Assembly (NCBI GenBank): GCA_023268155.1 | Contig: JALNKM010000002.1 | Span: 186,001-250,000 of the forward strand | Length of the DNA stretch: 64,000 bases | Direction of reading: 5' to 3' | Source: Candidatus Geocrenenecus huangii | GTDB lineage: Archaea > Thermoproteota > Nitrososphaeria_A > Caldarchaeales > Wolframiiraptoraceae | Shown here: piece after piece, positions 1 through 64,000 of the stretch | Position numbering within the stretch: the first letter of the stretch is position 1 | Layout: each line of letters begins with the position of its first letter | Position numbers and translations under genes: made by a program | Notes under the pieces: generated by a model | What the model was told of the DNA's origin: nothing | The model's input: only the letters and a program-made list of their open reading frames with translations | The model's database searches: none

Positions 1-177
1 GTGAGGAAGATTTCCAGGGATGTAATCTGAACGCATAACTTGCCTATCTTTGAAGATTTTAGGTCTCTGTAAAGCCTTATTAACAACGTCCCGTAAAGGA
101 TCCTCCAAACCCCTTTTGTTCAAGTGGAGATAAGCCTCCTGAAGATGAATATTCTTGCTTATTGTAGATTTTTTCAA
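1..177 (-). CDS. cdc6: Orc1/Cdc6 replication initiator, N-terminal fragment (cut by window edge)
   Basis: Only the first 59 codons lie in the window; the rest runs off its left edge. The frame is open throughout and ends in the segment SDYIPGNLPH, preceded by KIFKDRQVM. This matches the N-terminus of archaeal Orc1/Cdc6 proteins, where a short leader is followed by a 'xxxFxxxxvLxxDYvPexLPHR' segment just before the AAA+ ATPase domain. Those proteins bind origin DNA and load the MCM helicase. I chose the TTG start at 177 because a GGAGG sits seven bases upstream of it. The gene points away from the putative origin at 181-952, the usual arrangement for an origin-linked cdc6. The ATPase motifs themselves are outside the window, so the call rests on the N-terminal motif plus the origin boxes next door. 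Confidence 0.72.
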   Translation of the reverse strand, partial: MKKSTISKNIHLQEAYLHLNKRGLEDPLRDVVNKALQRPKIFKDRQVMRSDYIPGNLPH

Positions 178-297
178 GTTCTAGCCTCCAACAGATAGTT
201 CTTTCAAAGATTTTAGAATCTGATCCATTAATTTTCTGTACCTCTTGTACTATTCTCCCAAAGATGTATTTTCATACGGTATATCTATGGTTGAATA

Positions 298-322
298 TTC
301 TCCAATGGAAATAGTGGGGTGG
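298..322 (+). promoter_or_regulatory. Origin recognition box (ORB) copy 1
   Basis: The core TCCAATGGAAATAGTGGGGT (301-320) has the two parts of an archaeal ORB: a TCCAxTGGAAA dyad and a following G-run of four bases and T. It matches copy 2 at 17 of 20 core positions. In known ORBs Orc1/Cdc6 contacts the dyad through its winged helix and the G-run through its ATPase domain. Confidence 0.6.
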
Positions 323-467
323 ATGAGTGTTTCTCTAGCTTTCCACTATGATATCTACTCTTCACAGATTGTTAAAGGGATTGTAGTATCAAGGCCAGAG
401 AAGCTTTATTCTAGCTCCTCTAGGATGGAAAGCCGCTATATTGAGTTTCTTCACAGGAAATCTGGCT

Positions 468-492
468 AACCCCTCTCTTTCCACTGGAAAAC
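468..492 (-). promoter_or_regulatory. Origin recognition box (ORB) copy 2
   Basis: Read on the minus strand the core is TCCAGTGGAAAGAGAGGGGT, an excellent match to the archaeal ORB consensus (dyad plus G-run). It is inverted relative to copy 1, so the two boxes point at each other, as at several characterised archaeal origins where the intervening AT-rich DNA is unwound. Confidence 0.65.
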
Positions 493-952
493 AGTTATCT
501 TCTAAAGTATATCGGGCTAGCTACATGTGAAAAATACCAAATCCGAATCAAGAGCATAGCTTGAGATTAATACCCATGCATGTAAGCCTCTTCTTCTTAT
601 CATTTATTAAAAAGATAGGTTTGAACATGTCAATGGAGATACTCAAAATATGGTTATGAACTTTGGCCACTCTTCTTACATGCTCTTTCTTCAACATTTC
701 ACGTATAGTTGAACGTCCTAGCTTGAGCATATCGGAACATATACCACCAGCTTACTCATTCGATACTTTTGGTAGACATTCATGTAGATTTCTTCACTAA
801 TTTTTCTGCGTCTTCCTAGCTCTCTTTAATATTAATCTTAACTTGGTTCAAGATATATTCCACAATTGGGTGTCGTAGTAGATAAGTAATTGATATTATT
901 GTTCTGATGTGGCCATTACGGAGACGGAATATGTGCTACTATACGTGTATTC

Positions 953-1330
953 CTAACTTTCTTCTTCTCTTAGAAGCTTTCTTACTTTAAGTGTTTGTTC
1001 AAGGGTCTTAAGCAATATTTCAAGGGTCTCGGAAAGTCTCTTTACTTCGTCCACCTCGACCGCTCTAGAGAGGAGTATTGTTAATTCTTCTATCTTTACC
1101 GCTAATGTCGACGCAGTAATCGTTAATGTGTAAACTGATAATGCTTGACCAACTTCTTCATCGGACTTGACTTTCACCACTCTTTTATTACATCTTAGAC
1201 ACCATAGCTCTTCCTTTATCTCGAAGATGGGGCTCCCGCATATAGGACAGTGTTCAGAGAGCATCTTGGCCCCACTTCTCAAAGCATTCGTCATCCTCTT
1301 CATGTAATCGTCATCACTCTTCTCGACCAT
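953..1330 (-). CDS. UPF0148 family zinc-ribbon protein
   Basis: A 125-residue protein with a four-cysteine zinc ribbon near its N-terminus: CPIC at residues 28-31 and CLRC at 44-47, with the intervening segment typical of the archaeal UPF0148 family, which is related to the eukaryotic autoantigen p27 (SSSCA1). The C-terminal 70 residues are predicted helix with heptad-like leucines, suited to self-association. The molecular role of the family is not established; a scaffold or RNA-linked role is only a guess. The gene faces the origin region and is followed downstream by nothing on the same strand for several hundred bases. Confidence 0.8.
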   Translation of the reverse strand: MVEKSDDDYMKRMTNALRSGAKMLSEHCPICGSPIFEIKEELWCLRCNKRVVKVKSDEEVGQALSVYTLTITASTLAVKIEELTILLSRAVEVDEVKRLSETLEILLKTLEQTLKVRKLLREEES

Positions 1331-1485
1331 ACTTCTACACCTATCCCTATATTCTCCAATTAATATCTCCTCATTCTTATTAAAGTTGACTTCTTCTATC
1401 TAGAGGACAACATAATAAGACTCGCAAAAAGGGTTCAACTCCACATACACTTCACTTAGAATACTCTCTTCTATACGAAGCATTT

Positions 1486-2175
1486 TCACTCGTATTTCTT
1501 AAGCCTCCTCCTAAGTGCTGGGTCTCTATCTCTCAGATAATCTAGTATGTCTTCGAAGTTCTCTTCTCTTGATACTTCTATCTCTCTGTAGACTCCAGTT
1601 CTACCATGCTCTCTCCTTTTCTCCAAGACTCGTATTCTATTCCTAATAGTCTGAGGATCTACTCCTATAATCTTTGCAGCTCTCTCTATGTTCATTTTTA
1701 CAGGCATCTCTATATGTCCATCCTCTACTGGAACTATGAACAGTAGGTCTTTATTTATCCCTGGAACCCTGCCACCTTCCCTGAGCCTATTGTAGTCAAG
1801 TTGACCGGCTAGCTTGTAGAATTCGATTTCCTCTTTCTTCATCTTAGCTAGTGGAAAGCTTATTGAAGTTAATTCCTCTTCGTCTAAGTAGATATACGCT
1901 TTCGGAACATAGCTTGGAGTTGCCTGAACTAAGACTTTCCTATAGATTTTGAATCCATTTTCCTCTAAGTATACCTGTAGTATCGCTGAGCTTACAGGAT
2001 ACTGTATAAAGACATCTACATCACTCTTAGGTTTTACATCCCCTCGAGCGATACTTCCGTAGACTATCGTCTCTAACCCTTTCAGACTCAACACATCCAT
2101 TATCTTTAAAGCCTTATCTCTAAGATTCCTTAACAGAGTCCATCTATCTTCATCGTAGACTACCTTTACCTCCAA
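1486..2175 (-). CDS. Nucleotidyltransferase-fold protein with C-terminal helix-turn-helix
   Basis: A 229-residue protein. Residues 40-54 (YGSIARGDVKPKSDVDVF region) form the GS-x(10)-DxD motif of the polymerase-beta nucleotidyltransferase fold, so the metal-binding residues are in place. The middle segment is archaeal-specific. Residues about 160-200 (MNIERAAKIIGVDPQTIRNR region) resemble a helix-turn-helix in which an 'IIGVDPQTIRNRI' recognition helix follows, so the protein may bind nucleic acid. The start is TTG, just after a GGTGG. The substrate is unknown. The same fold recurs in this window at 18953, 61185 and 62493, but those proteins are of different families. Confidence 0.75.
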   Translation of the reverse strand: MEVKVVYDEDRWTLLRNLRDKALKIMDVLSLKGLETIVYGSIARGDVKPKSDVDVFIQYPVSSAILQVYLEENGFKIYRKVLVQATPSYVPKAYIYLDEEELTSISFPLAKMKKEEIEFYKLAGQLDYNRLREGGRVPGINKDLLFIVPVEDGHIEMPVKMNIERAAKIIGVDPQTIRNRIRVLEKRREHGRTGVYREIEVSREENFEDILDYLRDRDPALRRRLKKYE

Positions 2176-2585
2176 TCCACCAGCATGAGTTTATTCTCCA
2201 GACAAGTTTATTAAGAATACCTCTACAAGCTTTCAGTTCTCCTATAATCGATAAGATCCATCTTTAAGGTGGCCCAGTTATCCGGATCAGTTTGATGAAG
2301 GTGCAACCGCAGGGGATGCTACTATCCAGATAAATCTTCTCATATAATACCGCTCTCACCGGCTTTCACATCATCTACCAATTTTCCAAAACGGTATTTC
2401 ATGATCGGTACCCCTGTCTAAAATTTGATACCCATGTCTTGAGCTGAGATGCCGCTCCACGATATTCTTATCCGGGATGAATGCTGTGAAGATTATGCCG
2501 ACTCTTCACCTGCCATTCTTACACATGATGTTTATTATTAGCCTACTCTGAGTTTTATCCAGTAGAAGACTATAGGTGTCTAGAG
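2176..2585. pseudogene. Gene-poor gap with possible decayed coding sequence on the minus strand
   Basis: No intact gene is seen in these 410 bases. On the minus strand, at about 2380-2505, there is a 44-codon open stretch without a start codon (containing FIPDKNIVERHLSSRHGYQ) that reads like protein. Another protein-like stretch in a different frame follows at about 2230-2400 (MKYRFGKLVDDVKAGESG, then HPLRLHLHQTDPDNW after stops). This pattern suggests a frameshifted gene remnant. I do not recognise the family, and chance is possible. Confidence 0.25.
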
Positions 2586-3692
2586 TTGATTATACGTCAA
2601 GTCAATCCATTGAAAAGGTTTATCATGGTACTTCCCGAGAATACTCTAGATTTACTGAATATCTTCAGGCTGGTCAGCATAGGAGATGTAATGTACTCTG
2701 AGACTAATAGAGAAATCAAGAAAGAGCGTGCAGACGGTAGATTTGATAGTGAAAGGGTGTCTGTAACGTTTGGGATAATGGTTGAGAAAAAGTTTGTCGA
2801 TCCTCTACTTAGGAGAATAAGCTTCACCGGCCGGATAGTCTATGAAAGTAGAGAATTAGACTTAGTTGGGAAGTATCATACGGTCCACGTAGTTCCAGGT
2901 GTAGAGTTAAAGATAGAGAGCAGGGAGAGATTCGATAGGCTTTACTCCTTTTCTCTAAACTATTCAAGAAGGAGGAGTAGAAGGATTATATGTATAACAT
3001 TAGACAATGAGGGAGTCGCCGTCTCAGAGTTCAGCAACTTAGGGTTAAGAGTGCTCTACTCTAAGAACATCCCTTCTAGAACGAAGATGTATGAAGAATT
3101 CGTTGAGGACTCAACGTATGAAGTATTCGATGAGGTGGTTAAGCTAATGCAAGGTATTCTGAAAGAAGATAAAGATGTGGATATAGCCCTATTGGGCTCA
3201 AGTATTAGCGTTGAGAAATTCGTTGGGTATCTAGGAAGGAAGAATGCAAAGAATGTATTGGAGAAGATCAAGAAGAAAGGGTATACTTCCTTGGGTAGAG
3301 AAGAAGGACTAAGAGAGGCTCTTAGAAGTGGAGAACTAAGAGAGTATGCTGAAGAACTTAAACCAGTAAAAGACTCCATAGAAGTTGAAAACTTTATTCG
3401 GGAGATGTCTGGGAACCCTGAGAAAGTCGCGTTAGGGTTGAAGGAAGTCTTAGAGGCAGCTAAGATGAAGGCTGTTGAGAAGGTGCTTATCTCGGAGAGC
3501 TTCCTATGGGAGAACATTATAGACGAGCGGTTATCATCTCTACTTGACGAAGCTGAACATGGAAGAATAAAGTTAAGAGTTATACTAAATGGTTTAGAAG
3601 CCTCTGATAAAATACGTGGTCTAGGAGGAATAGTGGCCACATTACGTTATCCTCTTAGACTTTCCGAAATAGAGAAGGATGGCGAATCCTAG
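2586..3692 (+). CDS. pelA: Pelota (Dom34-like mRNA surveillance factor)
   Basis: At 368 residues this matches archaeal Pelota in length and layout: an N-terminal Sm-like domain (about 1-130, with the RLVSIGDVMYSETNREIK segment), a central eRF1-domain-2-like region and a C-terminal eRF1-domain-3-like part. As in the family, the GGQ motif of release factors is absent. Pelota works with aEF1A or ABCE1 to rescue stalled ribosomes. The start is TTG. Two genes flank it divergently or convergently, so it is probably transcribed alone. Confidence 0.88.
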   Translation: MIIRQVNPLKRFIMVLPENTLDLLNIFRLVSIGDVMYSETNREIKKERADGRFDSERVSVTFGIMVEKKFVDPLLRRISFTGRIVYESRELDLVGKYHTVHVVPGVELKIESRERFDRLYSFSLNYSRRRSRRIICITLDNEGVAVSEFSNLGLRVLYSKNIPSRTKMYEEFVEDSTYEVFDEVVKLMQGILKEDKDVDIALLGSSISVEKFVGYLGRKNAKNVLEKIKKKGYTSLGREEGLREALRSGELREYAEELKPVKDSIEVENFIREMSGNPEKVALGLKEVLEAAKMKAVEKVLISESFLWENIIDERLSSLLDEAEHGRIKLRVILNGLEASDKIRGLGGIVATLRYPLRLSEIEKDGES

Positions 3693-3809
3693 AACACTTT
3701 ACATCATGTACCGTATCTTCTCATTCTCTTATGAGAGTTTTTCCTAAGTTTTCATCAATGCTCTCAATGCTCTGAAAGTCGACAGCATCGCATCATTAAA
3801 GGTATGATA

Positions 3810-4961
3810 CTATAGTCTACTGGATATTAACATGTGGACTCTCGGTGATGGATTTACGATGTCTCCTAGTCTAACCCCTATCATGTATACGTCTCTAGGA
3901 GCGTCTGAAAGTATATCTACTAGACGCTGTGTTATTATTCCATCGAAGACCACGTATTTTACATCATTCTTCAATTCCTGTAGTTTCTGAGCAAGCTCGC
4001 TTACAGGCACTCTAGCAAGCTCTACCAGGTCTTCATTCAACAGTATCGATACTAGTTTCCCATCAACTTCTTTTACATACTCCTTTATCTGTGAGGGTAC
4101 TTCTACCTCTTCTGGTTTAGGTTTTATCTTCATGTTTTTTAATATCTCCTGTATTTGGACAGCTTTCTGAAATGATTCGAATATCTCCTTCCCCGTTAAT
4201 TCTTCAACTTCTTTTCCATGAGGTGCTCTAGCTACTTGGTCTATCTTAATATTCATTCTGATGAGCTCACTGAGTATCATATCTCCTCCTCTATCCCCAT
4301 CTAGGAATGCGATTACCTTCTTCTTCTTACTTGCTAGAGACTCGATAGTTTTAGGAATCTTTACTCCTTCAACAGCAACTACATTCTTAAACCCATGTCT
4401 AAGTAAGTTTATAACATCAGCACGTCCCTCAACTATGATCAATTCATCACTTAATTCAACTTCCGGCCCTGCCGGAAGCTTCTCAGGGCCATACTCTATT
4501 ATTTTCGCCTTCAGTACTGTTTCTTCTAGCTCCTTCAGTAGCTGGTCGTCTTCGGGGATTTTGCTCTTCTCCCAATCATAAAGTATCGCTCTGGCTCTTT
4601 CAAGTATCTTCTTTTTCTTTTCCGCTCTCACGTCTTCTATCTTCTCGATCTTTGTTCTAGCTTGGTATGGTCCTACCCTATCAACGCTCTCAACCATGGC
4701 CGCTATCAGGGCTGTTGCATACTTATCCAGTGCAGATGGTACGGTGATTCTCCCAATTGTTTTATCTCCATGTGCGTTTGTATGGATCTCTATTCTACCT
4801 ATTCTTCCAGCTTTCTGAAGTTCTCTAAGGTCTAGGTCGCTACTGAATAACCCCTCCGTTTGACCGAAGATCGCTCCAACGATATCATTTCTATCAACTA
4901 TGCCATCTACCTCTATTCTGGCTTCAACAATATATTTTATAGTTGGTGGCCCTGTACTCAA
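3810..4961 (-). CDS. dnaG: Archaeal DnaG-like primase (Toprim domain)
   Basis: A 383-residue archaeal DnaG. The N-terminal domain is the archaeal type (GAIFGQTEGLF at about 28-38). The Toprim domain follows, with the catalytic glutamate in LIIVEGRADV (about 174-183) and the acidic cluster LDGDRGG (about 220-226). The bacterial zinc finger is missing, as expected. In archaea this protein is found with the exosome and has primase activity. The C-terminal third is less conserved. The start is TTG with GGTGA about eight bases upstream; the alternative start is not evident. It converges on the pelA gene. Confidence 0.92.
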   Translation of the reverse strand: MSTGPPTIKYIVEARIEVDGIVDRNDIVGAIFGQTEGLFSSDLDLRELQKAGRIGRIEIHTNAHGDKTIGRITVPSALDKYATALIAAMVESVDRVGPYQARTKIEKIEDVRAEKKKKILERARAILYDWEKSKIPEDDQLLKELEETVLKAKIIEYGPEKLPAGPEVELSDELIIVEGRADVINLLRHGFKNVVAVEGVKIPKTIESLASKKKKVIAFLDGDRGGDMILSELIRMNIKIDQVARAPHGKEVEELTGKEIFESFQKAVQIQEILKNMKIKPKPEEVEVPSQIKEYVKEVDGKLVSILLNEDLVELARVPVSELAQKLQELKNDVKYVVFDGIITQRLVDILSDAPRDVYMIGVRLGDIVNPSPRVHMLISSRL

Positions 4962-5109
4962 TTATGTTCTCACCCTTGATATGTAGATTTTCAAAATCCA
5001 TTAATCGGTTCTTCCCTCTTCTATAATTATGGATTCTTGGCAGGATTATTTAAGTGTTTGAAGTAGGATACTGCCGCCCCTCTAGAAAATTCCTTGGCTG
5101 AGACAGCTT

Positions 5110-6132
5110 CTAAAAGCGTTTTAGGTCTAGGATTCTTGCATAAACGTTTAGGTATTTTTTCAACACAGTATTCCATTCATACTGTGTTAGTATCTTATTA
5201 TACGCTTTATCGATCATCTTATCTACTGGGATGGTTTTCGTCAAAACATTTCTAGCCGCTTTAGCTATTTCTCCAGCATCCGGCTCTATTAGAATACCTT
5301 CTACGTTTTCTTGGATAATTTCTATGTTCCCTCCTACCTTACTAGCTATCACGGGTATTTTTAAGGCCATGGCCTCTAGTAGGAACGTGCTTATCCCCTC
5401 TTGTCTAGAGGGTAAAATTGCCGCATCAGAGCCTGCGAGGACTCTCAACGCTCTCCACCTAGGTAGAGGTCCAAGATATGTGAGTAGCTTCTTTTCATGA
5501 GCTTTCTCGAAAAATCTCCTTAGCGGCCCATCTCCAGCAATAACCAATCCTCTAAGACCGTATCTAGCCGCAGTCTCGATCAGTAAGTCTACACCCTTCT
5601 CATAAGATAACCTGCCTAGATAGGTTATTTGAGGACTGCATATTCTCTCAGAGTCTTTAGGTAGATCTAGCAAGTCTATAGCGTTAGGTATGTGCTCAAC
5701 CTTTAACCCGAGGCCCTCATAGTATTTCAAGGCCTCCATAGATACAGTTGTTATAGCATCTAGCTTCCTCAGAAACTTTTTTTCAACGACTTCAGCCATG
5801 TACCCTAGCTGCTGACCGTGAAGTAGCCGTATCTGCTTGGAGTACAATCCATGGAGAGTCAAGACCTTCCCGCCACTAGAAGATAGGATAGCTGGAAGAG
5901 ATGGTAGATTATGTCCATGAACGATATCGTATTCCTTCGTGATGGTCTTCAAGTATGAGAGGAGCCCATACAATGGATTAGCTAAATTCTTCAAGCTGGG
6001 TATCTTCAAGTATTCAGCGGAAAGAATATCCACCACGAAGCCCTTGTCCCGAAGTTTCCTAGCAAGCGTTCTAACATGATGAGCTATCCCGCCAACTCCA
6101 GAGATCCTAGGAGACGATAAAAGGATCTTCAA
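5110..6132 (-). CDS. Glycosyltransferase family 4
   Basis: A 340-residue GT-B fold enzyme. The N-terminal half begins with GVGGIAHHVRTLARKL, the acceptor-side glycine-rich loop of GT4 enzymes. The C-terminal half carries PSRQEGISTFLLEAMALKIP, the E(x7)E nucleotide-sugar motif. It transfers a sugar from an activated donor, probably to a glycan or lipid carrier at the inner face of the membrane; donor and acceptor cannot be read from the sequence. Its end lies close to the archaellin gene on the same strand (about 80 bases apart), and archaellins are usually N-glycosylated, so a link is possible but not shown. The start is TTG. Confidence 0.85.
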   Translation of the reverse strand: MKILLSSPRISGVGGIAHHVRTLARKLRDKGFVVDILSAEYLKIPSLKNLANPLYGLLSYLKTITKEYDIVHGHNLPSLPAILSSSGGKVLTLHGLYSKQIRLLHGQQLGYMAEVVEKKFLRKLDAITTVSMEALKYYEGLGLKVEHIPNAIDLLDLPKDSERICSPQITYLGRLSYEKGVDLLIETAARYGLRGLVIAGDGPLRRFFEKAHEKKLLTYLGPLPRWRALRVLAGSDAAILPSRQEGISTFLLEAMALKIPVIASKVGGNIEIIQENVEGILIEPDAGEIAKAARNVLTKTIPVDKMIDKAYNKILTQYEWNTVLKKYLNVYARILDLKRF

Positions 6133-6211
6133 TTTAGTTCCAACTCTTTAATATGTTTAGCAGGTAAAAAATATAGGGGATTAGAGTAGACGTGGATTAA
6201 TCTGGCTTATC

Positions 6212-6784
6212 TTATGCTAGGTCCATTACAGGATCGATTGATGGAGGTATCCTTCTCTCAACTTTTAGTACTGCGCCTACCAGAGGCTTGACTTCTATTA
6301 CGAATACATCATTAGGCTTTAGCTGGACGTTATCGATACCTCCGTAGATCTGATCAACATGTATTACGACCTTAAATGATTCACCATACTCTATCAGGGA
6401 ATCTCCATCACCCTGTATTTCCGAGACTTCTACTTGTACTCCATGGGTAAGTTTGTCGACGACCTTATATGGATCCATGTAAGATATTATCAAAGTATTG
6501 TTACTGAGATCTACAGGTCTCTTTCCAACCGCAGTCTTGACATATAATGTAATATTGGACACCTTCATATTATTATCACTCGCTTTTTCGCCAGTAGCTA
6601 TCACCGAGCCTGCTAGCTCTATGCTTGAAGTAGCTTCTTCTAATCCAGCTTTTAGAACTTCACCACTTTTTTGAGTAGATGCAAATCCCAGATTCAATAC
6701 TGCAAAAGCAAATGCAGCAGCAACGATAACGAATGCTATTAGAATGATGGCTGTCTCTAGGCCTGTTAATCCACGTCTACTCAT
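6212..6784 (-). CDS. arlB: Archaellin (archaellum filament subunit)
   Basis: The protein begins MSRRGLTGLETAIILIAFVI, a class III signal peptide: a short basic leader, cleavage after RRG, then the hydrophobic helix that packs the filament core. The rest is a beta-rich outer domain of about 150 residues, so at roughly 190 residues it is typical for an archaellin. I chose the ATG at 6784 because GGTAAGGAG precedes it; an upstream in-frame ATG (6823) would add 13 residues that spoil the leader. FlaK/PibD-type peptidase would process it. The gene is single and diverges from the motor operon at 6927, with a TATA box at about 6843-6852. This separate, divergent filament gene allows independent dosage of filament and motor. 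Confidence 0.9.
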   Translation of the reverse strand: MSRRGLTGLETAIILIAFVIVAAAFAFAVLNLGFASTQKSGEVLKAGLEEATSSIELAGSVIATGEKASDNNMKVSNITLYVKTAVGKRPVDLSNNTLIISYMDPYKVVDKLTHGVQVEVSEIQGDGDSLIEYGESFKVVIHVDQIYGGIDNVQLKPNDVFVIEVKPLVGAVLKVERRIPPSIDPVMDLA

Positions 6785-6842
6785 CTTTCTCCTTACCTGA
6801 GTTTTCCACCACATTTTTCTCAATAATATTTAGATAATACTG

Positions 6843-6923
6843 ATATATAAATGTTATCTTACAAAAATAGCTCAAGAAAAATATATAAATATCTTTTTAG
6901 TATTATTTTGAGGGGATTGTGAG
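6843..6923. promoter_or_regulatory. Divergent archaellum promoter region
   Basis: Between arlB and the motor operon there are two TATA boxes. AAATATATAAATAT at about 6879-6892 faces right, with a start site expected near 6912, close to the GAGGGGA and GTGAG ribosome-binding elements before the ATG at 6927. TTTATATA (minus strand, 6843-6852) faces left toward arlB, giving a leader of about 35 bases. The two boxes are only about 35 bases apart, so factors binding between them could affect both units. Confidence 0.6.
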
Positions 6924-6926
6924 ATT

Positions 6927-7460
6927 ATGAGCGTATTCAATTCGGATAAAGAATGTAATGGTTTCTCATTCACAGGCATTAATGAAGTGATAGGACTGAT
7001 ATTAGACGTTGTTAAAAGTAGCTTGGGAATGGGTCTGACGAACGTTCTGCTTTATAGCTTTGGCAGGTCTATCGGTGAAGATTTATTCAATCTACATCCA
7101 TGTTTAAAGTCTGGAGGAGCTTCTCTTGAAGAAGCTAATGAGTATCTTGTCAATTGTTTAAAGATACATAACCTTGTTAAGGATACCTTTATACTTAAAG
7201 CATTTAGACCGGACGGTCGTCTAGAATTAGTCTGTAGAATCAATAGTAAAGAATTTGAGAAATTCTCTAAAGAAGACTCAGACTTCAAAACTTCTCTCGT
7301 ATACTTTTTCTATAGAGGAATACTTTCAAGATATTATGAGCTGTTCTTTAAAATGCCGTTAGAAATTAAGAAGGTTTCAACGTGCCTAGATGAAAATGAG
7401 AACACAATATGTGAATTTGTTCTTATAACTCCTCTGGAGGAAAGAGTGGATGAGCCGTGA
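6927..7460 (+). CDS. V4R-domain-like protein opening the archaellum operon
   Basis: A soluble 177-residue protein not found in textbook archaellum operons. The C-terminal half resembles a V4R (4-vinyl reductase) small-molecule-binding domain. FFYRGILSRYYELFF (about 126-140) corresponds to its 'GfleG' helix, and STCLDENENTICEFVLI (about 150-166) to the paired-cysteine beta hairpin. The N-terminal half has a glycine pattern (GMGLTNVLLYSFGRSIGEDLF) also seen in V4R proteins. V4R domains bind ligands or act as sensors in many archaea. Being first in the operon and overlapping the next gene by 11 bases, it is probably co-translated with the motor parts. I infer a regulatory or sensory role in motility. 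The domain call is by eye only. Confidence 0.6.
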   Translation: MSVFNSDKECNGFSFTGINEVIGLILDVVKSSLGMGLTNVLLYSFGRSIGEDLFNLHPCLKSGGASLEEANEYLVNCLKIHNLVKDTFILKAFRPDGRLELVCRINSKEFEKFSKEDSDFKTSLVYFFYRGILSRYYELFFKMPLEIKKVSTCLDENENTICEFVLITPLEERVDEP

Positions 7461-8100
7461 AGAACACAGCTTCCTCGAAAAGAGGCTTAGAGAACTTGAA
7501 GATGAAGTTAGAAGGATGAAGGGACCTCTAGAGACTACACTCATGGACGTAAGACAACTCATATCGGAGCTGGAAAACCCCTTCAACTACGTTGCGAAGA
7601 TAATAGACCTTGAAAAATTTCAGCCTAGGCAAGCATCTCAAGAAGTAGAAAACGTAAAGAAGAGTAGTAAAAAAGAAGTCTTCCAGGAACCTCTCCAAGA
7701 TTTCGAGGATGTAGGTAGAGAAAGCATAGGATCGAGATTCGAAGAACCTCATTTAGGTCAAGTAAACCTACTAAATGTTCTAGCATGCGGTTCGATACTG
7801 ATAAAGCTGCTAGGTCCGGAACATGTATTAAAGTTTCTCAACTCTAGGATAGCCGGTCAACTTGTACCTAGGAGACTGATATATTCTCTGATAGACGTAG
7901 TGGATTTTCTACTCAAATATTCTGGTGGAGAAGTATATGTTCGTTCTCCGAGCCGGTTATCTCTAGATTCTACAGTTGCAGCAGCATACATTATAAGCCT
8001 GCTAGCTAATAATAGAGTAGACGATAGGTTCTTCATACTACTAATGTTTGGTTTGAAGGAGCCTCTCGGAGAATTTAAGAGTAGAGAGGGTGTGCCGTGA
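7450..8100 (+). CDS. ArlC/D/E-like archaellum cytosolic-ring protein
   Basis: A 216-residue protein. The N-terminus is a charged coiled coil followed by LISELENPFNYV (about 37-48), a motif shared by euryarchaeal ArlC and ArlD/E proteins. A linker leads to a helical C-terminal domain (about 98-150, LLNVLACGSILIKLLGPEHV onwards) resembling the ArlD/E domain. These proteins form a ring around the motor and couple it to the chemotaxis adaptor CheF. One protein here seems to combine the roles of several. It replaces the crenarchaeal ArlX at this position, and no ArlX-type membrane helix is seen. It overlaps the preceding gene. Confidence 0.65.
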   Translation: MSREEHSFLEKRLRELEDEVRRMKGPLETTLMDVRQLISELENPFNYVAKIIDLEKFQPRQASQEVENVKKSSKKEVFQEPLQDFEDVGRESIGSRFEEPHLGQVNLLNVLACGSILIKLLGPEHVLKFLNSRIAGQLVPRRLIYSLIDVVDFLLKYSGGEVYVRSPSRLSLDSTVAAAYIISLLANNRVDDRFFILLMFGLKEPLGEFKSREGVP

Positions 8101-8101
8101 C

Positions 8102-8590
8102 ATGCCTGTAGGGTCATTAATGACGGAGGTAATTCTTGCAATAGTATCGATCGTCGTTGCATCAACCATAGCAAGCGTCTACATCTCAAACATGAATCAA
8201 GCAGCAGACCTTCAGAAACTTCAACTAGCGAAAATCAAAGAAGAAATAGAATACGATTGTAGAATAGTCTTCGCTTATTCATCTATTTCTTCAGATATCG
8301 TGAAGCTGTGGGTAAAGAATACTGGAGCAAAACAGGTATCACCTCAACTAATACAATCTTCAGAGATACTCCTAATATCATATAATAGTGTAAAGTATCT
8401 TCTCCACGAAGATCCATCGTCTGGCTGGACATACAGACTGCTGAATGACGTAGACGATGATGGTAGATGGGATCCTGCTGAGACACTAGAGATTACATCA
8501 AATCTAGACGAAGCACTTACTGAAGGAGATTACAATGTCAAGCTAGTACTGTTCAATGGAAAAACCTGTGAATACTTTTTCTCAGTGTAG
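8102..8590 (+). CDS. arlG: Archaellum stator protein ArlG
   Basis: One N-terminal membrane helix (MTEVILAIVSIVVASTIASVYI, here from about residue 7) is followed by a beta-sandwich domain of about 120 residues, the layout of ArlG/ArlF. ArlG forms a periplasmic filament capped by ArlF that anchors the motor to the S-layer. The gene order ArlG-ArlF-ArlH is the crenarchaeal one. I chose the ATG at 8102, one base after the previous stop, with GAGGG about ten bases upstream; the GTG at 8090 is possible. The pair of aspartate-rich stretches (NDVDDDGRWDPAE) could bind calcium and recurs in shortened form in ArlF. Confidence 0.72.
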   Translation: MPVGSLMTEVILAIVSIVVASTIASVYISNMNQAADLQKLQLAKIKEEIEYDCRIVFAYSSISSDIVKLWVKNTGAKQVSPQLIQSSEILLISYNSVKYLLHEDPSSGWTYRLLNDVDDDGRWDPAETLEITSNLDEALTEGDYNVKLVLFNGKTCEYFFSV

Positions 8591-8601
8591 GGGGTTATGG
8601 A

Positions 8602-9138
8602 ATGTCTAGTCTTGGAAGTCTCTCCGTGTTCGTAATCTTTACGCTAACTACGCTCATATTAGTTGGATACATGTTAAACAGTCTGTCCAACAATACATCG
8701 CTTTTCATATACTATAGCCAGTACTTAGAGAAGAGCTCACTAGGAAATAGGGGAGAAATAGAGATCAGAGAGTTAGAGATTTCTCCGGACAACACGTCGA
8801 TATCATTAAAACTTGTGAATAAATGTATTAAACCTCTACATGTAACAGATTTTCCTCTTCTCGACGTAATCTTTCTATATAGATCAACCGATAACAAGAC
8901 TAGAGTAAAATGGCTTACATATAATCCAAGTAGAAGCTTAGATGAGGGTTGGCTCCCACTAAGAATAGAGTACGGTAATCATGCGGAATTGGTTAACCCA
9001 GTCTCAGGAGATTTTAAATCAGGATTATGGGATCCAGGCGAAGCTCTACTAATAGAAGCATGGGTAAGAAAAGATGAACCAGTTGTTGGAGAGTCAGTCT
9101 TGATAGTGCCTTGCATCGAAGGAGGTGGGAGAAACTGA
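8602..9138 (+). CDS. arlF: Archaellum stator protein ArlF
   Basis: A 178-residue protein with one N-terminal membrane helix (about 7-27) and an extracytoplasmic beta domain. The N-terminus (SSLGSLSVFVIFTLTTLILVGY) and position between ArlG and ArlH fit ArlF, which binds S-layer protein and stabilises the ArlG filament. Assignment of F versus G rests on helix pattern and order rather than on a decisive motif. It begins 11 bases after arlG with GGGGG upstream. Confidence 0.68.
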   Translation: MSSLGSLSVFVIFTLTTLILVGYMLNSLSNNTSLFIYYSQYLEKSSLGNRGEIEIRELEISPDNTSISLKLVNKCIKPLHVTDFPLLDVIFLYRSTDNKTRVKWLTYNPSRSLDEGWLPLRIEYGNHAELVNPVSGDFKSGLWDPGEALLIEAWVRKDEPVVGESVLIVPCIEGGGRN

Positions 9139-9173
9139 GCGAGGAATCTGGTAAATCTAGATTTGTAAAAGCG

Positions 9174-9854
9174 ATGAACCCTGAGCTAGATAGAAAGATC
9201 GGGGAACTTAGAATCCCCTTCTTATGCTTGATCGAGGGTCCAAATGATAGTGGGAAAAGTGTCTTGGCACAACAATATGTTTACGGGGCTCTTAGGTGTG
9301 GTTGCAGAACACTTTTTATAACTACTGAATCTGGGGTTAGGGGTCTTCTAAAATCGATGGAAGAGATTAGCCTATCGGTAAAAGAATACTACTTGAAGGG
9401 TGTATTACAGATCTACGAATTACATGTTAAAGACTTGGAATGGGATGAACTCCTCTCATCAAGGTTCCTAGAGCTGATATTGAACACTATAAAACTTAGA
9501 GAATACTTCGACCTATACGTTATCGACTCTCTAACATACCTGGTCACTCATGCTAAAGAAGAAGATATTCTCAACTTCTTCACAGAGGCTAGAAACATAA
9601 TAGAGGAAAAGGATAAGTCAATGATAGTAACCGTTCACCCATATGCTTTCAGCGAAGAAATGCTTGTAAGAATGAGAAGCATCTCGGACGTCCATTTCAT
9701 ACTACAGGTCAAAGAGATAGGCGACAGGATAGTCAAGATACTTCAAGTCCCAAAATTAAAAGGTGCAGTGAAGCAGACATCGATAACCTTGAGCTTCGAT
9801 GTTGATCCTGCATTCGGGATAAAGGTACTCCCCTTCTCTAGAGCTAAAGCGTGA
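9174..9854 (+). CDS. arlH: Archaellum motor regulator ArlH (RecA-fold ATP-binding protein)
   Basis: A KaiC-like protein with the Walker A motif GPNDSGKS (residues 22-29) and a Walker B strand in LYVIDSLTYL. ArlH binds ATP without hydrolysing it well and docks on ArlI; its phosphorylation state controls assembly. I chose the ATG at 9174 because it gives the usual short N-terminus (MNPELDRKIGELRIPFLCLI). The start is uncertain: a strong GGAGGTG at 9120-9126 lies far upstream of it, inside any TTG start at 9111, and is ideally spaced only for an in-frame CTG at 9135, next to the arlF stop. Confidence 0.85.
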   Translation: MNPELDRKIGELRIPFLCLIEGPNDSGKSVLAQQYVYGALRCGCRTLFITTESGVRGLLKSMEEISLSVKEYYLKGVLQIYELHVKDLEWDELLSSRFLELILNTIKLREYFDLYVIDSLTYLVTHAKEEDILNFFTEARNIIEEKDKSMIVTVHPYAFSEEMLVRMRSISDVHFILQVKEIGDRIVKILQVPKLKGAVKQTSITLSFDVDPAFGIKVLPFSRAKA

Positions 9855-9858
9855 GAGG

Positions 9859-11580
9859 ATGAGTCAAATAGTCAAGACCATGGAGGAAAGGCTTGCCAAG
9901 AATTTTAAGGATTCTCTTTCAAAGAATCCTCATCTAGCAAGATACCTAGATAATCTAGCTAGGAAGGGCGAGGAGCTTCCAGAATATTTTGAGCAGCTCA
10001 GCCGAGAGATGAGGTACTCTAAAGAAGTAAACATTTTGTACCCTGTAGGAGATCCAATATTCATTCATATAAAATCTGTGAAGCCGGGAGAGAGACCATC
10101 ATATATTGTCATCCAGCCAACTATCAATGAGAAGATATGCAGGATAATGGAGATCGTCGAAGAATTAATAATCTCCAAGATAGATGAGAGTGTAGACTTC
10201 AAAACTGTGGAAGAACATGAAGAAGTCTTGAAGAAGATTCTAAAGAATACGATCAAGATAGATGGAAGCCTTAAGACAGGAGATTATAGAATAGAGAAGA
10301 AGAGCGGCTACAAAAGAATATACGTAAACAACGAGACGTACAGGTCTTTAGAATATCAATTGATAATGGATAAAATAAGGATGGGAATACTTGAACCTTT
10401 TATTAGAGATGAGTATATCGAGGACGTTAGCTGTGACGGAGTTGGCCCAATTTTCGTAGAGCATAAGATTTTTGGAAGCTGTCAATCTAATATAGTGTTT
10501 AGAGATGAGTATGAGTTAGACAATTTTGTTAGAAAGCTCTCGGAGAGAACTGGCAGACCTGTAACTTTTAGAAACCCTATCGTCGATGCATCCCTTCCGG
10601 ATGGCTCTAGGATTAACATAGTATTCGGGAAAGATATAAGCATGAAGGGCACGAACTTTACTATCAGGAAATTTAGTGATAAACCTATAAGTATAATCCA
10701 GATAATCAAGTACGGCGGGATAAGTGCTCTAGGCGCAGCTTACCTATGGATTCTTCTCGAAAACAATATGAGTATCTGGTTTTGCGGGGAAACAGCTAGC
10801 GGTAAGACAACGCTCCTACGAGCAGTATGTGTGTTCATCAATCCCCACTATAAGATAATAAGCATAGAAGATACGCCTGAGATAATAGTTCCCCACGATA
10901 ACTGGGTGAGAGAGGTAACAAGACAATCCGAGTCGGGGAGCTCAAGCATAGAATTATTCGATTTATTGAAGGCAGCTCTCAGGCAGAGGCCAAACTATAT
11001 TATAGTTGGAGAGGTTAGAGGGAAAGAAGCGAGCGTGGCTTTCCAGGCGATGCAGACGGGTGCTCCTGTACTTGCTACATTCCATGCTGGAAGTGTTGAG
11101 AAGTTAATCCAAAGACTTTCAGGCTCTCCTATAGAAATCCCGAAAACATACATAGACATACTTAACGCAGTAGTCGTCCAAAGTGCTGTAAGAATACCTA
11201 GCACGGGGAAAGTAGAGAGGAGGGTATTATCGATAAATGAGATAGTTGGATACGACCCAGAAGATAATAGATTTGATTATATTGAGTTGTTCAGTTGGCA
11301 GCCTAGTACGGATCTACATGAATTTAGAGGTGAGGGTAGTAGCCATCTTCTAGAGAATAAGATAGCCGTAATGAAGGGGATCGGTAGAAGAGACTTGAAG
11401 AAGATCTATGTAGACCTAGAGATGAGGGCTGAGCTTCTCTCCACTCTTGCTAGATTGAACATATTAGACTATTTCCATATATGGAGAGTCATCAAGTATA
11501 CTTACAATAGGAGTGTTGAGGAGACGCTGGAGCGAATCAGTCTAGGAGAAAAAATCTGGGAGATCGAGGAATATGATTAA
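9859..11580 (+). CDS. arlI: Archaellum motor ATPase ArlI
   Basis: A 573-residue type II/IV secretion-superfamily ATPase. The Walker A motif is GETASGKT (310-317), the Asp box RQRPNYIIVGEVRG (375-388) holds the Walker B glutamate, and a His box follows (PVLATFHAGS). The N-terminal 200 residues form the archaeal-specific domain that contacts ArlJ. It is a hexamer that drives both assembly and rotation. The gene starts four bases after arlH, with GAGAGGATG-type spacing, and overlaps arlJ by eight bases, so the two are coupled. Confidence 0.93.
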   Translation: MSQIVKTMEERLAKNFKDSLSKNPHLARYLDNLARKGEELPEYFEQLSREMRYSKEVNILYPVGDPIFIHIKSVKPGERPSYIVIQPTINEKICRIMEIVEELIISKIDESVDFKTVEEHEEVLKKILKNTIKIDGSLKTGDYRIEKKSGYKRIYVNNETYRSLEYQLIMDKIRMGILEPFIRDEYIEDVSCDGVGPIFVEHKIFGSCQSNIVFRDEYELDNFVRKLSERTGRPVTFRNPIVDASLPDGSRINIVFGKDISMKGTNFTIRKFSDKPISIIQIIKYGGISALGAAYLWILLENNMSIWFCGETASGKTTLLRAVCVFINPHYKIISIEDTPEIIVPHDNWVREVTRQSESGSSSIELFDLLKAALRQRPNYIIVGEVRGKEASVAFQAMQTGAPVLATFHAGSVEKLIQRLSGSPIEIPKTYIDILNAVVVQSAVRIPSTGKVERRVLSINEIVGYDPEDNRFDYIELFSWQPSTDLHEFRGEGSSHLLENKIAVMKGIGRRDLKKIYVDLEMRAELLSTLARLNILDYFHIWRVIKYTYNRSVEETLERISLGEKIWEIEEYD

Positions 11581-13120
11581 ACGATTATTGAAGACGGTAA
11601 AGGCCTTCATAGAGGATTTTGAACAATCTGCGAAGCTTAGAGGCTTCTACTCGATAATGATAATCCACCTATACTCTCTCTCGACTGTCACCTCATCGCC
11701 TAGAGATGTTATAAACATAGCGGGAAGATCAAGATACGCCCTCGGAGACTTAACAGCAATCTTTAGCAAGATATCACTATTAGTGAATAGGTGGAACTAT
11801 ACACTGCATAAAGCAATCCAGCTAGTTTCCTCAACGATTAGAGAAGATAATATCAAGAAATTCCTCCAGAGACTTTCATACTCTTTGAATATGGGGGTAG
11901 ACTTAGAGAACTTTATGAAGATCGAGTATGAGAAGCTTCTAGAAACAAGTGCTGCAGAATTCGATAGAGCGGTAGAAAGAGTAAAAAGGTATATTGAAGC
12001 ATACTCTGCTCTACTAACGTCTGCAACTTTTTTGAGCGTCTCAATGCTTTTGACCTCAATGATATACGGTGTCGAAGTCGACAAGGTATTAACCTATTCT
12101 GTACTTATGATAGCCGGGACGCTGGCCACCATAATATTCTTGATGGCTAGGGCTTTACCGCCTGACCCTATACTGCACACCGAAGAGCTTGCCCCACCCT
12201 CTCTAAAGATGATCCATAAATTTAATTCACTAATCTTTATTCCATGTATCGCTTTCTCGATAATTTTATTCATCCTGCTAAACAAGAGCATGAGCTCAGA
12301 AAACCCCATTATCAATAATCTAACACCGATACCTCTACCCATCATCACTGCAGGTATACCGCTTCTCCTAGTAGGGAAGATTGGGAGAAAATGGATAAAA
12401 CAAGTAGAGAAGATAGATGAAAGCTACCCATCCTTCGTGAAGTCTCTAGGAGACGCCATCTCGGTCACAAACTCCCTGAAAGCGTCCTCGGTCATTCTGG
12501 AGGTGAATGATTACGGAGCGTTGAACAAGCTGATTAGACGTCTACGTAGAAGGCTTGAAATGGGATTCGAGCAGAACAAGTCTCTAAACATTCTAGGACT
12601 GGAAAGCCTGAGCAACCTCATCTTAAAAACTATTAGAATAATAGCGGATAGTATATTCTACGGAGCTAGATCTGAAGTCTACGCCAAATCTGTGTACGAC
12701 TACGTGATTAGACAGTTGATTGATAGAAAGAAGAGAAGACAGGTTGCCGGCACTCTTAGAGGTCTAGCTATACCTTTACAGGCCACGCTAGTCGCAGTAG
12801 CTGCGTTAATAGCAACTCTAGCGAAAATACTTTACAGGTTTAGCCTACTAATACAAGACTGGTTTCCAGTAATAGCTATGATTAGCCCCTCTCAGATCTC
12901 TACATACTTCTACACGATAATACTAGTGACAGCTTTATCAAGCTCAATAGCACTCTACATAGTTGAAGGAGACTCGAAGTTCACACCAACCTATTGCCTC
13001 GGGTTACTATTAACTCTGAGCGGAGTGATCTACTACCTAGTCTCGCTGGCATCCGATACACTATTCCGTCTCTTCATAAGGTTTGAAGAAGAAATGATAG
13101 AGATAACAGGGGGACTATAA
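11573..13120 (+). CDS. arlJ: Archaellum membrane platform ArlJ
   Basis: A 515-residue polytopic membrane protein of the type II secretion F family. Two similar halves each have a cytoplasmic helical, basic segment (about 60-150 and 270-385) followed by membrane helices. I count about seven to nine hydrophobic segments (for example SALLTSATFLSVSMLLTSMI, then TLATIIFLMARAL, and three near the C-terminus). It anchors ArlI and the filament base in the membrane. The stop overlaps the next ATG (TAATG). Confidence 0.88.
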   Translation: MIKRLLKTVKAFIEDFEQSAKLRGFYSIMIIHLYSLSTVTSSPRDVINIAGRSRYALGDLTAIFSKISLLVNRWNYTLHKAIQLVSSTIREDNIKKFLQRLSYSLNMGVDLENFMKIEYEKLLETSAAEFDRAVERVKRYIEAYSALLTSATFLSVSMLLTSMIYGVEVDKVLTYSVLMIAGTLATIIFLMARALPPDPILHTEELAPPSLKMIHKFNSLIFIPCIAFSIILFILLNKSMSSENPIINNLTPIPLPIITAGIPLLLVGKIGRKWIKQVEKIDESYPSFVKSLGDAISVTNSLKASSVILEVNDYGALNKLIRRLRRRLEMGFEQNKSLNILGLESLSNLILKTIRIIADSIFYGARSEVYAKSVYDYVIRQLIDRKKRRQVAGTLRGLAIPLQATLVAVAALIATLAKILYRFSLLIQDWFPVIAMISPSQISTYFYTIILVTALSSSIALYIVEGDSKFTPTYCLGLLLTLSGVIYYLVSLASDTLFRLFIRFEEEMIEITGGL

Positions 13121-13608
13121 TGTCTCCAGAACCTATCTCTCCTTCAACGTGGATAATGCTGGCGTTGGTGATAACTATAGCCTACGTCGTCGCGCTGCTT
13201 CTATTAAGAGAAAAGAAAACGGTGAGACCCCCAATGACACATCGTCCAAGAGAATCTAGTCCACCGCGTAGAGAAACCTTAGAAGATGTAAGTATTGTGT
13301 CAGAAGAGATAATCGAAGAACCGGCTAAGAAGATTAACCAAAAGATGGAAGACAACTTAATGGGCTCTCCACGTAGGGAGATCCTAGATGAAAAAACTGA
13401 GGAAAAGAATGAACAAGAACACATGGAAGGGCAAGATAACGTTTTGGAGGAAGACGAGAAACTGGAAGATCTACTCAGAGAACCGGAGATTGAGTTGGTT
13501 AACGGAGAAGATGAAGACGTCAAGTTGAGGGAATTCGTAGAGTCTGCTGAAGAATTAAGGAATCAACTTTATAGACTTAAAAAACTGCTGAAGAGCGAAG
13601 ATAGCTAG
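13120..13608 (+). CDS. Unknown acidic membrane-anchored protein ending the archaellum operon
   Basis: A 162-residue protein of no family I recognise. One N-terminal membrane helix (WIMLALVITIAYVVALLLL, about 11-29) is followed by about 130 mostly charged residues, rich in glutamate and lysine, with low-complexity character and short heptad-like stretches near the end (LRNQLYRLKKLL). Topology would put the acidic tail in the cytoplasm. It is translated with arlJ through a TAATG overlap, so it probably belongs to the motor complex. A motor-ring docking site or stator helper are guesses; nothing in the sequence decides. Confidence 0.6.
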   Translation: MSPEPISPSTWIMLALVITIAYVVALLLLREKKTVRPPMTHRPRESSPPRRETLEDVSIVSEEIIEEPAKKINQKMEDNLMGSPRREILDEKTEEKNEQEHMEGQDNVLEEDEKLEDLLREPEIELVNGEDEDVKLREFVESAEELRNQLYRLKKLLKSEDS

Positions 13609-13611
13609 GTT

Positions 13612-14514
13612 CTAGGCATCTTCCAGCAAACCTATTTCTTCCAGCTTCCTCATTATCTCCTCGGCCACTCTCGGCTCAATCTTCTTAAGAATAGGCTTCG
13701 GATAGCCGACTTCAACCCCTCTAAACCTGAGGACTTCGTAACATAACTGTATAGGCTGAGCAGCTTCTAGCATCCTTCTAGCTTTAACTATCTTGAAGTG
13801 GAGGTCTACAGCTTTAGAGATCTCCCCGCTCCTCAGATATCTGTACAGTTTCACTACGGCTTCAGGGTAAATATTCGAAAGACCTGAGACGCATCCATCT
13901 GCTCCAACTATAATTGCAGGAAGCATCAGAGCCTCCGTACCTATAAGAAAACTGAAATCTTTATTCCTTTCTCTCGCAGCATACATGTATTCATAGGATT
14001 TGAGAATATCGTTCCCACTATCTTTCATCCCTGAAACACCCATCTCTACAAGCTTCTCTAGTAGTGGAATAGAAACATCGTACCCCACTCTAGATGGAAT
14101 ATTGTAGAGAAAAACTGGGACATCGACCTTGGAAATGAGATTCTCGAAAAATAGCATTATAGACTCATCACTATATCTATAATAGAATGGCGGGGTAGAA
14201 GCTATTGCGTCCGCACCACTTTTTTCAGCATGTTTTGCTAATTCAAGAGAAGTCTCTAGATTTGTAGATCCAATCTGTACGATCACGTTCATGAACCTAT
14301 CCATTGACTCTACTACATATTCCACAGTCTTCTTCCTCTCCTCTATAGTTAGCGCTGGACCTAAACCGAAGGTGCCGCAGACAAATAATCCATCAATATT
14401 TTTCTCAGACAAGAAGCTAACTAGATTTCTAATTCCTTCTCTGTATATTGTTCCATCAGCTCTAAACGGAGTAATAATTGGACATAGTACCCCAGTAAAC
14501 TTTGGCTTAAACAT
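13612..14514 (-). CDS. DapA/KDG-aldolase superfamily lyase
   Basis: A 300-residue class I aldolase of the dihydrodipicolinate synthase/N-acetylneuraminate lyase superfamily. The Schiff-base lysine is in SGMKDSGND (about 161-169) and the partner tyrosine in LYNIPSRVG (about 136-144). The carboxylate-binding loop reads GTFGLGPALT, closer to archaeal 2-keto-3-deoxygluconate aldolase (GTTGLGPSL) than to the GTTGE of dihydrodipicolinate synthase. It could be a KDG/KDPG aldolase of the branched Entner-Doudoroff route or act on a related keto acid. It converges on the archaellum operon, only three bases separating the ends, and diverges from the 2-hydroxyacid dehydrogenase. Confidence 0.8.
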   Translation of the reverse strand: MFKPKFTGVLCPIITPFRADGTIYREGIRNLVSFLSEKNIDGLFVCGTFGLGPALTIEERKKTVEYVVESMDRFMNVIVQIGSTNLETSLELAKHAEKSGADAIASTPPFYYRYSDESIMLFFENLISKVDVPVFLYNIPSRVGYDVSIPLLEKLVEMGVSGMKDSGNDILKSYEYMYAARERNKDFSFLIGTEALMLPAIIVGADGCVSGLSNIYPEAVVKLYRYLRSGEISKAVDLHFKIVKARRMLEAAQPIQLCYEVLRFRGVEVGYPKPILKKIEPRVAEEIMRKLEEIGLLEDA

Positions 14515-14600
14515 AACCCCACAAATTAAAGAATCGACATCTAATATATCTTTTCCAGGCTAGGTATGGTTTAATAAGTTATCTCGGTATCTAGAAGTAA

Positions 14601-15578
14601 ATGAGTGGTAGAAGGCTTAAAGTCGTGATAACCGATGGAGACTATCCCAGCATAGACCCTGAGAGAGAAGTCTTGCTAAGTATTGCAGACTTATTCAAAT
14701 ATGATTGTATAAGCGAGGAAGATGTAATTAGATGCGCATGGGATGCCGACGGTATAATAGTTGACTATGCCCCTATCACTAGAAGAGTCATAGAGAACCT
14801 GCCTAGATTGAAAGTAGTCTCGAGATATGGTATAGGCGTGGATAACGTTGATGTTCAGGCAGCTACGGAGAAGGGTATAGTAGTTACAAATGTGGTCTAC
14901 GATGTTTCTTCTATCGCTGAGCATACACTGGCTCTACTGTTAGCCTGTTGGAGGAAGCTTACGCAGGCCGACATGAATGTTAGAAGAGGCGTTTGGAGTT
15001 ATCGGAGTCTCATGCCGATCAGATTATTGAAGTCAAGCACAGTAGGCATTGTAGGATTAGGAAGGATAGGGAGAGAAGTGGCCAAGAGGCTTAAATTCTT
15101 CAATACGAGAATAATCGCTTACGATCCATACGTAGAAGAAAAAGTATTCTATGAATTGGGTATAGAGAAAGTGGAGCTGGATTATTTGCTGAGAGAATCT
15201 GACGCAATCCTAATCCATACACCTCTAACTAGAGAAACACATCATTTAATAAATGAGGAAAAATTGAGATTAATGAAGCCTACGGCGATATTGGTGAATA
15301 CTGCTAGGGGACCAGTAGTAGATTGTGAAGCCTTATACAAGGCTCTAAGAGAAGGATGGATTGCCTCAGCAGCGTTAGATGTAGTTGAAGGAGAACCCCT
15401 GAAACTAGGAGATAAGCTTCTATCTCTAGGAAACCTGTTGATCACACCTCACATGGCGTGGTATAGCGAGGAGACAATATATGAGATTCAGAGGAAAGCT
15501 GCATTAAACGTCTTAAAAGTACTTATGGGAGAAACAACGGAGTCTATCGTTAACCCGGAAGTATGGAAAAAGAAGTAG
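14601..15578 (+). CDS. D-2-hydroxyacid dehydrogenase (phosphoglycerate dehydrogenase-like)
   Basis: A 325-residue NAD-dependent dehydrogenase. The nucleotide-binding loop is GLGRIGREVA (about 151-160), the substrate arginine lies in NTARGPVVD, and the catalytic histidine in TPHMAWYS. It lacks the C-terminal ACT domain of long SerA enzymes, so it is either a short phosphoglycerate dehydrogenase (serine synthesis, fitting the GlyA gene further on) or a glyoxylate/hydroxypyruvate-type reductase. Its divergent neighbour is a keto-acid aldolase, which would fit sugar-acid metabolism. The specificity is open. Confidence 0.8.
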   Translation: MSGRRLKVVITDGDYPSIDPEREVLLSIADLFKYDCISEEDVIRCAWDADGIIVDYAPITRRVIENLPRLKVVSRYGIGVDNVDVQAATEKGIVVTNVVYDVSSIAEHTLALLLACWRKLTQADMNVRRGVWSYRSLMPIRLLKSSTVGIVGLGRIGREVAKRLKFFNTRIIAYDPYVEEKVFYELGIEKVELDYLLRESDAILIHTPLTRETHHLINEEKLRLMKPTAILVNTARGPVVDCEALYKALREGWIASAALDVVEGEPLKLGDKLLSLGNLLITPHMAWYSEETIYEIQRKAALNVLKVLMGETTESIVNPEVWKKK

Positions 15579-15651
15579 AAGCTATGCATACACCTTGCTT
15601 TAACTTCTAAAGAATAATTAGGAGGCTAACATTAGATGATACAGATTATTC

Positions 15652-15900
15652 ATGGTGTATCTTTGGAGATTTAAGAAGTTTCCTGACACAACAATACCAC
15701 CAGAATATATGAGGATACTAATGTATCTGAGGAATAATGGACCGAAATCTTCTAGAGAAATCGCTAAAACCTTAGGCCTCAAACCAAGAACAATAAGAAG
15801 AATACTTCAACACTTGAAGAGAATAGGATCAGTAGATGTAGTATTAAGACCGAAGAGAACTCTTGAAGACTATAATGAAAATAGTCTAGAAAAGACTTGA
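15652..15900 (+). CDS. Small winged-helix DNA-binding protein
   Basis: An 82-residue protein whose middle (about 18-62) is a winged helix-turn-helix: ILMYLRNNGPKSSREIAKTL followed by the recognition helix GLKPRTIRRILQHLKRIG. Nothing suggests a ligand domain, so it resembles small archaeal regulators. The ATG at 15652 is the only in-frame start. A strong GGAGG at 15621 instead precedes an overlapping 12-codon reading frame at 15635-15673 in another frame, which may reduce or couple translation of this gene. It lies just upstream of the SRP RNA gene. Confidence 0.6.
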   Translation: MVYLWRFKKFPDTTIPPEYMRILMYLRNNGPKSSREIAKTLGLKPRTIRRILQHLKRIGSVDVVLRPKRTLEDYNENSLEKT

Positions 15901-15918
15901 CGAAAAGAAAGATTATAA

Positions 15919-15931
15919 AAAAGTTATATCT
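15919..15931 (+). promoter_or_regulatory. TATA box of the SRP RNA gene
   Basis: AAAGTTATATCTC is centred 26 to 27 bases before the first base of the SRP RNA, the spacing expected of an archaeal promoter. Confidence 0.6.
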
Positions 15932-15953
15932 CAGAGTCTGATATAACATTATT

Positions 15954-16277
15954 GGCGGCGGCAGGTAGGGCCGGGGAGCTAGCCCTTCCCTGTAACCCGA
16001 AACGGGCTACATGCGGGGGCCAGATAACCTGAAAGAGCGTAGGAGGAGCAAAGGTACAACACATGAGAAATGAATGAGTGTGCGTCCACACGGGGCTCCG
16101 TAGGAGGATGCCCTACTCGTAGGAGTAGGCTCCATCTTCCTTACGCATCGAACCGTGTTAGGTCCGGGAGGGAGCAGCACTAAGATGCGGCGGGGCCGCT
16201 GTGTGGTAACGTGCAGGACATCTTCTTATGTGTCGAGGCCTCTGTTCCTCCTACCATCTTCGGGGGCTGCCGCCGCC
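15954..16277 (+). ncRNA. ffs: Signal recognition particle 7S RNA
   Basis: A GC-rich RNA gene of about 324 bases. The ends GGCGGCGGCAG and CTGCCGCCGCC pair perfectly and form the closing helix (helix 1) of archaeal SRP RNA. The S domain carries the SRP54-binding helix 8 sequence GTTAGGTCCGGGAGGGAGCA at about 16157-16176, and a GNAR-type helix 6 region precedes it. It is the scaffold for SRP19 and SRP54, which target nascent membrane proteins. The contrast with the AT-rich flanks suggests growth at high temperature. A pyrimidine-rich run follows the 3' end. Confidence 0.95.
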
Positions 16278-16286
16278 TTTACTTTC

Positions 16287-17789
16287 CTACCCTATTTTCT
16301 GTAAGCGTCTTTTCTGATTTATTATGATCGCTGTTGATGCTATTAGTATGATTGTAGCTGTTACAGTTGTATATGTTGCTACTTGTATAGTGAAGATTCT
16401 CTGAAGGTTTTCTTTGAATACTTCGATGACCTTCTGTATTACCGCGTTTATCTCAACTATGTATTCACTGAAGTGGGGGATGTACAAGAGGACCTGTATT
16501 CCTCTTGCTGAGATTATAAAGACGTATGCTGGCTGATCGTATATTCCAGAAGCGAGGTCTAGGAAGCTTGAAGCTAGAATAGCTTTCTCATTATTGACTG
16601 TAAGATTAAATCCCATGATATTCTCAAGGTCTACAACTTCTGGGGAAAGCTCTACTATGAAGAGCCTGCCTGAAGTATTGTCTGGAGCCTTAAGCCTAAC
16701 CTTAACTCTATTCTTCTCAGCCTCCATTATCTGGGCTTCGATTGCTTCATCGAGTCTATAGACTTCCGGTGGAGCATCCTTAAAGATTTTAAACCATGCA
16801 CCTACGATATTCCGTTCTTGTTCGACTGATACTTGACCTATGTTTCTGGATTCATTCATACCATAGACAAGCTCCTTACTAATAGAAACAATAGTTTTAT
16901 TTCCTATTGTAATTATCTTCTCTCTACTAATTAGTATTGTGCCATTCTCATACTGGATAAGATATTCTACATGCTCCACAACAACCCTGTATTCTCCATC
17001 TTTCCTCTCTAACTCTATATTGACTTCACCTTCTCTAACAGTCTCCGATTCCGTGGAAGAAGATTGTTGTATGTAGAGGGTAGTGCTAACCGTATTCTCC
17101 ATCTTTGTGGATGGAGTAATAGGCTGAATAGACGTATGCGAGGTTTCGGTCTCTTTCGTTGCTACTGTTGTATGGGAGACCCCGACGGCTTCCTCAACTT
17201 GTCTTAGGACAGTCTCAGCCTTAACTAGTAGAGAATATGCAGTCTGAGGGTTTTTATCTAATATGTCTTCAGCCTTACTAATGAGGTCACGAGCTTGACT
17301 AAGTAGTTTTTCTAAAGGTTCTTCTTCAATAAATTGAACTACAATCGATTCTAATTCATCATACTTCTTCTTTAATGACTCAAGCTTACTCTGGACCTCT
17401 TGGATTGAAGGTTTTACAGAGATCTTTCCGCCAACTATTCCTTGTAAGGCCTTTATGATTATTTGGATCCTTGTCTTCGCATATACTAGTGTCGAGAATG
17501 CTTTATCGTGTTCTCCTCTTTTATAGAGTTCCAGCCCCTCTTGATATTTCAGTTCAGCCGCTTCAAGAATCTCTCTATAGATCTTTACATCCAGACCAGC
17601 ATCTCCTGCCTGCTCTATTTCTTGTCTAGCTTCACTTAAGAGTTTTCCAACCTCCTCTAGTAGGCTTTCTACTTTATCTTTAAGCGTTCTATCAGATGAT
17701 ATAGAAGAACCATCCTGGCTTAAAGCTGTAGCTAAACCTGTAGAAATTAGTAACAAGAATATAAGAAATAACGCAAGAGTCTTCGTCAT
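16287..17789 (-). CDS. Secreted, membrane-anchored surface protein with coiled coils
   Basis: A 500-residue protein with a signal peptide (ALFLIFLLLISTGLATAL, cleavage near residue 25) and a C-terminal membrane helix (VTATIILIASTAIIIN) before a basic tail, so most of it faces outside. Residues about 30-205 are helical with glutamine and glutamate heptads, in three blocks that resemble one another (a 'SLLEEVGKLLSEARQEIEQA' pattern recurring at about 38, 150 and 180). A Ser/Thr-rich linker (about 207-250) and a beta-rich domain follow. Not recognised as any enzyme. It is divergent from the membrane-bound regulator at 18095, which may control it. Confidence 0.6.
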   Translation of the reverse strand: MTKTLALFLIFLLLISTGLATALSQDGSSISSDRTLKDKVESLLEEVGKLLSEARQEIEQAGDAGLDVKIYREILEAAELKYQEGLELYKRGEHDKAFSTLVYAKTRIQIIIKALQGIVGGKISVKPSIQEVQSKLESLKKKYDELESIVVQFIEEEPLEKLLSQARDLISKAEDILDKNPQTAYSLLVKAETVLRQVEEAVGVSHTTVATKETETSHTSIQPITPSTKMENTVSTTLYIQQSSSTESETVREGEVNIELERKDGEYRVVVEHVEYLIQYENGTILISREKIITIGNKTIVSISKELVYGMNESRNIGQVSVEQERNIVGAWFKIFKDAPPEVYRLDEAIEAQIMEAEKNRVKVRLKAPDNTSGRLFIVELSPEVVDLENIMGFNLTVNNEKAILASSFLDLASGIYDQPAYVFIISARGIQVLLYIPHFSEYIVEINAVIQKVIEVFKENLQRIFTIQVATYTTVTATIILIASTAIIINQKRRLQKIG

Positions 17790-18094
17790 CTTCTCGTTCT
17801 TAAATATTCCAGATTAATTAATAATTTTTCCTTTTTCGAGATTTTTCGAAGTTTATCTATGTATAGTCTATCTTAACATTGAGCTAGGTTAACAAGCTGC
17901 GTATTTCCCTCCTAGTTTAATCACCCACTCAAATATTTAGATTGCCTTTATCTATATAAGAAATGGTTAAGGCTCAATAGTGGATGAATGTGATATACGT
18001 GCTTCTAGATATGTTTTGCTCATAATCCATGAAGGAAGTCGGAGAATCATCTAGGAGAAATATATGAGGGAGTAGATTTGTTATATCATGGAAG
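17790..18094. promoter_or_regulatory. Divergent intergenic region of 305 bases
   Basis: No gene is seen. Toward the right, GAAATATATGAG at about 18056-18067 is a plausible TATA box about 30 bases before the ATG at 18095, giving a very short leader. Another TATA-like CTATATAAG lies at about 17952-17960. Toward the left, AT-rich DNA at about 17810-17830 precedes the surface-protein start. Confidence 0.35.
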
Positions 18095-18907
18095 ATGGAG
18101 TCTAAGGAAGCTATCGACTTAGTACAGGTCTATAATCTTTTGAAGAATCCTCTAAGAAGAGAAATCCTAACTCTACTATACACTCGTGGAGAGATGAATG
18201 CTACTCAGCTTAAACTACTACTAAATGTAAGCTATGGGACACTATACTATCACTTAGAGTTCCTGAAGCCTTTGGTGAGCCAGGTTAGTAGAGGTAGATA
18301 TGTGCTGAATGAAAAAGGATTGATTGTAGTAGAAAAGATGATGAGAGATATGGGTGCGGAAACGAGGGCTTCCCCATCTACTAGCATCCTTAGAATGATG
18401 TCGATGGCCTCATTGATGGAGAGGATATCTAATAAGCCTTCTAGATATCTTGCATTAGGGATAACGCTTATGGTAATCGCCGTCATGCTCCTGTATGTTA
18501 TGCCTCTAAGAATGGTGATACTCCACATCTCTTTAAATCCGTCTAGCGGGAGCCTTACAACTTCTATTATCAGCTTAAGCATAGTGTTGGGATATGTCTT
18601 ACTTTCCGGAGAGATTCTCTCCCCATATAAGGGAGGATTTAGTGGACTACTAGTCGGGGTCTTCTTCTCATTCATCCCCATAGACGCCTATCTCGCATTT
18701 ATCTTACTCCTCCAGCAGCTAAATATTCAGATTACTATGATAACTCCGCTACTTCAATTATTGTTCATCGTGGCCCACGTAATACAGTTGGTGATGATTG
18801 CTTCAGCCCTCACACATTCAAGAGGGGTTGGATGGGAGAAAAGTTTACCCGCTTCATTAATCTTATCATATCTTAGCATACTAACCTTATACTACAATCT
18901 ATTATGA
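18095..18907 (+). CDS. Membrane-bound winged-helix transcription regulator
   Basis: A 270-residue protein. Residues about 8-85 form an ArsR-like winged helix: LLKNPLRREILTLLYTRGEM, the recognition segment QLKLLLNVSYGTLYYHLEFL and a wing (SRGRYVLNEKG). Five or six membrane helices follow from about 115 to the end. Archaea have many such regulators anchored in the membrane, able to sense the cell envelope or a lipid-soluble signal. It diverges from the surface protein gene at 16287-17789, a likely target. Confidence 0.7.
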   Translation: MESKEAIDLVQVYNLLKNPLRREILTLLYTRGEMNATQLKLLLNVSYGTLYYHLEFLKPLVSQVSRGRYVLNEKGLIVVEKMMRDMGAETRASPSTSILRMMSMASLMERISNKPSRYLALGITLMVIAVMLLYVMPLRMVILHISLNPSSGSLTTSIISLSIVLGYVLLSGEILSPYKGGFSGLLVGVFFSFIPIDAYLAFILLLQQLNIQITMITPLLQLLFIVAHVIQLVMIASALTHSRGVGWEKSLPASLILSYLSILTLYYNLL

Positions 18908-18952
18908 ATTACTAGGACAATCTTATATTATTCTATCATTTTATAAGTCTGT

Positions 18953-19570
18953 ATGCTGGATGAACGTGAAATTGAAAGAATCAAAAAGGAAGTAGACTCG
19001 TACAGAAATATTGACATACTATCATATGTTGATGAGATGATGCCGTGGATGAGGCCTATCCAACATACTATAATACGTGTCTCAAAATTACTTGAAGAAT
19101 CTAACATAACATATGCATTGATAAGCGATTATGCAGTGAATTTCTATGGAATACCTTATTGGTCGAGAGATATACGGTTTGCAGTAAGAAGAATAAGTTT
19201 CCAGGAACTTACGGCTATTTTAACCGAGTCGCATTTTGAGAAACTTTTAGAGGAAACTAATTGTCTGACGATTCTAGATAGTCAGATGAACAACTTTCTA
19301 GTTTTTTCTAGTGAGCCTGAGCCCCTTAGATGGGATGATGAGATGGTAAAGAGGCTCTCTAAAACAATAATAAATACAAGGATTCTAGCACCGGAAGATT
19401 ATGTTATCATCCTCCTTAAACGTGGGGGACTCAGAGAAATTGATTTGGCGTTGAAAATCCTCTACAAAAATCTCGAAAATATTGATAGAGGATACCTATA
19501 TCTGAGGGCTAGGTCAATTAATGTAGAAGAAGAATTACGTGAATTGATGGATAAGTTGGCTAACGTATAA
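18953..19570 (+). CDS. Nucleotidyltransferase-fold protein with degenerate active site
   Basis: A 205-residue protein. Its region LISDYAVNFYGIPYWSRDIR (about 57-76) aligns with the 'GGxAvxxYGxPRxTxDID' signature of nucleotidyltransferase-fold proteins of the AbiEii/MNT type. The two glycines are replaced by SD and the final aspartate of DxD by arginine. Metal-dependent catalysis is therefore unlikely, and it may be a pseudo-enzyme with a binding role. No toxin or antitoxin partner is adjacent. Its last 11 bases overlap the end of the convergent homocitrate-synthase-like gene. Confidence 0.5.
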   Translation: MLDEREIERIKKEVDSYRNIDILSYVDEMMPWMRPIQHTIIRVSKLLEESNITYALISDYAVNFYGIPYWSRDIRFAVRRISFQELTAILTESHFEKLLEETNCLTILDSQMNNFLVFSSEPEPLRWDDEMVKRLSKTIINTRILAPEDYVIILLKRGGLREIDLALKILYKNLENIDRGYLYLRARSINVEEELRELMDKLANV

Positions 19571-20948
19571 TGAGGAAATTTATCTTATCCACAATATGAC
19601 TCAGTCTTGTCTTAAACTTCTCTATGTTTTCTTCAATTCCTGGATTCATCCTCACCATTAATAACAGGTCGGAGTCTCCGGAAACTTCTTGGATAAGTTC
19701 TACTTCTCTCCATTTAGCTAGTTCTCCGATTAACGGCTCGATTAGTTGTCCGTCTCTAATCTTCAATAAAACGTACGCATGTACGTACCCGAAATACTCT
19801 TTTATCCTCTCATGCGGTATACTTAATCCCATCTGTGAAAGTATCTGCTGTAGCCTCTCGATAGATAGTCTTCCACCCTGTCTAGAAGCTTCTGCACCTA
19901 TGTACTCTGTTAACTCCTTTATCTTCTCAGGATCTAGATTCTGTCCATTAAGCAGTTTTTCGACTAGTCTCTTGCTGATGAACGGGGTCACCTCATAGAG
20001 TGGGGAATCGAAGTCGTATTGGAGCTTCATCTTAGGTATGTATCCTTCAGGAGCTTTAGTAGTCATGGATTGATGTACTCCCGCTCTAATAGTTCTGGCC
20101 TCGTCACTTAGTGGATGTCTAGCGGGAATCCTGATCCCTGATAATCTACTGAAAGTTTGATATAGCTTCTTTAGAGATTCCCTCTTTATACCTAGTTCTA
20201 TTCTATGGATATCGGTTAATACCGCGGCTACTTCGTATAGGTCTGCGATCCCATTTCTATCACCTATTCCTAGTATGCTGACGTGGGCTTCATCGGCTCC
20301 TGCAAGTATGGCCTCAACAGTATTGGCGGAAGCATATCCGTAATCATTATGGAAATGAGCTGATAATGGAGCTTGAGTACGCTTCCTCAGTTCTTGGAAG
20401 AATTCTCTCGTAAGCGATGGTGTTAATAGACCAGATGTATCGGGAACGCTTATCATCGTGGCCCCAGCATCTTCCAATAAGTCAATGACCTCGACCAGTC
20501 TTTTTACGTTCTCTTCAAGATATATTCTTGAAGCATCCTCTATCGTCGCCCGAATATATTTGAAGCCCTTTTCTCTAGAGGACTCAACTGCATCTACAAG
20601 TTTTCTAATGACTTCTTCATCAGTATACTTATCAAACTTGTGCTTTATGTGAATTTTGCTTAAAGCTACGTAGACAGCTATACCCCATGAATCATACTTA
20701 CTAGCATTCTCTACATCTTCTCTACATGCACGGCAATGGATAACCGGCTCAGCCCCATGATCATTCAGTGTTGATAAGATCTTCTTTAAATCTTCTGGAG
20801 TAGTTCTAGGAGGATAAGCTAGTGTTACTTCAATTCTGTTTAATCCTGCTTCAAGTAGAGTTTCTGCTAGAGTTATCTTTGCAGATAATTTTAGCGGTCT
20901 GTAAAGCTCACCTTCTCTCAGTGTAGTATCAAGTAATACAGCCTTCAT
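19560..20948 (-). CDS. Homocitrate/isopropylmalate synthase-family enzyme with C-terminal RAM domain
   Basis: A 462-residue DRE-TIM metallolyase. The N-terminal barrel begins LLDTTLREGE and has metal ligands in SAHFHNDYGYASAN (about 196-209). The loop GIGDRNGIADL corresponds to GIGERxGNAxL of isopropylmalate and homocitrate synthases. The usual glutamine after LREGE is leucine, so substrate details may differ. The C-terminal 75 residues (VHAYVLLKIRDGQLIEPL onward) are a RAM (Lrp/AsnC ligand-binding) domain. Archaeal homocitrate synthases with such a domain, thought to sense lysine, are known, so lysine or citrate-type synthesis is the best guess. 2-isopropylmalate or Re-citrate synthase are alternatives. 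Confidence 0.75.
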   Translation of the reverse strand: MKAVLLDTTLREGELYRPLKLSAKITLAETLLEAGLNRIEVTLAYPPRTTPEDLKKILSTLNDHGAEPVIHCRACREDVENASKYDSWGIAVYVALSKIHIKHKFDKYTDEEVIRKLVDAVESSREKGFKYIRATIEDASRIYLEENVKRLVEVIDLLEDAGATMISVPDTSGLLTPSLTREFFQELRKRTQAPLSAHFHNDYGYASANTVEAILAGADEAHVSILGIGDRNGIADLYEVAAVLTDIHRIELGIKRESLKKLYQTFSRLSGIRIPARHPLSDEARTIRAGVHQSMTTKAPEGYIPKMKLQYDFDSPLYEVTPFISKRLVEKLLNGQNLDPEKIKELTEYIGAEASRQGGRLSIERLQQILSQMGLSIPHERIKEYFGYVHAYVLLKIRDGQLIEPLIGELAKWREVELIQEVSGDSDLLLMVRMNPGIEENIEKFKTRLSHIVDKINFLIIR

Positions 20949-21257
20949 CGTTTTGGATACACGTTCGCCTCATACTATAATAACCTTTCCTCAGAATCGT
21001 TCAACAATCGTCGACTTCGCACTTAATAGACTATAATCATAGAATATTTCGTAAAATATGAAGAATATTCCGAAAATCTGACTATGCAAGTCGTATCTTA
21101 TTCTTTCTACAGAGGAAATATGTTGAGGCATTTAGAATGACTCGTGAAAGATTTGTAAGCTTCCTCGTATTATAGGTCGTTACATTAGACTCCATTCTGC
21201 TGAATAATTGTAAAGTATTTATTAGAAGAGAAACAATAGATTAATTGAGAAGCTGGA
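20949..21257. promoter_or_regulatory. Divergent regulatory region with AGAATATT direct repeats
   Basis: These 309 bases separate the synthase at 20948 and the RAM protein at 21258; no gene is seen. The leftward promoter is probably the TTATTATAG near 20975-20985. The rightward one is AAAGTATTTATTAG near 21211-21224. In between, a repeat (AGAATATTTCGTAAAAT at 21041-21057 and AGAATATTCCGAAAAT at 21062-21077 or so) occurs twice on the same strand with 21 bases between starts, about two helix turns. This would suit one regulator bound on one face of the DNA. Confidence 0.4.
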
Positions 21258-21761
21258 ATGAAAGCATATATCCTAAGCATTATTAGTCCGAGAGGTGGAT
21301 TAGTACAAGCCCTAAATGCTGTTAGAAGCTCGAAGATCGTGAAAGAAGCTTACCTAATCTATGGAACATACGACTTGATATGTAAGATAGAGTTTGATAG
21401 TTTCTCTCAAGTAGACACCTTTCTAGATATGCTTCAGCAAAATGGTCTCCAAGATTCCAATACACTTATAGTTAAAGAGGGTGGTTTAAGCTTCGAAGTA
21501 GAAGGATGTAACCGAATCGAGAAGTGTGCATACATATTTGGTAAGATTAAGAGGCCCTCTGTACCGAAATTTTGGGAGAAGCATCTTAAATCTATAGAAT
21601 CGGTAATGGAGGCTCACGAGCTATACGGATTATACGATGTAGTAATAGCAGTATCAGAAGATGCTAGGACAGACTTCTATAACAAAGTCTTTAAACAATT
21701 ATGGTTACTCACAGAAGTCAATCTCACCGCCACTCATACTATGTTCACTGTAAAGCTCTAG
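21258..21761 (+). CDS. Protein of two tandem RAM (Lrp/AsnC ligand-binding) domains, no DNA-binding part
   Basis: A 167-residue protein. Residues about 1-75 read as one RAM domain (MKAYILSIISPRGGLVQALN, then a VKEAYLIYGTYDLICKIEF core). Residues about 88-167 read as a second, more divergent copy (AYIFGKIKRPSVPKFWEKHL, then AHELYGLYDVVIAV). The helix-turn-helix of Lrp proteins is missing. Stand-alone RAM proteins are known to bind amino acids and can modulate a partner. The divergent neighbour enzyme carries a RAM domain of its own, so shared amino-acid sensing is plausible. The last 57 bases overlap the DUF116 gene on the other strand. Confidence 0.65.
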   Translation: MKAYILSIISPRGGLVQALNAVRSSKIVKEAYLIYGTYDLICKIEFDSFSQVDTFLDMLQQNGLQDSNTLIVKEGGLSFEVEGCNRIEKCAYIFGKIKRPSVPKFWEKHLKSIESVMEAHELYGLYDVVIAVSEDARTDFYNKVFKQLWLLTEVNLTATHTMFTVKL

Positions 21762-22370
21762 AATCCTCGACAAAGATGAAAGATTAAATTTCGTATTGGA
21801 ACATCCATTCTTCAGTAGTGGGACCGCTTGCGCTGCAATATTAGCCCTGTCAAGGAATATCGATGCTAGTTTTATCTCTTCTCCACAAGCTACTCCGACA
21901 ACCCCATCGTATCCAAAACGTTTAATGATATTTGGGATACATGAACCTCCTGGAACAATATATACATCATAGCCTAGTCCTCTAGCGATTTCTGCCGCCT
22001 GGTTTACTTGGCAGTCATCGGAGCATTTTCTACACCTATAGGTAGGTATCTCAGGGTCGAACTCGGCCCTACATTTGTAATCAATGTACTTCCTAGCACA
22101 ATGAGGAAGGAATAAAACTCTCTTCCCAGTTCTGATGAAGTTTTCTCTATAGGCTATGTTCTTAAGATATATGTCCACTAAGTCTTCGAGAATAAGCAGA
22201 ATATCGGATACATCTAGACCCGTCATCTCGGAGAGCCTAAATTTCTTGATCAAGTTCCTCAAGACTTCCCCAGTCTTCTTATGCAAGTTTCTTGAATCAA
22301 TTAATAATGCCAATTCCCTAAAGAATTTCCTCGGAACAATCGTCAGGTCGAAAGTAAACCTATAAGGCAT
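21705..22370 (-). CDS. DUF116 family protein
   Basis: A 221-residue cysteine-rich protein. FLPHCARKYIDYKC (about 90-103), YRCRKCSDDCQVNQ (about 113-126), YIVPGGSC and a late VACGEE follow the conserved pattern of DUF116 (LPHCLR, CxxCG/DxC, GGS, ACxxD/E). The cysteines suggest metal or iron-sulfur binding, perhaps in redox or lipoate-linked chemistry. The function of the family is not settled. It ends inside the convergent RAM gene with an overlap of 57 bases, which is unusual, but both reading frames look genuine. Confidence 0.8.
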   Translation of the reverse strand: MPYRFTFDLTIVPRKFFRELALLIDSRNLHKKTGEVLRNLIKKFRLSEMTGLDVSDILLILEDLVDIYLKNIAYRENFIRTGKRVLFLPHCARKYIDYKCRAEFDPEIPTYRCRKCSDDCQVNQAAEIARGLGYDVYIVPGGSCIPNIIKRFGYDGVVGVACGEEIKLASIFLDRANIAAQAVPLLKNGCSNTKFNLSSLSRILELYSEHSMSGGEIDFCE

Positions 22371-22620
22371 TCGCCATAAACACTTCTAGATAAAAGCCTT
22401 AATAAACTTATTCTTAAGATCACTACGCAGAAAACAATACAACACCTCTAAAATTCCTACTTTAATTCTAACTACCATCTACTTATTTTATTATAATGAT
22501 GGACGCTCTCGCAATCTCGATGCCTAAAATCATATTAATGATGTTATAGTAAACTTTGTGAAGATCACTGTCAGTTTATTTGCATTGTGTCTAACATAAT
22601 ATCTCAAGCCGTTATAGATT

Positions 22621-23301
22621 TTAAAGGTATCTGACAAGAACCTCGTTTACATAATTTCTCAGAATGCTTGCGAATAAGTGGAGTATCTCAACGGAGTATG
22701 GGTTTAGTTGTTTGAAGCACCCCTCATAAGCGTTTTCAGGAAAGAACTGCTGTAATATAAGTCTCTCCGCTCCTCTACATAGCTCCCCGATCTCCTCGAT
22801 GTCCCTGGCTACCACAACTTCTGGAACTACAGTTATCCTGAACTCATAGCTGACTTTGCCGCTCTTCAAAAGATCTATTGATTTAAGGAGAGGTGAAACG
22901 TCCCCAGCTCCTAGCATGTGATATTTTCTCGGCGAGGTCTTAACGTCTAACGCCACATAGTCTAAATATGGCAAGCAATCTTCAAGGATATCTGGTCTAA
23001 AGCCATTTGTGTCAAGTTTAACGATGAAGTTCTCAACCTTGGTCATCTTTAAGAAAGTTGGAAGATCATTATGGATTGTAGGCTCGCCACCCGTGATAAC
23101 AATAGCATCAACATATCTTTTGCGCTGGCGCAGTATTTCAAGCGCATCTTTTTCTGAAAGGAATGGAGGAGATGGCTGGAAGGCTATCCTCCAATTGTAA
23201 CAATAGGGGCAATGGAGGTTGCACCCAGGCGTAAAGAGCACCGAAGCCACATAGCCAGGGTAGTCGAGCAGACTGGTTTTCTGAAGACCCGCAAACTTCA
23301 C
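22621..23301 (-). CDS. nrdG: Anaerobic ribonucleotide reductase activating enzyme (radical SAM)
   Basis: A 226-residue radical SAM protein. The cluster motif is C27-NLH-C31-PY-C34, followed by the GGEP-like VITGGEPTIH motif (about 68-77). The opening KTSLLDYPG is typical of archaeal NrdG-type activases. It makes the glycyl radical on NrdD. It lies downstream of nrdD on the same strand, with a 33-codon frame between them, and is probably in one operon. Confidence 0.87.
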   Translation of the reverse strand: MKFAGLQKTSLLDYPGYVASVLFTPGCNLHCPYCYNWRIAFQPSPPFLSEKDALEILRQRKRYVDAIVITGGEPTIHNDLPTFLKMTKVENFIVKLDTNGFRPDILEDCLPYLDYVALDVKTSPRKYHMLGAGDVSPLLKSIDLLKSGKVSYEFRITVVPEVVVARDIEEIGELCRGAERLILQQFFPENAYEGCFKQLNPYSVEILHLFASILRNYVNEVLVRYL

Positions 23302-23397
23302 CCTCAGTCACTTCTTTAATATCTTGCCTCAATACCTTAGAGCCCTTTAGTTTAAACCTTTTTAATCATATTTATGTTCACTTCAGTACTATGCTCT

Positions 23398-23499
23398 TTA
23401 CTCTTTAAGAAAATGGTGTATCGGTGATTTACGCCCGTAATATCTCTCCTCTGATAAGTGTACATGTTCATCTGGCGCCAGTTCACTTATTATATCCAT
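23398..23499 (-). CDS. Overlooked 33-residue protein coupled to nrdD
   Basis: Too short for usual gene finding. Its ATG overlaps the nrdD stop as TAATG (A at 23499), so ribosomes ending nrdD can restart here. The peptide begins MDIISELAPDEHVHL and ends in SPIHHFLKE, with a basic RYYGRK patch in the middle, and looks like real protein rather than random sequence. It sits between nrdD and nrdG, so it may be a small accessory to class III ribonucleotide reductase. I know of no described counterpart. Confidence 0.5.
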   Translation of the reverse strand: MDIISELAPDEHVHLSEERYYGRKSPIHHFLKE

Positions 23500-25427
23500 T
23501 AATTCACCTCACCTTTCACATCATATTTTCTACGCATAGCGAATTCCGCCTGTTTACCCTCATTCCATTGATCAACTGGTCGAAGGTAACCTACAACCCT
23601 TGAGTAGACTTCACATTTTGCTCCACAATGTGGGCATTGCTTATGCTCTCCGCTCAGATATCCATGGTTTAAGCAGACACTAAACGTCGGAGTCAGCGTG
23701 ATGTATGGTATGCGGAAGCTCGTGAAGATCTTCCTGACGAGAGTGGCGGCTGATCTCCATGATGAAAGTCTCTCCCCAAGCCATATGTGGAAAACAGTTC
23801 CGCCAGTGTAGAGTGTCTGGAGGTGTTCTTGGTGCTCAAGGGCTTCGAAGAGGTCTAGTTTGCAGTCCGCAGGTAGTTGCGTGCTATTTGTGTAGAATGG
23901 GGCTAAGCCACGTTTAACATTCTCCTCGTTCGCTACTTTTATGTTCGGGTACTTCTGCTTATCAATCCTCGCGAGTCTATATGATGCGCCTTCAGCCGGT
24001 GTGGCCTCAAGGTTATACATGTTCCCAGTCTCTCTCTGGAACTCTACAAGCCTCTCTCTCATGTGCTCTAAGACTTTTACCGCGAATTTTCTGCCTTCTG
24101 GATCCTCTATTCCTACGCCCCACATGTTGAGCAACGCTTCATTCATCCCCACTAGGCCTATTGTTGAGAAGTGGTTTCTCCAGTAGCCACCGAATTCCTC
24201 CTCAATCTTTCTAAGGTAGAATTTGCTATAGGGGTATAAGCCCACCTTAGTATAGTGCTCAAGAACACTTCTCTTGATTTCAAGGCTTATCTTAGCGAGT
24301 TCCATCAACGTGTCAAGTCTCTCAAAGAACTTTTCATCATCTCCTCCTGAGAGGAAGCCTATTCTAGGCATGTTTATTGTTACGACACCGATTGAGCCGG
24401 TTAATGGATCTGCACCGAATAGTCCTCCACCTCTCCTTCTAAGCTCCCTGGTGTCAAGTCTAAGCCTGCAACACATACTTCTAACATCTTCGAGTTTAAG
24501 GTCACTGTTAACGAAGTTTGCGAAGTATGGAATCCCATACTTAGCGGTCATCTCAAATATCCCCCTAGCAACTTCGCCTTCCCAGTTAAAGTCTTTGGTT
24601 ATGTTGTAGGTTGGTATTGGAAATGTGAAGACCCTTCCCTCGGCGTCGCCTTCACACATGATTTTTGCAAATACTTCATTAAACATTTCAACCTCATCTT
24701 CGTAGTCACCGTAATAGCCGCCATTAAACTGCCCGCCGATGAGCGCCGGCATATTCTTCATAAACTCTGGGATGCCTCCGGCGAGCGTAAGATTACTGAA
24801 GGGAGTTTGGAAGCCAACTCTTGTTGGAACATTCATGTTGAATATGAATTCCTGTAAAGCCTGCTCAACCTCTCTTCTTGAGAGGCCGTCTTCTCTAATG
24901 AAGGGTGCTAGGTAAACGTCTATATAGGAGAAGGCTTGGGCTCCAGCTGTCTCGCCTTGTAATGTGAAGGTATAGTTTGCAATTTGGAGGAGGGCTGTCC
25001 TAAAGTGCTTTGGAGGTTTGCTCGCGATTTTACACGGCGCGCCCCTGAAGCCTACCATAAGTAGGTCCATCAAATCCCAGCCACAGCAGTAGGAGGCTAG
25101 GACGTTAAGGTTGTGTATGTGGAAGTCGCCTGACCTATGGGCCTCGGCAACTTCTGGCGGATAAAGCTTGTTAAGCCAGTAGTTCGCCACAACCGAGCCA
25201 GCTAAGTAGTTGTTTAGGCCTTGAAGTGAGAAGCTCATGTTCGCGTTCTCTTTAATCCTCCAGTCAACCATTTCAAGATATGAGTCGACTAGCTCTATCT
25301 GGGTCATTAGCCTGAATTCTTCTTTCAAGCCTTCATACCGCTTTCTCGTAAATTCATCAGTAAGCTTTTCATAAATTCTCTTCGAGTCGACGGGCTTAAA
25401 CCCACCCTTCCTAACCAACTTAACCAT
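23499..25427 (-). CDS. nrdD: Class III (anaerobic) ribonucleoside-triphosphate reductase
   Basis: A 642-residue glycyl-radical enzyme that makes deoxynucleotides without oxygen. The C-terminus has the zinc site (CLNHGYLSG, then CPHCGAKC) and the radical loop RVVGYLRP, with the radical glycine at about residue 613. Conserved mid-protein segments such as GGYYGDYEDEVEMFN and RMCCRLRLD-like cysteines are present. I chose the ATG at 25427 because GGAGGTGG lies six bases upstream; a longer frame opens 12 residues earlier. The N-terminal ATP-cone is short or absent (KGGFKPVDSKRIYEKL only). By eye the gene is richer in G+C than its neighbours, which hints at transfer. Confidence 0.93.
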   Translation of the reverse strand: MVKLVRKGGFKPVDSKRIYEKLTDEFTRKRYEGLKEEFRLMTQIELVDSYLEMVDWRIKENANMSFSLQGLNNYLAGSVVANYWLNKLYPPEVAEAHRSGDFHIHNLNVLASYCCGWDLMDLLMVGFRGAPCKIASKPPKHFRTALLQIANYTFTLQGETAGAQAFSYIDVYLAPFIREDGLSRREVEQALQEFIFNMNVPTRVGFQTPFSNLTLAGGIPEFMKNMPALIGGQFNGGYYGDYEDEVEMFNEVFAKIMCEGDAEGRVFTFPIPTYNITKDFNWEGEVARGIFEMTAKYGIPYFANFVNSDLKLEDVRSMCCRLRLDTRELRRRGGGLFGADPLTGSIGVVTINMPRIGFLSGGDDEKFFERLDTLMELAKISLEIKRSVLEHYTKVGLYPYSKFYLRKIEEEFGGYWRNHFSTIGLVGMNEALLNMWGVGIEDPEGRKFAVKVLEHMRERLVEFQRETGNMYNLEATPAEGASYRLARIDKQKYPNIKVANEENVKRGLAPFYTNSTQLPADCKLDLFEALEHQEHLQTLYTGGTVFHIWLGERLSSWRSAATLVRKIFTSFRIPYITLTPTFSVCLNHGYLSGEHKQCPHCGAKCEVYSRVVGYLRPVDQWNEGKQAEFAMRRKYDVKGEVN

Positions 25428-25589
25428 ATAACCACCTCCAGAAAAGAGGATGATGCTTATCATGGTGGGATAACCTTATACGTTCGCTGATCGAGGTATA
25501 AGTGTATAAGTAATACCAGAAAATCGTCTCGCCATTACTTATAATGTACTTGTCGCATGCTGATCTACCTTCAGACCATCCGAGATCCA

Positions 25590-25802
25590 TCATGACCACC
25601 AGATCCAATATCGCGTCTCCTCCTCGCCTTTGATCACCTTCACATACAAAGCCATGGCCCCATGTGATTCCGCATCAACATCCCACCACGCCTTTAGCAT
25701 GTCGTCGTATAGTGTTTTAGCCACCTCTGTCAGGACGTAATTTGACCCTATACAAACAGCCACCATAACCGCTGTTAGGCTAAGTTCTTTGTATTCTTGC
25801 AT
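25590..25802 (-). CDS. Short ORF, ECF-transporter-like start fused to unrelated tail
   Basis: A 70-residue frame. Residues about 7-24 (LSLTAVMVAVCIGSNYVL) look like the first membrane helix of an ECF-type transporter S component. The remainder (TEVAKTLYDDMLKAWWDVDA onward) is soluble-looking and does not continue that family. It may be a chimeric remnant or a small protein I do not recognise. It has its own TATA box and palindrome directly upstream and lies ahead of nrdD. Confidence 0.35.
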   Translation of the reverse strand: MQEYKELSLTAVMVAVCIGSNYVLTEVAKTLYDDMLKAWWDVDAESHGAMALYVKVIKGEEETRYWIWWS

Positions 25803-25803
25803 G

Positions 25804-25824
25804 TTGGATGGATTATCCATCCAA
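25804..25824. promoter_or_regulatory. Perfect 9+3+9 palindrome overlapping a promoter start
   Basis: TTGGATGGA, a TTA spacer and TCCATCCAA form a perfect inverted repeat. It sits immediately after the minus-strand TATA box TTTATATT (about 25825-25832) and directly before the ATG at 25802. That is where a bound repressor would block transcription start. Confidence 0.5.
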
Positions 25825-25844
25825 AATATAAATCTTGCCAACAC

Positions 25845-26240
25845 CTCTACAAAATATTACCAAAAATCTAAGTCTCGTTTTAACAGGCTGTTGAGCTTGC
25901 GTAAGAAGAGACCCTTGATTACTGAATACTGATGATGAGCTGGGAGAATGCTATCGGATCCGTATATTAAGCTCCATCACTAATTTTTACGGGCAGTCTT
26001 CTACAGCTTGCGCGTCACCAGCTTAAGCATTCTCAGAAGAACTCTTCTGGAATATTCATCACGTATGAAATTTATTCTGGGCTTAATAGGGTAATTACCA
26101 AGCTTATTAATGAGGTTATAGAGGCTTAATGAAAACTTTATTAGTCTACCTACATCGTTTTGAGTCAGGAATAATCAAGCTGCTGGAATGGTATTTGTGG
26201 CAGTATTTTCTATATCTGGGTTAGGTAGTGGAGGATTTGG
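25845..26240. other. Intergenic region without a recognised gene
   Basis: Nearly 400 bases. A 48-codon open stretch without a start codon ends at about 26129 (contains RHQLKHSQKNSSGIFITYE) and may be the tail of a lost gene. A GGAGG at about 26228-26232 belongs to the next gene. Nothing else is seen. Confidence 0.3.
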
Positions 26241-26834
26241 ATGTTGGAAGATAGAAGTGGTAGTTGTAAAAGTGTAGAAGTAATATACTTTGAAGAACCA
26301 GGAATCCAGAATACTGATGAAACCTTAAAACACGCATATAGGAGAGCAGAGGAACTGGGAATCAAGGATGTTGTAGTAGCTTCGACTACGGGAGAGACGG
26401 GAGTAAAAGCATGCAGAGTCTTCAAAGGATTTAACATAGTAGTTGTTAGGCATCATACGGGTTTTCGGCAGCCGGGCATGCAAGAGATGAAGAAGGAGTT
26501 CGAAGAAGAAATAATTAAGATGGGTGGGAAAATACTTACGGCATCTCATGTTTTCTCAGGCGTGGAGAGAGGTATAAGAAATAAGTTAGGCACAGTTGGA
26601 ATGCTGGCTATAATTTCTGAAACGCTACGATTATTCGGTGAAGGTGTAAAGGTATGTGTTGAGATAACGGTTATGGCTGCAGACGCTGGATTGATTCCAG
26701 TCGATAAAGATGTTATAGCAGTAGCAGGTACAAGTAGAGGTGCGGATACGGCCCTGGTAATCAAGCCCTCTCACTCGAACAATTTCTTCAATCTAACAAT
26801 AAAAGAAATAATAGTAAAACCTAGAACAAGGTAG
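26241..26834 (+). CDS. Stand-alone pyruvate-kinase C-terminal-like domain protein
   Basis: A 197-residue protein resembling the regulatory C-terminal domain of pyruvate kinase without any catalytic barrel. Segments include VVVASTTGETGVKACRVF (about 49-66) and VIAVAGTSRGADTALVI (about 159-175). Such free-standing domains are widespread in archaea; their role is unproven, and ligand sensing is an inference. GGAGG lies seven bases before the ATG. Confidence 0.75.
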   Translation: MLEDRSGSCKSVEVIYFEEPGIQNTDETLKHAYRRAEELGIKDVVVASTTGETGVKACRVFKGFNIVVVRHHTGFRQPGMQEMKKEFEEEIIKMGGKILTASHVFSGVERGIRNKLGTVGMLAIISETLRLFGEGVKVCVEITVMAADAGLIPVDKDVIAVAGTSRGADTALVIKPSHSNNFFNLTIKEIIVKPRTR

Positions 26835-26882
26835 AGAAGCAATCTTTATAGCTAAAAATGGTGGATACCTTGAGTGAGGTCT

Positions 26883-27161
26883 ATGGCGAACTTCCAGGTA
26901 ATCTTTAGTGGGAACGAAGATGAACTATACAAATTCATAATAACATGGAAGATGCTTACAGACTTAAAGAAGTACGAAGAAATAAAGAAAGAGATAGAAC
27001 GTCTAGAAGATAGGTTAAGAGACATGAAAGAAGAGATAAGTAAACTAGAAGATATTAGGAGAAGCCTGCAGAAAGAAGTGGCTGAGCTAACAGCTAAGAG
27101 AGAAACTTTGAAAAAGGAAATACCATCCCACCAACCTGCAGACATAAAACTGGATATATAG
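26883..27161 (+). CDS. Small coiled-coil protein
   Basis: About 92 residues. Residues about 30-80 are a long coiled coil with clear heptads (YEEIKKEIERLEDRLRDMKE onward), ending in a proline-containing tail. The N-terminal 25 residues (FQVIFSGNEDELYKFIITW) form a small separate segment. The function is unknown. I chose the ATG at 26883 with GTGAGGT just upstream, although a GTG at 26874 is possible. It follows the previous gene by about 50 bases and may be co-transcribed. Confidence 0.5.
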   Translation: MANFQVIFSGNEDELYKFIITWKMLTDLKKYEEIKKEIERLEDRLRDMKEEISKLEDIRRSLQKEVAELTAKRETLKKEIPSHQPADIKLDI

Positions 27162-27345
27162 AATCTAAGATAGAGCTTGAAGATCATCTAACTCGCTGAC
27201 AACTTGTAATCTGTGTGAAAAAGTAGTAGACTAACACATGTATCTATGCAAGCTTAGCAGCTAGAAAAACAACTAAAATCCAAGTCATTATATTCTAATT
27301 CTTCATCTACTAAGACTCTAACTTACCAACAACCATATAATATAA

Positions 27346-27420
27346 TGCTCCGGCCGGGATTTGAACCCGGGTCTGCGGCTCGAGAGGCCGCCATACTTGA
27401 CCGGACTATACTACCGGAGC
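27346..27420 (-). tRNA. tRNA-Glu (anticodon CUC)
   Basis: The minus-strand sequence folds as a standard cloverleaf. The acceptor arm is GCTCCGG paired with CCGGAGC, with discriminator A. The anticodon stem is GCGGC/GCCGC with loop CTCTCGA, giving anticodon CUC. The T arm carries GGTTCAAATCC. No intron is present, and CCA is not encoded. Stems are all GC-rich. Confidence 0.95.
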
Positions 27421-27535
27421 ATCTTCTTCTATCGTAAACCTTAAAATTGTTTTATTTAACCATTCTAAGAAAATATCTGGATTGGTTTTTCTTATTTCTT
27501 AGATATCCTAGAGTATTTCGGTTTTCTGATTCAGG

Positions 27536-28765
27536 TTAAAGAACCATGCTGATGATTCCCCGTACTAGTTCTTCTTCATTCGGCTCTATCTCGATCAGCG
27601 CTTTTGGTTTGAAGAGTTCAGAGTTCAGGTCTTTTAGTAGATGCCCCGTACATATGCATACAGTGGCCTCATCGGGGTCGACTACTCCCTTCTCAACTGC
27701 TTTCCTAACTCCAGCGACCGATGCTGCAGATGCGGGCTCTACGCCTAGACCCTCAAGTCTAGCTATGGCTGTCTGCGCTTCAAGTATCTCTTTATCAGAT
27801 ACTACTATGGCATCTCCTCTAGATTCTTTTACTGCGCGTAGAGCTTTCTTCCAGTTTACTGGTCGGCCTATCCTTATAGCTGAAGCGATTGTCTGAGGAT
27901 TATCAACTGGTCGGAGAGTCTCCCATCCCTCTTCAACCATCTTAGCGAATGGTGATGCTCCCTCTGCTTGGACGCCGATCATTCTAGGCGTATGTTCTAC
28001 TAATCCTAGATTCTTCAATTCGGTTAACCCTTTCCATACAGCGGCTATATTTCCACAGTTACCTACAGGTATGAATATATTGTATTCTCCACTTACTTCT
28101 TCAGCTACTTCGTATCCTAAAGTTTTCTGTCCTTCAATCCTCCATGCATTAACCGAGTTGAGAATATAGTATCCAAGCTCTTCAGCTTTAGAGAATACTA
28201 TTCTCAAAGCTTGGTCGAAGCTTCCCTTAACCTTTATGAGTACTGCTCCATGAGCGATTGCCTGGAAGACTTTTCCCAGAGCTGCCCCCTCAGGTATAAC
28301 TGTTATACATGGTAGACTTGCTCTAGCCGCATAAGCAGCTAGTGATGCGGCAGTATTTCCGGTAGATGCGCATATGACTCCCTTAACGCCGAGCTCTAAC
28401 GCTTTAGTTACGGCCACGGTCATACCTCTATCCTTAAAGCTTCCAGTAGGATTAACCCCCTCAAATTTTATGTAGAGCTTCTTTAATCCAGCCCATCTAC
28501 TGAGTTTCTTACATTCGATTAGAGGTGTACCACCCTCATTGAGCGTTACTCTTCTAGAAGGATCCACTGGTATGAGTTCATGATATCTCCACACTCCCCT
28601 GGGTCTCTCTCTGAAAACCTGCCAATCACGTACTTTCACTCGTTCTAGATCTAATACTATGTCGAGAAGATCTCCGCACTTCTCACATACATATCCTTTA
28701 TAATTCAAGGAGTACGTCGTATGACAGCTTATGCATTGAAGCCATGCTATATCATCTTGTTTCAA
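27536..28765 (-). CDS. thrC: Threonine synthase
   Basis: A 409-residue PLP enzyme of fold type II that converts O-phosphohomoserine to threonine. The N-terminus has a rubredoxin-like zinc site (C11-ISC14, C27-EKC30), common in archaeal threonine synthases. The Schiff-base lysine is in NPTGSFKDRGM (about 85-95) and the phosphate-binding loop in PVGNCGN. No homoserine kinase or dehydrogenase is adjacent. ThrC uses a methionine-independent route, and SHMT further right could interconvert its product's relatives. Confidence 0.92.
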   Translation of the reverse strand: MKQDDIAWLQCISCHTTYSLNYKGYVCEKCGDLLDIVLDLERVKVRDWQVFRERPRGVWRYHELIPVDPSRRVTLNEGGTPLIECKKLSRWAGLKKLYIKFEGVNPTGSFKDRGMTVAVTKALELGVKGVICASTGNTAASLAAYAARASLPCITVIPEGAALGKVFQAIAHGAVLIKVKGSFDQALRIVFSKAEELGYYILNSVNAWRIEGQKTLGYEVAEEVSGEYNIFIPVGNCGNIAAVWKGLTELKNLGLVEHTPRMIGVQAEGASPFAKMVEEGWETLRPVDNPQTIASAIRIGRPVNWKKALRAVKESRGDAIVVSDKEILEAQTAIARLEGLGVEPASAASVAGVRKAVEKGVVDPDEATVCICTGHLLKDLNSELFKPKALIEIEPNEEELVRGIISMVL

Positions 28766-28905
28766 GTTTCATCCAAAGATAGAAGCTTCACTATATAAAT
28801 AGTTTACTTAGAAGGAAATCTCCAGGATTTATCGAAGTCCTGTCTAGGAAATAGAACAATATATGGAATACACTGGAAATATTAACTTCTTGAACAAGTA
28901 ATTAT

Positions 28906-29670
28906 TTGATGAAGTTGAGAACAGCTATATCGGGAGTTTCAATAGCGGCTCTAATCATAGCTCTAGCTCTACTAAGTAATGCGTTGATAACCTCCGGAGT
29001 CCAGCCAAGCATAAAAGAACAAGAAAACAGTCAGCCATCACCATCTAAGCAGACTACTTTAACCATTGTAGGATATGGCTCAGTAAAGTATGTTCCCGAC
29101 ATTGTCAGCCTCGGTTTTACAATGATAGGTCAAGGCACATCTGCAGAAGAAGCATTAACGGAATGTAACGAAAAGACGGTATCGATAATCAATGTATTAA
29201 AATCTCTAGGGATAAGCGAGGAAGACATGAAGACAAACTACGTCAATGTCTACCCGGTCTATGATTGGGAAGCTAAACCCCCCAAGATAATTGGCTACGA
29301 AGCACAATACTCTCTAAGTGTAGTAGTTAGAGAGATTCTGACCGCTGGTAAAGTAATCGACAGCGTCGTAAAAGCTGGAGCTGATAGACTCGATGGAGTA
29401 ATGTTCATCCTCTCTGCGGAGAAGGAAAAAGAATTAAAAATAGAAGCTATAAAACTTGCCGTTGAGGATGCAGCAGCTAAAGCCAACGTAGTCGCTAAAA
29501 CACTTGGACTAAAAATACTGAGTATAGACTCAGTTGCCTTATCTTCTGTCGAGCTTCCGACCCCGGTGCCGATATATAAGGAGGCTTTAGCTAGCGTGCC
29601 AATTCTTCCAAGCCAGGGAGAGATTACAGCCACAGTAACCATAGTCTACACTCTAGGGGCTGCAACCTAA
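28906..29670 (+). CDS. Secreted SIMPL-domain (DUF541) protein
   Basis: A 254-residue protein with an N-terminal signal or anchor helix (VSIAALIIALALLSNALI) and a SIMPL domain. TTLTIVGYGSVKYVPDIVSL (about 47-66) is its hallmark first strand, and ITATVTIVYTLGAAT the last. SIMPL proteins occur at cell surfaces of bacteria and archaea; the role is not established. The start is a TTG or the ATG right after it. Confidence 0.82.
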   Translation: MMKLRTAISGVSIAALIIALALLSNALITSGVQPSIKEQENSQPSPSKQTTLTIVGYGSVKYVPDIVSLGFTMIGQGTSAEEALTECNEKTVSIINVLKSLGISEEDMKTNYVNVYPVYDWEAKPPKIIGYEAQYSLSVVVREILTAGKVIDSVVKAGADRLDGVMFILSAEKEKELKIEAIKLAVEDAAAKANVVAKTLGLKILSIDSVALSSVELPTPVPIYKEALASVPILPSQGEITATVTIVYTLGAAT

Positions 29671-29749
29671 ACACAATCTTCCTTATTTTTTAGTTCGAAA
29701 TCTTGAAAATAATGAATTTATACTCTCAAATATCTATCAACCACGTAGG

Positions 29750-30295
29750 ATGGTTGATACTAGCGAGTTGAAGAAAACCTATGATCTATCAGGCGGAGTA
29801 AACAAAGCCGCCGTAGTAGTATTATACATAATTGAGCGTGGCACTCCAGAGATACTTTTCGTCGTAAGGAAAATATCGGAGAATGATAGATGGTCCGGCC
29901 AGGTTGCATTTCCAGGAGGTAGGTGGGAGCCTGTAGATAGAGACTTAATCGATACCGCGAGAAGAGAACTACTAGAAGAAACAAGTATAGACCTGGACAG
30001 CGATGTAGAGATTCTAGCAATTCTAAAAGAGGTCTCTCCGTCAAATATGCCCGAACTCAAAGTTATACCGTTTCTGGTTAGAGCATCTTCTAAGCCACCT
30101 ATAAATCTCTCCGAGGAACTTTCAACATACTTCTGGGCCACTATAGGGGAATTAGAAAGAGTTCAGGCATCTATTATGCTTCCGGATGGTTCTTGGAAAA
30201 GTGTTCTAGGATTTAGAAAAGATGAGTGGATTATCTGGGGTATGACTGCTAGGATTCTTGAAGATGCTTTACCAAGGATAATCGCTCTACAGTAA
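29750..30295 (+). CDS. Nudix hydrolase, CoA-pyrophosphatase type
   Basis: A 181-residue Nudix protein. The Nudix box runs from GGRWEPVDRDLIDTARRE to LLEET (about 56-78), with the RRELLEET glutamates that bind metal. The preceding RWSGQVAFPGG fits the UPF0035/NudL subgroup that cleaves CoA to phosphopantetheine and adenosine bisphosphate. Substrate not proven. It has a start directly after a GTAGG. Confidence 0.85.
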   Translation: MVDTSELKKTYDLSGGVNKAAVVVLYIIERGTPEILFVVRKISENDRWSGQVAFPGGRWEPVDRDLIDTARRELLEETSIDLDSDVEILAILKEVSPSNMPELKVIPFLVRASSKPPINLSEELSTYFWATIGELERVQASIMLPDGSWKSVLGFRKDEWIIWGMTARILEDALPRIIALQ

Positions 30296-30406
30296 TTCTT
30301 CCAGATTATTCTAGAATGCACTTGAATAATTCGAGAGATTTCTAGAAGGGGAAATAATAAATCTCCGACTATAGACGTAACTTATGGTGGATAAGGAGTG
30401 ACCTTT

Positions 30407-30496
30407 ATGGTTCACAACTCGGTTAAACTCATCATCTTAGTATCCATAGAGACACTTATGGTGTTAGCTCTAATCTTCGCAGGCTTCTTCATGTAG
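30407..30496 (+). CDS. Possible 29-residue membrane microprotein, antisense to the M6 protease end
   Basis: The frame has an AAGGAGTGACC ribosome-binding site eight bases before its ATG and a plausible TATA box (AAATAATAAATC, about 30351-30362). It encodes one hydrophobic helix (LIILVSIETLMVLALIFAGF) and stops. It runs antisense across the last 85 bases of the convergent protease gene, so it may be chance that the protease's C-terminal codons read hydrophobic in reverse. Confidence 0.3.
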   Translation: MVHNSVKLIILVSIETLMVLALIFAGFFM

Positions 30497-33033
30497 TAAA
30501 CTATGGAGGCCAAGAGAATCATAGCCGTTATTATCAATATTATCTGTCCTAAAGCTATATGGAATACGGGTGTAAATGATATAACAGGCATCGTGATCTC
30601 TAGATCATTGGCGGGAGCAGCGACCCTTACACTAGTTAATCCGTAAGAAACGATCAACATGGATTTTACATTCAGGGGAACATAGACGTCTTGTTCTCCG
30701 CCACAAACTCTAAAAACTTCTAGATCATCTACTACGACGGACATATCTAGGTCTTGGAGGCGTCTTCCCAGCAGATCGAATGCCTCGACTTTAATCTTCT
30801 TTAAAGTCGTAGGGATAACTATGGTAACGTCATCTATTACAATGTCTTCTCCAATAGATATATCTAGTCCTTTCCACGTAATCTCTCCGATAGTCCACGC
30901 CCCCTCCTTTATCCAAACTTGCTCACCAACCCATTCAATATACTCGCTATCCCTGTATAGTATGAGTTTAGACGGCCGGATAGTTAGTGGTTCCCCATCA
31001 ATGGTGGTGAAGCGTGGCTGAACCCTATATTCTTTTATCCAGTTGACCGATACACTGATAGGTGATGAGACAACGATGGTGAAGTTTCGCTCTTCAGACT
31101 GTATGTCTCCTAACCATCCATTAAACTTGAGCCTCAAATTTTCTGAGAGATATCTATATAGCTCGGTATCGAGCCGTAATTCTTCTCCCTCTCCGATCCA
31201 GTATGACCTTTCATCGAGGTCTTTTAAGTAAGTTATCTCAACTAGGTAGCTTCTCCTCCATACTGCTTCTATGAATAATGGTCTACTTACTCGTAATACG
31301 ATTTTTTCATCACTACTATCTGTGCAACTCCACCGATAGAAGATGAGCTTGGTCTTATTGTCGAGGTCTATCTCTCTAGGAGCCTCTATGGTGATGGATT
31401 CTCCCTCCTTTATCCATCTGTCTTCGATATGGTTAGGCGTCGTCGACATTGTTACTTTGTATTGTTTTGTCCAGACTGCTTTGATTATCTTGGGAGAACC
31501 TACAGTAAAGTATATCTTGGGCTGATTAGATTCTATATCTCCACTCCACCCAGAGAATACCAATCTAGTATTATTCCCGAAATCAATGATGGTGTCTGTT
31601 ACTAATTCTATGGTTGCTTTCTCTCCATCCTTATACCATCCTCCTCCATAAATTTCCCCATAATCCGTAGAAACCTCTACACGATAGAATATCGAATAGT
31701 TTAAAGCATACTCCACGTCTCTATCTAGAATTATAATTCTAGTAGATTCATTTAACCCGTCGCTCCAACCCTCGAAAACATATCTTACATTATCTTGAGT
31801 ATATTCTTCCTGAACGTTTACCGTGTAGGTGCCTTCATCTAGTGCTATCATGACCAGTCCATTTTCGTCTCCGGCATATTCTGTACCATTGACCCATACT
31901 TTACCGAAGGGAAAAGTCGAAATCTTCAAAATATGTTTGGGCAATCTATAAACAATTGTTAAGACATATCCTTCAGCACTTCCTCCAATTACTCTAACTA
32001 CAAGATGCAGATTGTTATCTTGAAATATGCTTCCTACATTGTATGTTGCTTGGTATAAGCTTCTATCAGGAGGCGGAATAGCTTTTACAATTCCTTGACC
32101 TGAATCTTTGTTTTCATCAACATACAGTATCAGGACCCCTCTACTTGGAAGGTATTGGTCGTATCCGGTTTTCTCTCTAGCTTCTATCAAGTAGTATCTT
32201 CTAGGGATGTCTGCGGGTATCTTTACGACCCTGAGCCCCTCACTTTCATGTAAAGGTTTGAGGATTACCTTTACTTTAGATCCTTCTTCAACTACGAGTA
32301 CGTCGGTGTCGTTAATCCATCCAAGTTTCATTCTACTCCAGCTCGTCAAAGTTGCTGGAACACTTCCAGGAGATCCAAGCGGCCCATTCCATGAGCCTTC
32401 AGCCATTAAATCCCATGGCCCTAGAAAAGTATCATACTCTTCCCTTGATGATGTATCGTATAGGTCTGGTAAACCGAGAAGGTGTCCGAATTCATGAGCC
32501 CATATCCCCAGAGGATCTAGATAAGACACAATAGCCACATACTCTACAATTTCCCCCTCATCTACAGGTATGCGTCCACAGAAAGCTGATAGAGAATAAA
32601 CGTCTCCTTCTTCATGCGTGTAGGCTTGGTCTCTCCCCGAATGCATTACCATAATGTAATCGTATTTTTTGAAATCTATGAGAGCATCAGCAACTTTAAC
32701 CGCATCTATTACCAACCTACACGGGTTTTCATCAACACCATCTGCATCCTCACCGTAGAAGCTGTATTTTCTATCGAGTCTAAGCCACTTAGAGACCGTG
32801 TAAAGTTTAACACTTATCTTACCATAACTTACTTCTCTCCAATACTCTCCCATCGATGTATTGATCTTGCTGACGTATGTTTCAGGTGGTCCGCCCCCAG
32901 GTTGATCGGGGAAATCGACTGGGATAACAATTACGTTAACTTCACTTGTTGAAGCATCAGTAGAGGAGATAAATATAACTGAAGATATGACCACAATCAA
33001 GAGTGCAGCAAGGTATACTTGCTTAAACTCCAC
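30412..33033 (-). CDS. Cell-surface M6-family metalloprotease with repeats and C-terminal anchor
   Basis: An 873-residue exported protein. A signal peptide (about 1-28) leads to an M6 peptidase domain with the zinc motif HEFGHLLGLPD (180-190) and downstream methionine-turn region. Four repeats of about 75 residues follow (about 380-675); each has a 'LxFxGWSGDIxS' motif and ends 'VxWxKxY', like divergent InlB B-type repeats. A short beta domain and a membrane helix (LGQIILIITAMILLASIVYY, about 830-850) with a basic tail anchor it. It probably digests external protein or S-layer substrates. The ABC importer downstream could take up the peptides. Confidence 0.8.
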   Translation of the reverse strand: MEFKQVYLAALLIVVISSVIFISSTDASTSEVNVIVIPVDFPDQPGGGPPETYVSKINTSMGEYWREVSYGKISVKLYTVSKWLRLDRKYSFYGEDADGVDENPCRLVIDAVKVADALIDFKKYDYIMVMHSGRDQAYTHEEGDVYSLSAFCGRIPVDEGEIVEYVAIVSYLDPLGIWAHEFGHLLGLPDLYDTSSREEYDTFLGPWDLMAEGSWNGPLGSPGSVPATLTSWSRMKLGWINDTDVLVVEEGSKVKVILKPLHESEGLRVVKIPADIPRRYYLIEAREKTGYDQYLPSRGVLILYVDENKDSGQGIVKAIPPPDRSLYQATYNVGSIFQDNNLHLVVRVIGGSAEGYVLTIVYRLPKHILKISTFPFGKVWVNGTEYAGDENGLVMIALDEGTYTVNVQEEYTQDNVRYVFEGWSDGLNESTRIIILDRDVEYALNYSIFYRVEVSTDYGEIYGGGWYKDGEKATIELVTDTIIDFGNNTRLVFSGWSGDIESNQPKIYFTVGSPKIIKAVWTKQYKVTMSTTPNHIEDRWIKEGESITIEAPREIDLDNKTKLIFYRWSCTDSSDEKIVLRVSRPLFIEAVWRRSYLVEITYLKDLDERSYWIGEGEELRLDTELYRYLSENLRLKFNGWLGDIQSEERNFTIVVSSPISVSVNWIKEYRVQPRFTTIDGEPLTIRPSKLILYRDSEYIEWVGEQVWIKEGAWTIGEITWKGLDISIGEDIVIDDVTIVIPTTLKKIKVEAFDLLGRRLQDLDMSVVVDDLEVFRVCGGEQDVYVPLNVKSMLIVSYGLTSVRVAAPANDLEITMPVISFTPVFHIALGQIILIITAMILLASIVYYMKKPAKIRANTISVSMDTKMMSLTEL

Positions 33034-33426
33034 GAAGAATTAATAGTGACCCGTAAAGTTAAAAGTCTTTCCATTCAACTTAAACCGTTAGAGGTGATAC
33101 TTGAATCTTTTCAAAAATCTGATTATTCTCTAAAAAAAGTCAAAACTGGATTCGGTCAAGATTAAGATAGTCTCTCTCCTTAGGGTTTTAGTGCTCTTGA
33201 CTCGATAGAATATGCCTGAAAGAATAAGAGACTTCCCCATCTAAGGTTTTCATCAAATTTTTTATGAATACTCGTAGGAGAAATGTTAGAGGCGTCTGTA
33301 AGCTGTATAGATGAATCAGACAAAGACCTAGTGATTGACTTCTCATGTTAGATTTGGAGACCCCCAATATTTTTATATTTGAGGTTGTCATGTTTGTCTA
33401 GGTGTTCACATAATTTGGATAAAGTA
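33034..33426. other. Gene-free intergenic region
   Basis: No gene or clear RNA is seen. AATATTTTTATATTTG at about 33367-33381 is a TATA box for the glyA gene to the right. Confidence 0.35.
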
Positions 33427-34740
33427 ATGTATGGTAGAGAGTCCTTCGAGAAAGTTCTCAGGCTTCTCGAAGAACATCATAGATGGTTTAGAGAATCTCT
33501 GCCACTTATCGCTAGCGAGAATATTCCTAGCCCAGCTGTTAGAGAAGCTCTTGTAAGTGATTTCGGGAATAGGTATGCTGAAGGATGGCCGGGAGAACGT
33601 CTATACGCAGGATGCAGATACATAGACCAAGTGGAACTCCTAGCTATGGAGCTGGGCAAACGAGTATATGATGCAGAATTTGTAGATGTTCGACCTATAT
33701 CTGGTGTAATGGCGAATCTAGCGGCTTACACGGTCTTCGCTCAGCCTGGGGACATCATGATGGCTTTAGCGGTGCCTCATGGTGGACATATAAGCCATGG
33801 TAAACTTAAATGGGGTGGGACAGCAGGAGTAGTAAGGCACCTAGAAGTTGAAAGATACGAATTCGATGAAGAAAACTTCGAAATAGATATTGATGGAACT
33901 AGGAAGAAGTTACGAAAGCTTGAAGAAGAAGGCAAGAAAGTTAAACTATTTATGCTTGGAGCAAGCGTCTTCTTATTTCCTCACCCAGTTAAAGAGATCG
34001 CAGAGATAGCTGCAGGATACAACGCTAAAGTAGTATACGACGCTGCGCATGTTGCTGGATTAATCGCTGGCAGGGTTTTCCAAGACCCATTAAGAGAAGG
34101 TGCGGATGCTGTAACTCTTAGTACTCATAAGACTTTGGCGGGGCCACAGCATGGCATGGTATTATCGTGGAATAGGTACTCTGAAGATTTTAAACGTGTA
34201 ATCTTTCCAGGCCTCCACTCCAACCATCACCTTCATGCGGTCGCAGGTGTTGCGATAGCATTAGCTGAAGCGCTCGCATTCTATGAAGAATACGCCAGGC
34301 AGATCGTTAAGAACGCTAAGGCTCTTGCAAGAGCATTACATGAAAGAGGCATAGAAGTATTATATGATCACAAGGGTTATACCGAGTCACATACTTTGAT
34401 CGCTGATGTAAGCAGATATATGGATGGGATGAAAGCTGAGAAGAAGCTTGAAGAAGCAAACATTATCTTGAATAGGAATCTTATACCTAAAGATTATAGA
34501 TTGAAGACAGATTATAAGACTCCGAGTGGGATAAGAATGGGTACACAGGAAGTTACGCGGCTAGGGATGAAGGAAGGGGAAATGGAGGAGATAGCCGACT
34601 TGATAAAACAAGTAATCGTTGATAGTAGAGAACCGAGAGAGATAGCTCTGAAAGTTAGAGAATTTAGAAAAGAATTCCAACATGTGCACTACGCATTTAG
34701 TTCCCAGACAGAAGCATACGAATACATTAAGATTCGATGA
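33427..34740 (+). CDS. glyA: Serine hydroxymethyltransferase
   Basis: An archaeal SHMT of about 437 residues. The PLP lysine is in VTLSTHKTLAGPQHG (about 221-235), and the N-terminus has the conserved LPLIASENIPSPAVREAL segment. It interconverts serine and glycine using a pterin C1 carrier. I chose the ATG at 33427 (MYGRESFEKV); a TTG four codons upstream, or the longer frame from 33379, is possible, but the TATA box at about 33372 makes a start before about 33400 unlikely. Confidence 0.93.
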   Translation: MYGRESFEKVLRLLEEHHRWFRESLPLIASENIPSPAVREALVSDFGNRYAEGWPGERLYAGCRYIDQVELLAMELGKRVYDAEFVDVRPISGVMANLAAYTVFAQPGDIMMALAVPHGGHISHGKLKWGGTAGVVRHLEVERYEFDEENFEIDIDGTRKKLRKLEEEGKKVKLFMLGASVFLFPHPVKEIAEIAAGYNAKVVYDAAHVAGLIAGRVFQDPLREGADAVTLSTHKTLAGPQHGMVLSWNRYSEDFKRVIFPGLHSNHHLHAVAGVAIALAEALAFYEEYARQIVKNAKALARALHERGIEVLYDHKGYTESHTLIADVSRYMDGMKAEKKLEEANIILNRNLIPKDYRLKTDYKTPSGIRMGTQEVTRLGMKEGEMEEIADLIKQVIVDSREPREIALKVREFRKEFQHVHYAFSSQTEAYEYIKIR

Positions 34741-34744
34741 CTTC

Positions 34745-34939
34745 CTATGAAATATTGACCTCTCTACACTCTCTACACTCTTCTAAGTGTTTCAATGCAT
34801 GTAGAAATGCTAGAGGACTGTATATGGAGCTTTTTGACTCACCATTCTCTTCAATCTTATACATCCATCCTCCAGTATCGCTATCTACGTCTTTCTCAAC
34901 AGCTATATCATAACATAGAATGTACAGGATCTTTCTCAT
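34745..34939 (-). CDS. Small hypothetical protein
   Basis: A 64-residue frame starting at an ATG with GGAG upstream, beginning MRKILYILCYDIAVEKDVDS and ending in a CRECRE cluster. It resembles no family I know. Composition is like a real soluble protein. It converges on glyA four bases away. A longer frame opens at 34996 but lacks a ribosome-binding site. Confidence 0.4.
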   Translation of the reverse strand: MRKILYILCYDIAVEKDVDSDTGGWMYKIEENGESKSSIYSPLAFLHALKHLEECRECREVNIS

Positions 34940-35452
34940 GTTCTCCATATTAGATATACATAATGCATAAAATAAACATGTATAATGCGTTAACATTAGA
35001 TAACCTTATTAAGAAGTCTTTCATCGACATAAAAGGATTTGAAGAAATGGCCACATCAAGATATGAATGCTGAAAGGGCCAACAATACCATAATCTAGGC
35101 TTATATCTTCTTCGGCTGAAGCTTTACCATGATATTCTAGGTGACATCTTTAACTTATGATTTTCTATTGATGGTTAAGTTTATAGAAGATTCTACATTC
35201 TTTGGAAACACACCTCAAAGAGATTTAGTAATTCTTGGAAGCCTCTTGGTATAGAAGATGCTGAGCTAGACCTCAGAAGAAACCACTACTGCGTATGATC
35301 TAATACCTAGTTCTCTCCTACTTAGAAATAAGCAACCAATCTTTGGAATATGTTTTAAAACAATTCTCAAATGATTCTATTCTACATTCTAGTCTTTTAT
35401 GTAAGTAATGCTTTTATGTAGTTTAGTGGATAATTATGTGGAGCTGGTCGAC
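34940..35452. other. Gene-poor intergenic region
   Basis: About 500 bases. From 35173 to 35371 one plus-strand frame starts with ATG (MVKFIEDSTFFGNTPQRDLV) and looks protein-like but holds two in-frame TAG codons, so it may be a dead gene. The end includes the leader of the GTPase gene. Confidence 0.3.
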
Positions 35453-36670
35453 TTGGCGGCGGTCAAGGTTGGTTTAATAGGCAAGACAAATACTGGGAAA
35501 ACAACGTTCTTCAATGCTGCAACTCTTGGGTCGGCTGAAGTATCGACGTATCCATTCACAACCAAGCAGCCAAACTATGGGACTGCATATACCGTATCTT
35601 TATGTGTATGTCGTGAATTTGGAGTAAAAGATAATCCGAGGAATTCGAAATGTGTAGAGGGTTGGAGATATATCCCTATAGAGTTGATAGACCTTCCTGG
35701 GCTTATTAAGGGTGCATGGGCTGGTAAAGGTTTAGGAAACCAATTCCTCTCTGTTGCCTCGCAATCAGATGTACTACTACACTTAGTCGATGCTAGTGGA
35801 AGTATTGATGAGGAAGGGAGATTGACTGAGCCTGGAACAGGCGACCCACTTGCAGACTATTACGATATTGAAGAAGAACTTGTAATGTGGTTGATGAAGT
35901 TAATCGAGAAGAATGATGATAAGATAATTAAAGGTGTAAAATCTGGTAAGAGTCTAGCAGAATCTATGGCTGAGATATTGAAGGGTGTTAAAATAAGTGA
36001 AGAACACATAGTCCAAGCTTTAAACCTTAGCAATCTAAAGGATAAAGATTTCGAGAACTGGACACCTCTCGACGACAAGAAGTTCTCACAGATACTTAGA
36101 GAAGTCGCTAAACCGACGATAGTGGTAGCGAATAAGATGGATGTAGATACTGCGCCTGAGAACTTCAAGAAGCTCAGAGACAATCTTCCCGACAAGATAG
36201 TTGTACCCTGTAGCGCTGAAGCAGAACTGACACTTAGAAGGGCAGAGCAGAAAGGATTGATAAAGTATATTCCTGGGCAAGAGGCGTTCGAGATTATAAA
36301 AATGGATGGATTGACGGAGAGACAGAAATGGGCTTTGAACTTTATCGCTAAAAAGATACTCGGAGAATATATGAGGACAGGTGTACAATTTGCATTGAAC
36401 GTCTCTGTTTTCAAACTTTTAAAGATGAATACAGTCTACCCGGTATATGACCCGCAGAAACTTTCAGACAAATATGGGAACATCCTGCCAGATGTACTCT
36501 TAATGCCAGACAACTCAACAGTTGAAGACCTAGCTAAAGAGATACATACGGAGTTGACTAGAGGTTTACTATACGCGATAGATGCTAGAACAGGTTTAAG
36601 GCTTCCAGTAAACTATAAGCTAAAAGATAGAGACGTCCTCTCAATATTCTCAACAACGAGGAGAGGATAA
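35453..36670 (+). CDS. Obg/YchF-like GTPase with TGS domain
   Basis: A GTPase of about 405 residues. G1 is GKTNTGKT (about 10-17), G3 is LIDLPGLIKGA, and G4 is ANKMD. The large insert between G3 and G4 and the C-terminal TGS domain (VLLMPDNSTVEDLAKEIHTE, last 80 residues) match the archaeal branch of the Obg/YchF family, which associates with ribosomes or tRNA. I chose the TTG at 35453 (MAAVKVGLIGKTNTGKT), with GGAG upstream; longer starts back to 35408 would add unusual residues. Confidence 0.88.
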   Translation: MAAVKVGLIGKTNTGKTTFFNAATLGSAEVSTYPFTTKQPNYGTAYTVSLCVCREFGVKDNPRNSKCVEGWRYIPIELIDLPGLIKGAWAGKGLGNQFLSVASQSDVLLHLVDASGSIDEEGRLTEPGTGDPLADYYDIEEELVMWLMKLIEKNDDKIIKGVKSGKSLAESMAEILKGVKISEEHIVQALNLSNLKDKDFENWTPLDDKKFSQILREVAKPTIVVANKMDVDTAPENFKKLRDNLPDKIVVPCSAEAELTLRRAEQKGLIKYIPGQEAFEIIKMDGLTERQKWALNFIAKKILGEYMRTGVQFALNVSVFKLLKMNTVYPVYDPQKLSDKYGNILPDVLLMPDNSTVEDLAKEIHTELTRGLLYAIDARTGLRLPVNYKLKDRDVLSIFSTTRRG

Positions 36671-36896
36671 AATCCAGGCTCTACATTACCCTCGAGTATT
36701 ATCTAAATCTACATCCTACACTCTAATTCACCTATCAAGCCGTTAGAACATTCATTAGCCACTACCTTATATCTCGTTTAATCAACTCTCCCTCAATGCT
36801 AATAATTCCATCAATCATGGATAAACCTTGACATCATTATAGAAGGTCCTAGAAGTAATGGTATAGTTAAATTATTGGAAAATTTATTTTTTAGCG

Positions 36897-37337
36897 ATGT
36901 CCGAGGTCTTCAGGAAGGCTTACGAGTATGTAAAGAACGAGCTATTATCTAATCCATCGAGGAAGCCTTTACTCATGTTAGAGTTTCCAGAATTCCGTGA
37001 AGGAGACTACGTCATAAACTTATACGTAGATTCTAACCCACCCCTCCTCGGCAGAAGATTTGAAGAGAAACCTCTCCAACTCTCACCTGAAAATGTCAGA
37101 CATATTATTAGGATTGGCTCACTGCATGGCTGCACTGTACATCGGGTTGGAGAAGAATTCTATTATCTAAGAAATGGAGAAATAATAGCAGTAATCGGCA
37201 CAGACCATTACGCAGCATCCGAGCCAAGGCTCTTTGAAGAAATAAGTAGAGAAATATACGGAATCGGCTCGAGAATGATAGAGGTAGATAAACCTGTAGG
37301 ATGGCTTAAAGCACTCAGGATACTCTTCTCACATTAA
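36897..37337 (+). CDS. Hypothetical archaeal protein
   Basis: A 146-residue soluble protein of unknown family. It has no membrane helix or obvious catalytic motif. There is a mixed alpha/beta pattern, with histidines at SLHGCTVH (about 78-85) and TDHYAASEP (about 99-107). The start ATG is well placed. It lies between the GTPase and 5S rRNA with its own promoter. Confidence 0.5.
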   Translation: MSEVFRKAYEYVKNELLSNPSRKPLLMLEFPEFREGDYVINLYVDSNPPLLGRRFEEKPLQLSPENVRHIIRIGSLHGCTVHRVGEEFYYLRNGEIIAVIGTDHYAASEPRLFEEISREIYGIGSRMIEVDKPVGWLKALRILFSH

Positions 37338-37500
37338 CCACCTTCATTGAAACTCAGAGAATAAAGGATTGGAGAATCCAGCAGGCATCAAGCAACTTTG
37401 GCTCAGGACCAAGACTATGCCCATCAAGGACAAAACTCGATACACTGTCACTACTAAAACATGGCTTTCAATCCGAAGAAGTATAAAGATAATGTAGGAT

Positions 37501-37619
37501 AGGGGCAGCACGCCGCTTTCGCGAGGGCTCTCGCACCTCACTAATAGCGGCGCGGGAGTGGGCTTAACTTCCGCGTTCGGATGAGAGCGGGTGTTTCCCC
37601 ACTCCCTATGACCGCCCCC
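37501..37619 (-). rRNA. rrf: 5S ribosomal RNA
   Basis: The minus strand reads GGGGGCGGTCATAGGGAGTG at its 5' end. The conserved loop A/B/C sequence CCGAACGCGGAAGTTAAGCC follows, with complementary 3' terminal bases. It is about 119 bases long. No 16S or 23S gene is in the window, so 5S is unlinked here, as in many TACK archaea. Confidence 0.93.
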
Positions 37620-37637
37620 AATTATTGAATTTACATG

Positions 37638-37650
37638 TTATATATTAACT
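37638..37650 (-). promoter_or_regulatory. TATA box of 5S rRNA
   Basis: On the minus strand, GTTAATATATAAC is centred 26 bases before the 5' end of 5S rRNA, the expected archaeal distance. Confidence 0.55.
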
Positions 37651-37859
37651 TGATTTTTGAAGGTTTTTAACCCAATATTTTGTCTATGAGAGGTACGCTG
37701 TCTAAATTAGGCTACTTGTCTTTAGCTAAATTCTATGGAAAATATGTTTTCTAGAGTTGGCTTTTCTTTTAAGTTAGACTGGTTTGGTGGAATGATGTTT
37801 TTGTAGAAGTTTTCTTATCTTAATTTTGTAGGGGCCTAGGTAGGTGTATTAGAATATCC

Positions 37860-38786
37860 ATGGTTAATGGTGGCTGTAGTGTCTGTGGTAGCAGTGAAGT
37901 CGTATATCGTAGAAGGTATTCTGGAGAAGCCTTCTGTCGTAGATGTTTTCTTGAGAATATGGTTTCTAGGGTTAGGGCCACGATCTCCAGATATGAGCTA
38001 TTGAAGCCTTTTGATAAAATTGTTGTGGCCGTTTCAGGCGGAAAAGATAGTCTCTCCCTCCTCAAGATTCTATACAAGATAGAGAAAGACTTTCCAAGAG
38101 CCAGTCTCATCGCTGTAACGATCGATGAGGGAATCCCGGAATATAGAGATGAAGCTGTAAAGAATGCTGTAAAATATACTGGAAATCTTGGTATACCGCA
38201 CTATATTTTCGGTTTTAAAGAATTCTTCGGCTTTACATTGACGGAAATAATAGAGAATGGTATTGCAGATATAATTAATCTACAGCCCTGTACTATATGC
38301 GGTGTACTGAGAAGAAAGGCCTTAACACTTGCAGCTAGGAAGTTCGAGGGTACGGTCATCGCCACAGCCCATACGCTTGATGACATAATTCAAACATATT
38401 TTCTAAACGTTCTACGTGGAGATACTAGGTTTACACCTATAGGTATTAGGAGAGAAGCTGAAGGTGTTATTCCGAGGGTTGCACCATTCCGTCTCATACC
38501 GGAATACGAGGTAGTGCTGTATGCCTACTTCTCTGATATACTATTCCAAACCCATGTCTGCCCATATGCTGAGAGGTCTATGAGAGACGAGATTAGAGCT
38601 TTCTTGACAAAATATGAAGAAAAGTTTCCAGGTTCATTGTTCGCCGCATTGAGTAGCTTCGAGAACGTCTATATGAGAAGCATGCAGAAGGACATGAAAT
38701 GTAGGATGTGTGGTGAGCCAACGAGTAGAGAAATATGTAGAGCATGCGAGATTGAAGAAAAGATTACCCAGAGATTGAAGCGTTAA
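37860..38786 (+). CDS. tRNA 2-thiolation enzyme, TtuA/NcsA family
   Basis: A 308-residue PP-loop ATPase. SGGKDS at 59-64 adenylates the tRNA. Two zinc ribbons flank the core: C6-SVC9 with C26-RRC29 at the N-terminus, and CRMCGEPTSREICRAC at the C-terminus. The middle cysteines in QPCTICG bind the iron-sulfur cluster. TtuA thiolates U54 in the T loop, which helps tRNA survive heat; NcsA thiolates U34. The split zinc ribbons fit either. Confidence 0.87.
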   Translation: MVNGGCSVCGSSEVVYRRRYSGEAFCRRCFLENMVSRVRATISRYELLKPFDKIVVAVSGGKDSLSLLKILYKIEKDFPRASLIAVTIDEGIPEYRDEAVKNAVKYTGNLGIPHYIFGFKEFFGFTLTEIIENGIADIINLQPCTICGVLRRKALTLAARKFEGTVIATAHTLDDIIQTYFLNVLRGDTRFTPIGIRREAEGVIPRVAPFRLIPEYEVVLYAYFSDILFQTHVCPYAERSMRDEIRAFLTKYEEKFPGSLFAALSSFENVYMRSMQKDMKCRMCGEPTSREICRACEIEEKITQRLKR

Positions 38787-38791
38787 CTTAT

Positions 38792-39943
38792 TTATAGTTG
38801 GAAGAACCCGAAGGTCTTATATGTAAAGACTATGTTTGACGCTAGGAGCGTTAGGCAGACGACAGTAAACAGGTTATCCACAATCTTTAGTTTTTTCTCA
38901 TTTTTTATTCTAGACTGTATTAGAGACATGTAAAGCAGGTGTCCGTCGAGGATCTTTATTGGAAGCATGTTGAAGATAGCTACCCCGAATGAGATCAACT
39001 GTATCCACCATAAAGCCCTGTATAAAGAATAGTCTGTCTCAGGGTTCCCTAAACCGAGAACGGTAGGTCTATAATAATCTACCCTAACTACCCCGAGGCT
39101 CCTAAGAATCCATGCAATAGGAATCGTTACGGATTCTTTTATCTTGTAGGTATAGTTTCCTCTATCGGTTTCTATAAACAACGTATCTCTTAAGGTAATG
39201 TTCTGGTAGAGTGTTTCAGGGCTCAATGGAACCCCATTTATAGTATAGATCACCTCATTCGGCTGTGGCCCTACCTCTTCTCCAGATGTTTCTAAGACTA
39301 TAACTCCCATAACAGTAGATGCGAAGAGTGTCATCATCATAAGTAGTACAAGCATGCCTACCGTTAGGTTTGCAAAACTTCCTGCAGCAGCTACTCTCAT
39401 TTTGGAGATTGTTGGAGCCTCCTTGAAGTTTTCCTCATCCGGTTCGACAAATCCTCCTGGAAAGATAAATGCTAGAAAGAACCCTGTAGATCTTAATTTT
39501 ATTTTTTCTAGCCTCGCTATTATTCCATGCATTCCTTCATGTGTTATGAGGACTATGGCGAAAGCAATCAGCATGTACGGTAGGTGGTCGAATCTTATGG
39601 TTACACCGATGATTATCGGGATGACTATGTTTCCTACACCTACATGCTCAGGCATGAAGATGTAGGTTCTCAGGTTATCTGCTAAGAAATAGACTGCGAA
39701 AAACGATAAACCAATAGAAGTCGCTAAACCAAGATTTGACAGTATCTTCCAGAACATTCTATGTGAAGATGAAAGCTTATCCATGTATTTTATCATGTTG
39801 TTAGATTTCAGCATGAGGAAGAATGGATAAAAACTGAGATTGCTTAAATTCTTTAATCGATCACTGTATCTCCACCTGAGAAACAGATATAGAATAGCCC
39901 ATGCAGATGCAAACACCATAAGGTAAAGATAGATTGACTCCAT
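38792..39943 (-). CDS. Site-2 protease (M50) intramembrane metalloprotease
   Basis: A 383-residue membrane protein with about seven hydrophobic segments. The zinc motif HEGMH (135-139) is in ITHEGMHGIIARLEKI, and the third ligand is in NMLPIKILDGHLL (about 333-345). A PDZ-like insertion lies between (about 220-265). S2P proteins cut transmembrane substrates, often membrane-tethered regulators, of which this window has two (18095 and 41631). It converges on the tRNA thiolase gene. Confidence 0.87.
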   Translation of the reverse strand: MESIYLYLMVFASAWAILYLFLRWRYSDRLKNLSNLSFYPFFLMLKSNNMIKYMDKLSSSHRMFWKILSNLGLATSIGLSFFAVYFLADNLRTYIFMPEHVGVGNIVIPIIIGVTIRFDHLPYMLIAFAIVLITHEGMHGIIARLEKIKLRSTGFFLAFIFPGGFVEPDEENFKEAPTISKMRVAAAGSFANLTVGMLVLLMMMTLFASTVMGVIVLETSGEEVGPQPNEVIYTINGVPLSPETLYQNITLRDTLFIETDRGNYTYKIKESVTIPIAWILRSLGVVRVDYYRPTVLGLGNPETDYSLYRALWWIQLISFGVAIFNMLPIKILDGHLLYMSLIQSRIKNEKKLKIVDNLFTVVCLTLLASNIVFTYKTFGFFQL

Positions 39944-40184
39944 CCCGTCTATAATTCATAGACCCTCTTAATAATTTCTTCTCTAAACAAATACTTTTAG
40001 GAGTAGAGATATCTTTTTCCTTTTCTTTGAGGATGATAGATTTATCATCTATACTTATTCTATACTTATTGCTTTCTCGAGAAGGTCTAAGTATTTTTCC
40101 CAGCATTTTGGGTATTTGTATCTGTAAGTAGGCTTTTATGGTAGAATTGTTATTATGTTTCTGGTAGCCTTCGGGGGGTCTAGA

Positions 40185-40478
40185 ATGTCTGAAGAATCTC
40201 AAAGTGAGGGTTGGGAGTCTAAGCGAGAGAATGTTGTACAAATATTGGAGAGTATAGCTAACGACACAAACACTCCTAGAAATATCAGGAGGGTTGCTAA
40301 AGCTGCATCGGACGCTCTTTTCGATGAAAAATATCCACCAGCTATTAGAGCTGCAAACGCTATTGAGATGATCGAAGAGATAATCAATGATCCGAATATG
40401 CCTGTTTTTACTAGAACTCAATTCTGGATGGCTATCTCGATACTTGAAGTAATTAGGTCAATGGGTAAAGATACCTAG
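40185..40478 (+). CDS. UPF0147 family protein
   Basis: A helical protein of 97 residues with the conserved RVAKAASDALFDEKYPPAIR segment (about 39-58) of UPF0147, a short archaeal family of unknown function. I chose the ATG at 40185 after GGGGGTCTAGA; an in-frame start at 40155 is less likely. Confidence 0.82.
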   Translation: MSEESQSEGWESKRENVVQILESIANDTNTPRNIRRVAKAASDALFDEKYPPAIRAANAIEMIEEIINDPNMPVFTRTQFWMAISILEVIRSMGKDT

Positions 40479-40568
40479 ATATTCTTAAGATAATACTCCT
40501 AGAATATCGGTGGCTTTTGGCCATCAAAAAGTTATATCCAATCTAATGGGAAAAACAATGTTCGGAGA

Positions 40569-41036
40569 TTGAGCCCACAAGCGTCTAGAAAGAAGGTAAA
40601 GCTAGAGTTAACGAATGATGATGGGGATAGACTTATCCTCATAATGGAGGGTAGGATCGATAGGGAGAAGCTTATGCAGCTTGCAGACTTCCTAGAACTG
40701 TATGGTGGTTCCCAGAATGAAAACACTAATCACCCACTACTAGAGGGTAGCAAAGTAGCTAAACTCGCAAGAGTAATCACCAAGTACTTCCCTCTAGGAT
40801 TCTTCTCTTCAAGAGATGTTGTTGAAGCATATATCGCAGAATACCGTGAACCTCTAAGTCTTTCTACTGCATCAACATATCTTGCTAGACTTGCTGATAG
40901 AGGCTTCCTAGAGAGACACGGCTCCGGCAACAATATAAGATACAAGCTTGCTCAATCCCATATTATCGAGAGACATAATCAAAATCATGGAAAAGAATTC
41001 TTCGAAAACCCGTATAATGTTCCCCATTATCCATAG
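40569..41036 (+). CDS. Winged-helix regulator-like protein
   Basis: A 155-residue protein. The N-terminal 55 residues form a beta-hairpin and helix of an archaeal-specific kind. Residues about 65-135 look like a winged helix (YFPLGFFSSRDVVEAYIAEY, then LSLSTASTYLARLADRGFLE and a wing HGSGNNIRYKL). It is probably a DNA-binding protein; targets unknown. The start is TTG after GGAGA. Confidence 0.6.
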   Translation: MSPQASRKKVKLELTNDDGDRLILIMEGRIDREKLMQLADFLELYGGSQNENTNHPLLEGSKVAKLARVITKYFPLGFFSSRDVVEAYIAEYREPLSLSTASTYLARLADRGFLERHGSGNNIRYKLAQSHIIERHNQNHGKEFFENPYNVPHYP

Positions 41037-41084
41037 ATGTGTCCTAACATAGAGTCTGACACTCATTATAATGTAAGAAGTGAA

Positions 41085-41114
41085 GCAAACAGGTAAAAAA
41101 CGTGTTTGTCTTTT
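41085..41114 (+). terminator. Possible hairpin terminator
   Basis: GCAAACA (41085-41091) can pair with TGTTTGT (41103-41109), and CTTTTTCT follows. It is 50 bases after the stop of the preceding gene. The stem is short. Confidence 0.35.
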
Positions 41115-41222
41115 TCTAGATATTACGTTGAACTAACAAGTGTATTATCGACGTCACCCGGCTACGTTTTTACTAAATAGTGGCTCGTCTACACTTTTGT
41201 ATAACCTGGAGGGGTGCGGGAG

Positions 41223-41621
41223 ATGAAAAAGAAGGTCTTAGATTTTCTGAAAAATTCAGGTCTTAATCTTGATTGTGATGAGGTTTTAACGTTATTAATT
41301 AAGGGTTCTTCTCTTACTGAAGCTCAAGCTGAGACATTGCTAGTAGAGTATGCTTCTCAATTCAATGATGGAAAACATGATACAGTTAGTAAGGCATCTA
41401 TAAGAGGTGTATCGAAGGGAGCTTATGCAAGAACGAAAGCTCAAGCAATAAATAACATACGTCAAAGCATCTATACAATAATGCTTTTAAGATATTTAGG
41501 GGTCTTGACCGATGAGGGTTTGGCCAGACTAATGGAAGTAGCGGAGAAACTAGGCAAAGGAGAAATTAAAGAAGGGTTAGAGTTGTTGCATTCTATGACT
41601 TGGCGTGATATCACAACCTAG
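41223..41621 (+). CDS. Hypothetical helical protein, partner of membrane-tethered regulator
   Basis: A 132-residue helical protein I do not recognise. The segment VSKGAYARTKAQAINNIRQS (about 63-82) has the look of a helix-turn-helix. GGAGGGG lies about ten bases before the ATG at 41223 (or serves a GTG at 41214). It ends just before the next gene, with about ten bases between its stop and the ATG at 41631, so the two form a pair. Confidence 0.5.
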   Translation: MKKKVLDFLKNSGLNLDCDEVLTLLIKGSSLTEAQAETLLVEYASQFNDGKHDTVSKASIRGVSKGAYARTKAQAINNIRQSIYTIMLLRYLGVLTDEGLARLMEVAEKLGKGEIKEGLELLHSMTWRDITT

Positions 41622-41630
41622 GTGACCATA

Positions 41631-42008
41631 ATGGACCCAGAGTTAACCATGGTTTTAATATTTTCAATACTGTTCGTAGCGCAGACGATACTCTATACTA
41701 TGCTCTTGTTGAGGCTAAAGGAGAAAGTCGAAGAATCACTCGACGGATCACGTATATCACAAGACACGGCGAGTGGACTTGATGAGGGAAAACTTAATGA
41801 GAGCATATTTAAAGCATTAGAGATACTATCTAAAGGCTCACTAAGTGCTAGAGAAGTTAGTAGAAATTTAGGTTTGAGCAGAGAACATACGGCCAGACTA
41901 CTTAAAAAAATGGTTGAAGCTGGATTAGTAATAAGAGAAGGTAAACCTTATCGATACATGCTTACATCTTCTGGAAGAGCCATAATTGAGGGTAATAAGA
42001 AAAGATAA
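41631..42008 (+). CDS. Membrane-tethered winged-helix protein
   Basis: A 125-residue protein. One N-terminal membrane helix (LTMVLIFSILFVAQTILYTM, about 5-24) leads through a charged linker to a winged helix (about 60-120: ILSKGSLSAREVSRNLGLSR, then EHTARLLKKMVEAGLVIREG). This is an MarR/ArsR-like regulator fixed to the membrane. It may signal by release through a protease such as the S2P protein encoded 1.7 kb to the left. The ATG at 41631 follows GGTGA. Confidence 0.68.
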   Translation: MDPELTMVLIFSILFVAQTILYTMLLLRLKEKVEESLDGSRISQDTASGLDEGKLNESIFKALEILSKGSLSAREVSRNLGLSREHTARLLKKMVEAGLVIREGKPYRYMLTSSGRAIIEGNKKR

Positions 42009-42062
42009 TGTGACATCACACTTATCCTAGGTCTGTATTCTATCGTCATGTAACATTATACG

Positions 42063-42467
42063 TTATATGTCGGTCATTTTTCCACCAGTTACATTAGAAG
42101 TTCTAGTAGCCAACTCTACTCCCACCTCTAGTATTATTATCTCAAGCGTTCCTGAGACTTTTCCTTCTATCAAATGTCCACCATATGCATTGTAGTCTCT
42201 ATCTGTAACCGTTATGTGAGCATGTATTCTATCTACTCCAATATTCCCTATCAATGATGTAACTTCCAGATTTTTATTTATAAGCTTCTCGACATAGCCT
42301 CTCTTCTCAAAATCATAGAATCCTAGTTTAAGATAATTTACAGTACCTATTCCGAAGAAGAATCCATTTATCTTCTCGACACTTCTTATTTCTTCCAAAC
42401 ATTTAATTATCTCATCTCCAGGGTCGAGTCTAACAATAATTCTGTTATCTATTCTCCTGTACTTCAT
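42063..42467 (-). CDS. PPC-domain (DUF296) protein
   Basis: A 134-residue single-domain protein. KYRRIDNRIIVRLDPGDEII at the start and DRIHAHITVTDRDYNAYGGH (about 78-97) carry the arginine and clustered histidines of the PPC/DUF296 fold, which trimerises and may bind metal. In plants the domain joins AT-hook proteins; in archaea the role is unknown. Confidence 0.82.
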   Translation of the reverse strand: MKYRRIDNRIIVRLDPGDEIIKCLEEIRSVEKINGFFFGIGTVNYLKLGFYDFEKRGYVEKLINKNLEVTSLIGNIGVDRIHAHITVTDRDYNAYGGHLIEGKVSGTLEIIILEVGVELATRTSNVTGGKMTDI

Positions 42468-42576
42468 GCTTAAATCGATAATTTTAACATGAAGAATAAA
42501 ACTCTTCTTATTTTATTGATTAATCGACTATCACTATTGGGGTTAAATAGTATGGTTGTAAGATAAGGTATATTGA

Positions 42577-43161
42577 TTATTCACGGGGTTCTGCACCCCA
42601 TCTTTTGAATAAATCATGCTCTATTCCAAGTATGTCCAATACCTTGCCTACTATGAAGTCTACTAACTCTTCTAGCCTTCTAGGCTTATAATAGAATGCG
42701 GGCATGGCTGGAAGTATTACTACCCCTATTCTGGCTAGTTCAAGCATGTTGCGTAAATGGATAACGTTTAACGGTGTCTCTCGTGGAACTAGTATAAGCG
42801 TTTTCTTCTCTTTTAATGCAACATCGGCAGCTCTAAGGATAAGGTTACCTGTGTAGCCGCATGCTATTCCTGCCAACGTCTTCAAGCTGCATGGGATGAT
42901 AATCATTCCATCCGTTTTGAAGGAGCCGCTGGCCAAGGGTGCATCAACTTCTTCCTCTCTATAACAATATCTTCCAAGCTTCTCAAAATCCTCCCTACCC
43001 ATATCCAACTCATGCCTAATAATCTTCTCAGCTGTCTTGCTTACAATTAAATGAGTTTCTATATTCTTTTCTGTCAAAACCTCTAGAAGACGCTTAGCGT
43101 AGATTACCCCGCTTGCGCCAGTTACTGCGATAACCAATCTTTCAATTTTTCCACGATGCAT
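42577..43161 (-). CDS. ubiX: Flavin prenyltransferase, UbiX family
   Basis: A 194-residue flavoprotein. ITGASG-type VTGASGVIYAKRLLEVL at the start binds FMN, and PCSLKTLAGIACGYTGNLI and PRETPLNVIHLRNM are family signatures. UbiX joins dimethylallyl phosphate to FMN to make prenylated FMN for UbiD-type decarboxylases. No UbiD gene is in the window. The role may be archaeal quinone or mevalonate-branch metabolism (the archaeal phosphomevalonate route uses a UbiD homologue). Confidence 0.9.
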   Translation of the reverse strand: MHRGKIERLVIAVTGASGVIYAKRLLEVLTEKNIETHLIVSKTAEKIIRHELDMGREDFEKLGRYCYREEEVDAPLASGSFKTDGMIIIPCSLKTLAGIACGYTGNLILRAADVALKEKKTLILVPRETPLNVIHLRNMLELARIGVVILPAMPAFYYKPRRLEELVDFIVGKVLDILGIEHDLFKRWGAEPRE

Positions 43162-43371
43162 ACATTGAAAGTATACTTAGAGATTATTAAACAAAATCAT
43201 TCGACCTGCATCATCGTTAAGGATATATATAATCTAGCTAGATTGGATTATGGCGATGATGATGGACTCGAAGGGCGATGTGATATTGATGAATCAGCCC
43301 TGGGGTACCTGAGCCTCAACCCATATATCTACTACCACGTAGATGGAGAAGAAGAAACACGTGTAGGTTAA

Positions 43372-43803
43372 CTAGATTACCTCTATTTCTTCTTCTCTAA
43401 ACATCTTCTTATCCTCTTCTAATATCCATGCTCTAAAACTTGTTTCACGGGTCATAGATATTATTAGGTATACATATCCAGGGATAGCTTGTTCTAGGTC
43501 TCTCAAGGATGGTGAAGCTTCGAGACCGATGTGGGAGTGATAGGCTCCAACTACTTCTAATCCTTCTTTCTCAGCTTCTTTCTCAGCCTCAAGATAATCT
43601 AGAGGATCAACAACATACCCAACTCTTCTATCATATGGATAAATATTCTTAGCATTCTTAATCTTCTCGACTATTATTTCCTCCTTTACTTTTTTCCCAA
43701 TAAGTAGTCCGCAGCACTCTTCCGGGAAAGTGTCTAGACAATAATGTATTATTTCTTCCAAGTCTTTCCGCCTTATCTTCATCCCATCACTCATGGATTC
43801 CAC
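43372..43803 (-). CDS. JAMM/MPN metalloprotease
   Basis: A 143-residue single-domain JAMM protein. The motif H89-S-H91-(7)-S99-xx-D102 and the catalytic glutamate near residue 28 (EECCGLLIG) are complete. In archaea such enzymes remove SAMP-type ubiquitin-like modifiers or act as RadC/Rpn11 relatives. No ubiquitin-like gene is adjacent. The ATG at 43803 or one at 43791 may be used. Confidence 0.88.
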   Translation of the reverse strand: MESMSDGMKIRRKDLEEIIHYCLDTFPEECCGLLIGKKVKEEIIVEKIKNAKNIYPYDRRVGYVVDPLDYLEAEKEAEKEGLEVVGAYHSHIGLEASPSLRDLEQAIPGYVYLIISMTRETSFRAWILEEDKKMFREEEIEVI

Positions 43804-44033
43804 GAACTCCCTAACTATATAAGATTAATCAAGTCTCAATCCTATACCACTTATTAAATAGCAAATCTAGCTTATAGGGTAGTCGATCCTGCATCTAGAA
43901 CTCTAGACTCAAAGACCCCCATCTTGGAAGATATATGTAAGTACCTCAATTTACATACACTAGTTTGTTAAAGTCGCATGGAAGAAATTCAATATTTGCA
44001 ATTATGCAGGACTCTACATAGTAAGGTAGCGTA

Positions 44034-44438
44034 CTATATCTCCCAGCCGATGATGGTTAAATCAAAGTCTGTAACTAATCCTACTAGCTTATTATTAGAG
44101 TCTACTATAGGTATTCTTCTTAAATGTTTATTCTTCATTATCTTTACAACTTCTAAGATAGTTGATCTAGGATTACAGGTAATAGGATTCCTGGTCATTA
44201 TGTCTTCAACTTTAAGCTTCTTTACATCCTTCTTGCTTAAAACAGCTTTCGTGACGACATCTCTAAACGTGATTAAACCATGCAGGACACCCTCTGAATC
44301 TACAACTGGTAGACACTCAACATCATATTCAACCATCTTTCTCACAGCCTCCTCTACACTACTACCTAGAGAAGTTACAACCAAGTTTTTCGTCATAATT
44401 TTATCCACAGTTATATTAGAAATCTCGAACCTACTCAT
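44034..44438 (-). CDS. Two-CBS-domain protein
   Basis: About 134 residues forming one Bateman module. TVDKIMTKNLVVTSLGSSVE is the first CBS domain and KVEDIMTRNPITCNPRSTIL the second; each ends with a GLITFRDVV or GLVTDFDLT segment. CBS pairs bind adenosyl ligands. The listed long frame opens at 44468, but a TATA box (TTTATATAAC, minus, about 44469-44478) touches that ATG. The ATG at 44438 fits the expected transcription start better. Confidence 0.85.
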   Translation of the reverse strand: MSRFEISNITVDKIMTKNLVVTSLGSSVEEAVRKMVEYDVECLPVVDSEGVLHGLITFRDVVTKAVLSKKDVKKLKVEDIMTRNPITCNPRSTILEVVKIMKNKHLRRIPIVDSNNKLVGLVTDFDLTIIGWEI

Positions 44439-44531
44439 GAGCAACTCTGAATTGCCTGTAAGAAGCATGTTATATAAACTTAAACACGTAACCAGTTCTC
44501 TAATATTTTTAGCCTAATATGTTAATTAAAG

Positions 44532-45236
44532 GGCTCTGTTAACTTAAGCCATCTCCATCACCCCTCTTATGTTGTGGATTATGCTTAGCGTTTCAGGCTG
44601 GCTGAATAGATGGAATAGGCTCAGCCAGCTCCAGACATGCTCTAGAATACATTCCTTCTTCATGCATGGGAAGTGGTCGTCGAAGCTCTCGGTTCTATCC
44701 TTCAGCATCTGTATAGCCCTCTCCATAGCTTGGAATAGCCATTCCCCAAACCTGTACCTACGATGCTTAAGGCCCAGCCTCAGGCATGCCTCATGGTACC
44801 ATGGGGCTCCATCTGTCCAGACTGGATGCTTACCGTAAGCCTCCACCAAAGTCCTAAGGAACATCTCAGCCTATATACTGTTCCTACTCCATGAAAGCCA
44901 GAATCCCAGGGTTCTCTTGCTAAACGGCTCGTAAGCAACCCATACCCATGCTAGAAGCCCCCTCACCACTATAGCCGTCTCATCAACAAGGAATAGGGAT
45001 ACTTTACACTTAGCCTTGAAGAACTTTCTGAATCCTGGGAGCCTCTAAACCCAGCCCCAGACAGCCACATGACTCCTATCTACGAAAGGCTTAAGAACCC
45101 TTGAGACACATCTAAAGCTTAGGCCTAGGGCTACTAGGTAAAGGCCGTAGAGAACCACTGGAAAAGGTGTCCTTACCCTCAAGAACATAAGAAAACAACC
45201 GCAGCCCTAGGCCAAAAGCCTTAAGTTAACAGAGCC
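44532..45236 (-). mobile_element. IS6-like insertion sequence, defective
   Basis: A 705-base element bounded by the inverted repeats and flanked by a target duplication. IS6-family ends typically start GGxTCTGTT, and 8-base duplications are normal for it. The length fits the small archaeal IS6 group. The single transposase gene is broken, so the element can move only with help. It lies at the left edge of the peptide-importer island. Confidence 0.82.
44544..45188 (-). pseudogene. IS6-like DDE transposase, broken by two stops and a frameshift
   Basis: The reading is DDE-transposase-like but interrupted. It starts MFLRVRTPFPVVLYGLYLVA at 45188 and meets a TAG at 45045-45047. A one-base loss in the G-run near 44956-44962 shifts the frame inside LVDETAIVVRG, and a second TAG lies at 44871-44873. 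The intact C-terminal part (44544-44864) includes VWTDGAPWYHEA and RYRFGEWLFQAMER, which hold the second aspartate and the glutamate of the catalytic triad. The first aspartate is in LVDETA. Decay is mild, so insertion was fairly recent. Confidence 0.82.
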
Positions 45237-45245
45237 TAATTAAAG

Positions 45246-45963
45246 AGGAACAACATCTATATATGTATCTCCTTATCTTTACGCTGTTCTACAAATAGAG
45301 TTAAGTGCGTCGTAGGTTCCCAGAATAGTTCCTTCTCATCCTCGTGGTTTACAGAGACTCTTATTAAACCTATGAGTAAGGGTTAAAACGAATAGAGCTA
45401 TAGAAAATAACTTTAATTTCTTAAAGAGTATTAGAAATAATCGAGAAGAAGATATTCGTAAATATGGAGATGAAGAGATATCTTTTAAAGTCTCGAAGTC
45501 ATTTATAGAAATGGCTAGATGATTTCCTCATGAAGTAATCTGCAATTGTGGAAGTTTGTAATAGTTGTTGATAAGATAGGAGAAGATATTTCCAGAAAAC
45601 TTAATTATTTTTGGATGGATAGATTCGAAGATCATCTCGAAACTAGGCGTTGAAGCAACTGAGGAAATTAAAATTTAAAAAGAAGTTTAAATAACCGACT
45701 CAGTCCATTAAGTATCATATTTGGAGATGAATTATCTTAAAGTTTATTAGAAAATACTTTTTGTGGCATTAATCAAAATTTTCATAAATCTTAAAAGGAA
45801 AATATTAAGAAACAGGTCCTATATCAATAGTAGGATTTTAAAAATGATTTCGACGAGTTTGATTATATTGATGGCATCTTTCCTTTTTCGTCTTAGCTGT
45901 ATTTGAATTTGATAGAAATACTTAAATAAAGTTAATAAGTTGATAAATGATGTGAATTGAAAA
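45246..45963. other. AT-rich gap left of the importer island, with a gene tail remnant
   Basis: About 700 bases without an intact gene. On the minus strand, 45257-45379 is an open stretch without a start (contains SVNHEDEKELFWEPTTHLTL) that ends in a normal stop and looks like the C-terminus of a lost gene. The right end has a TATA-like AAATACTTAAATAAAG (about 45915-45930) for the binding-protein gene. Confidence 0.35.
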
Positions 45964-47886
45964 ATGAGAAAGGAAATTCAGGTTATCTTCGCATCAGTAA
46001 TCCTGTCAATAATGCTAGTGTTCGTCTCTAGCGTACCAGTGTTAGAAGCTCAGCCGAGATATGGTGGAACGCTCATGGTTGGTCTAAGTTCAGAACCACC
46101 TCATCTAGCTCTGAGTGGTCCTCCAACATGGGTATTCTATCAAGTAGTCCGTCAAATAGGTAATTCCCTAGTTAGCTTTGACCCAGAAACATTAGAATGG
46201 AGACCTGAATTAGCAGAATCTTGGGAGATAATTAAAGAACCTGATGGTGGCATGACTATCATCTTCCACTTGGTTAGAAATGCAACATGGCATGATGGTA
46301 AACCATTTACATCTGCAGACGTAAAATTCACTTATGAGCAGGTTGCACCAGTATTTAATAGTTTTGTAGCCGCTATGATGAAAACATATGTGAAGGCTGT
46401 TGAAACACCTGACGACTATACTGTTATATTTAGATTTAATACTACATGGGCTCCTGCATTCTATCCGGGCTATTTTGGCGGTTCTGGAATAAATATTAGT
46501 CCAAAGCATTTATATGAAGGTACCGACATCGCTAATAATCCATACAATACTAGACCAATTGGTACAGGGCCATTCAAATTCAAAGAATGGAAGAAGGGTG
46601 AATATATACTCTTAGAAAGAAATGAAAAATACTGGAAAAAAGGCTTACCGTATCTAGATAGGATAATCTACAAGATAATAAAGACTTCACCAGCACTAAC
46701 ACTAGCTTTCGAGAAAGGTGAAGTGGACTTTATATGGACTTATGGGTTAGCAATGTCAGATGCTGTTAGCTTACAAGAGAAGATAGGCCTCGGACAATTA
46801 GTTGGGAAGAGAGTATGGTTCTTCCCAAGTCCTGGAGGCTCTCTCGATGTCGTGGGATTCAATCTACATCCTGAGGGACCTGCTCCGCTAAAGGATGTAA
46901 GAGTCAGGAAAGCTATTGCTGCAGCAATAGATCGTAAGAAAATAGCTGAAGTAGTATACTTCAATAGGGTTGAGGCACTGGATACAGTTGTGTCCTCCGC
47001 ACCAGCGGTAGCTCGTTACAATCCAGGCGTGAATCAGCCGGCTTATGACCCAGCACTTGCAGAGAAACTATTAGATGAAGCAGGTTATCCACGTGGTTCT
47101 GATGGTACTAGGTTTAAGATAAGACTCATGATAGATTCTGTTTCCTATCCATTCTATCTTAAAGAAGCGGAGCTCATAAGAGATTTCCTAGCACAAGTCG
47201 GTATTGTCGTTGAGATTGTAGCATTAGATACTGCAGCATGGCATGAAAGAGTATTTAAGAACTGGGACTTCGATATGAGCATCTTCCCATTCGTTCATGG
47301 TCCAGGTCCAACATATTTCATCCGATACTATACTGAAAGAGGGATCGTGAGAGCCTCATGGTCAAATGCTATGGGTTATAACAATCCAGAGTTTAATGAA
47401 TTAATCTTTAAGGCTGAGTACGAGATCAATAAAGAGAAAGAGGCTGAGCTTGTAAGACAGGCTTTAAAGATCTTAGTAGAAGATCAACCAGCCGTATGGA
47501 CTTGTTCAAGAACATTCATTGCTGCAGTTAATCTCGATTTTAGCGATGAGTTTGATCTTGGAGCATGGGAGCATGGAATGGGTACAGGATACCTAAACTT
47601 AGAAAAGATCTATTGGGTGAAAGCACCTATAAGAACGGAAATTATTACTGTTGAGAAGACCATAGAGAAAACTGAAGTAACCACATTGGTTAAACCAGGT
47701 ACAACGGTCGTGTCTACCATGGTTAGACCTGAGGTAACAACTATTGTTACTACACAGCCAACGATAATGCCGGTAGAAGTTCCAGTAGTTCCTGAATGGG
47801 TTTATGCAGTGGTTGCGGTCGCAGTTGTAATCGTTGTTGGCTCCATATTGTTCGCTATCCGAAGAGCGAGGAAACCAAAAACCTAG
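45964..47886 (+). CDS. ABC transporter substrate-binding protein, peptide type (SBP family 5)
   Basis: A 640-residue lipid-free, membrane-anchored binding protein. A signal peptide (about 1-30) is followed by RYGGTLMVGLSSEPPHLAL, the start of the peptide/nickel-type family, and LDRKKIAEVVYFN-like conserved segments. Near the C-terminus a Thr/Val-rich linker (about 560-605) leads to a membrane helix (WVYAVVAVAVVIVVGSILFA) and basic tail, the usual archaeal anchoring. Ligands are oligopeptides, sugars or similar; the neighbours suggest an amino-acid derivative. Confidence 0.88.
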   Translation: MRKEIQVIFASVILSIMLVFVSSVPVLEAQPRYGGTLMVGLSSEPPHLALSGPPTWVFYQVVRQIGNSLVSFDPETLEWRPELAESWEIIKEPDGGMTIIFHLVRNATWHDGKPFTSADVKFTYEQVAPVFNSFVAAMMKTYVKAVETPDDYTVIFRFNTTWAPAFYPGYFGGSGINISPKHLYEGTDIANNPYNTRPIGTGPFKFKEWKKGEYILLERNEKYWKKGLPYLDRIIYKIIKTSPALTLAFEKGEVDFIWTYGLAMSDAVSLQEKIGLGQLVGKRVWFFPSPGGSLDVVGFNLHPEGPAPLKDVRVRKAIAAAIDRKKIAEVVYFNRVEALDTVVSSAPAVARYNPGVNQPAYDPALAEKLLDEAGYPRGSDGTRFKIRLMIDSVSYPFYLKEAELIRDFLAQVGIVVEIVALDTAAWHERVFKNWDFDMSIFPFVHGPGPTYFIRYYTERGIVRASWSNAMGYNNPEFNELIFKAEYEINKEKEAELVRQALKILVEDQPAVWTCSRTFIAAVNLDFSDEFDLGAWEHGMGTGYLNLEKIYWVKAPIRTEIITVEKTIEKTEVTTLVKPGTTVVSTMVRPEVTTIVTTQPTIMPVEVPVVPEWVYAVVAVAVVIVVGSILFAIRRARKPKT

Positions 47887-47968
47887 ATTTCTCTTTATTT
47901 CACTAAATTATTTTTATTTTTAGAAAGGTTTTTATATCTTTCAGGGTCTAGGAAAAAAGGGTATAGTT

Positions 47969-48916
47969 ATGTCAACTCTGAAACATGTTTCAGAAATCAT
48001 AGATTTGCTAGACGACCCTAGTGTTAGTGGTGAGAAAATAAGAAGGTTCTTTATAAGTCGAGGTCTTAAAGATTTTTCGATAGAAGTTGAAACTATTAGG
48101 AGTGAAAAAAGTTTTACAGATTTTATGACCATCACTATCCCAGGAGCTAATGGAAAGATTTCTGGTGGTGACGCTCAGACTTTAGGTATAGTTGGGAGGT
48201 TAGGAGGAATAGGAGCTAGACCGAGTGAGGTTGGACTTGTCTCAGATGCAGATGGTGCCATAGTAGCACTAGCTGCTGGATATAAGATTGCTGAAATGAA
48301 GAATAGAGGAGAAATAATCTTAGGAGATATAAAAATAACAACACATATATGTCCCAATGCCCCGATAAGACCTCATAAACCAGCACCAATGATGGACTCT
48401 CCTATTAATATCTTCACTCTTTTAAAGAAAGAAGTATCTGCAGATATGGATGCGGTTCTTTCAGTTGATGCAACTAAAGCAAATTTAGTAGTCAACCATA
48501 CAGGATTCGCTATAACTCCAACAGTTAAAGAAGGTTGGATACTTAAAGTTAGTGAAGAGCTTATCGACATATATATTAGAGTAACAGGGGAGCCACCTGT
48601 TATAGTTCCTATAACAATGCAAGATATATTGCCATATTCAACTAGCGTCTATCATCTGAATAGTATGATGCAGCCTTGGCTCTATACAAAAGCACCTGTT
48701 GTAGGAGTTGCCATAACTACAAGAATGGTTGTGCCAGGCTCAGTAACAGGAGTAACTAACTTCATCAGTTTAGAAAACGCTACTAGATTTATTGTAGAAG
48801 TCGCTAAGCAGTTTGGTAAAGGTAAGGTTAGATTCTATGATGAAGAAGAGTGGAAAACCATCTTAGCCATTCATGGTCCTCTCAGAGATATTATGAGAAG
48901 AGGAGCTCCGGAATAG
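47969..48916 (+). CDS. DUF1177 protein
   Basis: A 315-residue protein that fits DUF1177 over its full length, with the N-terminus VSEIIDLLDDPSVSGEKIRR and the conserved stretch GDIKITTHICPNAPIRPHKP (about 113-132). The family has no proven function and is typically found with peptide-type ABC transporters and with the DUF917, AroM and racemase genes seen here. Its own TATA box (TTTTTATATC, about 47929-47938) suggests separate regulation. Confidence 0.8.
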   Translation: MSTLKHVSEIIDLLDDPSVSGEKIRRFFISRGLKDFSIEVETIRSEKSFTDFMTITIPGANGKISGGDAQTLGIVGRLGGIGARPSEVGLVSDADGAIVALAAGYKIAEMKNRGEIILGDIKITTHICPNAPIRPHKPAPMMDSPINIFTLLKKEVSADMDAVLSVDATKANLVVNHTGFAITPTVKEGWILKVSEELIDIYIRVTGEPPVIVPITMQDILPYSTSVYHLNSMMQPWLYTKAPVVGVAITTRMVVPGSVTGVTNFISLENATRFIVEVAKQFGKGKVRFYDEEEWKTILAIHGPLRDIMRRGAPE

Positions 48917-48927
48917 GGGGTTTAAAC

Positions 48928-49584
48928 TTGAAATACACAATAGGTCTCGTAAGAGTCTTAACGATGGAGGATGAAGAAAAGCTAAACTTACATGGAAGAA
49001 TTATTGAGAAAGCATTTCCAGAATTAAAGGTAGTAACAAAATGCATTGAAGACCAGCCTGAAGGGATCTATGATCTCCAAAGTGAAGAGTTGGCTAAGCA
49101 TAAAATCATTAAGCTAATAAAAGAATTTCAAGATATGAATGTTGATGCAGTTATCATAAGTTGCGCAGGGGATCCCGCTGTTACCGAAGCGAGAAGAATT
49201 TTTAAGATACCTATTATTGGAGCAGGATCAGCTTCAGCGTCTCTAGCTTTAACATGTGGTGAAAGAGTAGGCGTTATAAAAATTACTAAAGAGGTCCCGA
49301 ATATAATTAGGAAAATTCTAGGACCCCATTTAATTGCAGAAGAAAGTCTTGAAAATGTTGGAAGCGTAATTGATTTAATGAGTGAGAAAGGTAAAACAGC
49401 ATCTATAAATGCTTTGAAAAGATTATTAGAACACGATGTTGAGGTTATAGTATTAGCTTGTACTGGCTTCACAACAATTGGCTTCAAGAAATTAGCTGAA
49501 GAGATAACTTCAGTACCAGTTATAGATCCTATCTTAGCTGCAGGAGCTATTACCCTAAGTATATTAAAACAAAGGAGCGTTTAA
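48928..49584 (+). CDS. Asp/Glu/hydantoin racemase-like protein
   Basis: A 218-residue protein of the aspartate/glutamate/hydantoin racemase superfamily. The two catalytic-type cysteines are in VIISCAGDPAV (about 73-83) and LACTGFTT (about 172-179). Start is TTG at 48928 behind GGGGG. It would invert the stereochemistry of an amino acid or hydantoin-type ring. It directly follows DUF1177 and is followed five bases later by DUF917, so the three form one operon. Confidence 0.85.
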   Translation: MKYTIGLVRVLTMEDEEKLNLHGRIIEKAFPELKVVTKCIEDQPEGIYDLQSEELAKHKIIKLIKEFQDMNVDAVIISCAGDPAVTEARRIFKIPIIGAGSASASLALTCGERVGVIKITKEVPNIIRKILGPHLIAEESLENVGSVIDLMSEKGKTASINALKRLLEHDVEVIVLACTGFTTIGFKKLAEEITSVPVIDPILAAGAITLSILKQRSV

Positions 49585-49589
49585 TAAGC

Positions 49590-50690
49590 ATGATCAGAGT
49601 AGATGAATCCATTGCTGAAGCAGCAGTTTTAGGTGGAGCTTTTTATGGAGGCGGCGGAGGAGGTGATCTATACACCGGATTAAAGTATGCTAAGCTCGCT
49701 GTAGAATTAGGCGATGTTATGATTCTCAATATAGATGATGTATTAAATAATAGAGACAATTATATTGTTACTTCTTCAATTATTGGAGCTCCCTCCGCTA
49801 AAGAAAAATATGTACTTCCTAGTCACATAATCAGGTCCGCTCAACTACTTCTAGATGTAGCGGAGGTCCCTATAGGAGGTTTTATAACTTCTGAGAATGG
49901 TGGATTATCGACCGTGAATGGATGGATACCTGCAGCGGTATTCGATGTACCCGTTATCGACGCACCTGCAGATGGACGGGCACATCCAACAGGTGTGATG
50001 GGTTCTATGGGTCTTCATAAGGTAGAAGACTACATATCCATCCAGACTGCTGTTGGAGGGGATAAGAACCTTAATAGATATATTGAGATAATTGTGAGAG
50101 GATCATTACAAAGTGTTGACAAGATAATAAGAGAAGCCTCTGTGCAAGCTGGAGGTATGGTGGCGGTTTCTAGAAACCCTTTAACGCCGGAATTTGTTAA
50201 GAAGAATGCAGCAGTAGGAGCTTTAACCGAAGCAATAGAAGTTGGGAAGATATTCCAGAAATATAAGAAAGATGTTGAGAAGATAAGTGAGGAAATAACT
50301 AAGTTGATTGATGGGAAGACAGTAGATAGGGGATTAGTAGAACATGTTTTACTTGAAAGTAGAGGCGGATACGATATAGGCAAGGTTATAGTGAAAGGTA
50401 AATTAGATAAATACGAAATAACTTTCTGGAATGAATACATGACGCTTGAGGACTCGAAGAACAGAAGACTCGCTACTTTTCCAGACTTAATAGTCACTTT
50501 AGATTGTAATTCAGGGCTACCAGTCTCATCGGCGGAAATACATATAAATCATGAAGTACTAATATTAATGGTTCCGAAGGAAAAAATACGTTTAGGTGAA
50601 GGTGTTAAAGATATTAAAATATTGCAAGAAGTAGAGGAGATTATCAATAAGGAGATTATCAAGTTTACAAATACATCTCAAATTCTGTAA
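49590..50690 (+). CDS. DUF917 protein (S-methyl-thiohydantoin desulfurase family)
   Basis: A 366-residue protein. The N-terminus has a glycine-rich segment (GGAFYGGGGGGDLYTGLKYA, about 14-33) and later GSMGLHKVEDYISI, both typical of DUF917, now named after S-methyl thiohydantoin desulfurase. C-terminal residues (about 290-340) form a beta-rich domain. Related proteins occur with hydantoinases and ABC importers. With the racemase next to it, the enzyme probably acts on a cyclic amino-acid derivative. The exact reaction cannot be told. Confidence 0.82.
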   Translation: MIRVDESIAEAAVLGGAFYGGGGGGDLYTGLKYAKLAVELGDVMILNIDDVLNNRDNYIVTSSIIGAPSAKEKYVLPSHIIRSAQLLLDVAEVPIGGFITSENGGLSTVNGWIPAAVFDVPVIDAPADGRAHPTGVMGSMGLHKVEDYISIQTAVGGDKNLNRYIEIIVRGSLQSVDKIIREASVQAGGMVAVSRNPLTPEFVKKNAAVGALTEAIEVGKIFQKYKKDVEKISEEITKLIDGKTVDRGLVEHVLLESRGGYDIGKVIVKGKLDKYEITFWNEYMTLEDSKNRRLATFPDLIVTLDCNSGLPVSSAEIHINHEVLILMVPKEKIRLGEGVKDIKILQEVEEIINKEIIKFTNTSQIL

Positions 50691-50840
50691 CTGATTTCCT
50701 ACGATTAACAACGAATGTAGAGTAGTTTAGGATTTCAGCCAATTTCTAAGATATGCTAGAGATGTAGCAAGTTATCAGAACATGGTTGTCTTGAAAGCTT
50801 TATTAACAGTCTATATTAACATAAAGTCCGGGGACTACTA

Positions 50841-51806
50841 TTGAAACTGCTCGAAATATCCAATTTAGTCGTTTACTATTCCACACTACAAAGCTTAGTT
50901 AAAGCTGTAGATAATATCTCATTAGAAGTTAACAGAGGAGAAGCAGTAGCCATCGTTGGAGAATCTGGAAGTGGTAAAACTACTTTAGCCCTCTCAATAC
51001 CAAGACTACTTCCAGATAATGCTCGAATTCTAAGTGGAAGTATTCAGTTACATCCAGAGAAAATAGACCTAACTAAATTATCTGAAAAAGAATTGAGAAA
51101 AATAAGAGGAGGTAGAATAGGCATGATTTTCCAAGATCCTATGACTTATCTTAATCCAGTAATGAAGGTTGGTGATCAAATAGCAGAGAGCATAGTACAT
51201 CATCAGAATTGTTCACTGAAAGAAGCTAGAAAGAAATCAATAGAGTTATTAGAGAAATTAAAAGTTCCCGATGCGGATAATGTAGCATCACGTTATCCTC
51301 ATCAATTAAGTGGAGGGATGAAACAAAGAGTCATGATTTCTATAGCTATTTCTTGTAATCCTGAACTTCTAATAGCTGATGAGCCCACGACAGCATTAGA
51401 TGTTACTGTTCAGGCAGAGGTTTTAGAACTATTGAAAAACTTAATCCGGGAACTAAAGACAGCTTTAATACTCGTTACTCATGATTTAGGGATCGTAGCT
51501 GAAACTTGCGATAGAGTTGCAATAATGTATGCTGGTAAAATAGTTGAGTTAGCGGATATTTATAGCTTGTATAAAGATCCAAAACATCCCTATACTATAG
51601 GTTTACTCAATGCTGTTCCAACCATTAAAGAATCGCAGTCTAGAATTCATATTATGACAGGTAGTATACCCGATCTAACTAATCCCCCTCCTGGCTGTAG
51701 GTTTCATCCAAGATGTCCCTATATGTTTGAGAAATGTATGCGAGAAGAGCCCCCATTGATTAATTTTAACAAGAATAGATATGTCGCATGTTGGCTTATG
51801 GAGTGA
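50841..51806 (+). CDS. dppD: Peptide ABC transporter ATPase (DppD-like)
   Basis: A 321-residue ABC ATPase. Walker A is GESGSGKTTL (about 37-46), signature LSGGMKQR (about 154-161), and Walker B LIADEP. The C-terminal extension with PPPGCRFHPRCPYMFEKC binds an iron-sulfur cluster in some members and marks the peptide subgroup. The start is TTG. It works with the DppF-like ATPase as a heterodimer. Confidence 0.92.
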   Translation: MKLLEISNLVVYYSTLQSLVKAVDNISLEVNRGEAVAIVGESGSGKTTLALSIPRLLPDNARILSGSIQLHPEKIDLTKLSEKELRKIRGGRIGMIFQDPMTYLNPVMKVGDQIAESIVHHQNCSLKEARKKSIELLEKLKVPDADNVASRYPHQLSGGMKQRVMISIAISCNPELLIADEPTTALDVTVQAEVLELLKNLIRELKTALILVTHDLGIVAETCDRVAIMYAGKIVELADIYSLYKDPKHPYTIGLLNAVPTIKESQSRIHIMTGSIPDLTNPPPGCRFHPRCPYMFEKCMREEPPLINFNKNRYVACWLME

Positions 51807-51811
51807 TATTT

Positions 51812-52798
51812 ATGGAAAGTCATTTCTCTCTGAAAGTTATAAATCTCAAAAAGTATTTTCCAGTAAGTAGGGGCTTCTTTGCTGGTCCTCAGAAATATGT
51901 TAAAGCTGTTGATAACATAAGCTTCGTAGTCGAGAAAGGCGGGACTTTAGGCATAGTTGGCGAAAGTGGATCAGGTAAAACTACTTTAGCACGTTTAGTA
52001 TTGAGGCTCATAGAACCTACATCGGGCTCAGTCTATTTTGATAATAAGAATATTTTTGAACTGAATAAACATGAGTTAAGAAGACTCAGACCGCAGATGC
52101 AGATGATCTTCCAAGATCCAATGGCTTCTCTAAATCCTAGAAAGAAGGTTAAGCAGATACTTGCACAGGTACTTAAGCTACACACTTCCTTAAGTAGCGA
52201 AGAAATCCATGAGAGGATATTAAGCTTGTTGGAGAAAGTTGGTTTATCTCCTCCAGAACTGTTTCTTGAAAGATACCCTCATGAACTTAGCGGAGGGCAA
52301 AGGCAGAGAGTATGCATATCTAGAGCGATTGCTCTCAATCCAAGACTTTTAATAGCTGATGAACCTGTATCAGCTCTTGATGTATCTGTTAGAGGACAGA
52401 TTATTAAATTACTTCTTGACATATACAATGAAAGTCGAGGAGACATGACATATATTGTCATCTCCCATGATATCGCGTTAATTAAAAGTATGTGCAAAAA
52501 TACTTTAGTAATGTACTTGGGAAGAATGGTTGAATTAGGTGAGACAGATAGAATAATAGAATCCCCTTTACATCCTTACACGAAGGTGCTCATCTCAGCC
52601 ATTCCCATACCAGATCCCGAGAGTGCGAGAGAAAGGAAACGTATACCTATAACTGGGGAGCCTCCCTCTTTAATAGATCCTCCTCCTGGTTGCCACTTCC
52701 ACCCTAGATGCCCCTACGTCATGGATAAATGTAGAACAGAAACTCCATCATACTTTCAAGTTGATGATAGGCTTGTCTCTTGTTTCCTATATGAGTGA
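51812..52798 (+). CDS. dppF: Peptide ABC transporter ATPase (DppF-like)
   Basis: A 328-residue ABC ATPase with Walker A GESGSGKTTLARLVLRLI and signature LSGGQRQRVCISRAI, and PPPGCHFHPRCPYVMDKC near the end. I chose the ATG at 51812, with GGAGTGAT five bases upstream, in place of an earlier in-frame ATG inside the dppD end. It begins six bases after the dppD stop. Confidence 0.92.
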   Translation: MESHFSLKVINLKKYFPVSRGFFAGPQKYVKAVDNISFVVEKGGTLGIVGESGSGKTTLARLVLRLIEPTSGSVYFDNKNIFELNKHELRRLRPQMQMIFQDPMASLNPRKKVKQILAQVLKLHTSLSSEEIHERILSLLEKVGLSPPELFLERYPHELSGGQRQRVCISRAIALNPRLLIADEPVSALDVSVRGQIIKLLLDIYNESRGDMTYIVISHDIALIKSMCKNTLVMYLGRMVELGETDRIIESPLHPYTKVLISAIPIPDPESARERKRIPITGEPPSLIDPPPGCHFHPRCPYVMDKCRTETPSYFQVDDRLVSCFLYE

Positions 52799-52902
52799 GA
52801 TTGGGTTTACATTGATATAAACTTATCTACCTTGTATCTTGTCCAACTTAAGAAAAACTTTTTACTGAGAAAACCATTCCTAAAATCGGAGGTATAAACA
52901 TA

Positions 52903-53871
52903 ATGTCTCCTCTAATATCTTTTATTATTAAAAAGTTAGTGCAGTATATACCAATGATGTTTGCTGTTATAATAATAACTTTCATACTCGTTAACATGGC
53001 TCCCGGAGATCCCACATTTATCTTGGTAGGAGAAGTTGGAGATGAAGAATTCGTAAGAGCTGCAAGAGCAAGATTGGGGCTTGATAAACCTCTTCACGAA
53101 CGCTTCCTAATATACGTTTCAAATGTATTGAAAGGTGATCTAGGTTACTCTTACCTTAGATCCGAACCTGTCGCTAAGTTGATAATAGATCGTATACCTG
53201 CTACACTTTTATTAGTTCTAACAGCGATGTTTTTTTCAGCTCTTGTCGGAATAATAATAGGAACTATTGCTGCTGCTAAGAGAGGCGTTCTCGATATTTC
53301 TCTCTCTACATTCTCATTAGTCGGCATCTCAATACCCTACTTCTGGTTAGGTCAAATAATACTCGTAATCTTCGCTGTTAAGTTAGGACTCTTTCCATTA
53401 GGTGGAATGGTTACCGTTGGAAGAAACTACCAGGGAATAGATCATATTTTAGATGTAATATATCATCTAGTTCTACCCGTCATGACATTAGCTATTTTTA
53501 ACCTAGCCTATACAACGAAGATTACTAGAGGAAGTGTATTGGAAGCACTTACACAAGATTATATAGTAACAGCTCGCTCGAAAGGATTACCTGAGAGTAA
53601 AGTGATATTTAAACATGCCCTTAGAAACGCACTAATACCCGTCGTGACTTATACAGGGTTCAATACGGGCGTCTTACTCATCGGTGCGATCTTAACAGAG
53701 ACAATCTTCGCATGGCCTGGAATGGGTTCATTACTCTACGATTCGATTAGACTTAGAGATTACCCAGTTATACTTGGAGTATTCATATATGGTTCAATAA
53801 TTATTATTATTGCAAATCTAATCGTAGATATACTGTATGGCTTATTAGATCCAAGAATCCGCGTGAGATGA
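52903..53871 (+). CDS. dppB: Peptide ABC transporter permease (DppB-like)
   Basis: A 322-residue integral membrane protein with about six helices and the GDLGYSYLRSEPV segment after the first extracellular loop. The EAA-type coupling motif is LTQDYIVTARSKGLPESKVI (about 220-239). It pairs with the DppC-like permease. Confidence 0.92.
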   Translation: MSPLISFIIKKLVQYIPMMFAVIIITFILVNMAPGDPTFILVGEVGDEEFVRAARARLGLDKPLHERFLIYVSNVLKGDLGYSYLRSEPVAKLIIDRIPATLLLVLTAMFFSALVGIIIGTIAAAKRGVLDISLSTFSLVGISIPYFWLGQIILVIFAVKLGLFPLGGMVTVGRNYQGIDHILDVIYHLVLPVMTLAIFNLAYTTKITRGSVLEALTQDYIVTARSKGLPESKVIFKHALRNALIPVVTYTGFNTGVLLIGAILTETIFAWPGMGSLLYDSIRLRDYPVILGVFIYGSIIIIIANLIVDILYGLLDPRIRVR

Positions 53872-53878
53872 TGTCTAT

Positions 53879-54763
53879 ATGAATAAGATAATTGGAAAGA
53901 ATTCTCTTTTAAAGTCTAATTTTCTTCAACTCTTATTTAAAAAAATAACTCCCGCAAAAGCGAATTCTCGAGTTTTTACTGGATTAGTAGTTGTTCTCGC
54001 AATTACTATGATGGCTATAACCGCACCACTCATAACTTGGTATCCTCCTCTTAAGACACTTGTAGGTGAACCGTTTACGACTCCGAACAATTATTATCTT
54101 TTCGGAACTGATGATTTAGGCAGAGACATCTATACTAATGTTGTTTATGGTATAAGAACATCACTCATTGTAGGATTAAGCTCAGTTTTAATAGCAGTCA
54201 TAATTGGAACATTAATAGGTGTTTTAGCAGGTTATTATAGAGGTCTATTGGAAGACTTCTTAATGAGAATAACAGATATGACATTGATACTACCACAGTT
54301 CTTACTGGCGTTAATTATCGTTGCAATATTTGGTCAAAATTTTCAAAATATAATTATAGCTATAGGAATAGTTAGTTGGCCAGGAATAGCAAGAATGATC
54401 CGAGCTGAATTCCTCTCAATAAGAGAGAGACCCTTCATAGAAGCGGCTAAAGCAATAGGGTTATCTGATATAAAGATAATATTTAGTGAGATATTACCGA
54501 ATGCTATGCCCTCAGTTATACCCTACGTTATATTACAGATCAATGCCGCTATATTAATTGAGGCTGGATTAGGCTTCCTAGGTATAGCTGATCCAAATGT
54601 GCCCAGCTTAGGGTTAATGCTGAATACGGCTCAACAATACTTAATGAATGCATGGTGGATGGCGGTATTCCCAGGCTTAATGTTATCCATTATAGTAATA
54701 GGGCTTAATTTGCTAGGAGACGGATTAGTAGAATATTTAAACCCACGTCTGAGAAAAAGATAA
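53879..54763 (+). CDS. dppC: Peptide ABC transporter permease (DppC-like)
   Basis: A 294-residue permease. FGTDDLGRDIYTNVVYGIRT (about 76-95) is the family hallmark, and the coupling helix is FIEAAKAIGLSDIKIIF. It begins seven bases after dppB. An unusually lysine-rich N-terminal tail of about 30 residues precedes the first helix. Confidence 0.92.
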   Translation: MNKIIGKNSLLKSNFLQLLFKKITPAKANSRVFTGLVVVLAITMMAITAPLITWYPPLKTLVGEPFTTPNNYYLFGTDDLGRDIYTNVVYGIRTSLIVGLSSVLIAVIIGTLIGVLAGYYRGLLEDFLMRITDMTLILPQFLLALIIVAIFGQNFQNIIIAIGIVSWPGIARMIRAEFLSIRERPFIEAAKAIGLSDIKIIFSEILPNAMPSVIPYVILQINAAILIEAGLGFLGIADPNVPSLGLMLNTAQQYLMNAWWMAVFPGLMLSIIVIGLNLLGDGLVEYLNPRLRKR

Positions 54764-54809
54764 CAATTCTCAAGATATTCTGACAAAAACTTTAATGATA
54801 AGGTGCCTT

Positions 54810-55490
54810 CTAAAACATCTCAGAAATAATCTTTCCTAAGACTCCTCTAGTACTAATTATCCTCGACATAGGGGCTGACGTTCGTAAAACTTCTTTATGC
54901 ATAAAAGTATAGCCTATACAATCCATTATAACCAACTTTATACTTTTCTCTTTTATCCTCTTTCCAACAATACTGAATTCTTCAACACTAAACGAGTATG
55001 GAGAGATAGGTATAACTTCTAATCTATGAAAATACTTTGACCACTTCTTATATGCATAATCTATCTGTTCTGGAGATGGTATTAGCACTGCTACATCTCC
55101 GCTATAGGAGATACTTGAAGCGACTCCTTTAAGTATCTTTTCAGGATATATTATGAGAGTCTTAGTCTCGAATTCTGGAAATTCTCCAGAACACAATATG
55201 ATTATTATATCAACTTTCTGAGAATCTAAATATTTGATCTTTAGATCCATAAGGGGTATAAGTTTCTCTCTAGATATTCTTATTTCTGACCCGTCTCTCA
55301 ATCTTGAAATATAAACTACTTCACCAGGTTCAGGTTTTAAAGATTCTATAATCTCGTTCCTGCTCTTAAAATCGTCTAGAGCTCCTGCCTCCACTATCTC
55401 TATACCACTCGGTAAGATTTTTGAAAAATCCTTCATGATATCTTCTCTTGGAGATTGACCGATCGTTAACATACCAACACGATTTAACAT
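54810..55490 (-). CDS. AroM-like protein
   Basis: A 226-residue protein starting RVGMLTIGQSPREDIMKDFS, the hallmark TIGQSPRxD of AroM-like proteins, with a cysteine in IILCSGEFPEF and another in VIMDCIGYTF. The family is related to Asp/Glu racemases and has no known reaction. Its placement here, like that in many bacterial clusters, ties it to the DUF1177/DUF917 genes. It faces the importer genes. Confidence 0.85.
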   Translation of the reverse strand: MLNRVGMLTIGQSPREDIMKDFSKILPSGIEIVEAGALDDFKSRNEIIESLKPEPGEVVYISRLRDGSEIRISREKLIPLMDLKIKYLDSQKVDIIIILCSGEFPEFETKTLIIYPEKILKGVASSISYSGDVAVLIPSPEQIDYAYKKWSKYFHRLEVIPISPYSFSVEEFSIVGKRIKEKSIKLVIMDCIGYTFMHKEVLRTSAPMSRIISTRGVLGKIISEMF

Positions 55491-55565
55491 AGTTTACCTC
55501 TCTTTTTAGGACCATATTCCCTTATATTTATTTTCCATAAGAAGGATAAATTCTTGTCTTGAAAA

Positions 55566-55577
55566 ATCTTTATAAGA
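55566..55577 (+). promoter_or_regulatory. TATA box of the M29-like gene
   Basis: ATCTTTATAAGA is centred about 38-45 bases before the start at 55610-55616, so the transcript begins at about 55598. This rules out the longer reading frame that opens at 55559. Confidence 0.5.
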
Positions 55578-55609
55578 GGTTAATCTACGTTAATACAAGG
55601 TGTTATAGT

Positions 55610-56632
55610 TTGAGTATGTTTATGGAACTTTATAATTCAGCTTTGAAGACAGTCCGTGATCTTGCTTTAACAAACTCTGGTGAAAAAATTTTGATCTTAG
55701 CAGATACAGCTATAGATTTAGAGATGCTTAAAATGTTAGCATCTGCAGCCTATTCTCTAAATGCGGAACCATCTATCATGATATATGAGACGAGAGAAGA
55801 AGTAAATATGGAGCCACCTAAACATGTTGCTGAGGCTATGATATCTAGTGATGTAATTATTAGTCTCCCATTAATGTACATTCTCCATACAAACGCATAT
55901 AATGAAGCACTTAAAGCAGGAGCTAGAATTCTTGAGCTAACAGGCATGAATCCAGATATGATGATTAGACTTATAGGAAGAGTTGACTATCTAAAAATGT
56001 GTGAACTAGGAGACCAACTAGTAAAAATTACTAAAGATGCAAGAGAGGTTCATATAAAAAGTAATAATGGGACAGACCTAAGATTTGAAAATGATCCAGC
56101 TCGACCCGTTTACCATAATGATGGAATTCTCAAAGAGAAGGGTATTTACAAACCATTAGGTGGACAGATATCATGGGCCCCTATTGAAGAGAGTATTGAA
56201 GGTACCATAGTAGTAGACACCTTCATATGGCCTCCAACGGAGTTAGGCATTCTCAAAAAGCCTGTAAAACTATACATCAGAGAGGGGAAAATCGTCGAGA
56301 TTGAAGGAGGTGTCGAGGCAAAAATATTCGGGAATTGGTTGAGAAGCATAGAAGATGAAAAAATGTATTATATAGCACATGCTTCATGGGGTTTTCATCC
56401 AAAAGCAAGATTGACGGGAATACCTCTTGAAGATGAAAGACTTTACGCAGGGATAGAATTCGGTTTTGGCTCTCAGAGCTTAAAATTTAAAGGGCGTATC
56501 GGAAAAGCAAAATCTCACACAGATGTAGGGCTCTATAACCCCGATGTATATTTTGATGGAGTGTTAATCGCAAGCAATGGTAGATTCGTATGTGAAGACC
56601 TAAGAGAGATAGACAAAGTGTTAAAAAAGTGA
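55610..56632 (+). CDS. M29 aminopeptidase/2,5-dihydroxypyridine-dioxygenase-like metalloenzyme
   Basis: A 340-residue enzyme. The C-terminal part has EFGFGSQSLKFKGRIGKAKS and KSHTDVGLYNPDVYFDG (about 300-330), and the motif YYIAHASWGFHPKARLTG (about 257-274) includes metal ligands. This resembles both M29 leucyl aminopeptidases (AmpT) and the Fe(II) enzyme NicX, which opens a dihydroxypyridine ring. The neighbours suggest breakdown of a ring or removal of an amino-acid residue. The start (TTG at 55610 or ATG at 55616) is chosen from the TATA position. Confidence 0.75.
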   Translation: MSMFMELYNSALKTVRDLALTNSGEKILILADTAIDLEMLKMLASAAYSLNAEPSIMIYETREEVNMEPPKHVAEAMISSDVIISLPLMYILHTNAYNEALKAGARILELTGMNPDMMIRLIGRVDYLKMCELGDQLVKITKDAREVHIKSNNGTDLRFENDPARPVYHNDGILKEKGIYKPLGGQISWAPIEESIEGTIVVDTFIWPPTELGILKKPVKLYIREGKIVEIEGGVEAKIFGNWLRSIEDEKMYYIAHASWGFHPKARLTGIPLEDERLYAGIEFGFGSQSLKFKGRIGKAKSHTDVGLYNPDVYFDGVLIASNGRFVCEDLREIDKVLKK

Positions 56633-57009
56633 CTGCTATCCTAGAAAGCAAAATAACTAATCTCTTCTTCAAAATTAAAATAATTGAAATTAGTTTCTCA
56701 AGAGTGTTTCTTGAAAGGATCTGATGTTTAGATAGATGCTTTAGTGTTATAGAAGACTTTAAAAGAATTTATAGAGAACATACAGCATAAACAACCTCCG
56801 TAGTTGATGAGCGGCAGAACTTAGAGATCGATAGAGTTTTCACAGTTTGACATCATTATCTAGTAGGTTAACATCTTCTATGTCTATTGCCTTCCAGTAT
56901 TATAGATCATCAATCGAGGGTCTCCTTATGCCAATTCTCTCCATATAGTGGAGCAGAGTTAAGGATTTTTAATAGGAATGTGAGGATATTTCACTAGGAG
57001 TGTAGGAAG
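56633..57009. other. Gene-free gap before the ATPase D gene
   Basis: About 375 AT-rich bases; nothing recognisable, and the base pattern suits a boundary between the catabolic island and the core genes to the right. Confidence 0.3.
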
Positions 57010-57678
57010 ATGTCGGTATCTTTTGGGGGTAAGTTTCTTCCAACTAAGCTTGAATTGATTAAGATTAGGCGGTCGCTTTCCGTTGCTAGGAACGTCCATA
57101 GGATACTTGAAGACAAGCGTGATGTCCTGATAAATAAATTGAATGAAATGATTGAGAGGGCTGAGAAAGCTAGGATGGAGCTTTACACACCTCTACGAGA
57201 AGCGTATAACAGCGTGTCCAGAGCGTATATGAGCATGGGGATCTCATCTCTAGATGCTATAGCTTCAACAGTACCTGAAACGACAAACTTGGAGGTGGGT
57301 TTAAAAACTATACTGGGCGTGAAGATCCCGACGATAAATGCTAGGTTTACTGAGCCTCCTCTAACATATGGATTTAAAGATACAACCGCCCACCTAGACG
57401 ACGCGTCCAAAAACTTTAGAAAACTCATACCCAAGATATGTGAAGCCGCAGAGATAGAGAATACTATTTTCCGGCTTGCGGAAGAATTGAAGAAGACCCA
57501 GAGGTTGCTGAATGCCTTGGAACACGTAGTTATCCCTAGATACGAAGAAGCAATAAAGTTTATTTCTATGACGCTTGAAGAAAGGGAAAGAGAGGAATTC
57601 ATAAAGCTAAAACATGTGAAGAGAATACTTGAGAGAAGAAAGATTGAGGAGGTTGAGAAGGTTGAGCTTAGGGTCTAG
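57010..57678 (+). CDS. atpD: A-type ATP synthase subunit D
   Basis: A 222-residue coiled-coil protein with the conserved PTKLELIKIRRSLSVARNVH start of A/V-type ATPase subunit D, the central rotor stalk. The C-terminal third is a long helix rich in charge. The usual neighbours (atpA, atpB) are not within the window, so the operon may be split. The ATG follows GGAAG. Confidence 0.92.
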   Translation: MSVSFGGKFLPTKLELIKIRRSLSVARNVHRILEDKRDVLINKLNEMIERAEKARMELYTPLREAYNSVSRAYMSMGISSLDAIASTVPETTNLEVGLKTILGVKIPTINARFTEPPLTYGFKDTTAHLDDASKNFRKLIPKICEAAEIENTIFRLAEELKKTQRLLNALEHVVIPRYEEAIKFISMTLEEREREEFIKLKHVKRILERRKIEEVEKVELRV

Positions 57679-57802
57679 GGCAAGAGAAAAAGTTGAGCAG
57701 GAATTTAAAGAATTGGAAGATAGGTTGATGAAGGAGATAAACAAGGGCCTCGAAGAATTGAAAGAAGAAGTTAGGAAGGTCTCTAAATCCATCTTAAGAT
57801 GA
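57662..57802 (+). CDS. 46-residue coiled-coil protein coupled to atpD
   Basis: Too short for usual gene finding. It overlaps the last 17 bases of atpD and begins with TTG after GGAGG and GAAGG. The peptide is almost all charged helix (EKVEQEFKELEDRLMKEINK, then KGLEELKEEVRKVSKS), a coiled coil. It may be a shortened counterpart of the A-ATPase peripheral-stalk or H-type subunit, or a small assembly protein; neither is shown. Confidence 0.55.
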   Translation: MSLGSRAREKVEQEFKELEDRLMKEINKGLEELKEEVRKVSKSILR

Positions 57803-57809
57803 ATCTGTC

Positions 57810-59129
57810 TTAATATGGTCTCGTGAAGGTTAGCTCACTTAGCGAAATATATGGAGCATAAACGGGTTTATCCACTTCCCACCAAAGTATCCAGTACTTT
57901 TCCTGACTAATCTCACGGATGTTCTTCAGTAAATTAAGCATGTTATCGCTGATCCTGAGATTCTTTACCGGATGCTCTATGCTGCCTTTTCTGATTCTGA
58001 AGATGCCGTCTCGTGGAAGGGTTGAGAAATCGCCTGTTCTATAATTCTGGTATCTTAGATACCAGTTGTTGGTAACGTATATTCCGTCATCGATGCCTGA
58101 GATCAATTTGTCCAGCGGTCTGCCCTCCCCCTCAACTAGAAGGTTGAAGGGTTGCGGAATGATGAGACCCGCGTTTGCGGTAGACTCTACTCCAAACTTC
58201 TTAGCAGTCGTAGAATTATGTAGGTAAGTTTTCAGAACACCTGAATCTATAATGATGTTCTTCCTAGTAGGTAGCCCCTCGTCGTCGAATGGTTCAGCTC
58301 CAACCGTCTCTGGAATAGTTGGATCATCAACTAACGTTAAGACATTTGAAGCAACTTCTCTTCCTATCAGATTAGTTAAGAATGAGAAACCCGCATCAAC
58401 GTAAAAAGCTGAGGAAGCATCTCCTGCTTGTTCCAGAATATTTGCCGAGATCATTGGTCCAAGAAGGGCTTCATACGTTCCGGGCTCACATTCAACCGGG
58501 TTGACGGCGAGCTTAGCGATCTGGCCAGCCATTCTTCCTGCTACTTCTGGTTTAAAGCTCTTATCGTCTGTGGCTATGGAGACAAAGTGTCCTGTCGCGT
58601 CATCCGCTGCGAAGGCCCGAACCGAGATGGATATGCTTGAAGATCTAGATATTCCTTCAGCTCCATTACTCGTCTTCAGGATTCTTCTTCCCGCAGAGTA
58701 GGTTAGTGTGCCAGCGACCCTTATCGCCCCCTGGTTTAGAGCTTCGTTTACGGAGGTCTCAACATATCCAACTAGATGTTCGGGTAATCCTCTGACTTTA
58801 CCGACTTTTAATAACTCAGAGTTATATTTGAAGGGCCCCTTGGGTAAGGGAGCATATAAATCTGAAGGCCGACTCTTCTTAGCCATCTCGACAACTTCTT
58901 TAACCGCTTTCTTGATGGATGGAGTTGATGCATCGTTTATTTCAAGTATAGCTCTTTTCTCTCTGATAGCGGCGTACACGGCTACCCTTTCATTTACCAT
59001 CTCTTTAACAACGGTTATTTCATTATTTGAAAATCTAATCATCCTAGTTAAGCCTTTATAGACTTCGATAACTGTATCGGTTGCACCTAGCTCGGATGCC
59101 AGCGAGATAAACCTGTCTAGAGAATCCAT
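57810..59129 (-). CDS. pmbA: TldE/PmbA-like modulator of peptidase
   Basis: About 439 residues of the TldD/PmbA family. There is no HExxxH metal motif, so it is the TldE (PmbA) half; the TldD partner, if any, is elsewhere. TldD/E complexes process peptides such as pyrroloquinoline-quinone or microcin precursors and unfolded proteins in archaea. The frame opens at 59168, but a TATA box lies there; the ATG at 59129 (MDSLDRFISLASELGA) is about 26-28 bases downstream, so the message seems leaderless. Confidence 0.85.
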   Translation of the reverse strand: MDSLDRFISLASELGATDTVIEVYKGLTRMIRFSNNEITVVKEMVNERVAVYAAIREKRAILEINDASTPSIKKAVKEVVEMAKKSRPSDLYAPLPKGPFKYNSELLKVGKVRGLPEHLVGYVETSVNEALNQGAIRVAGTLTYSAGRRILKTSNGAEGISRSSSISISVRAFAADDATGHFVSIATDDKSFKPEVAGRMAGQIAKLAVNPVECEPGTYEALLGPMISANILEQAGDASSAFYVDAGFSFLTNLIGREVASNVLTLVDDPTIPETVGAEPFDDEGLPTRKNIIIDSGVLKTYLHNSTTAKKFGVESTANAGLIIPQPFNLLVEGEGRPLDKLISGIDDGIYVTNNWYLRYQNYRTGDFSTLPRDGIFRIRKGSIEHPVKNLRISDNMLNLLKNIREISQEKYWILWWEVDKPVYAPYISLSELTFTRPY

Positions 59130-59151
59130 CACTACAGATAGATATGTGTCA

Positions 59152-59166
59152 GGATAAAAATATTTC
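59152..59166 (-). promoter_or_regulatory. TATA box placing a leaderless start of the pmbA gene
   Basis: On the minus strand GAAATATTTTTATCC is centred about 28 bases before the ATG at 59129, so the transcript probably begins at the start codon itself. Confidence 0.5.
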
Positions 59167-59242
59167 AAAGGTAATGGTGGGGATTAATGCGGTCTTGTGA
59201 TTCAATGTTTTTAAGTCAAGGTAGGATATATTCTATGGAGAT

Positions 59243-60850
59243 ATGTTTCATAGGATTAGCCTGGACAAGATTACCCCAACACTCAACATCCCCAGCGAAC
59301 AGATAGTCTCGGCCAGCTTACATAACCCTAAACAACATGAGTCTCGAATGACTTCAGAGCACTCTAAACTTCTAGTTGTATTGGGTAGAGGATATGGGAG
59401 AATAAAGATAATGAATAGGAGATTCGATAATACTCTACTATCTGTTACGGTCATCGATGAAGAACTCTTTAGAAAAGATTGTATCAATGAAGATCTTGGC
59501 GGAGCTGCGGCCCACCTCCTCCTGATACCTTACACACCTTTAGTAGGTGAAGAGTACTTAGGAGAGATGGAGTCGAACTATCTTAAGCATGTTTCTATGG
59601 AGTCTCTTAGAAACTTGATACTAAGCTACAAGCTTTCATCGACCTTCTTTATAGTAACTCCAGAATACATACTCTACGATAAGCTAAAGAGGATTTCCAC
59701 GATCTATCCATTATCTAGGGCTTCTATCAAGAGTCTAGATAGGAAAAGTATAGAGATAGTGTTAGGAAGGCTCAAAAAGATTCTGGATACCCTAGTCTAT
59801 GATGGATACTTGAAGAAGAACTTTACTGGATATTCTCCGACAGAAAAGCTTATACATAAAGTATCTTCGGAGAAGACATTAATCAATACATCGGAAGACC
59901 TTGAGCACGTTTTTAGAATCTACATATCTACGAAACAATCTACAGTCCTAGATTTCATCAGATACGCAGCCATAGATCCCTCTACCCTGACGATACCTAA
60001 GATACCTGACCCGGAAGACTATCTTTATATAACTACTAGCCTCGGAACACAGCCATTTCCTACAAGATTAACTATTGAAGAATTTGTCAAAAACATGTCT
60101 GGAGTTGAAATGGAGAAAGTCAAGGTTAAGAGGACTGGAGGAATACTCAACGCAACATATACTGTAGAATTTTATAAGGATGGGAAACTTGAAAAAATAT
60201 TTGTTAAGAAGTATCTTAACTGGTCGGATTTTAAATGGGTTGCAGCATGGCTTTGGGCGCTTGGGGTAAAGAACTTCTCTATTATGGCTTCGACTAGGAT
60301 GAGTAATGAAGTATTCTTCATAAATAAGCTTTCAGAGCTCGGCTTCAATACCGCCGAGATACTCCATATAAACTGGAAAGATAAACTCCTCTTCCAGAGA
60401 TATATCGAAGGAGAAAACATGATAGAATATATAAGGAATAAAGGGTTGGACAAGATGCAGGAAGTAGCAGATAAGCTTGGCGGAATAATGGCCAAGCTTC
60501 ACTTAAACGATATAACTATGGGAGATTGCAACCCCTTTAGCTTTATATTCAAAAGTAATCGAGAAGTATACTTGACCGATCTTGAGCAATGTTCTCTTAA
60601 AGGATTAAAGCCTTGGGATTTAACAGAATTGATACTATATACTTCTCATTATCTTCCATCAAACTTCGTCGAGGAGTTCGCATATACTTTCTCGAAAGCT
60701 TACATCGAGAATGGTGGAGAACCAAAAGACTTAAAGGAATCAACCGAGCCAAAATATACAAGGCTTCTTTCTCCCCTCACGCCCTTCTGGATACAGTCTA
60801 GAGCAATTAAAGGAATTCAAAAAATATTAATGGAGAAGGAATGTGGATAA
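59243..60850 (+). CDS. Kinase-fold protein with unknown N-terminal half
   Basis: A 535-residue protein. The C-terminal part (about 310-500) resembles the APH/Bud32 protein-kinase-like fold: KIFVKKYLNWSDFKW holds a probable ATP-binding lysine, HLNDITMGDCNPFSFIF (about 415-431) is the catalytic-loop counterpart, and VYLTDLEQCS the metal-binding one. The N-terminal 290 residues are not recognised and lack membrane segments. Substrate could be a protein or a small molecule. GGAG lies four bases before the ATG. Confidence 0.55.
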   Translation: MFHRISLDKITPTLNIPSEQIVSASLHNPKQHESRMTSEHSKLLVVLGRGYGRIKIMNRRFDNTLLSVTVIDEELFRKDCINEDLGGAAAHLLLIPYTPLVGEEYLGEMESNYLKHVSMESLRNLILSYKLSSTFFIVTPEYILYDKLKRISTIYPLSRASIKSLDRKSIEIVLGRLKKILDTLVYDGYLKKNFTGYSPTEKLIHKVSSEKTLINTSEDLEHVFRIYISTKQSTVLDFIRYAAIDPSTLTIPKIPDPEDYLYITTSLGTQPFPTRLTIEEFVKNMSGVEMEKVKVKRTGGILNATYTVEFYKDGKLEKIFVKKYLNWSDFKWVAAWLWALGVKNFSIMASTRMSNEVFFINKLSELGFNTAEILHINWKDKLLFQRYIEGENMIEYIRNKGLDKMQEVADKLGGIMAKLHLNDITMGDCNPFSFIFKSNREVYLTDLEQCSLKGLKPWDLTELILYTSHYLPSNFVEEFAYTFSKAYIENGGEPKDLKESTEPKYTRLLSPLTPFWIQSRAIKGIQKILMEKECG

Positions 60851-60883
60851 AGAGTCCGCTATTTCTCGACTAACTTATCTTCA

Positions 60884-61105
60884 TTAGACTTTCCTAAGAT
60901 CTTCTAGGTTAACCCTAGCCAACCTTCTTCTTTCAGGATCGTATAGGTATATTGTATTTTCATCTTCGTCTCCAGTCATTCTATGGCTTCCATCACAGAA
61001 AGGATAAGCTAGGCTTAGACCGCACATACATATCGTGATTCTTTCACCCGACTCGGTCGTGTGGATGAATGGTCTCTTAGCCGTATGAATGATTACACGA
61101 GGCAT
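60884..61105 (-). CDS. CDGSH iron-sulfur domain protein
   Basis: A 73-residue protein. C26-x-C28-...-C37-DGS-H41 is a complete CDGSH (mitoNEET-type) motif that binds a 2Fe-2S cluster with one histidine ligand, fitted for electron or cluster transfer. It lacks a membrane helix, so it is soluble. Single-domain CDGSH proteins occur widely in thermophilic archaea. Confidence 0.92.
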   Translation of the reverse strand: MPRVIIHTAKRPFIHTTESGERITICMCGLSLAYPFCDGSHRMTGDEDENTIYLYDPERRRLARVNLEDLRKV

Positions 61106-61184
61106 ACTACATCAAGGCATGAAACAACATTTGACTAAATAATTTTCACTTATCTACTTATTTTAAAATATGTGAGGAAAATAT

Positions 61185-62192
61185 TTAAATTAATAGCTTG
61201 ATGTATTCTCTTTCAGCTGCTTCGAAAGATCCGATCAAGACATGATGGAAACTGTTATTGCTTCTTGCATTTATTACTTCTTCGAGTTTTCCAAAGACCT
61301 CTAACTTGTCTCCTTCATGGAGTAACGCTGTATAAGTTAGGTCGTAGCAGGTCAATCTTTCTACAGGATATCTAACACCCCCTATTTCCGCATATCCCTC
61401 CACTATGTATATTGATGGAGTAAAACATGACCTAGATGAATCTACTACTTCTAGCTCTGCCTTAGCTAGGCCTATCATTCTATAAATGTAGTCTCCATAC
61501 TTTTCGTCTATTTCATCCTGCTTTCTCACACCATATATGGAGAAGTTTGCTCCTCGGTATGTTCTTTTATGTCTGACTCTTCTAGCCAGCTTCTTCGCAT
61601 CCTCTACTTTGATAGGGTATATCGTGCTGAACCTCTTTAAACTATGCTCATAACGAGGAGAAGTAATCTCATCTAATGCTTCGATGACCTTCCAATAGTT
61701 CTCCTTACCATAGATTACTAAGTCAATGTCCGATCTTTCATGATGTATACCTAGTAGGATCGAGCCTGTTACCCCGAAGTACTCTAACCTTACACCTGAA
61801 AGATCAGAGAACTCATGAACAAGGTCTACTAGCAGTTGCTCGAGAACGTCTCTATCATCTTTCTCTATTATTTTCTTTAAGTCCTCATTACAGCTATAAT
61901 GCTTTAATATCTTTATTGAAGGAAGGAAGAACATCTCCGCACCTAGTACATAATCAAGCCTGACGCATTCCGGTCTCAGCCTCTTTAGATTTTCGAGGAG
62001 ATTCTTTAGCTCACTCATGCTATATTTCTCGAGGGTTCTAGTGAACGATCTTTCCCCCCGTCTCCATGGCCCTGGGCCTAGAGCATACTTTGGGTAGGCG
62101 AAGAACCCGTCGGGAGGATGAATATCTCCAACTACGCAAAACATCCAGCCTTGTAGATCTTCTAGGAAGTCATGGTCTCTAATAATCCCCAT
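61185..62192 (-). CDS. Archaeal nucleotidyltransferase-domain protein (twin 1)
   Basis: A 335-residue protein with three parts. The N-terminal 100 residues are an archaeal-specific domain starting GWMFCVVGDIHPPDGFFAYP. The centre has GVTGSILLGIHHERSDIDLV (about 140-159), an intact GS-x-xG...SDIDL nucleotidyltransferase site. The C-terminal 90 residues are beta-rich (VEGYAEIGGVRYPVERLTCY). It has the same layout as the gene at 62493, so one arose by duplication. Neither substrate nor partner is known; tRNA or RNA 3'-end chemistry is only a guess. Both genes lie on the same strand. Confidence 0.7.
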   Translation of the reverse strand: MGIIRDHDFLEDLQGWMFCVVGDIHPPDGFFAYPKYALGPGPWRRGERSFTRTLEKYSMSELKNLLENLKRLRPECVRLDYVLGAEMFFLPSIKILKHYSCNEDLKKIIEKDDRDVLEQLLVDLVHEFSDLSGVRLEYFGVTGSILLGIHHERSDIDLVIYGKENYWKVIEALDEITSPRYEHSLKRFSTIYPIKVEDAKKLARRVRHKRTYRGANFSIYGVRKQDEIDEKYGDYIYRMIGLAKAELEVVDSSRSCFTPSIYIVEGYAEIGGVRYPVERLTCYDLTYTALLHEGDKLEVFGKLEEVINARSNNSFHHVLIGSFEAAEREYIKLLI

Positions 62193-62492
62193 TTGATCTT
62201 TACAAATCTAGGTGTGAGCTAAAATATAGAGCTATATAGACCATGAATTTTGAAGTACTCGTCTAAAGGAATATTTTACAATAATACCTTGGATATGGAT
62301 TCCGACCTTGGCATACTTCGAGCTTTATTGTTTATCGAAAAGTCTTTAACTTGGGTAGGAAAAATAATTTCTGATGATGTGAGCGGGTAAATCTGATCTT
62401 CCCGAGATGAAGAATGATACCCGAGCTGATTATGAGAATGTATTGTTTATGGTCTGATCCTAGACATTTTTCAAAAGAATATTCTAGGTATG
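62193..62492. other. 300-base gap between the twin nucleotidyltransferases
   Basis: No protein gene. It carries the candidate C/D box RNA at 62368-62433. The left part holds the promoter of twin 1 (GCTCTATATTTTAGC, minus, about 62219-62233). Confidence 0.4.
62368..62433 (+). ncRNA. Candidate C/D box guide RNA
   Basis: All four boxes occur in order with archaeal spacing: C CTGATGA (62371-62377), D' CTGA (62393-62396), C' GAGATGA (62404-62410) and D CTGA (62426-62429). The spacers hold 15, 7 and 15 bases. The two guide stretches would be GAGCGGGTAAAT (before D') and ATGATACCCGAG (before D). C starts with C in place of a purine, and C' is imperfect, as is common. Such RNAs direct 2'-O-methylation of rRNA or tRNA. 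Targets are not identified. Confidence 0.5.
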
Positions 62493-63446
62493 TTAATATC
62501 TATATACTGGCAAAAACTTATCTCTTTCATCGTTTCCTAGGAATATCCTATAGATTTTCTTGTCTCGGCAGCATACTTCTTCAAGTCTTCCCTCTACCTC
62601 CACTATGTCCCCATTGGATGCTATTTCTGCGAATCTGCTCCTCATAGACATTACTTGTAAAACATCTCGAGCTTTCCCGTCTCCGTACATTATCTTTAAT
62701 ACTTCGACCAGATAGAGGTTTGGAGTTGTCTTACCGAACCTTGAATCAACCACTCTACACAACATCCTTGCTCTACCTATTTCTCTTACTCTCTGGGATA
62801 GGTCCTCCCAATACTCGCGTGGAAAAGGGACAATCTTAGAGGTATATAGCCTATTATTGAATACTCCTGTTAAGAGTTTTCTAGACTCCAGTCTTAGCCA
62901 ATCCTCGGGAGAGATATTTGAATCTCTTCGTGTTTCAGTAAGCCAATCTATAGTGTTTACAGGCTTAACTACATTATTTATTCTTAGGTCTTTGAGGATA
63001 TTGATGAATCTTTCGCCTGAATTTACCCCGTAAACTACTAAGTCTATGTCTGAGCTAGGCTCATCGAGCCCTAGTAGGATCGAGCCTGTTATCCCGATCT
63101 TTATCTTTGACGACGATGACGTTAAGATCTCTTTCAACATTAGAGCATCCCTACTAGCTTCTGTATCCGCCCGATCGAACTTTACAGGATCATATACTTC
63201 GTCAACGTCGTTTAGCGGGATAAGGGGTGTCTTCTGTCCAGTGAAATCGAGATACTCTAAGTAACTTGGTTTTTTCTCCTCTATGTAGCTGAATGCTTCT
63301 TTTAAATTTCTAATCCTATGGTATCTCCCATTCTCTTTTCTTACGTAGGTGGGGATAGCGACTACTTTTCTAGGAGGATGCAGTACGCCTTTAACAGCGT
63401 ATATGTCTCCACAAACCCTCACATAATAGCCTTCAAGGATCTCCAA
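62493..63446 (-). CDS. Archaeal nucleotidyltransferase-domain protein (twin 2)
   Basis: A 317-residue paralogue of the protein at 61185. GITGSILLGLDEPSSDIDLV (about 138-157) is the intact active-site motif, and the N-terminal and C-terminal domains follow the same plan (GVLHPPRKVVAIPTYVRKEN; LYLVEVLKIMYGDGKARDVL). The DNA at the motif is nearly identical to twin 1 over about 25 bases, which shows strong selection or recent conversion. Start is TTG behind GGTGA. Role unknown. Confidence 0.7.
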   Translation of the reverse strand: MEILEGYYVRVCGDIYAVKGVLHPPRKVVAIPTYVRKENGRYHRIRNLKEAFSYIEEKKPSYLEYLDFTGQKTPLIPLNDVDEVYDPVKFDRADTEASRDALMLKEILTSSSSKIKIGITGSILLGLDEPSSDIDLVVYGVNSGERFINILKDLRINNVVKPVNTIDWLTETRRDSNISPEDWLRLESRKLLTGVFNNRLYTSKIVPFPREYWEDLSQRVREIGRARMLCRVVDSRFGKTTPNLYLVEVLKIMYGDGKARDVLQVMSMRSRFAEIASNGDIVEVEGRLEEVCCRDKKIYRIFLGNDERDKFLPVYRY

Positions 63447-63538
63447 CTATCTTTTCACCATAGATTCTACATCTAAATATCTAACCCGTGAACCAGTTAA
63501 TAACGTTGAGCAGGGTTAGGACTATATCTATAAGGGGA

Positions 63539-64000
63539 TTGACCATTAAGCTACTGGTAGATTCCAAGGTTTACCCCCCATCATTTACTACTAGGTTGAT
63601 AGCTAAGAATCTTCCAAGCCTAGATTGTCTAGACGTCCTAGATCTCGGCACGGGTTCAGGCATACTGGCCATCGTAGCCTCAAAGCTTGGAGCATGCAGA
63701 ATCATCGCTACGGACATTTCTAGAAGAGCTTTAGATAATGCTTCTATTAATCTCAAGATGAATAATGTAGAGAATGTCGAGCTTAGGTATGGGAGTATAT
63801 ATCAATCTGTGGAGAATGAGAAGTTCGATGTAATAATCTCGAATCCGCCTATGACTCCATCCGTCCGACCTTTCCCAAGATATACTTGGGGTGGAGCAGA
63901 TGGTAGAATGATGCTAGACAGAGTAATCCTCGATGCGTCTAAGCATCTAAGGAAGAATGGTAGATTGATTATCCCAACTATCTCGTTGGTAGGGATTGAT
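63539..64000 (+). CDS. HemK/PrmC-like methyltransferase, N-terminal part (cut by window edge)
   Basis: The frame stays open to the window end. LDVLDLGTGSGILAIVASKL (motif I), ATDISRRALDNASIN (motif II) and ISNPPMTPS (motif IV) are those of class I SAM methyltransferases of the HemK group; the NPPY tyrosine is methionine here. Such enzymes methylate glutamine in release factors, or are RNA methylases. TTG at 63539 or 63506, or GTG at 63488, may be the start. Confidence 0.65.
   Translation, partial: MTIKLLVDSKVYPPSFTTRLIAKNLPSLDCLDVLDLGTGSGILAIVASKLGACRIIATDISRRALDNASINLKMNNVENVELRYGSIYQSVENEKFDVIISNPPMTPSVRPFPRYTWGGADGRMMLDRVILDASKHLRKNGRLIIPTISLVGID

Follow-up and report, generated by a model that had tools for sequence, protein, structure and literature searches.

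The DNA beside the initiator gene orc1-1 of Candidatus Geocrenenecus huangii can be assigned with considerable confidence to the oriC1 type of replication origin, in which the Orc1-1 protein would bind three ORB boxes (A, B and C), with boxes B and C as the core and box C embedded in orc1-1 itself; it is very probably the start site of chromosome replication. The origin would be of an ordinary archaeal kind, adjacent to orc1, but of unusual build, in that a core box is embedded in the initiator gene throughout the order, and TTCACA elements are phased around box A. It lies at the left end of the window, the 64,000-nucleotide stretch that was analysed (G000:C12:186001-250000), within a hot-spring archaeon's genome of 1,697,407 bases (1.70 Mb) in 21 contigs, of which contig C12 accounts for 268 kb. 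Geocrenenecus is placed under Wolframiiraptoraceae in NCBI, a lineage of the Caldarchaeales (synonym Aigarchaeota). The features of the locus, in window coordinates, are:

1-177, minus strand: 5' end of orc1-1/cdc6, the gene running on leftward to C12:184861.
110-127, minus strand: ORB box C, within the orc1-1 coding sequence (codons 18-23), with 2 mismatches to CCANTGGAAANNNNGGGG.
128-301, no strand: predicted DNA unwinding element, bounded by boxes C and B, with its AT peak at about 200-270; it includes the orc1-1 promoter and start codon.
236-241, minus strand: possible TATA element of orc1-1 (GTACAG), suggested by the genus alignment and offsets.
302-319, plus strand: ORB box B (CCAATGGAAATAGTGGGG), an exact match.
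361-366, no strand: TTCACA element 1, 118 bases from the box A centre, in fixed phase in relatives.
450-455, no strand: TTCACA element 2, 29 bases from the box A centre, in fixed phase in relatives.
470-487, minus strand: ORB box A (CCAGTGGAAAGAGAGGGG), an exact match.
526-531, no strand: TGTGAA element 3, across box A from elements 1 and 2.
953-1330, minus strand: gene for a small zinc protein (Pfam PF06677), the boundary of the origin on its other side and the same neighbour in 29 of 41 relatives.

The initial annotation had taken window 1-177 for the start of Orc1/Cdc6, and leftward extension of this minus-strand fragment bears it out. The complete ORF (C12:184861-186177), with the translation start taken as the predicted TTG at 177, encodes 438 amino acids, and its product exceeds the Pfam cut-offs for Cdc6_C, Cdc6_lid and AAA_22, as well as scoring 405.8 bits against TIGR02928 (cut-off 181.3). 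The closest solved structure is Sulfolobus Cdc6-1, or Orc1-1 (2qby_A, 1.3e-109), with Cdc6-3 far behind (2qby_B, 1.8e-52), and the C-terminal winged-helix region is alignable. The two nearest named records come from Candidatus Geocrenenecus arthurdayi (82% identity) and a Nitrososphaerales MAG (86%). A gene of the Orc1-1 type thus adjoins the putative origin, as orc1-1 does in the oriC1 of Sulfolobus and Saccharolobus (Orc1-1, ORB1-3, DUE and ucm), and we infer from this orthology that Orc1-1 binds the boxes. An ORF at 548-730 on the minus strand was rejected as a gene, having neither a family match nor a counterpart in relatives.

Boxes A and B had been described as near-identical inverted ORBs, and they do match at 17 of the 20 positions of TCCANTGGAAANNNNGGGGT. 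The same annotation had asked whether their core is clustered or scattered. Across the whole genome, CCANTGGAAANNNNGGGG, with its 13 specified bases, has only two exact matches, which are boxes A and B, against about 0.02 expected from an estimate based on base composition. Hence the core is confined to this locus rather than scattered over the genome, and the finding stands. An ORB profile was also trained on 79 A and B boxes from 41 genomes of the same order, including this genome's own A and B and leaving out its box C. Scanned over the 268 kb contig, it scored A at 34.4 bits, B at 32.8 and the held-out C at 19.2, the fourth-best site reaching 9.6, such that several ORBs with a dyad and G-run cluster at this locus and not elsewhere. 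The partial copies previously reported between boxes A and B could not be recovered, as the profile gives no further site of at least 8 bits in that interval. The form of the box is that of the Sulfolobus and Saccharolobus ORB, with TCCAGTGGAAA plus GGGGT, and is nearly identical to that of the Methanomassiliicoccales, GTTCCAGTGGAAATGG-AGGGGT (PMC4153887), although the latter are reported either upstream of orc1/cdc6.1 or downstream of it, and none within it (PMC4153887).

Box C was overlooked by the initial annotation, and was found by a genome search for CCANTGGAAANNNNGGGG allowing two mismatches. It occupies a codon-locked position within orc1-1 in 41 of 41 Caldarchaeales genomes, counts that are not independent since these genomes are mutually related, and in each of them it tops all other scanned positions of the same gene (lowest box C, 7.7 bits; highest other site, 5.4 bits). 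The profile detected no such box at the coding start of any of 40 outgroup orc1-1 genes, the best score being -5.0 bits. The in-frame pattern is CAN-TGG-AAA-NNN-NGG-GGT, and the peptide here would read ...H-L-N-K-R-G... if translated from the TTG at 177. The box is degenerate in some members of the order, notably part of family f4, with the CC half lost in three of eight genomes (L044, L046 and L047) and scores of only 7.7 to 15.7 bits in L043-L047.

Conservation of this stretch for the sake of the protein, as a K-x-R-G motif, or of translation, as an internal Shine-Dalgarno-like GGGGTG, is most unlikely to account for it instead, even though the lysine and glycine of the peptide are conserved and GGGGTG is similar to a portion of the ribosome-binding site of archaea. 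The glycine codon is GGT in all 41 genomes, while GGT makes up 308 of the 1200 glycine codons (26%) in these orc1-1 genes, and the other conserved four-fold columns reach at most 78% of one base, most lying at 30%-55%. Furthermore, the preceding residue varies (R, W, S, G or T), yet its codon always ends in G. Selection on the protein cannot give this pattern; taking 13 genera as units, which are not fully independent, the chance of uniform GGT is 0.257^13, or about 2e-8. As for translation, box C is not followed on its 3' side by a start codon at any constant spacing. A start codon lies 5' of the box in each of the 41 ORFs, and many have none between it and the conserved DPL segment (e.g. L009, L012, L017, L026, L029 and L032-L034). 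The same motif is, moreover, intergenic in outgroups, at the B-C spacing. Box C is under selection at the DNA level, inside protein-coding sequence; a search of the open-access literature found no report of an ORB within a coding region.

The arrangement as a whole is conserved across the order. The three boxes stand at matching places in the 41 relatives, with orientations +/-/+ in almost all. Measured from the conserved YxPxxLPHR codons, the usual positions are about -460 for A, about -280 for B (-) and -100 for C (+). Some genera place A and B at other distances (B being near -232 in family f2), and box C shifts only in whole codons, to -97, -94 or -103. The upstream regions of orc1-1 from 40 genomes of other families of the phylum served as outgroups, and 17 of them, from seven families (f5, f12, f14, f20, f23, f26 and f34), have exactly +,-,+ boxes. 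These origins share the boxes, their order and polarity, a similar B-C spacing and an AT-rich core with the locus here, and most have TTCACA elements, but box C is intergenic in 17 of 17, with an in-frame stop between it and the gene, and lies at -152 to -304. Family f21, which we take to be the Sulfolobaceae, differs in another way: its boxes are -,+,+ and all upstream of the gene, with the (-,+) pair at the place of unwinding pointing outward, in keeping with the published ORB3-DUE-ORB2 core (PMC12141716), whereas at the present locus they run +,-,+ and the one nearest the gene falls within it. The boxes, their uniqueness, their order-wide conservation and the outgroup state are established computationally. 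Hence the orc1-1 frame appears to have grown over an older intergenic ORB, and it is most parsimonious that it came to cover this ancestral box in the ancestor of the Caldarchaeales, either through a shift of the start codon or through a deletion of about 100 bp.

The facing boxes of the origin had been identified as A and B. Both are real and inverted, but it is B and C that flank the predicted unwinding element. Firstly, the B-C interval is AT-richer than that between A and B, both here (0.68 versus 0.60) and in 37 of 40 relatives (means of 0.653 versus 0.577), as well as in 16 of 17 outgroups. Secondly, its spacing in outgroups is the steadier of the two (168-211 versus 135-349). Thirdly, the G-runs of B and C point outward, and those of A and B inward; in Sulfolobus oriC1, the inverted ORB2 and ORB3, each individually required, flank the unwinding element, at the edge of which replication starts (PMC12141716). 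The B-C pair, likewise inverted around an AT-rich element, has the polarity of Sulfolobus ORB3-DUE-ORB2. Together these features place the predicted element at window 128-301, with unwinding expected at about 130-300 and not between A and B. A geometry in which A and B flank the unwinding site and C is accessory could appeal to A and B being the strongest boxes, and to an A-B interval that is also AT-richer than the gene; nevertheless it is unlikely, as base composition, spacing and the outward polarity of the Sulfolobus core all favour B and C. Four congeners have TATAAT or TATATT at offsets -219 to -213, and this TATA-like sequence within the B-C interval suggests that the promoter of the initiator and the site of unwinding coincide.

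With its promoter between B and C, both the binding of Orc1-1 and the opening of the origin should affect transcription of orc1-1, and autoregulation of this gene is likely. The boxes might then be nothing but operators through which Orc1-1 represses its own gene, with replication starting elsewhere, for instance at the second cdc6 locus of this genome:

G000:C7:38031-39125 (L004:8022-9197): second cdc6 paralogue (cdc6-2), with two RFC-like genes next to it on the other strand.

This is very unlikely. The whole-genome search placed every exact ORB at the orc1-1 locus and none near cdc6-2, and the one candidate for an ORB cluster near cdc6-2 was dismissed: in a 19 kb stretch there was a single site of 15.8 bits, at a distance of about 9.5 kb, which was taken as chance. 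An array of three sites spanning about 380 bp, AT-rich at its core, exceeds the needs of an operator and is the published form of oriC1. The same type of site beside orc1-1 is an active origin in Sulfolobus (PMC12141716). On contig C12, cumulative GC skew declines as far as about 192 kb and climbs again beyond 232 kb, giving a shallow minimum that lies 6-45 kb from the putative origin (186 kb) and is loosely consistent with it; evenly sampled skew in a relative assembled as one contig (G024) has no minimum at orc1-1. The earlier description of an active oriC holds for an ORB origin adjacent to orc1-1, with a core exact only here and an arrangement that is order-wide, while we infer, rather than observe, its activity.

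In addition to the ORBs, TTCACA, or its complement TGTGAA, is, judged from its placement, a second and previously undescribed phased origin element, recurring at fixed positions around box A. It is present between boxes A and B in 33 of 36 relatives, where shuffled sequences would yield 3.0, and in 14 of 19 outgroups, where 2.9 would be expected. Its positions relative to A are mostly +20 to +40, +80 to +130 and -80 to -40, with a further group at -360 to -220, and its rate drops nearly to zero between +140 and +640, a span that covers the B-C interval and reaches into the gene. The pair CTGTGAA-N{76,88}-CTGTGAA has two occurrences in the genome, one of them here. That the element is the autoregulatory site of the second Cdc6 was considered and dismissed: the 900 bases upstream of 21 cdc6-2 loci hold scattered single copies and no palindrome, and promoters lacking a TTCACA cluster leave the element unexplained in this way. 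The oriC1 core of the Sulfolobus type has a ucm motif in its DUE; the motif that recurs beside the ORBs here is TTCACA. The study of the Sulfolobus factor UBP left open whether archaea beyond the Sulfolobales and Desulfurococcales have such factors (PMC12141716), and the TTCACA element points to a further origin factor.

These features suggest a mechanism. Orc1-1, encoded alongside, would bind the three ORBs, A (470-487, minus), B (302-319, plus) and C (110-127, minus). Boxes B and C, back to back with G-runs outward around the AT-richest segment, would load two MCM helicases onto it, in the manner of Sulfolobus ORB3 and ORB2, with box A as an auxiliary site that possibly helps in recruitment or regulation. 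In the Caldarchaeales ancestor, the coding sequence would have extended over a formerly intergenic ORB, such that the same DNA specifies both an extension of the protein and a binding site for the initiator. It is a tentative proposal, and one we hold to be possible rather than probable, that the whole order has thereby fused its origin with the initiator gene, an essential core ORB lying in the orc1-1 frame, that opening of the origin couples initiation to the supply of initiator, and that a second factor reads the TTCACA array. If so, replacing the coding start of the initiator would break the origin. The locus also presents a putative binding site for the initiator that is selected both as DNA and as protein, within the initiator's own gene, and this makes it a natural test of the coupling between expression and firing. 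Only a few model archaea have known origins, and searches of the open-access literature for origin papers on Caldiarchaeum or Aigarchaeota, and for a published origin in the Caldarchaeales, found none; the present map of such an origin is precise and testable.

Two further observations concern the surroundings of the boxes. In six relatives (L010, L011, L013, L018, L021 and L037), a fourth ORB in the opposite orientation lies 20-31 bases from box A, forming a close inverted pair with it. Around the origin there is also a replication gene neighbourhood, comprising a DnaG-type primase (window 3810-4961, minus strand) and a pelota-like protein (window 2586-3692, plus strand; 109.7 bits, under the cut-off of 177.65), both less than 5 kb from the origin, and, 3' of orc1-1 on the same strand, a putative gene for the DNA polymerase D small subunit (L003:7239-8723).

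Follow-up and report, generated by a model that had tools for sequence, protein, structure and literature searches.

What does a small gene of the V4R type do at the head of an archaellum operon? The locus lies in a 64,000-nt stretch of contig JALNKM010000002.1 (hereafter the window) from Candidatus Geocrenenecus huangii, a member of the order Caldarchaeales, the former Aigarchaeota (excerpt of PMC9246946). Its closest named relative in the same genus is Candidatus Geocrenenecus arthurdayi (85% for ArlI), and the family also includes Wolframiiraptor. The original prediction described the gene as a V4R-type, sensor-like protein with a paired-cysteine hairpin, possibly linking a redox or aromatic signal to motor assembly. 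The features of the locus are collected in Table 1.

Table 1. Features of the archaellum locus, with positions in the window.
Feature	Position	Strand	Basis
Archaellin, divergent	6212..6823	-	PF01917, 102 bits
AT-rich stretch upstream of the ATG, with a TATA-like aatatataaa (6880-6889); candidate promoter of the operon	6878..6926	+	read by eye
Stand-alone protein of predicted V4R/Bet3 fold, first gene of archaellum operon	6927..7460	+	ORF; same-slot orthologues; Pfam V4R in orthologues; AF2 model and fold matches
Cysteine pair C153 / C162 of beta hairpin, remnant of V4R zinc site	7383..7412	+	sequence; zinc-quartet column comparison; numbered by hand
ArlC/D/E (ArlX-slot) cytoplasmic ring/switch protein, 216 aa	7450..8100	+	profile A6
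ArlG	8090..8590	+	NF052591, E 1.9e-10, below that model's cut-off
ArlF	8602..9138	+	position and orthology
ArlH	9111..9854	+	NF004723, 269.7 bits, over cut-off
ArlI motor ATPase	9859..11580	+	NF058587, 661 bits, cut-off 550
ArlJ platform protein	11573..13120	+	NF004705, E 7.4e-74, below that model's cut-off
Last operon gene, 162 aa, fast evolving	13120..13608	+	ORF

The placement at the head of the operon was borne out. The V4R gene, an ORF of 177 aa with an ATG start, faces the divergent archaellin gene and is followed by the genes for the ArlCDE-like protein, ArlG, ArlF, ArlH, ArlI and ArlJ. As had been claimed, it runs into the next ORF, with an overlap of 11 nt, and the same two genes overlap in 9/11 operons of the window's family, as judged from predicted ORF coordinates. 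The same slot is filled by orthologues in other genomes, and pairwise dN/dS is low (0.20, 0.09 and 0.16 for three pairs, with dS of 1.2-1.3, near saturation) and similar to that of ArlCDE. Thus, this is not a chance ORF, and the substitution rates indicate that the gene is under purifying selection. The archaellum-linked V4R proteins nevertheless change fast in sequence while retaining key fold features, the window protein being 62% identical to that of the sister species.

Among the 15 orthologues of the 216-aa protein there were weak matches to FlaC_arch, ArlX and Arch_fla_DE, and the profile built from these orthologues (A6) matched an ORF at E<1e-3 in 62/80 named archaellum loci. On these sequence comparisons, the 216-aa neighbour is an ArlC/D/E or ArlX counterpart. 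ArlF family models did not match the protein assigned to ArlF. As in the known arl1/arl2 operons, the G-F-H-I-J order is kept, together with an ArlCDE-type protein (ArlX in Crenarchaeota, ArlCDE in Euryarchaeota). Unlike these, the operon has an extra V4R-type first gene, which is not among the components named in excerpts of PMC8978795 and PMC12488501; an excerpt of a Caldarchaeales genome paper gives FlaB, G, H, I, J and K only (PMC10547907). No association of V4R with the archaellum was reported in the literature searched (titles, abstract openings and passages, with few subscription papers among them). The last gene of the operon encodes a protein with a hydrophobic N-terminus and an otherwise charged sequence, 35% identical between sister species, for which no Pfam family match was obtained.

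The V4R character of the protein is hidden at the level of the single sequence. A PF02830 profile search with the window protein alone returned no V4R match at E up to 1, and comparison with the PDB gave chance matches only. A genome-wide peptide-pattern scan with the same protein matched 30 stretches, none of which was confirmed, and no match was found in a plasmid collection. Detection therefore needs the orthologues. That of Nitrososphaeria archaeon DRTY6_bin.124 (locus L102) scored 35.2 bits, over the Pfam V4R cut-off of 31 bits, and five others (G013, G033, G010, G019 and G029) scored 22.6 to 29.9 bits as whole proteins, the one from G033 reaching 32.3 bits in the genome search against 29.9 in the protein scan. 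The profile of seven zinc-less family members, which alone found no match in the PDB, was linked by hhalign to that of five Pfam-recognised proteins with a probability of 96.8 (E 2.3e-10). The profile check that had been suggested thus gave no match for the window protein itself, and V4R similarity emerged through its orthologues.

Structure prediction points the same way. The AF2 model of the window protein, made from 5 sequences (mean pLDDT 80.7, pTM 0.81), is predicted as a single compact V4R-type fold of helices and a four-stranded antiparallel sheet. Foldseek matched it to TRAPPC3 (E 2.2e-4) and MopR (4e-4), and also to Bet3, BcsD, PoxR and H-NOX; the VIA-align Z values were 13.3 for BcsD, 12.6 for MopR, 12.4 for Trs33 (TRAPP) and 9.4 for MJ1460. 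The predicted V4R-type fold and descent are thereby upheld by orthologue, profile and model matches together, and we take it as shown, on profile and model comparison, that the protein descends from the V4R/Bet3 superfamily. In a tree of V4R proteins, from which the short L061 was left out, 12 archaellum-linked proteins of Caldarchaeales cluster (91/87) while that of L102 is not placed; all 13 form one group with a support of only 49/85.

One could expect the hairpin cysteines to mark a sensor. Instead, while both cysteines are present, their spacing is 8 residues rather than the usual 7, the sister species has kept one of the two (the first is missing), and in other genera the pair is missing. 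Of the zinc ligands C, E, C and C, the window protein retains the hairpin cysteines only. The quartet is full in 6/14 archaellum-linked proteins (G010, G013, G019, G029, G033 and L102) and incomplete in 8/14, that of the window included. Among other V4R proteins from the relatives (n=11, a twelfth, L058, being mis-trimmed and excluded from the counts), E-C-C of the quartet is present in 11/11 and the first cysteine in 6/11. The paired cysteines were therefore rejected as proof of a sensor: they are the remnant of a four-ligand zinc site mostly lost in the window's family, and alone make no argument. Orthologues in genus g4, in family f4 and in L102 show cysteine spacings of 26 and 8, equal to that of C151/C177/C185 in DmpR (excerpt of PMC7264223). 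The same excerpt describes a tryptophan kept by DmpR beside the phenol pocket (PMC7264223), and the window protein has zero tryptophan. Since the zinc site is gone in the window lineage and the DmpR tryptophan is without counterpart, ligand binding may be lost, and the suggested redox or aromatic ligand found no support.

A further difference lies in the helix glycines. Podar et al. describe GxxxG pairs in V4R helices 2 and 5 (excerpt of PMC2253512); the window protein has the helix 2 pair (G46, G50) and the first glycine of helix 5 (G131), with an arginine, R135, at the second position. This second helix-5 glycine is found in 11/11 other V4R proteins versus 1/14 of the archaellum-linked proteins, having been replaced in the other 13/14. 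Taken with the quartet counts, this gives the archaellum-linked group a signature of its own and places the window lineage further from the sensor type.

One of the closest known proteins is the stand-alone V4R protein MJ1460 (PDB 2OSO/2OSD), of the same predicted fold and about the same size, without a fused output domain; the L102 orthologue matches 2OSD in sequence (E 0.0032). Unlike MJ1460, the window protein falls below Pfam detection, has an incomplete zinc quartet and is encoded in an archaellum operon. The domains of the phenol sensors MopR and PoxR are among the top fold matches, but the window protein is unlike these and DmpR in having no AAA+ or DNA-binding part, no complete quartet and no tryptophan. 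It also shares the superfamily fold of Bet3/TRAPPC3 and BcsD, for which sequence support is limited to a TRAPPC3 profile match at E 0.33. Both serve as scaffolds, Bet3-fold subunits in TRAPP and BcsD in cellulose secretion.

The window's family comprises 22 genomes (G000 to G021). The V4R gene stands directly before ArlCDE in 11/11 genomes whose archaellum operon is whole or interrupted only by the assembly (G000, G004, G006, G008, G009, G010, G011, G013, G018, G019 and G020; in G011 the operon is split between two contigs), and a profile search found an archaellum-type V4R in 0/9 archaellum-free genomes (G002, G003, G005, G012, G014 to G017 and G021). In G001 the operon has decayed, with archaellin, V4R gene, ArlCDE and ArlG gone, and in the decayed cluster of G007 the V4R gene is a broken remnant. 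Inside the family, the V4R gene thus strictly co-occurs and co-decays with the archaellum. The proposal that relatives would carry the gene beside archaellum genes therefore held.

Outside the family the picture is patchy. In f4, the gene directly precedes ArlCDE in G033 and G029, the latter with a broken arlI, and the archaellum operons of G024, G027 and G035 are without it; the G031 locus is cut by a contig end. In f2, archaella without the V4R gene were found in G028, G030, G034, G038 and G041, the G022 locus being cut. V4R-like ORFs in G036 and G042 are regarded as tentative: an independent model run on 5,713 ORFs gave E 4.5e-5 for L084 and 1.7e-4 and 0.15 for two ORFs of L085, and strong scores with a model containing these same sequences are circular. 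The weaker L085 ORF of G042 (6131-6721, minus strand; E 0.15) has a hydrophobic N-terminus and is perhaps membrane-anchored. In L102, one 136-aa ORF (5541-5951), which resembles Roadblock/LC7 by eye and has no Pfam match, separates the V4R gene from ArlCDE. V4R models matched in 4/80 named archaellum loci (L095, L096, L097 and L102), with flanks of up to 9 kb. In a phylum sample of 398 genomes, 94 with ArlI over the cut-off, an archaellum-type V4R at E<1e-20 was found in at least 16/398, all Caldarchaeales among the matches listed, and 15/16 of these are in the model itself. A V4R gene of G098 (L094; 36.8 bits), divergent from archaellin, was set apart, as it belongs to a different unit together with a GDPD gene.

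Several side observations came from these loci. The slot before ArlCDE takes other accessory genes too, since a ParA/MinD-like ATPase (PF13614/PF10609/PF01656) directly precedes ArlCDE in other Thermoproteota (L076:6047-6799, minus strand; L106:1609-2376; L104:2712-3467). Decaying archaellum clusters with stops and fragments were seen in L060 (G001), L178 (G007) and L087 (G029), the last with a 391-aa ArlCDE-ArlG read-through ORF beside the broken arlI. In f2, the ArlI frames of L082, L083, L084, L085, L086, L180, L181 and L182 span roughly 940 to 1100 aa, compared with the usual 570 or so, several being cut by the fetched stretch, and the G036 ArlI has a weak match, below cut-off, to the intein-splicing family PF14890. 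This suggests that the f2 motor ATPase may carry inteins.

The chemotaxis genes for CheA, CheW and CheF are scarce in these genomes. CheA, CheW and CheF were found in none of the 22 family genomes, not all of which are complete, and CheA is absent from the L102 genome. CheA with CheW was found in 3/61 relatives and, within the order, in G033 only, on a contig with a second arlI. The absence of CheF says little, because no CheF was found in any of the 61 relatives, CheA-bearing ones included. The V4R gene as a general replacement for chemotaxis was rejected: eight relatives (G024, G027 and G035 of f4; G028, G030, G034, G038 and G041 of f2) have an archaellum without CheA and without the V4R gene, which is thus dispensable for archaella and no general Che substitute. 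G033 has two archaellum ATPases, one in an operon with the V4R gene and the other beside CheA and CheW (contig C71, L088, versus contig C85, L071), which lends itself to comparing two modes of motor control.

In euryarchaea, CheF and CheY act on ArlCDE (excerpt of PMC9680633). Because the V4R protein is stand-alone, its gene overlaps that of ArlCDE and the genomes are CheA-less, it is a reasonable candidate for an input to the ring. Having no DNA-binding or other output domain, it would have to give its output through a partner. We favour, at somewhat less than even confidence, a soluble accessory subunit of the archaellum cytoplasmic module, coupled to ArlCDE, that passes a signal or sets an assembly state. 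The protein would be made together with the ArlCDE-type ring protein of the overlapping gene and would bind it, occupying the position of the euryarchaeal CheF/CheY input. The protein would relay to the ArlCDE/ArlH/ArlI motor a signal from the cytoplasm, the V4R cavity probably receiving a hydrophobic ligand; alternatively, it would set the assembly state of the motor. The more specific version, a dedicated V4R-fold subunit through which a ligand signal from the cytoplasm would reach the ArlCDE switch ring directly, as an input to a rotary motor that is independent of chemotaxis, ancestral in part of Caldarchaeales and lost or modified elsewhere, we regard as rather unlikely.

The fold matches could also be read as those of a structural part. 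BcsD (Z 13.3) and TRAPP (Z 12.4) match as high as the sensor domains, and loss of the full quartet in 8/14 orthologues, like quick sequence divergence with key fold features kept, would suit a ligand-free V4R fold serving as a dimerising or oligomerising block that aids ArlCDE ring formation. Such a scaffold is a possibility we hold tentatively; the gene is missing from several complete-looking archaellum operons of Caldarchaeales, and the sensor-type zinc site is complete in six orthologues. The position of the gene raises another thought, as it opens the operon and adjoins the promoter region of the divergent archaellin gene, and the fusion partners of V4R domains are mostly transcription-regulator or signalling modules (excerpt of PMC2253512). 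A ligand-sensing regulator that controls its own operon at the transcriptional or translational level is nevertheless improbable, because neither the window protein nor the scanned orthologues have a DNA-binding domain and the predicted structure is a single compact fold; a separate partner would have to act for it. Nor does the gene look like a mere passenger, a V4R paralogue that sits in the operon by chance and works elsewhere. Other V4R proteins are indeed common in the same genomes (matches over the cut-off in 39/61 relatives), but presence in all archaellum-bearing and in none of the archaellum-free family genomes, loss or breakage in both decayed loci and the overlap with the ArlCDE gene make this very improbable.

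An excerpt of a review states that the Thaumarchaeota counterpart of ArlX/ArlCDE is yet to be identified (PMC8978795). The V4R gene and the adjoining ArlCDE-like protein offer two concrete candidates, from a related lineage, for motor control without chemotaxis genes. In some heat-loving archaea, the V4R protein may thus have escaped notice as a component of the swimming motor, one controlling it or holding it together where the usual chemotaxis system is missing. If true, a protein of the V4R/Bet3 fold would be tied to an archaeal membrane machine, which bears on the recruitment of this fold for eukaryotic trafficking.
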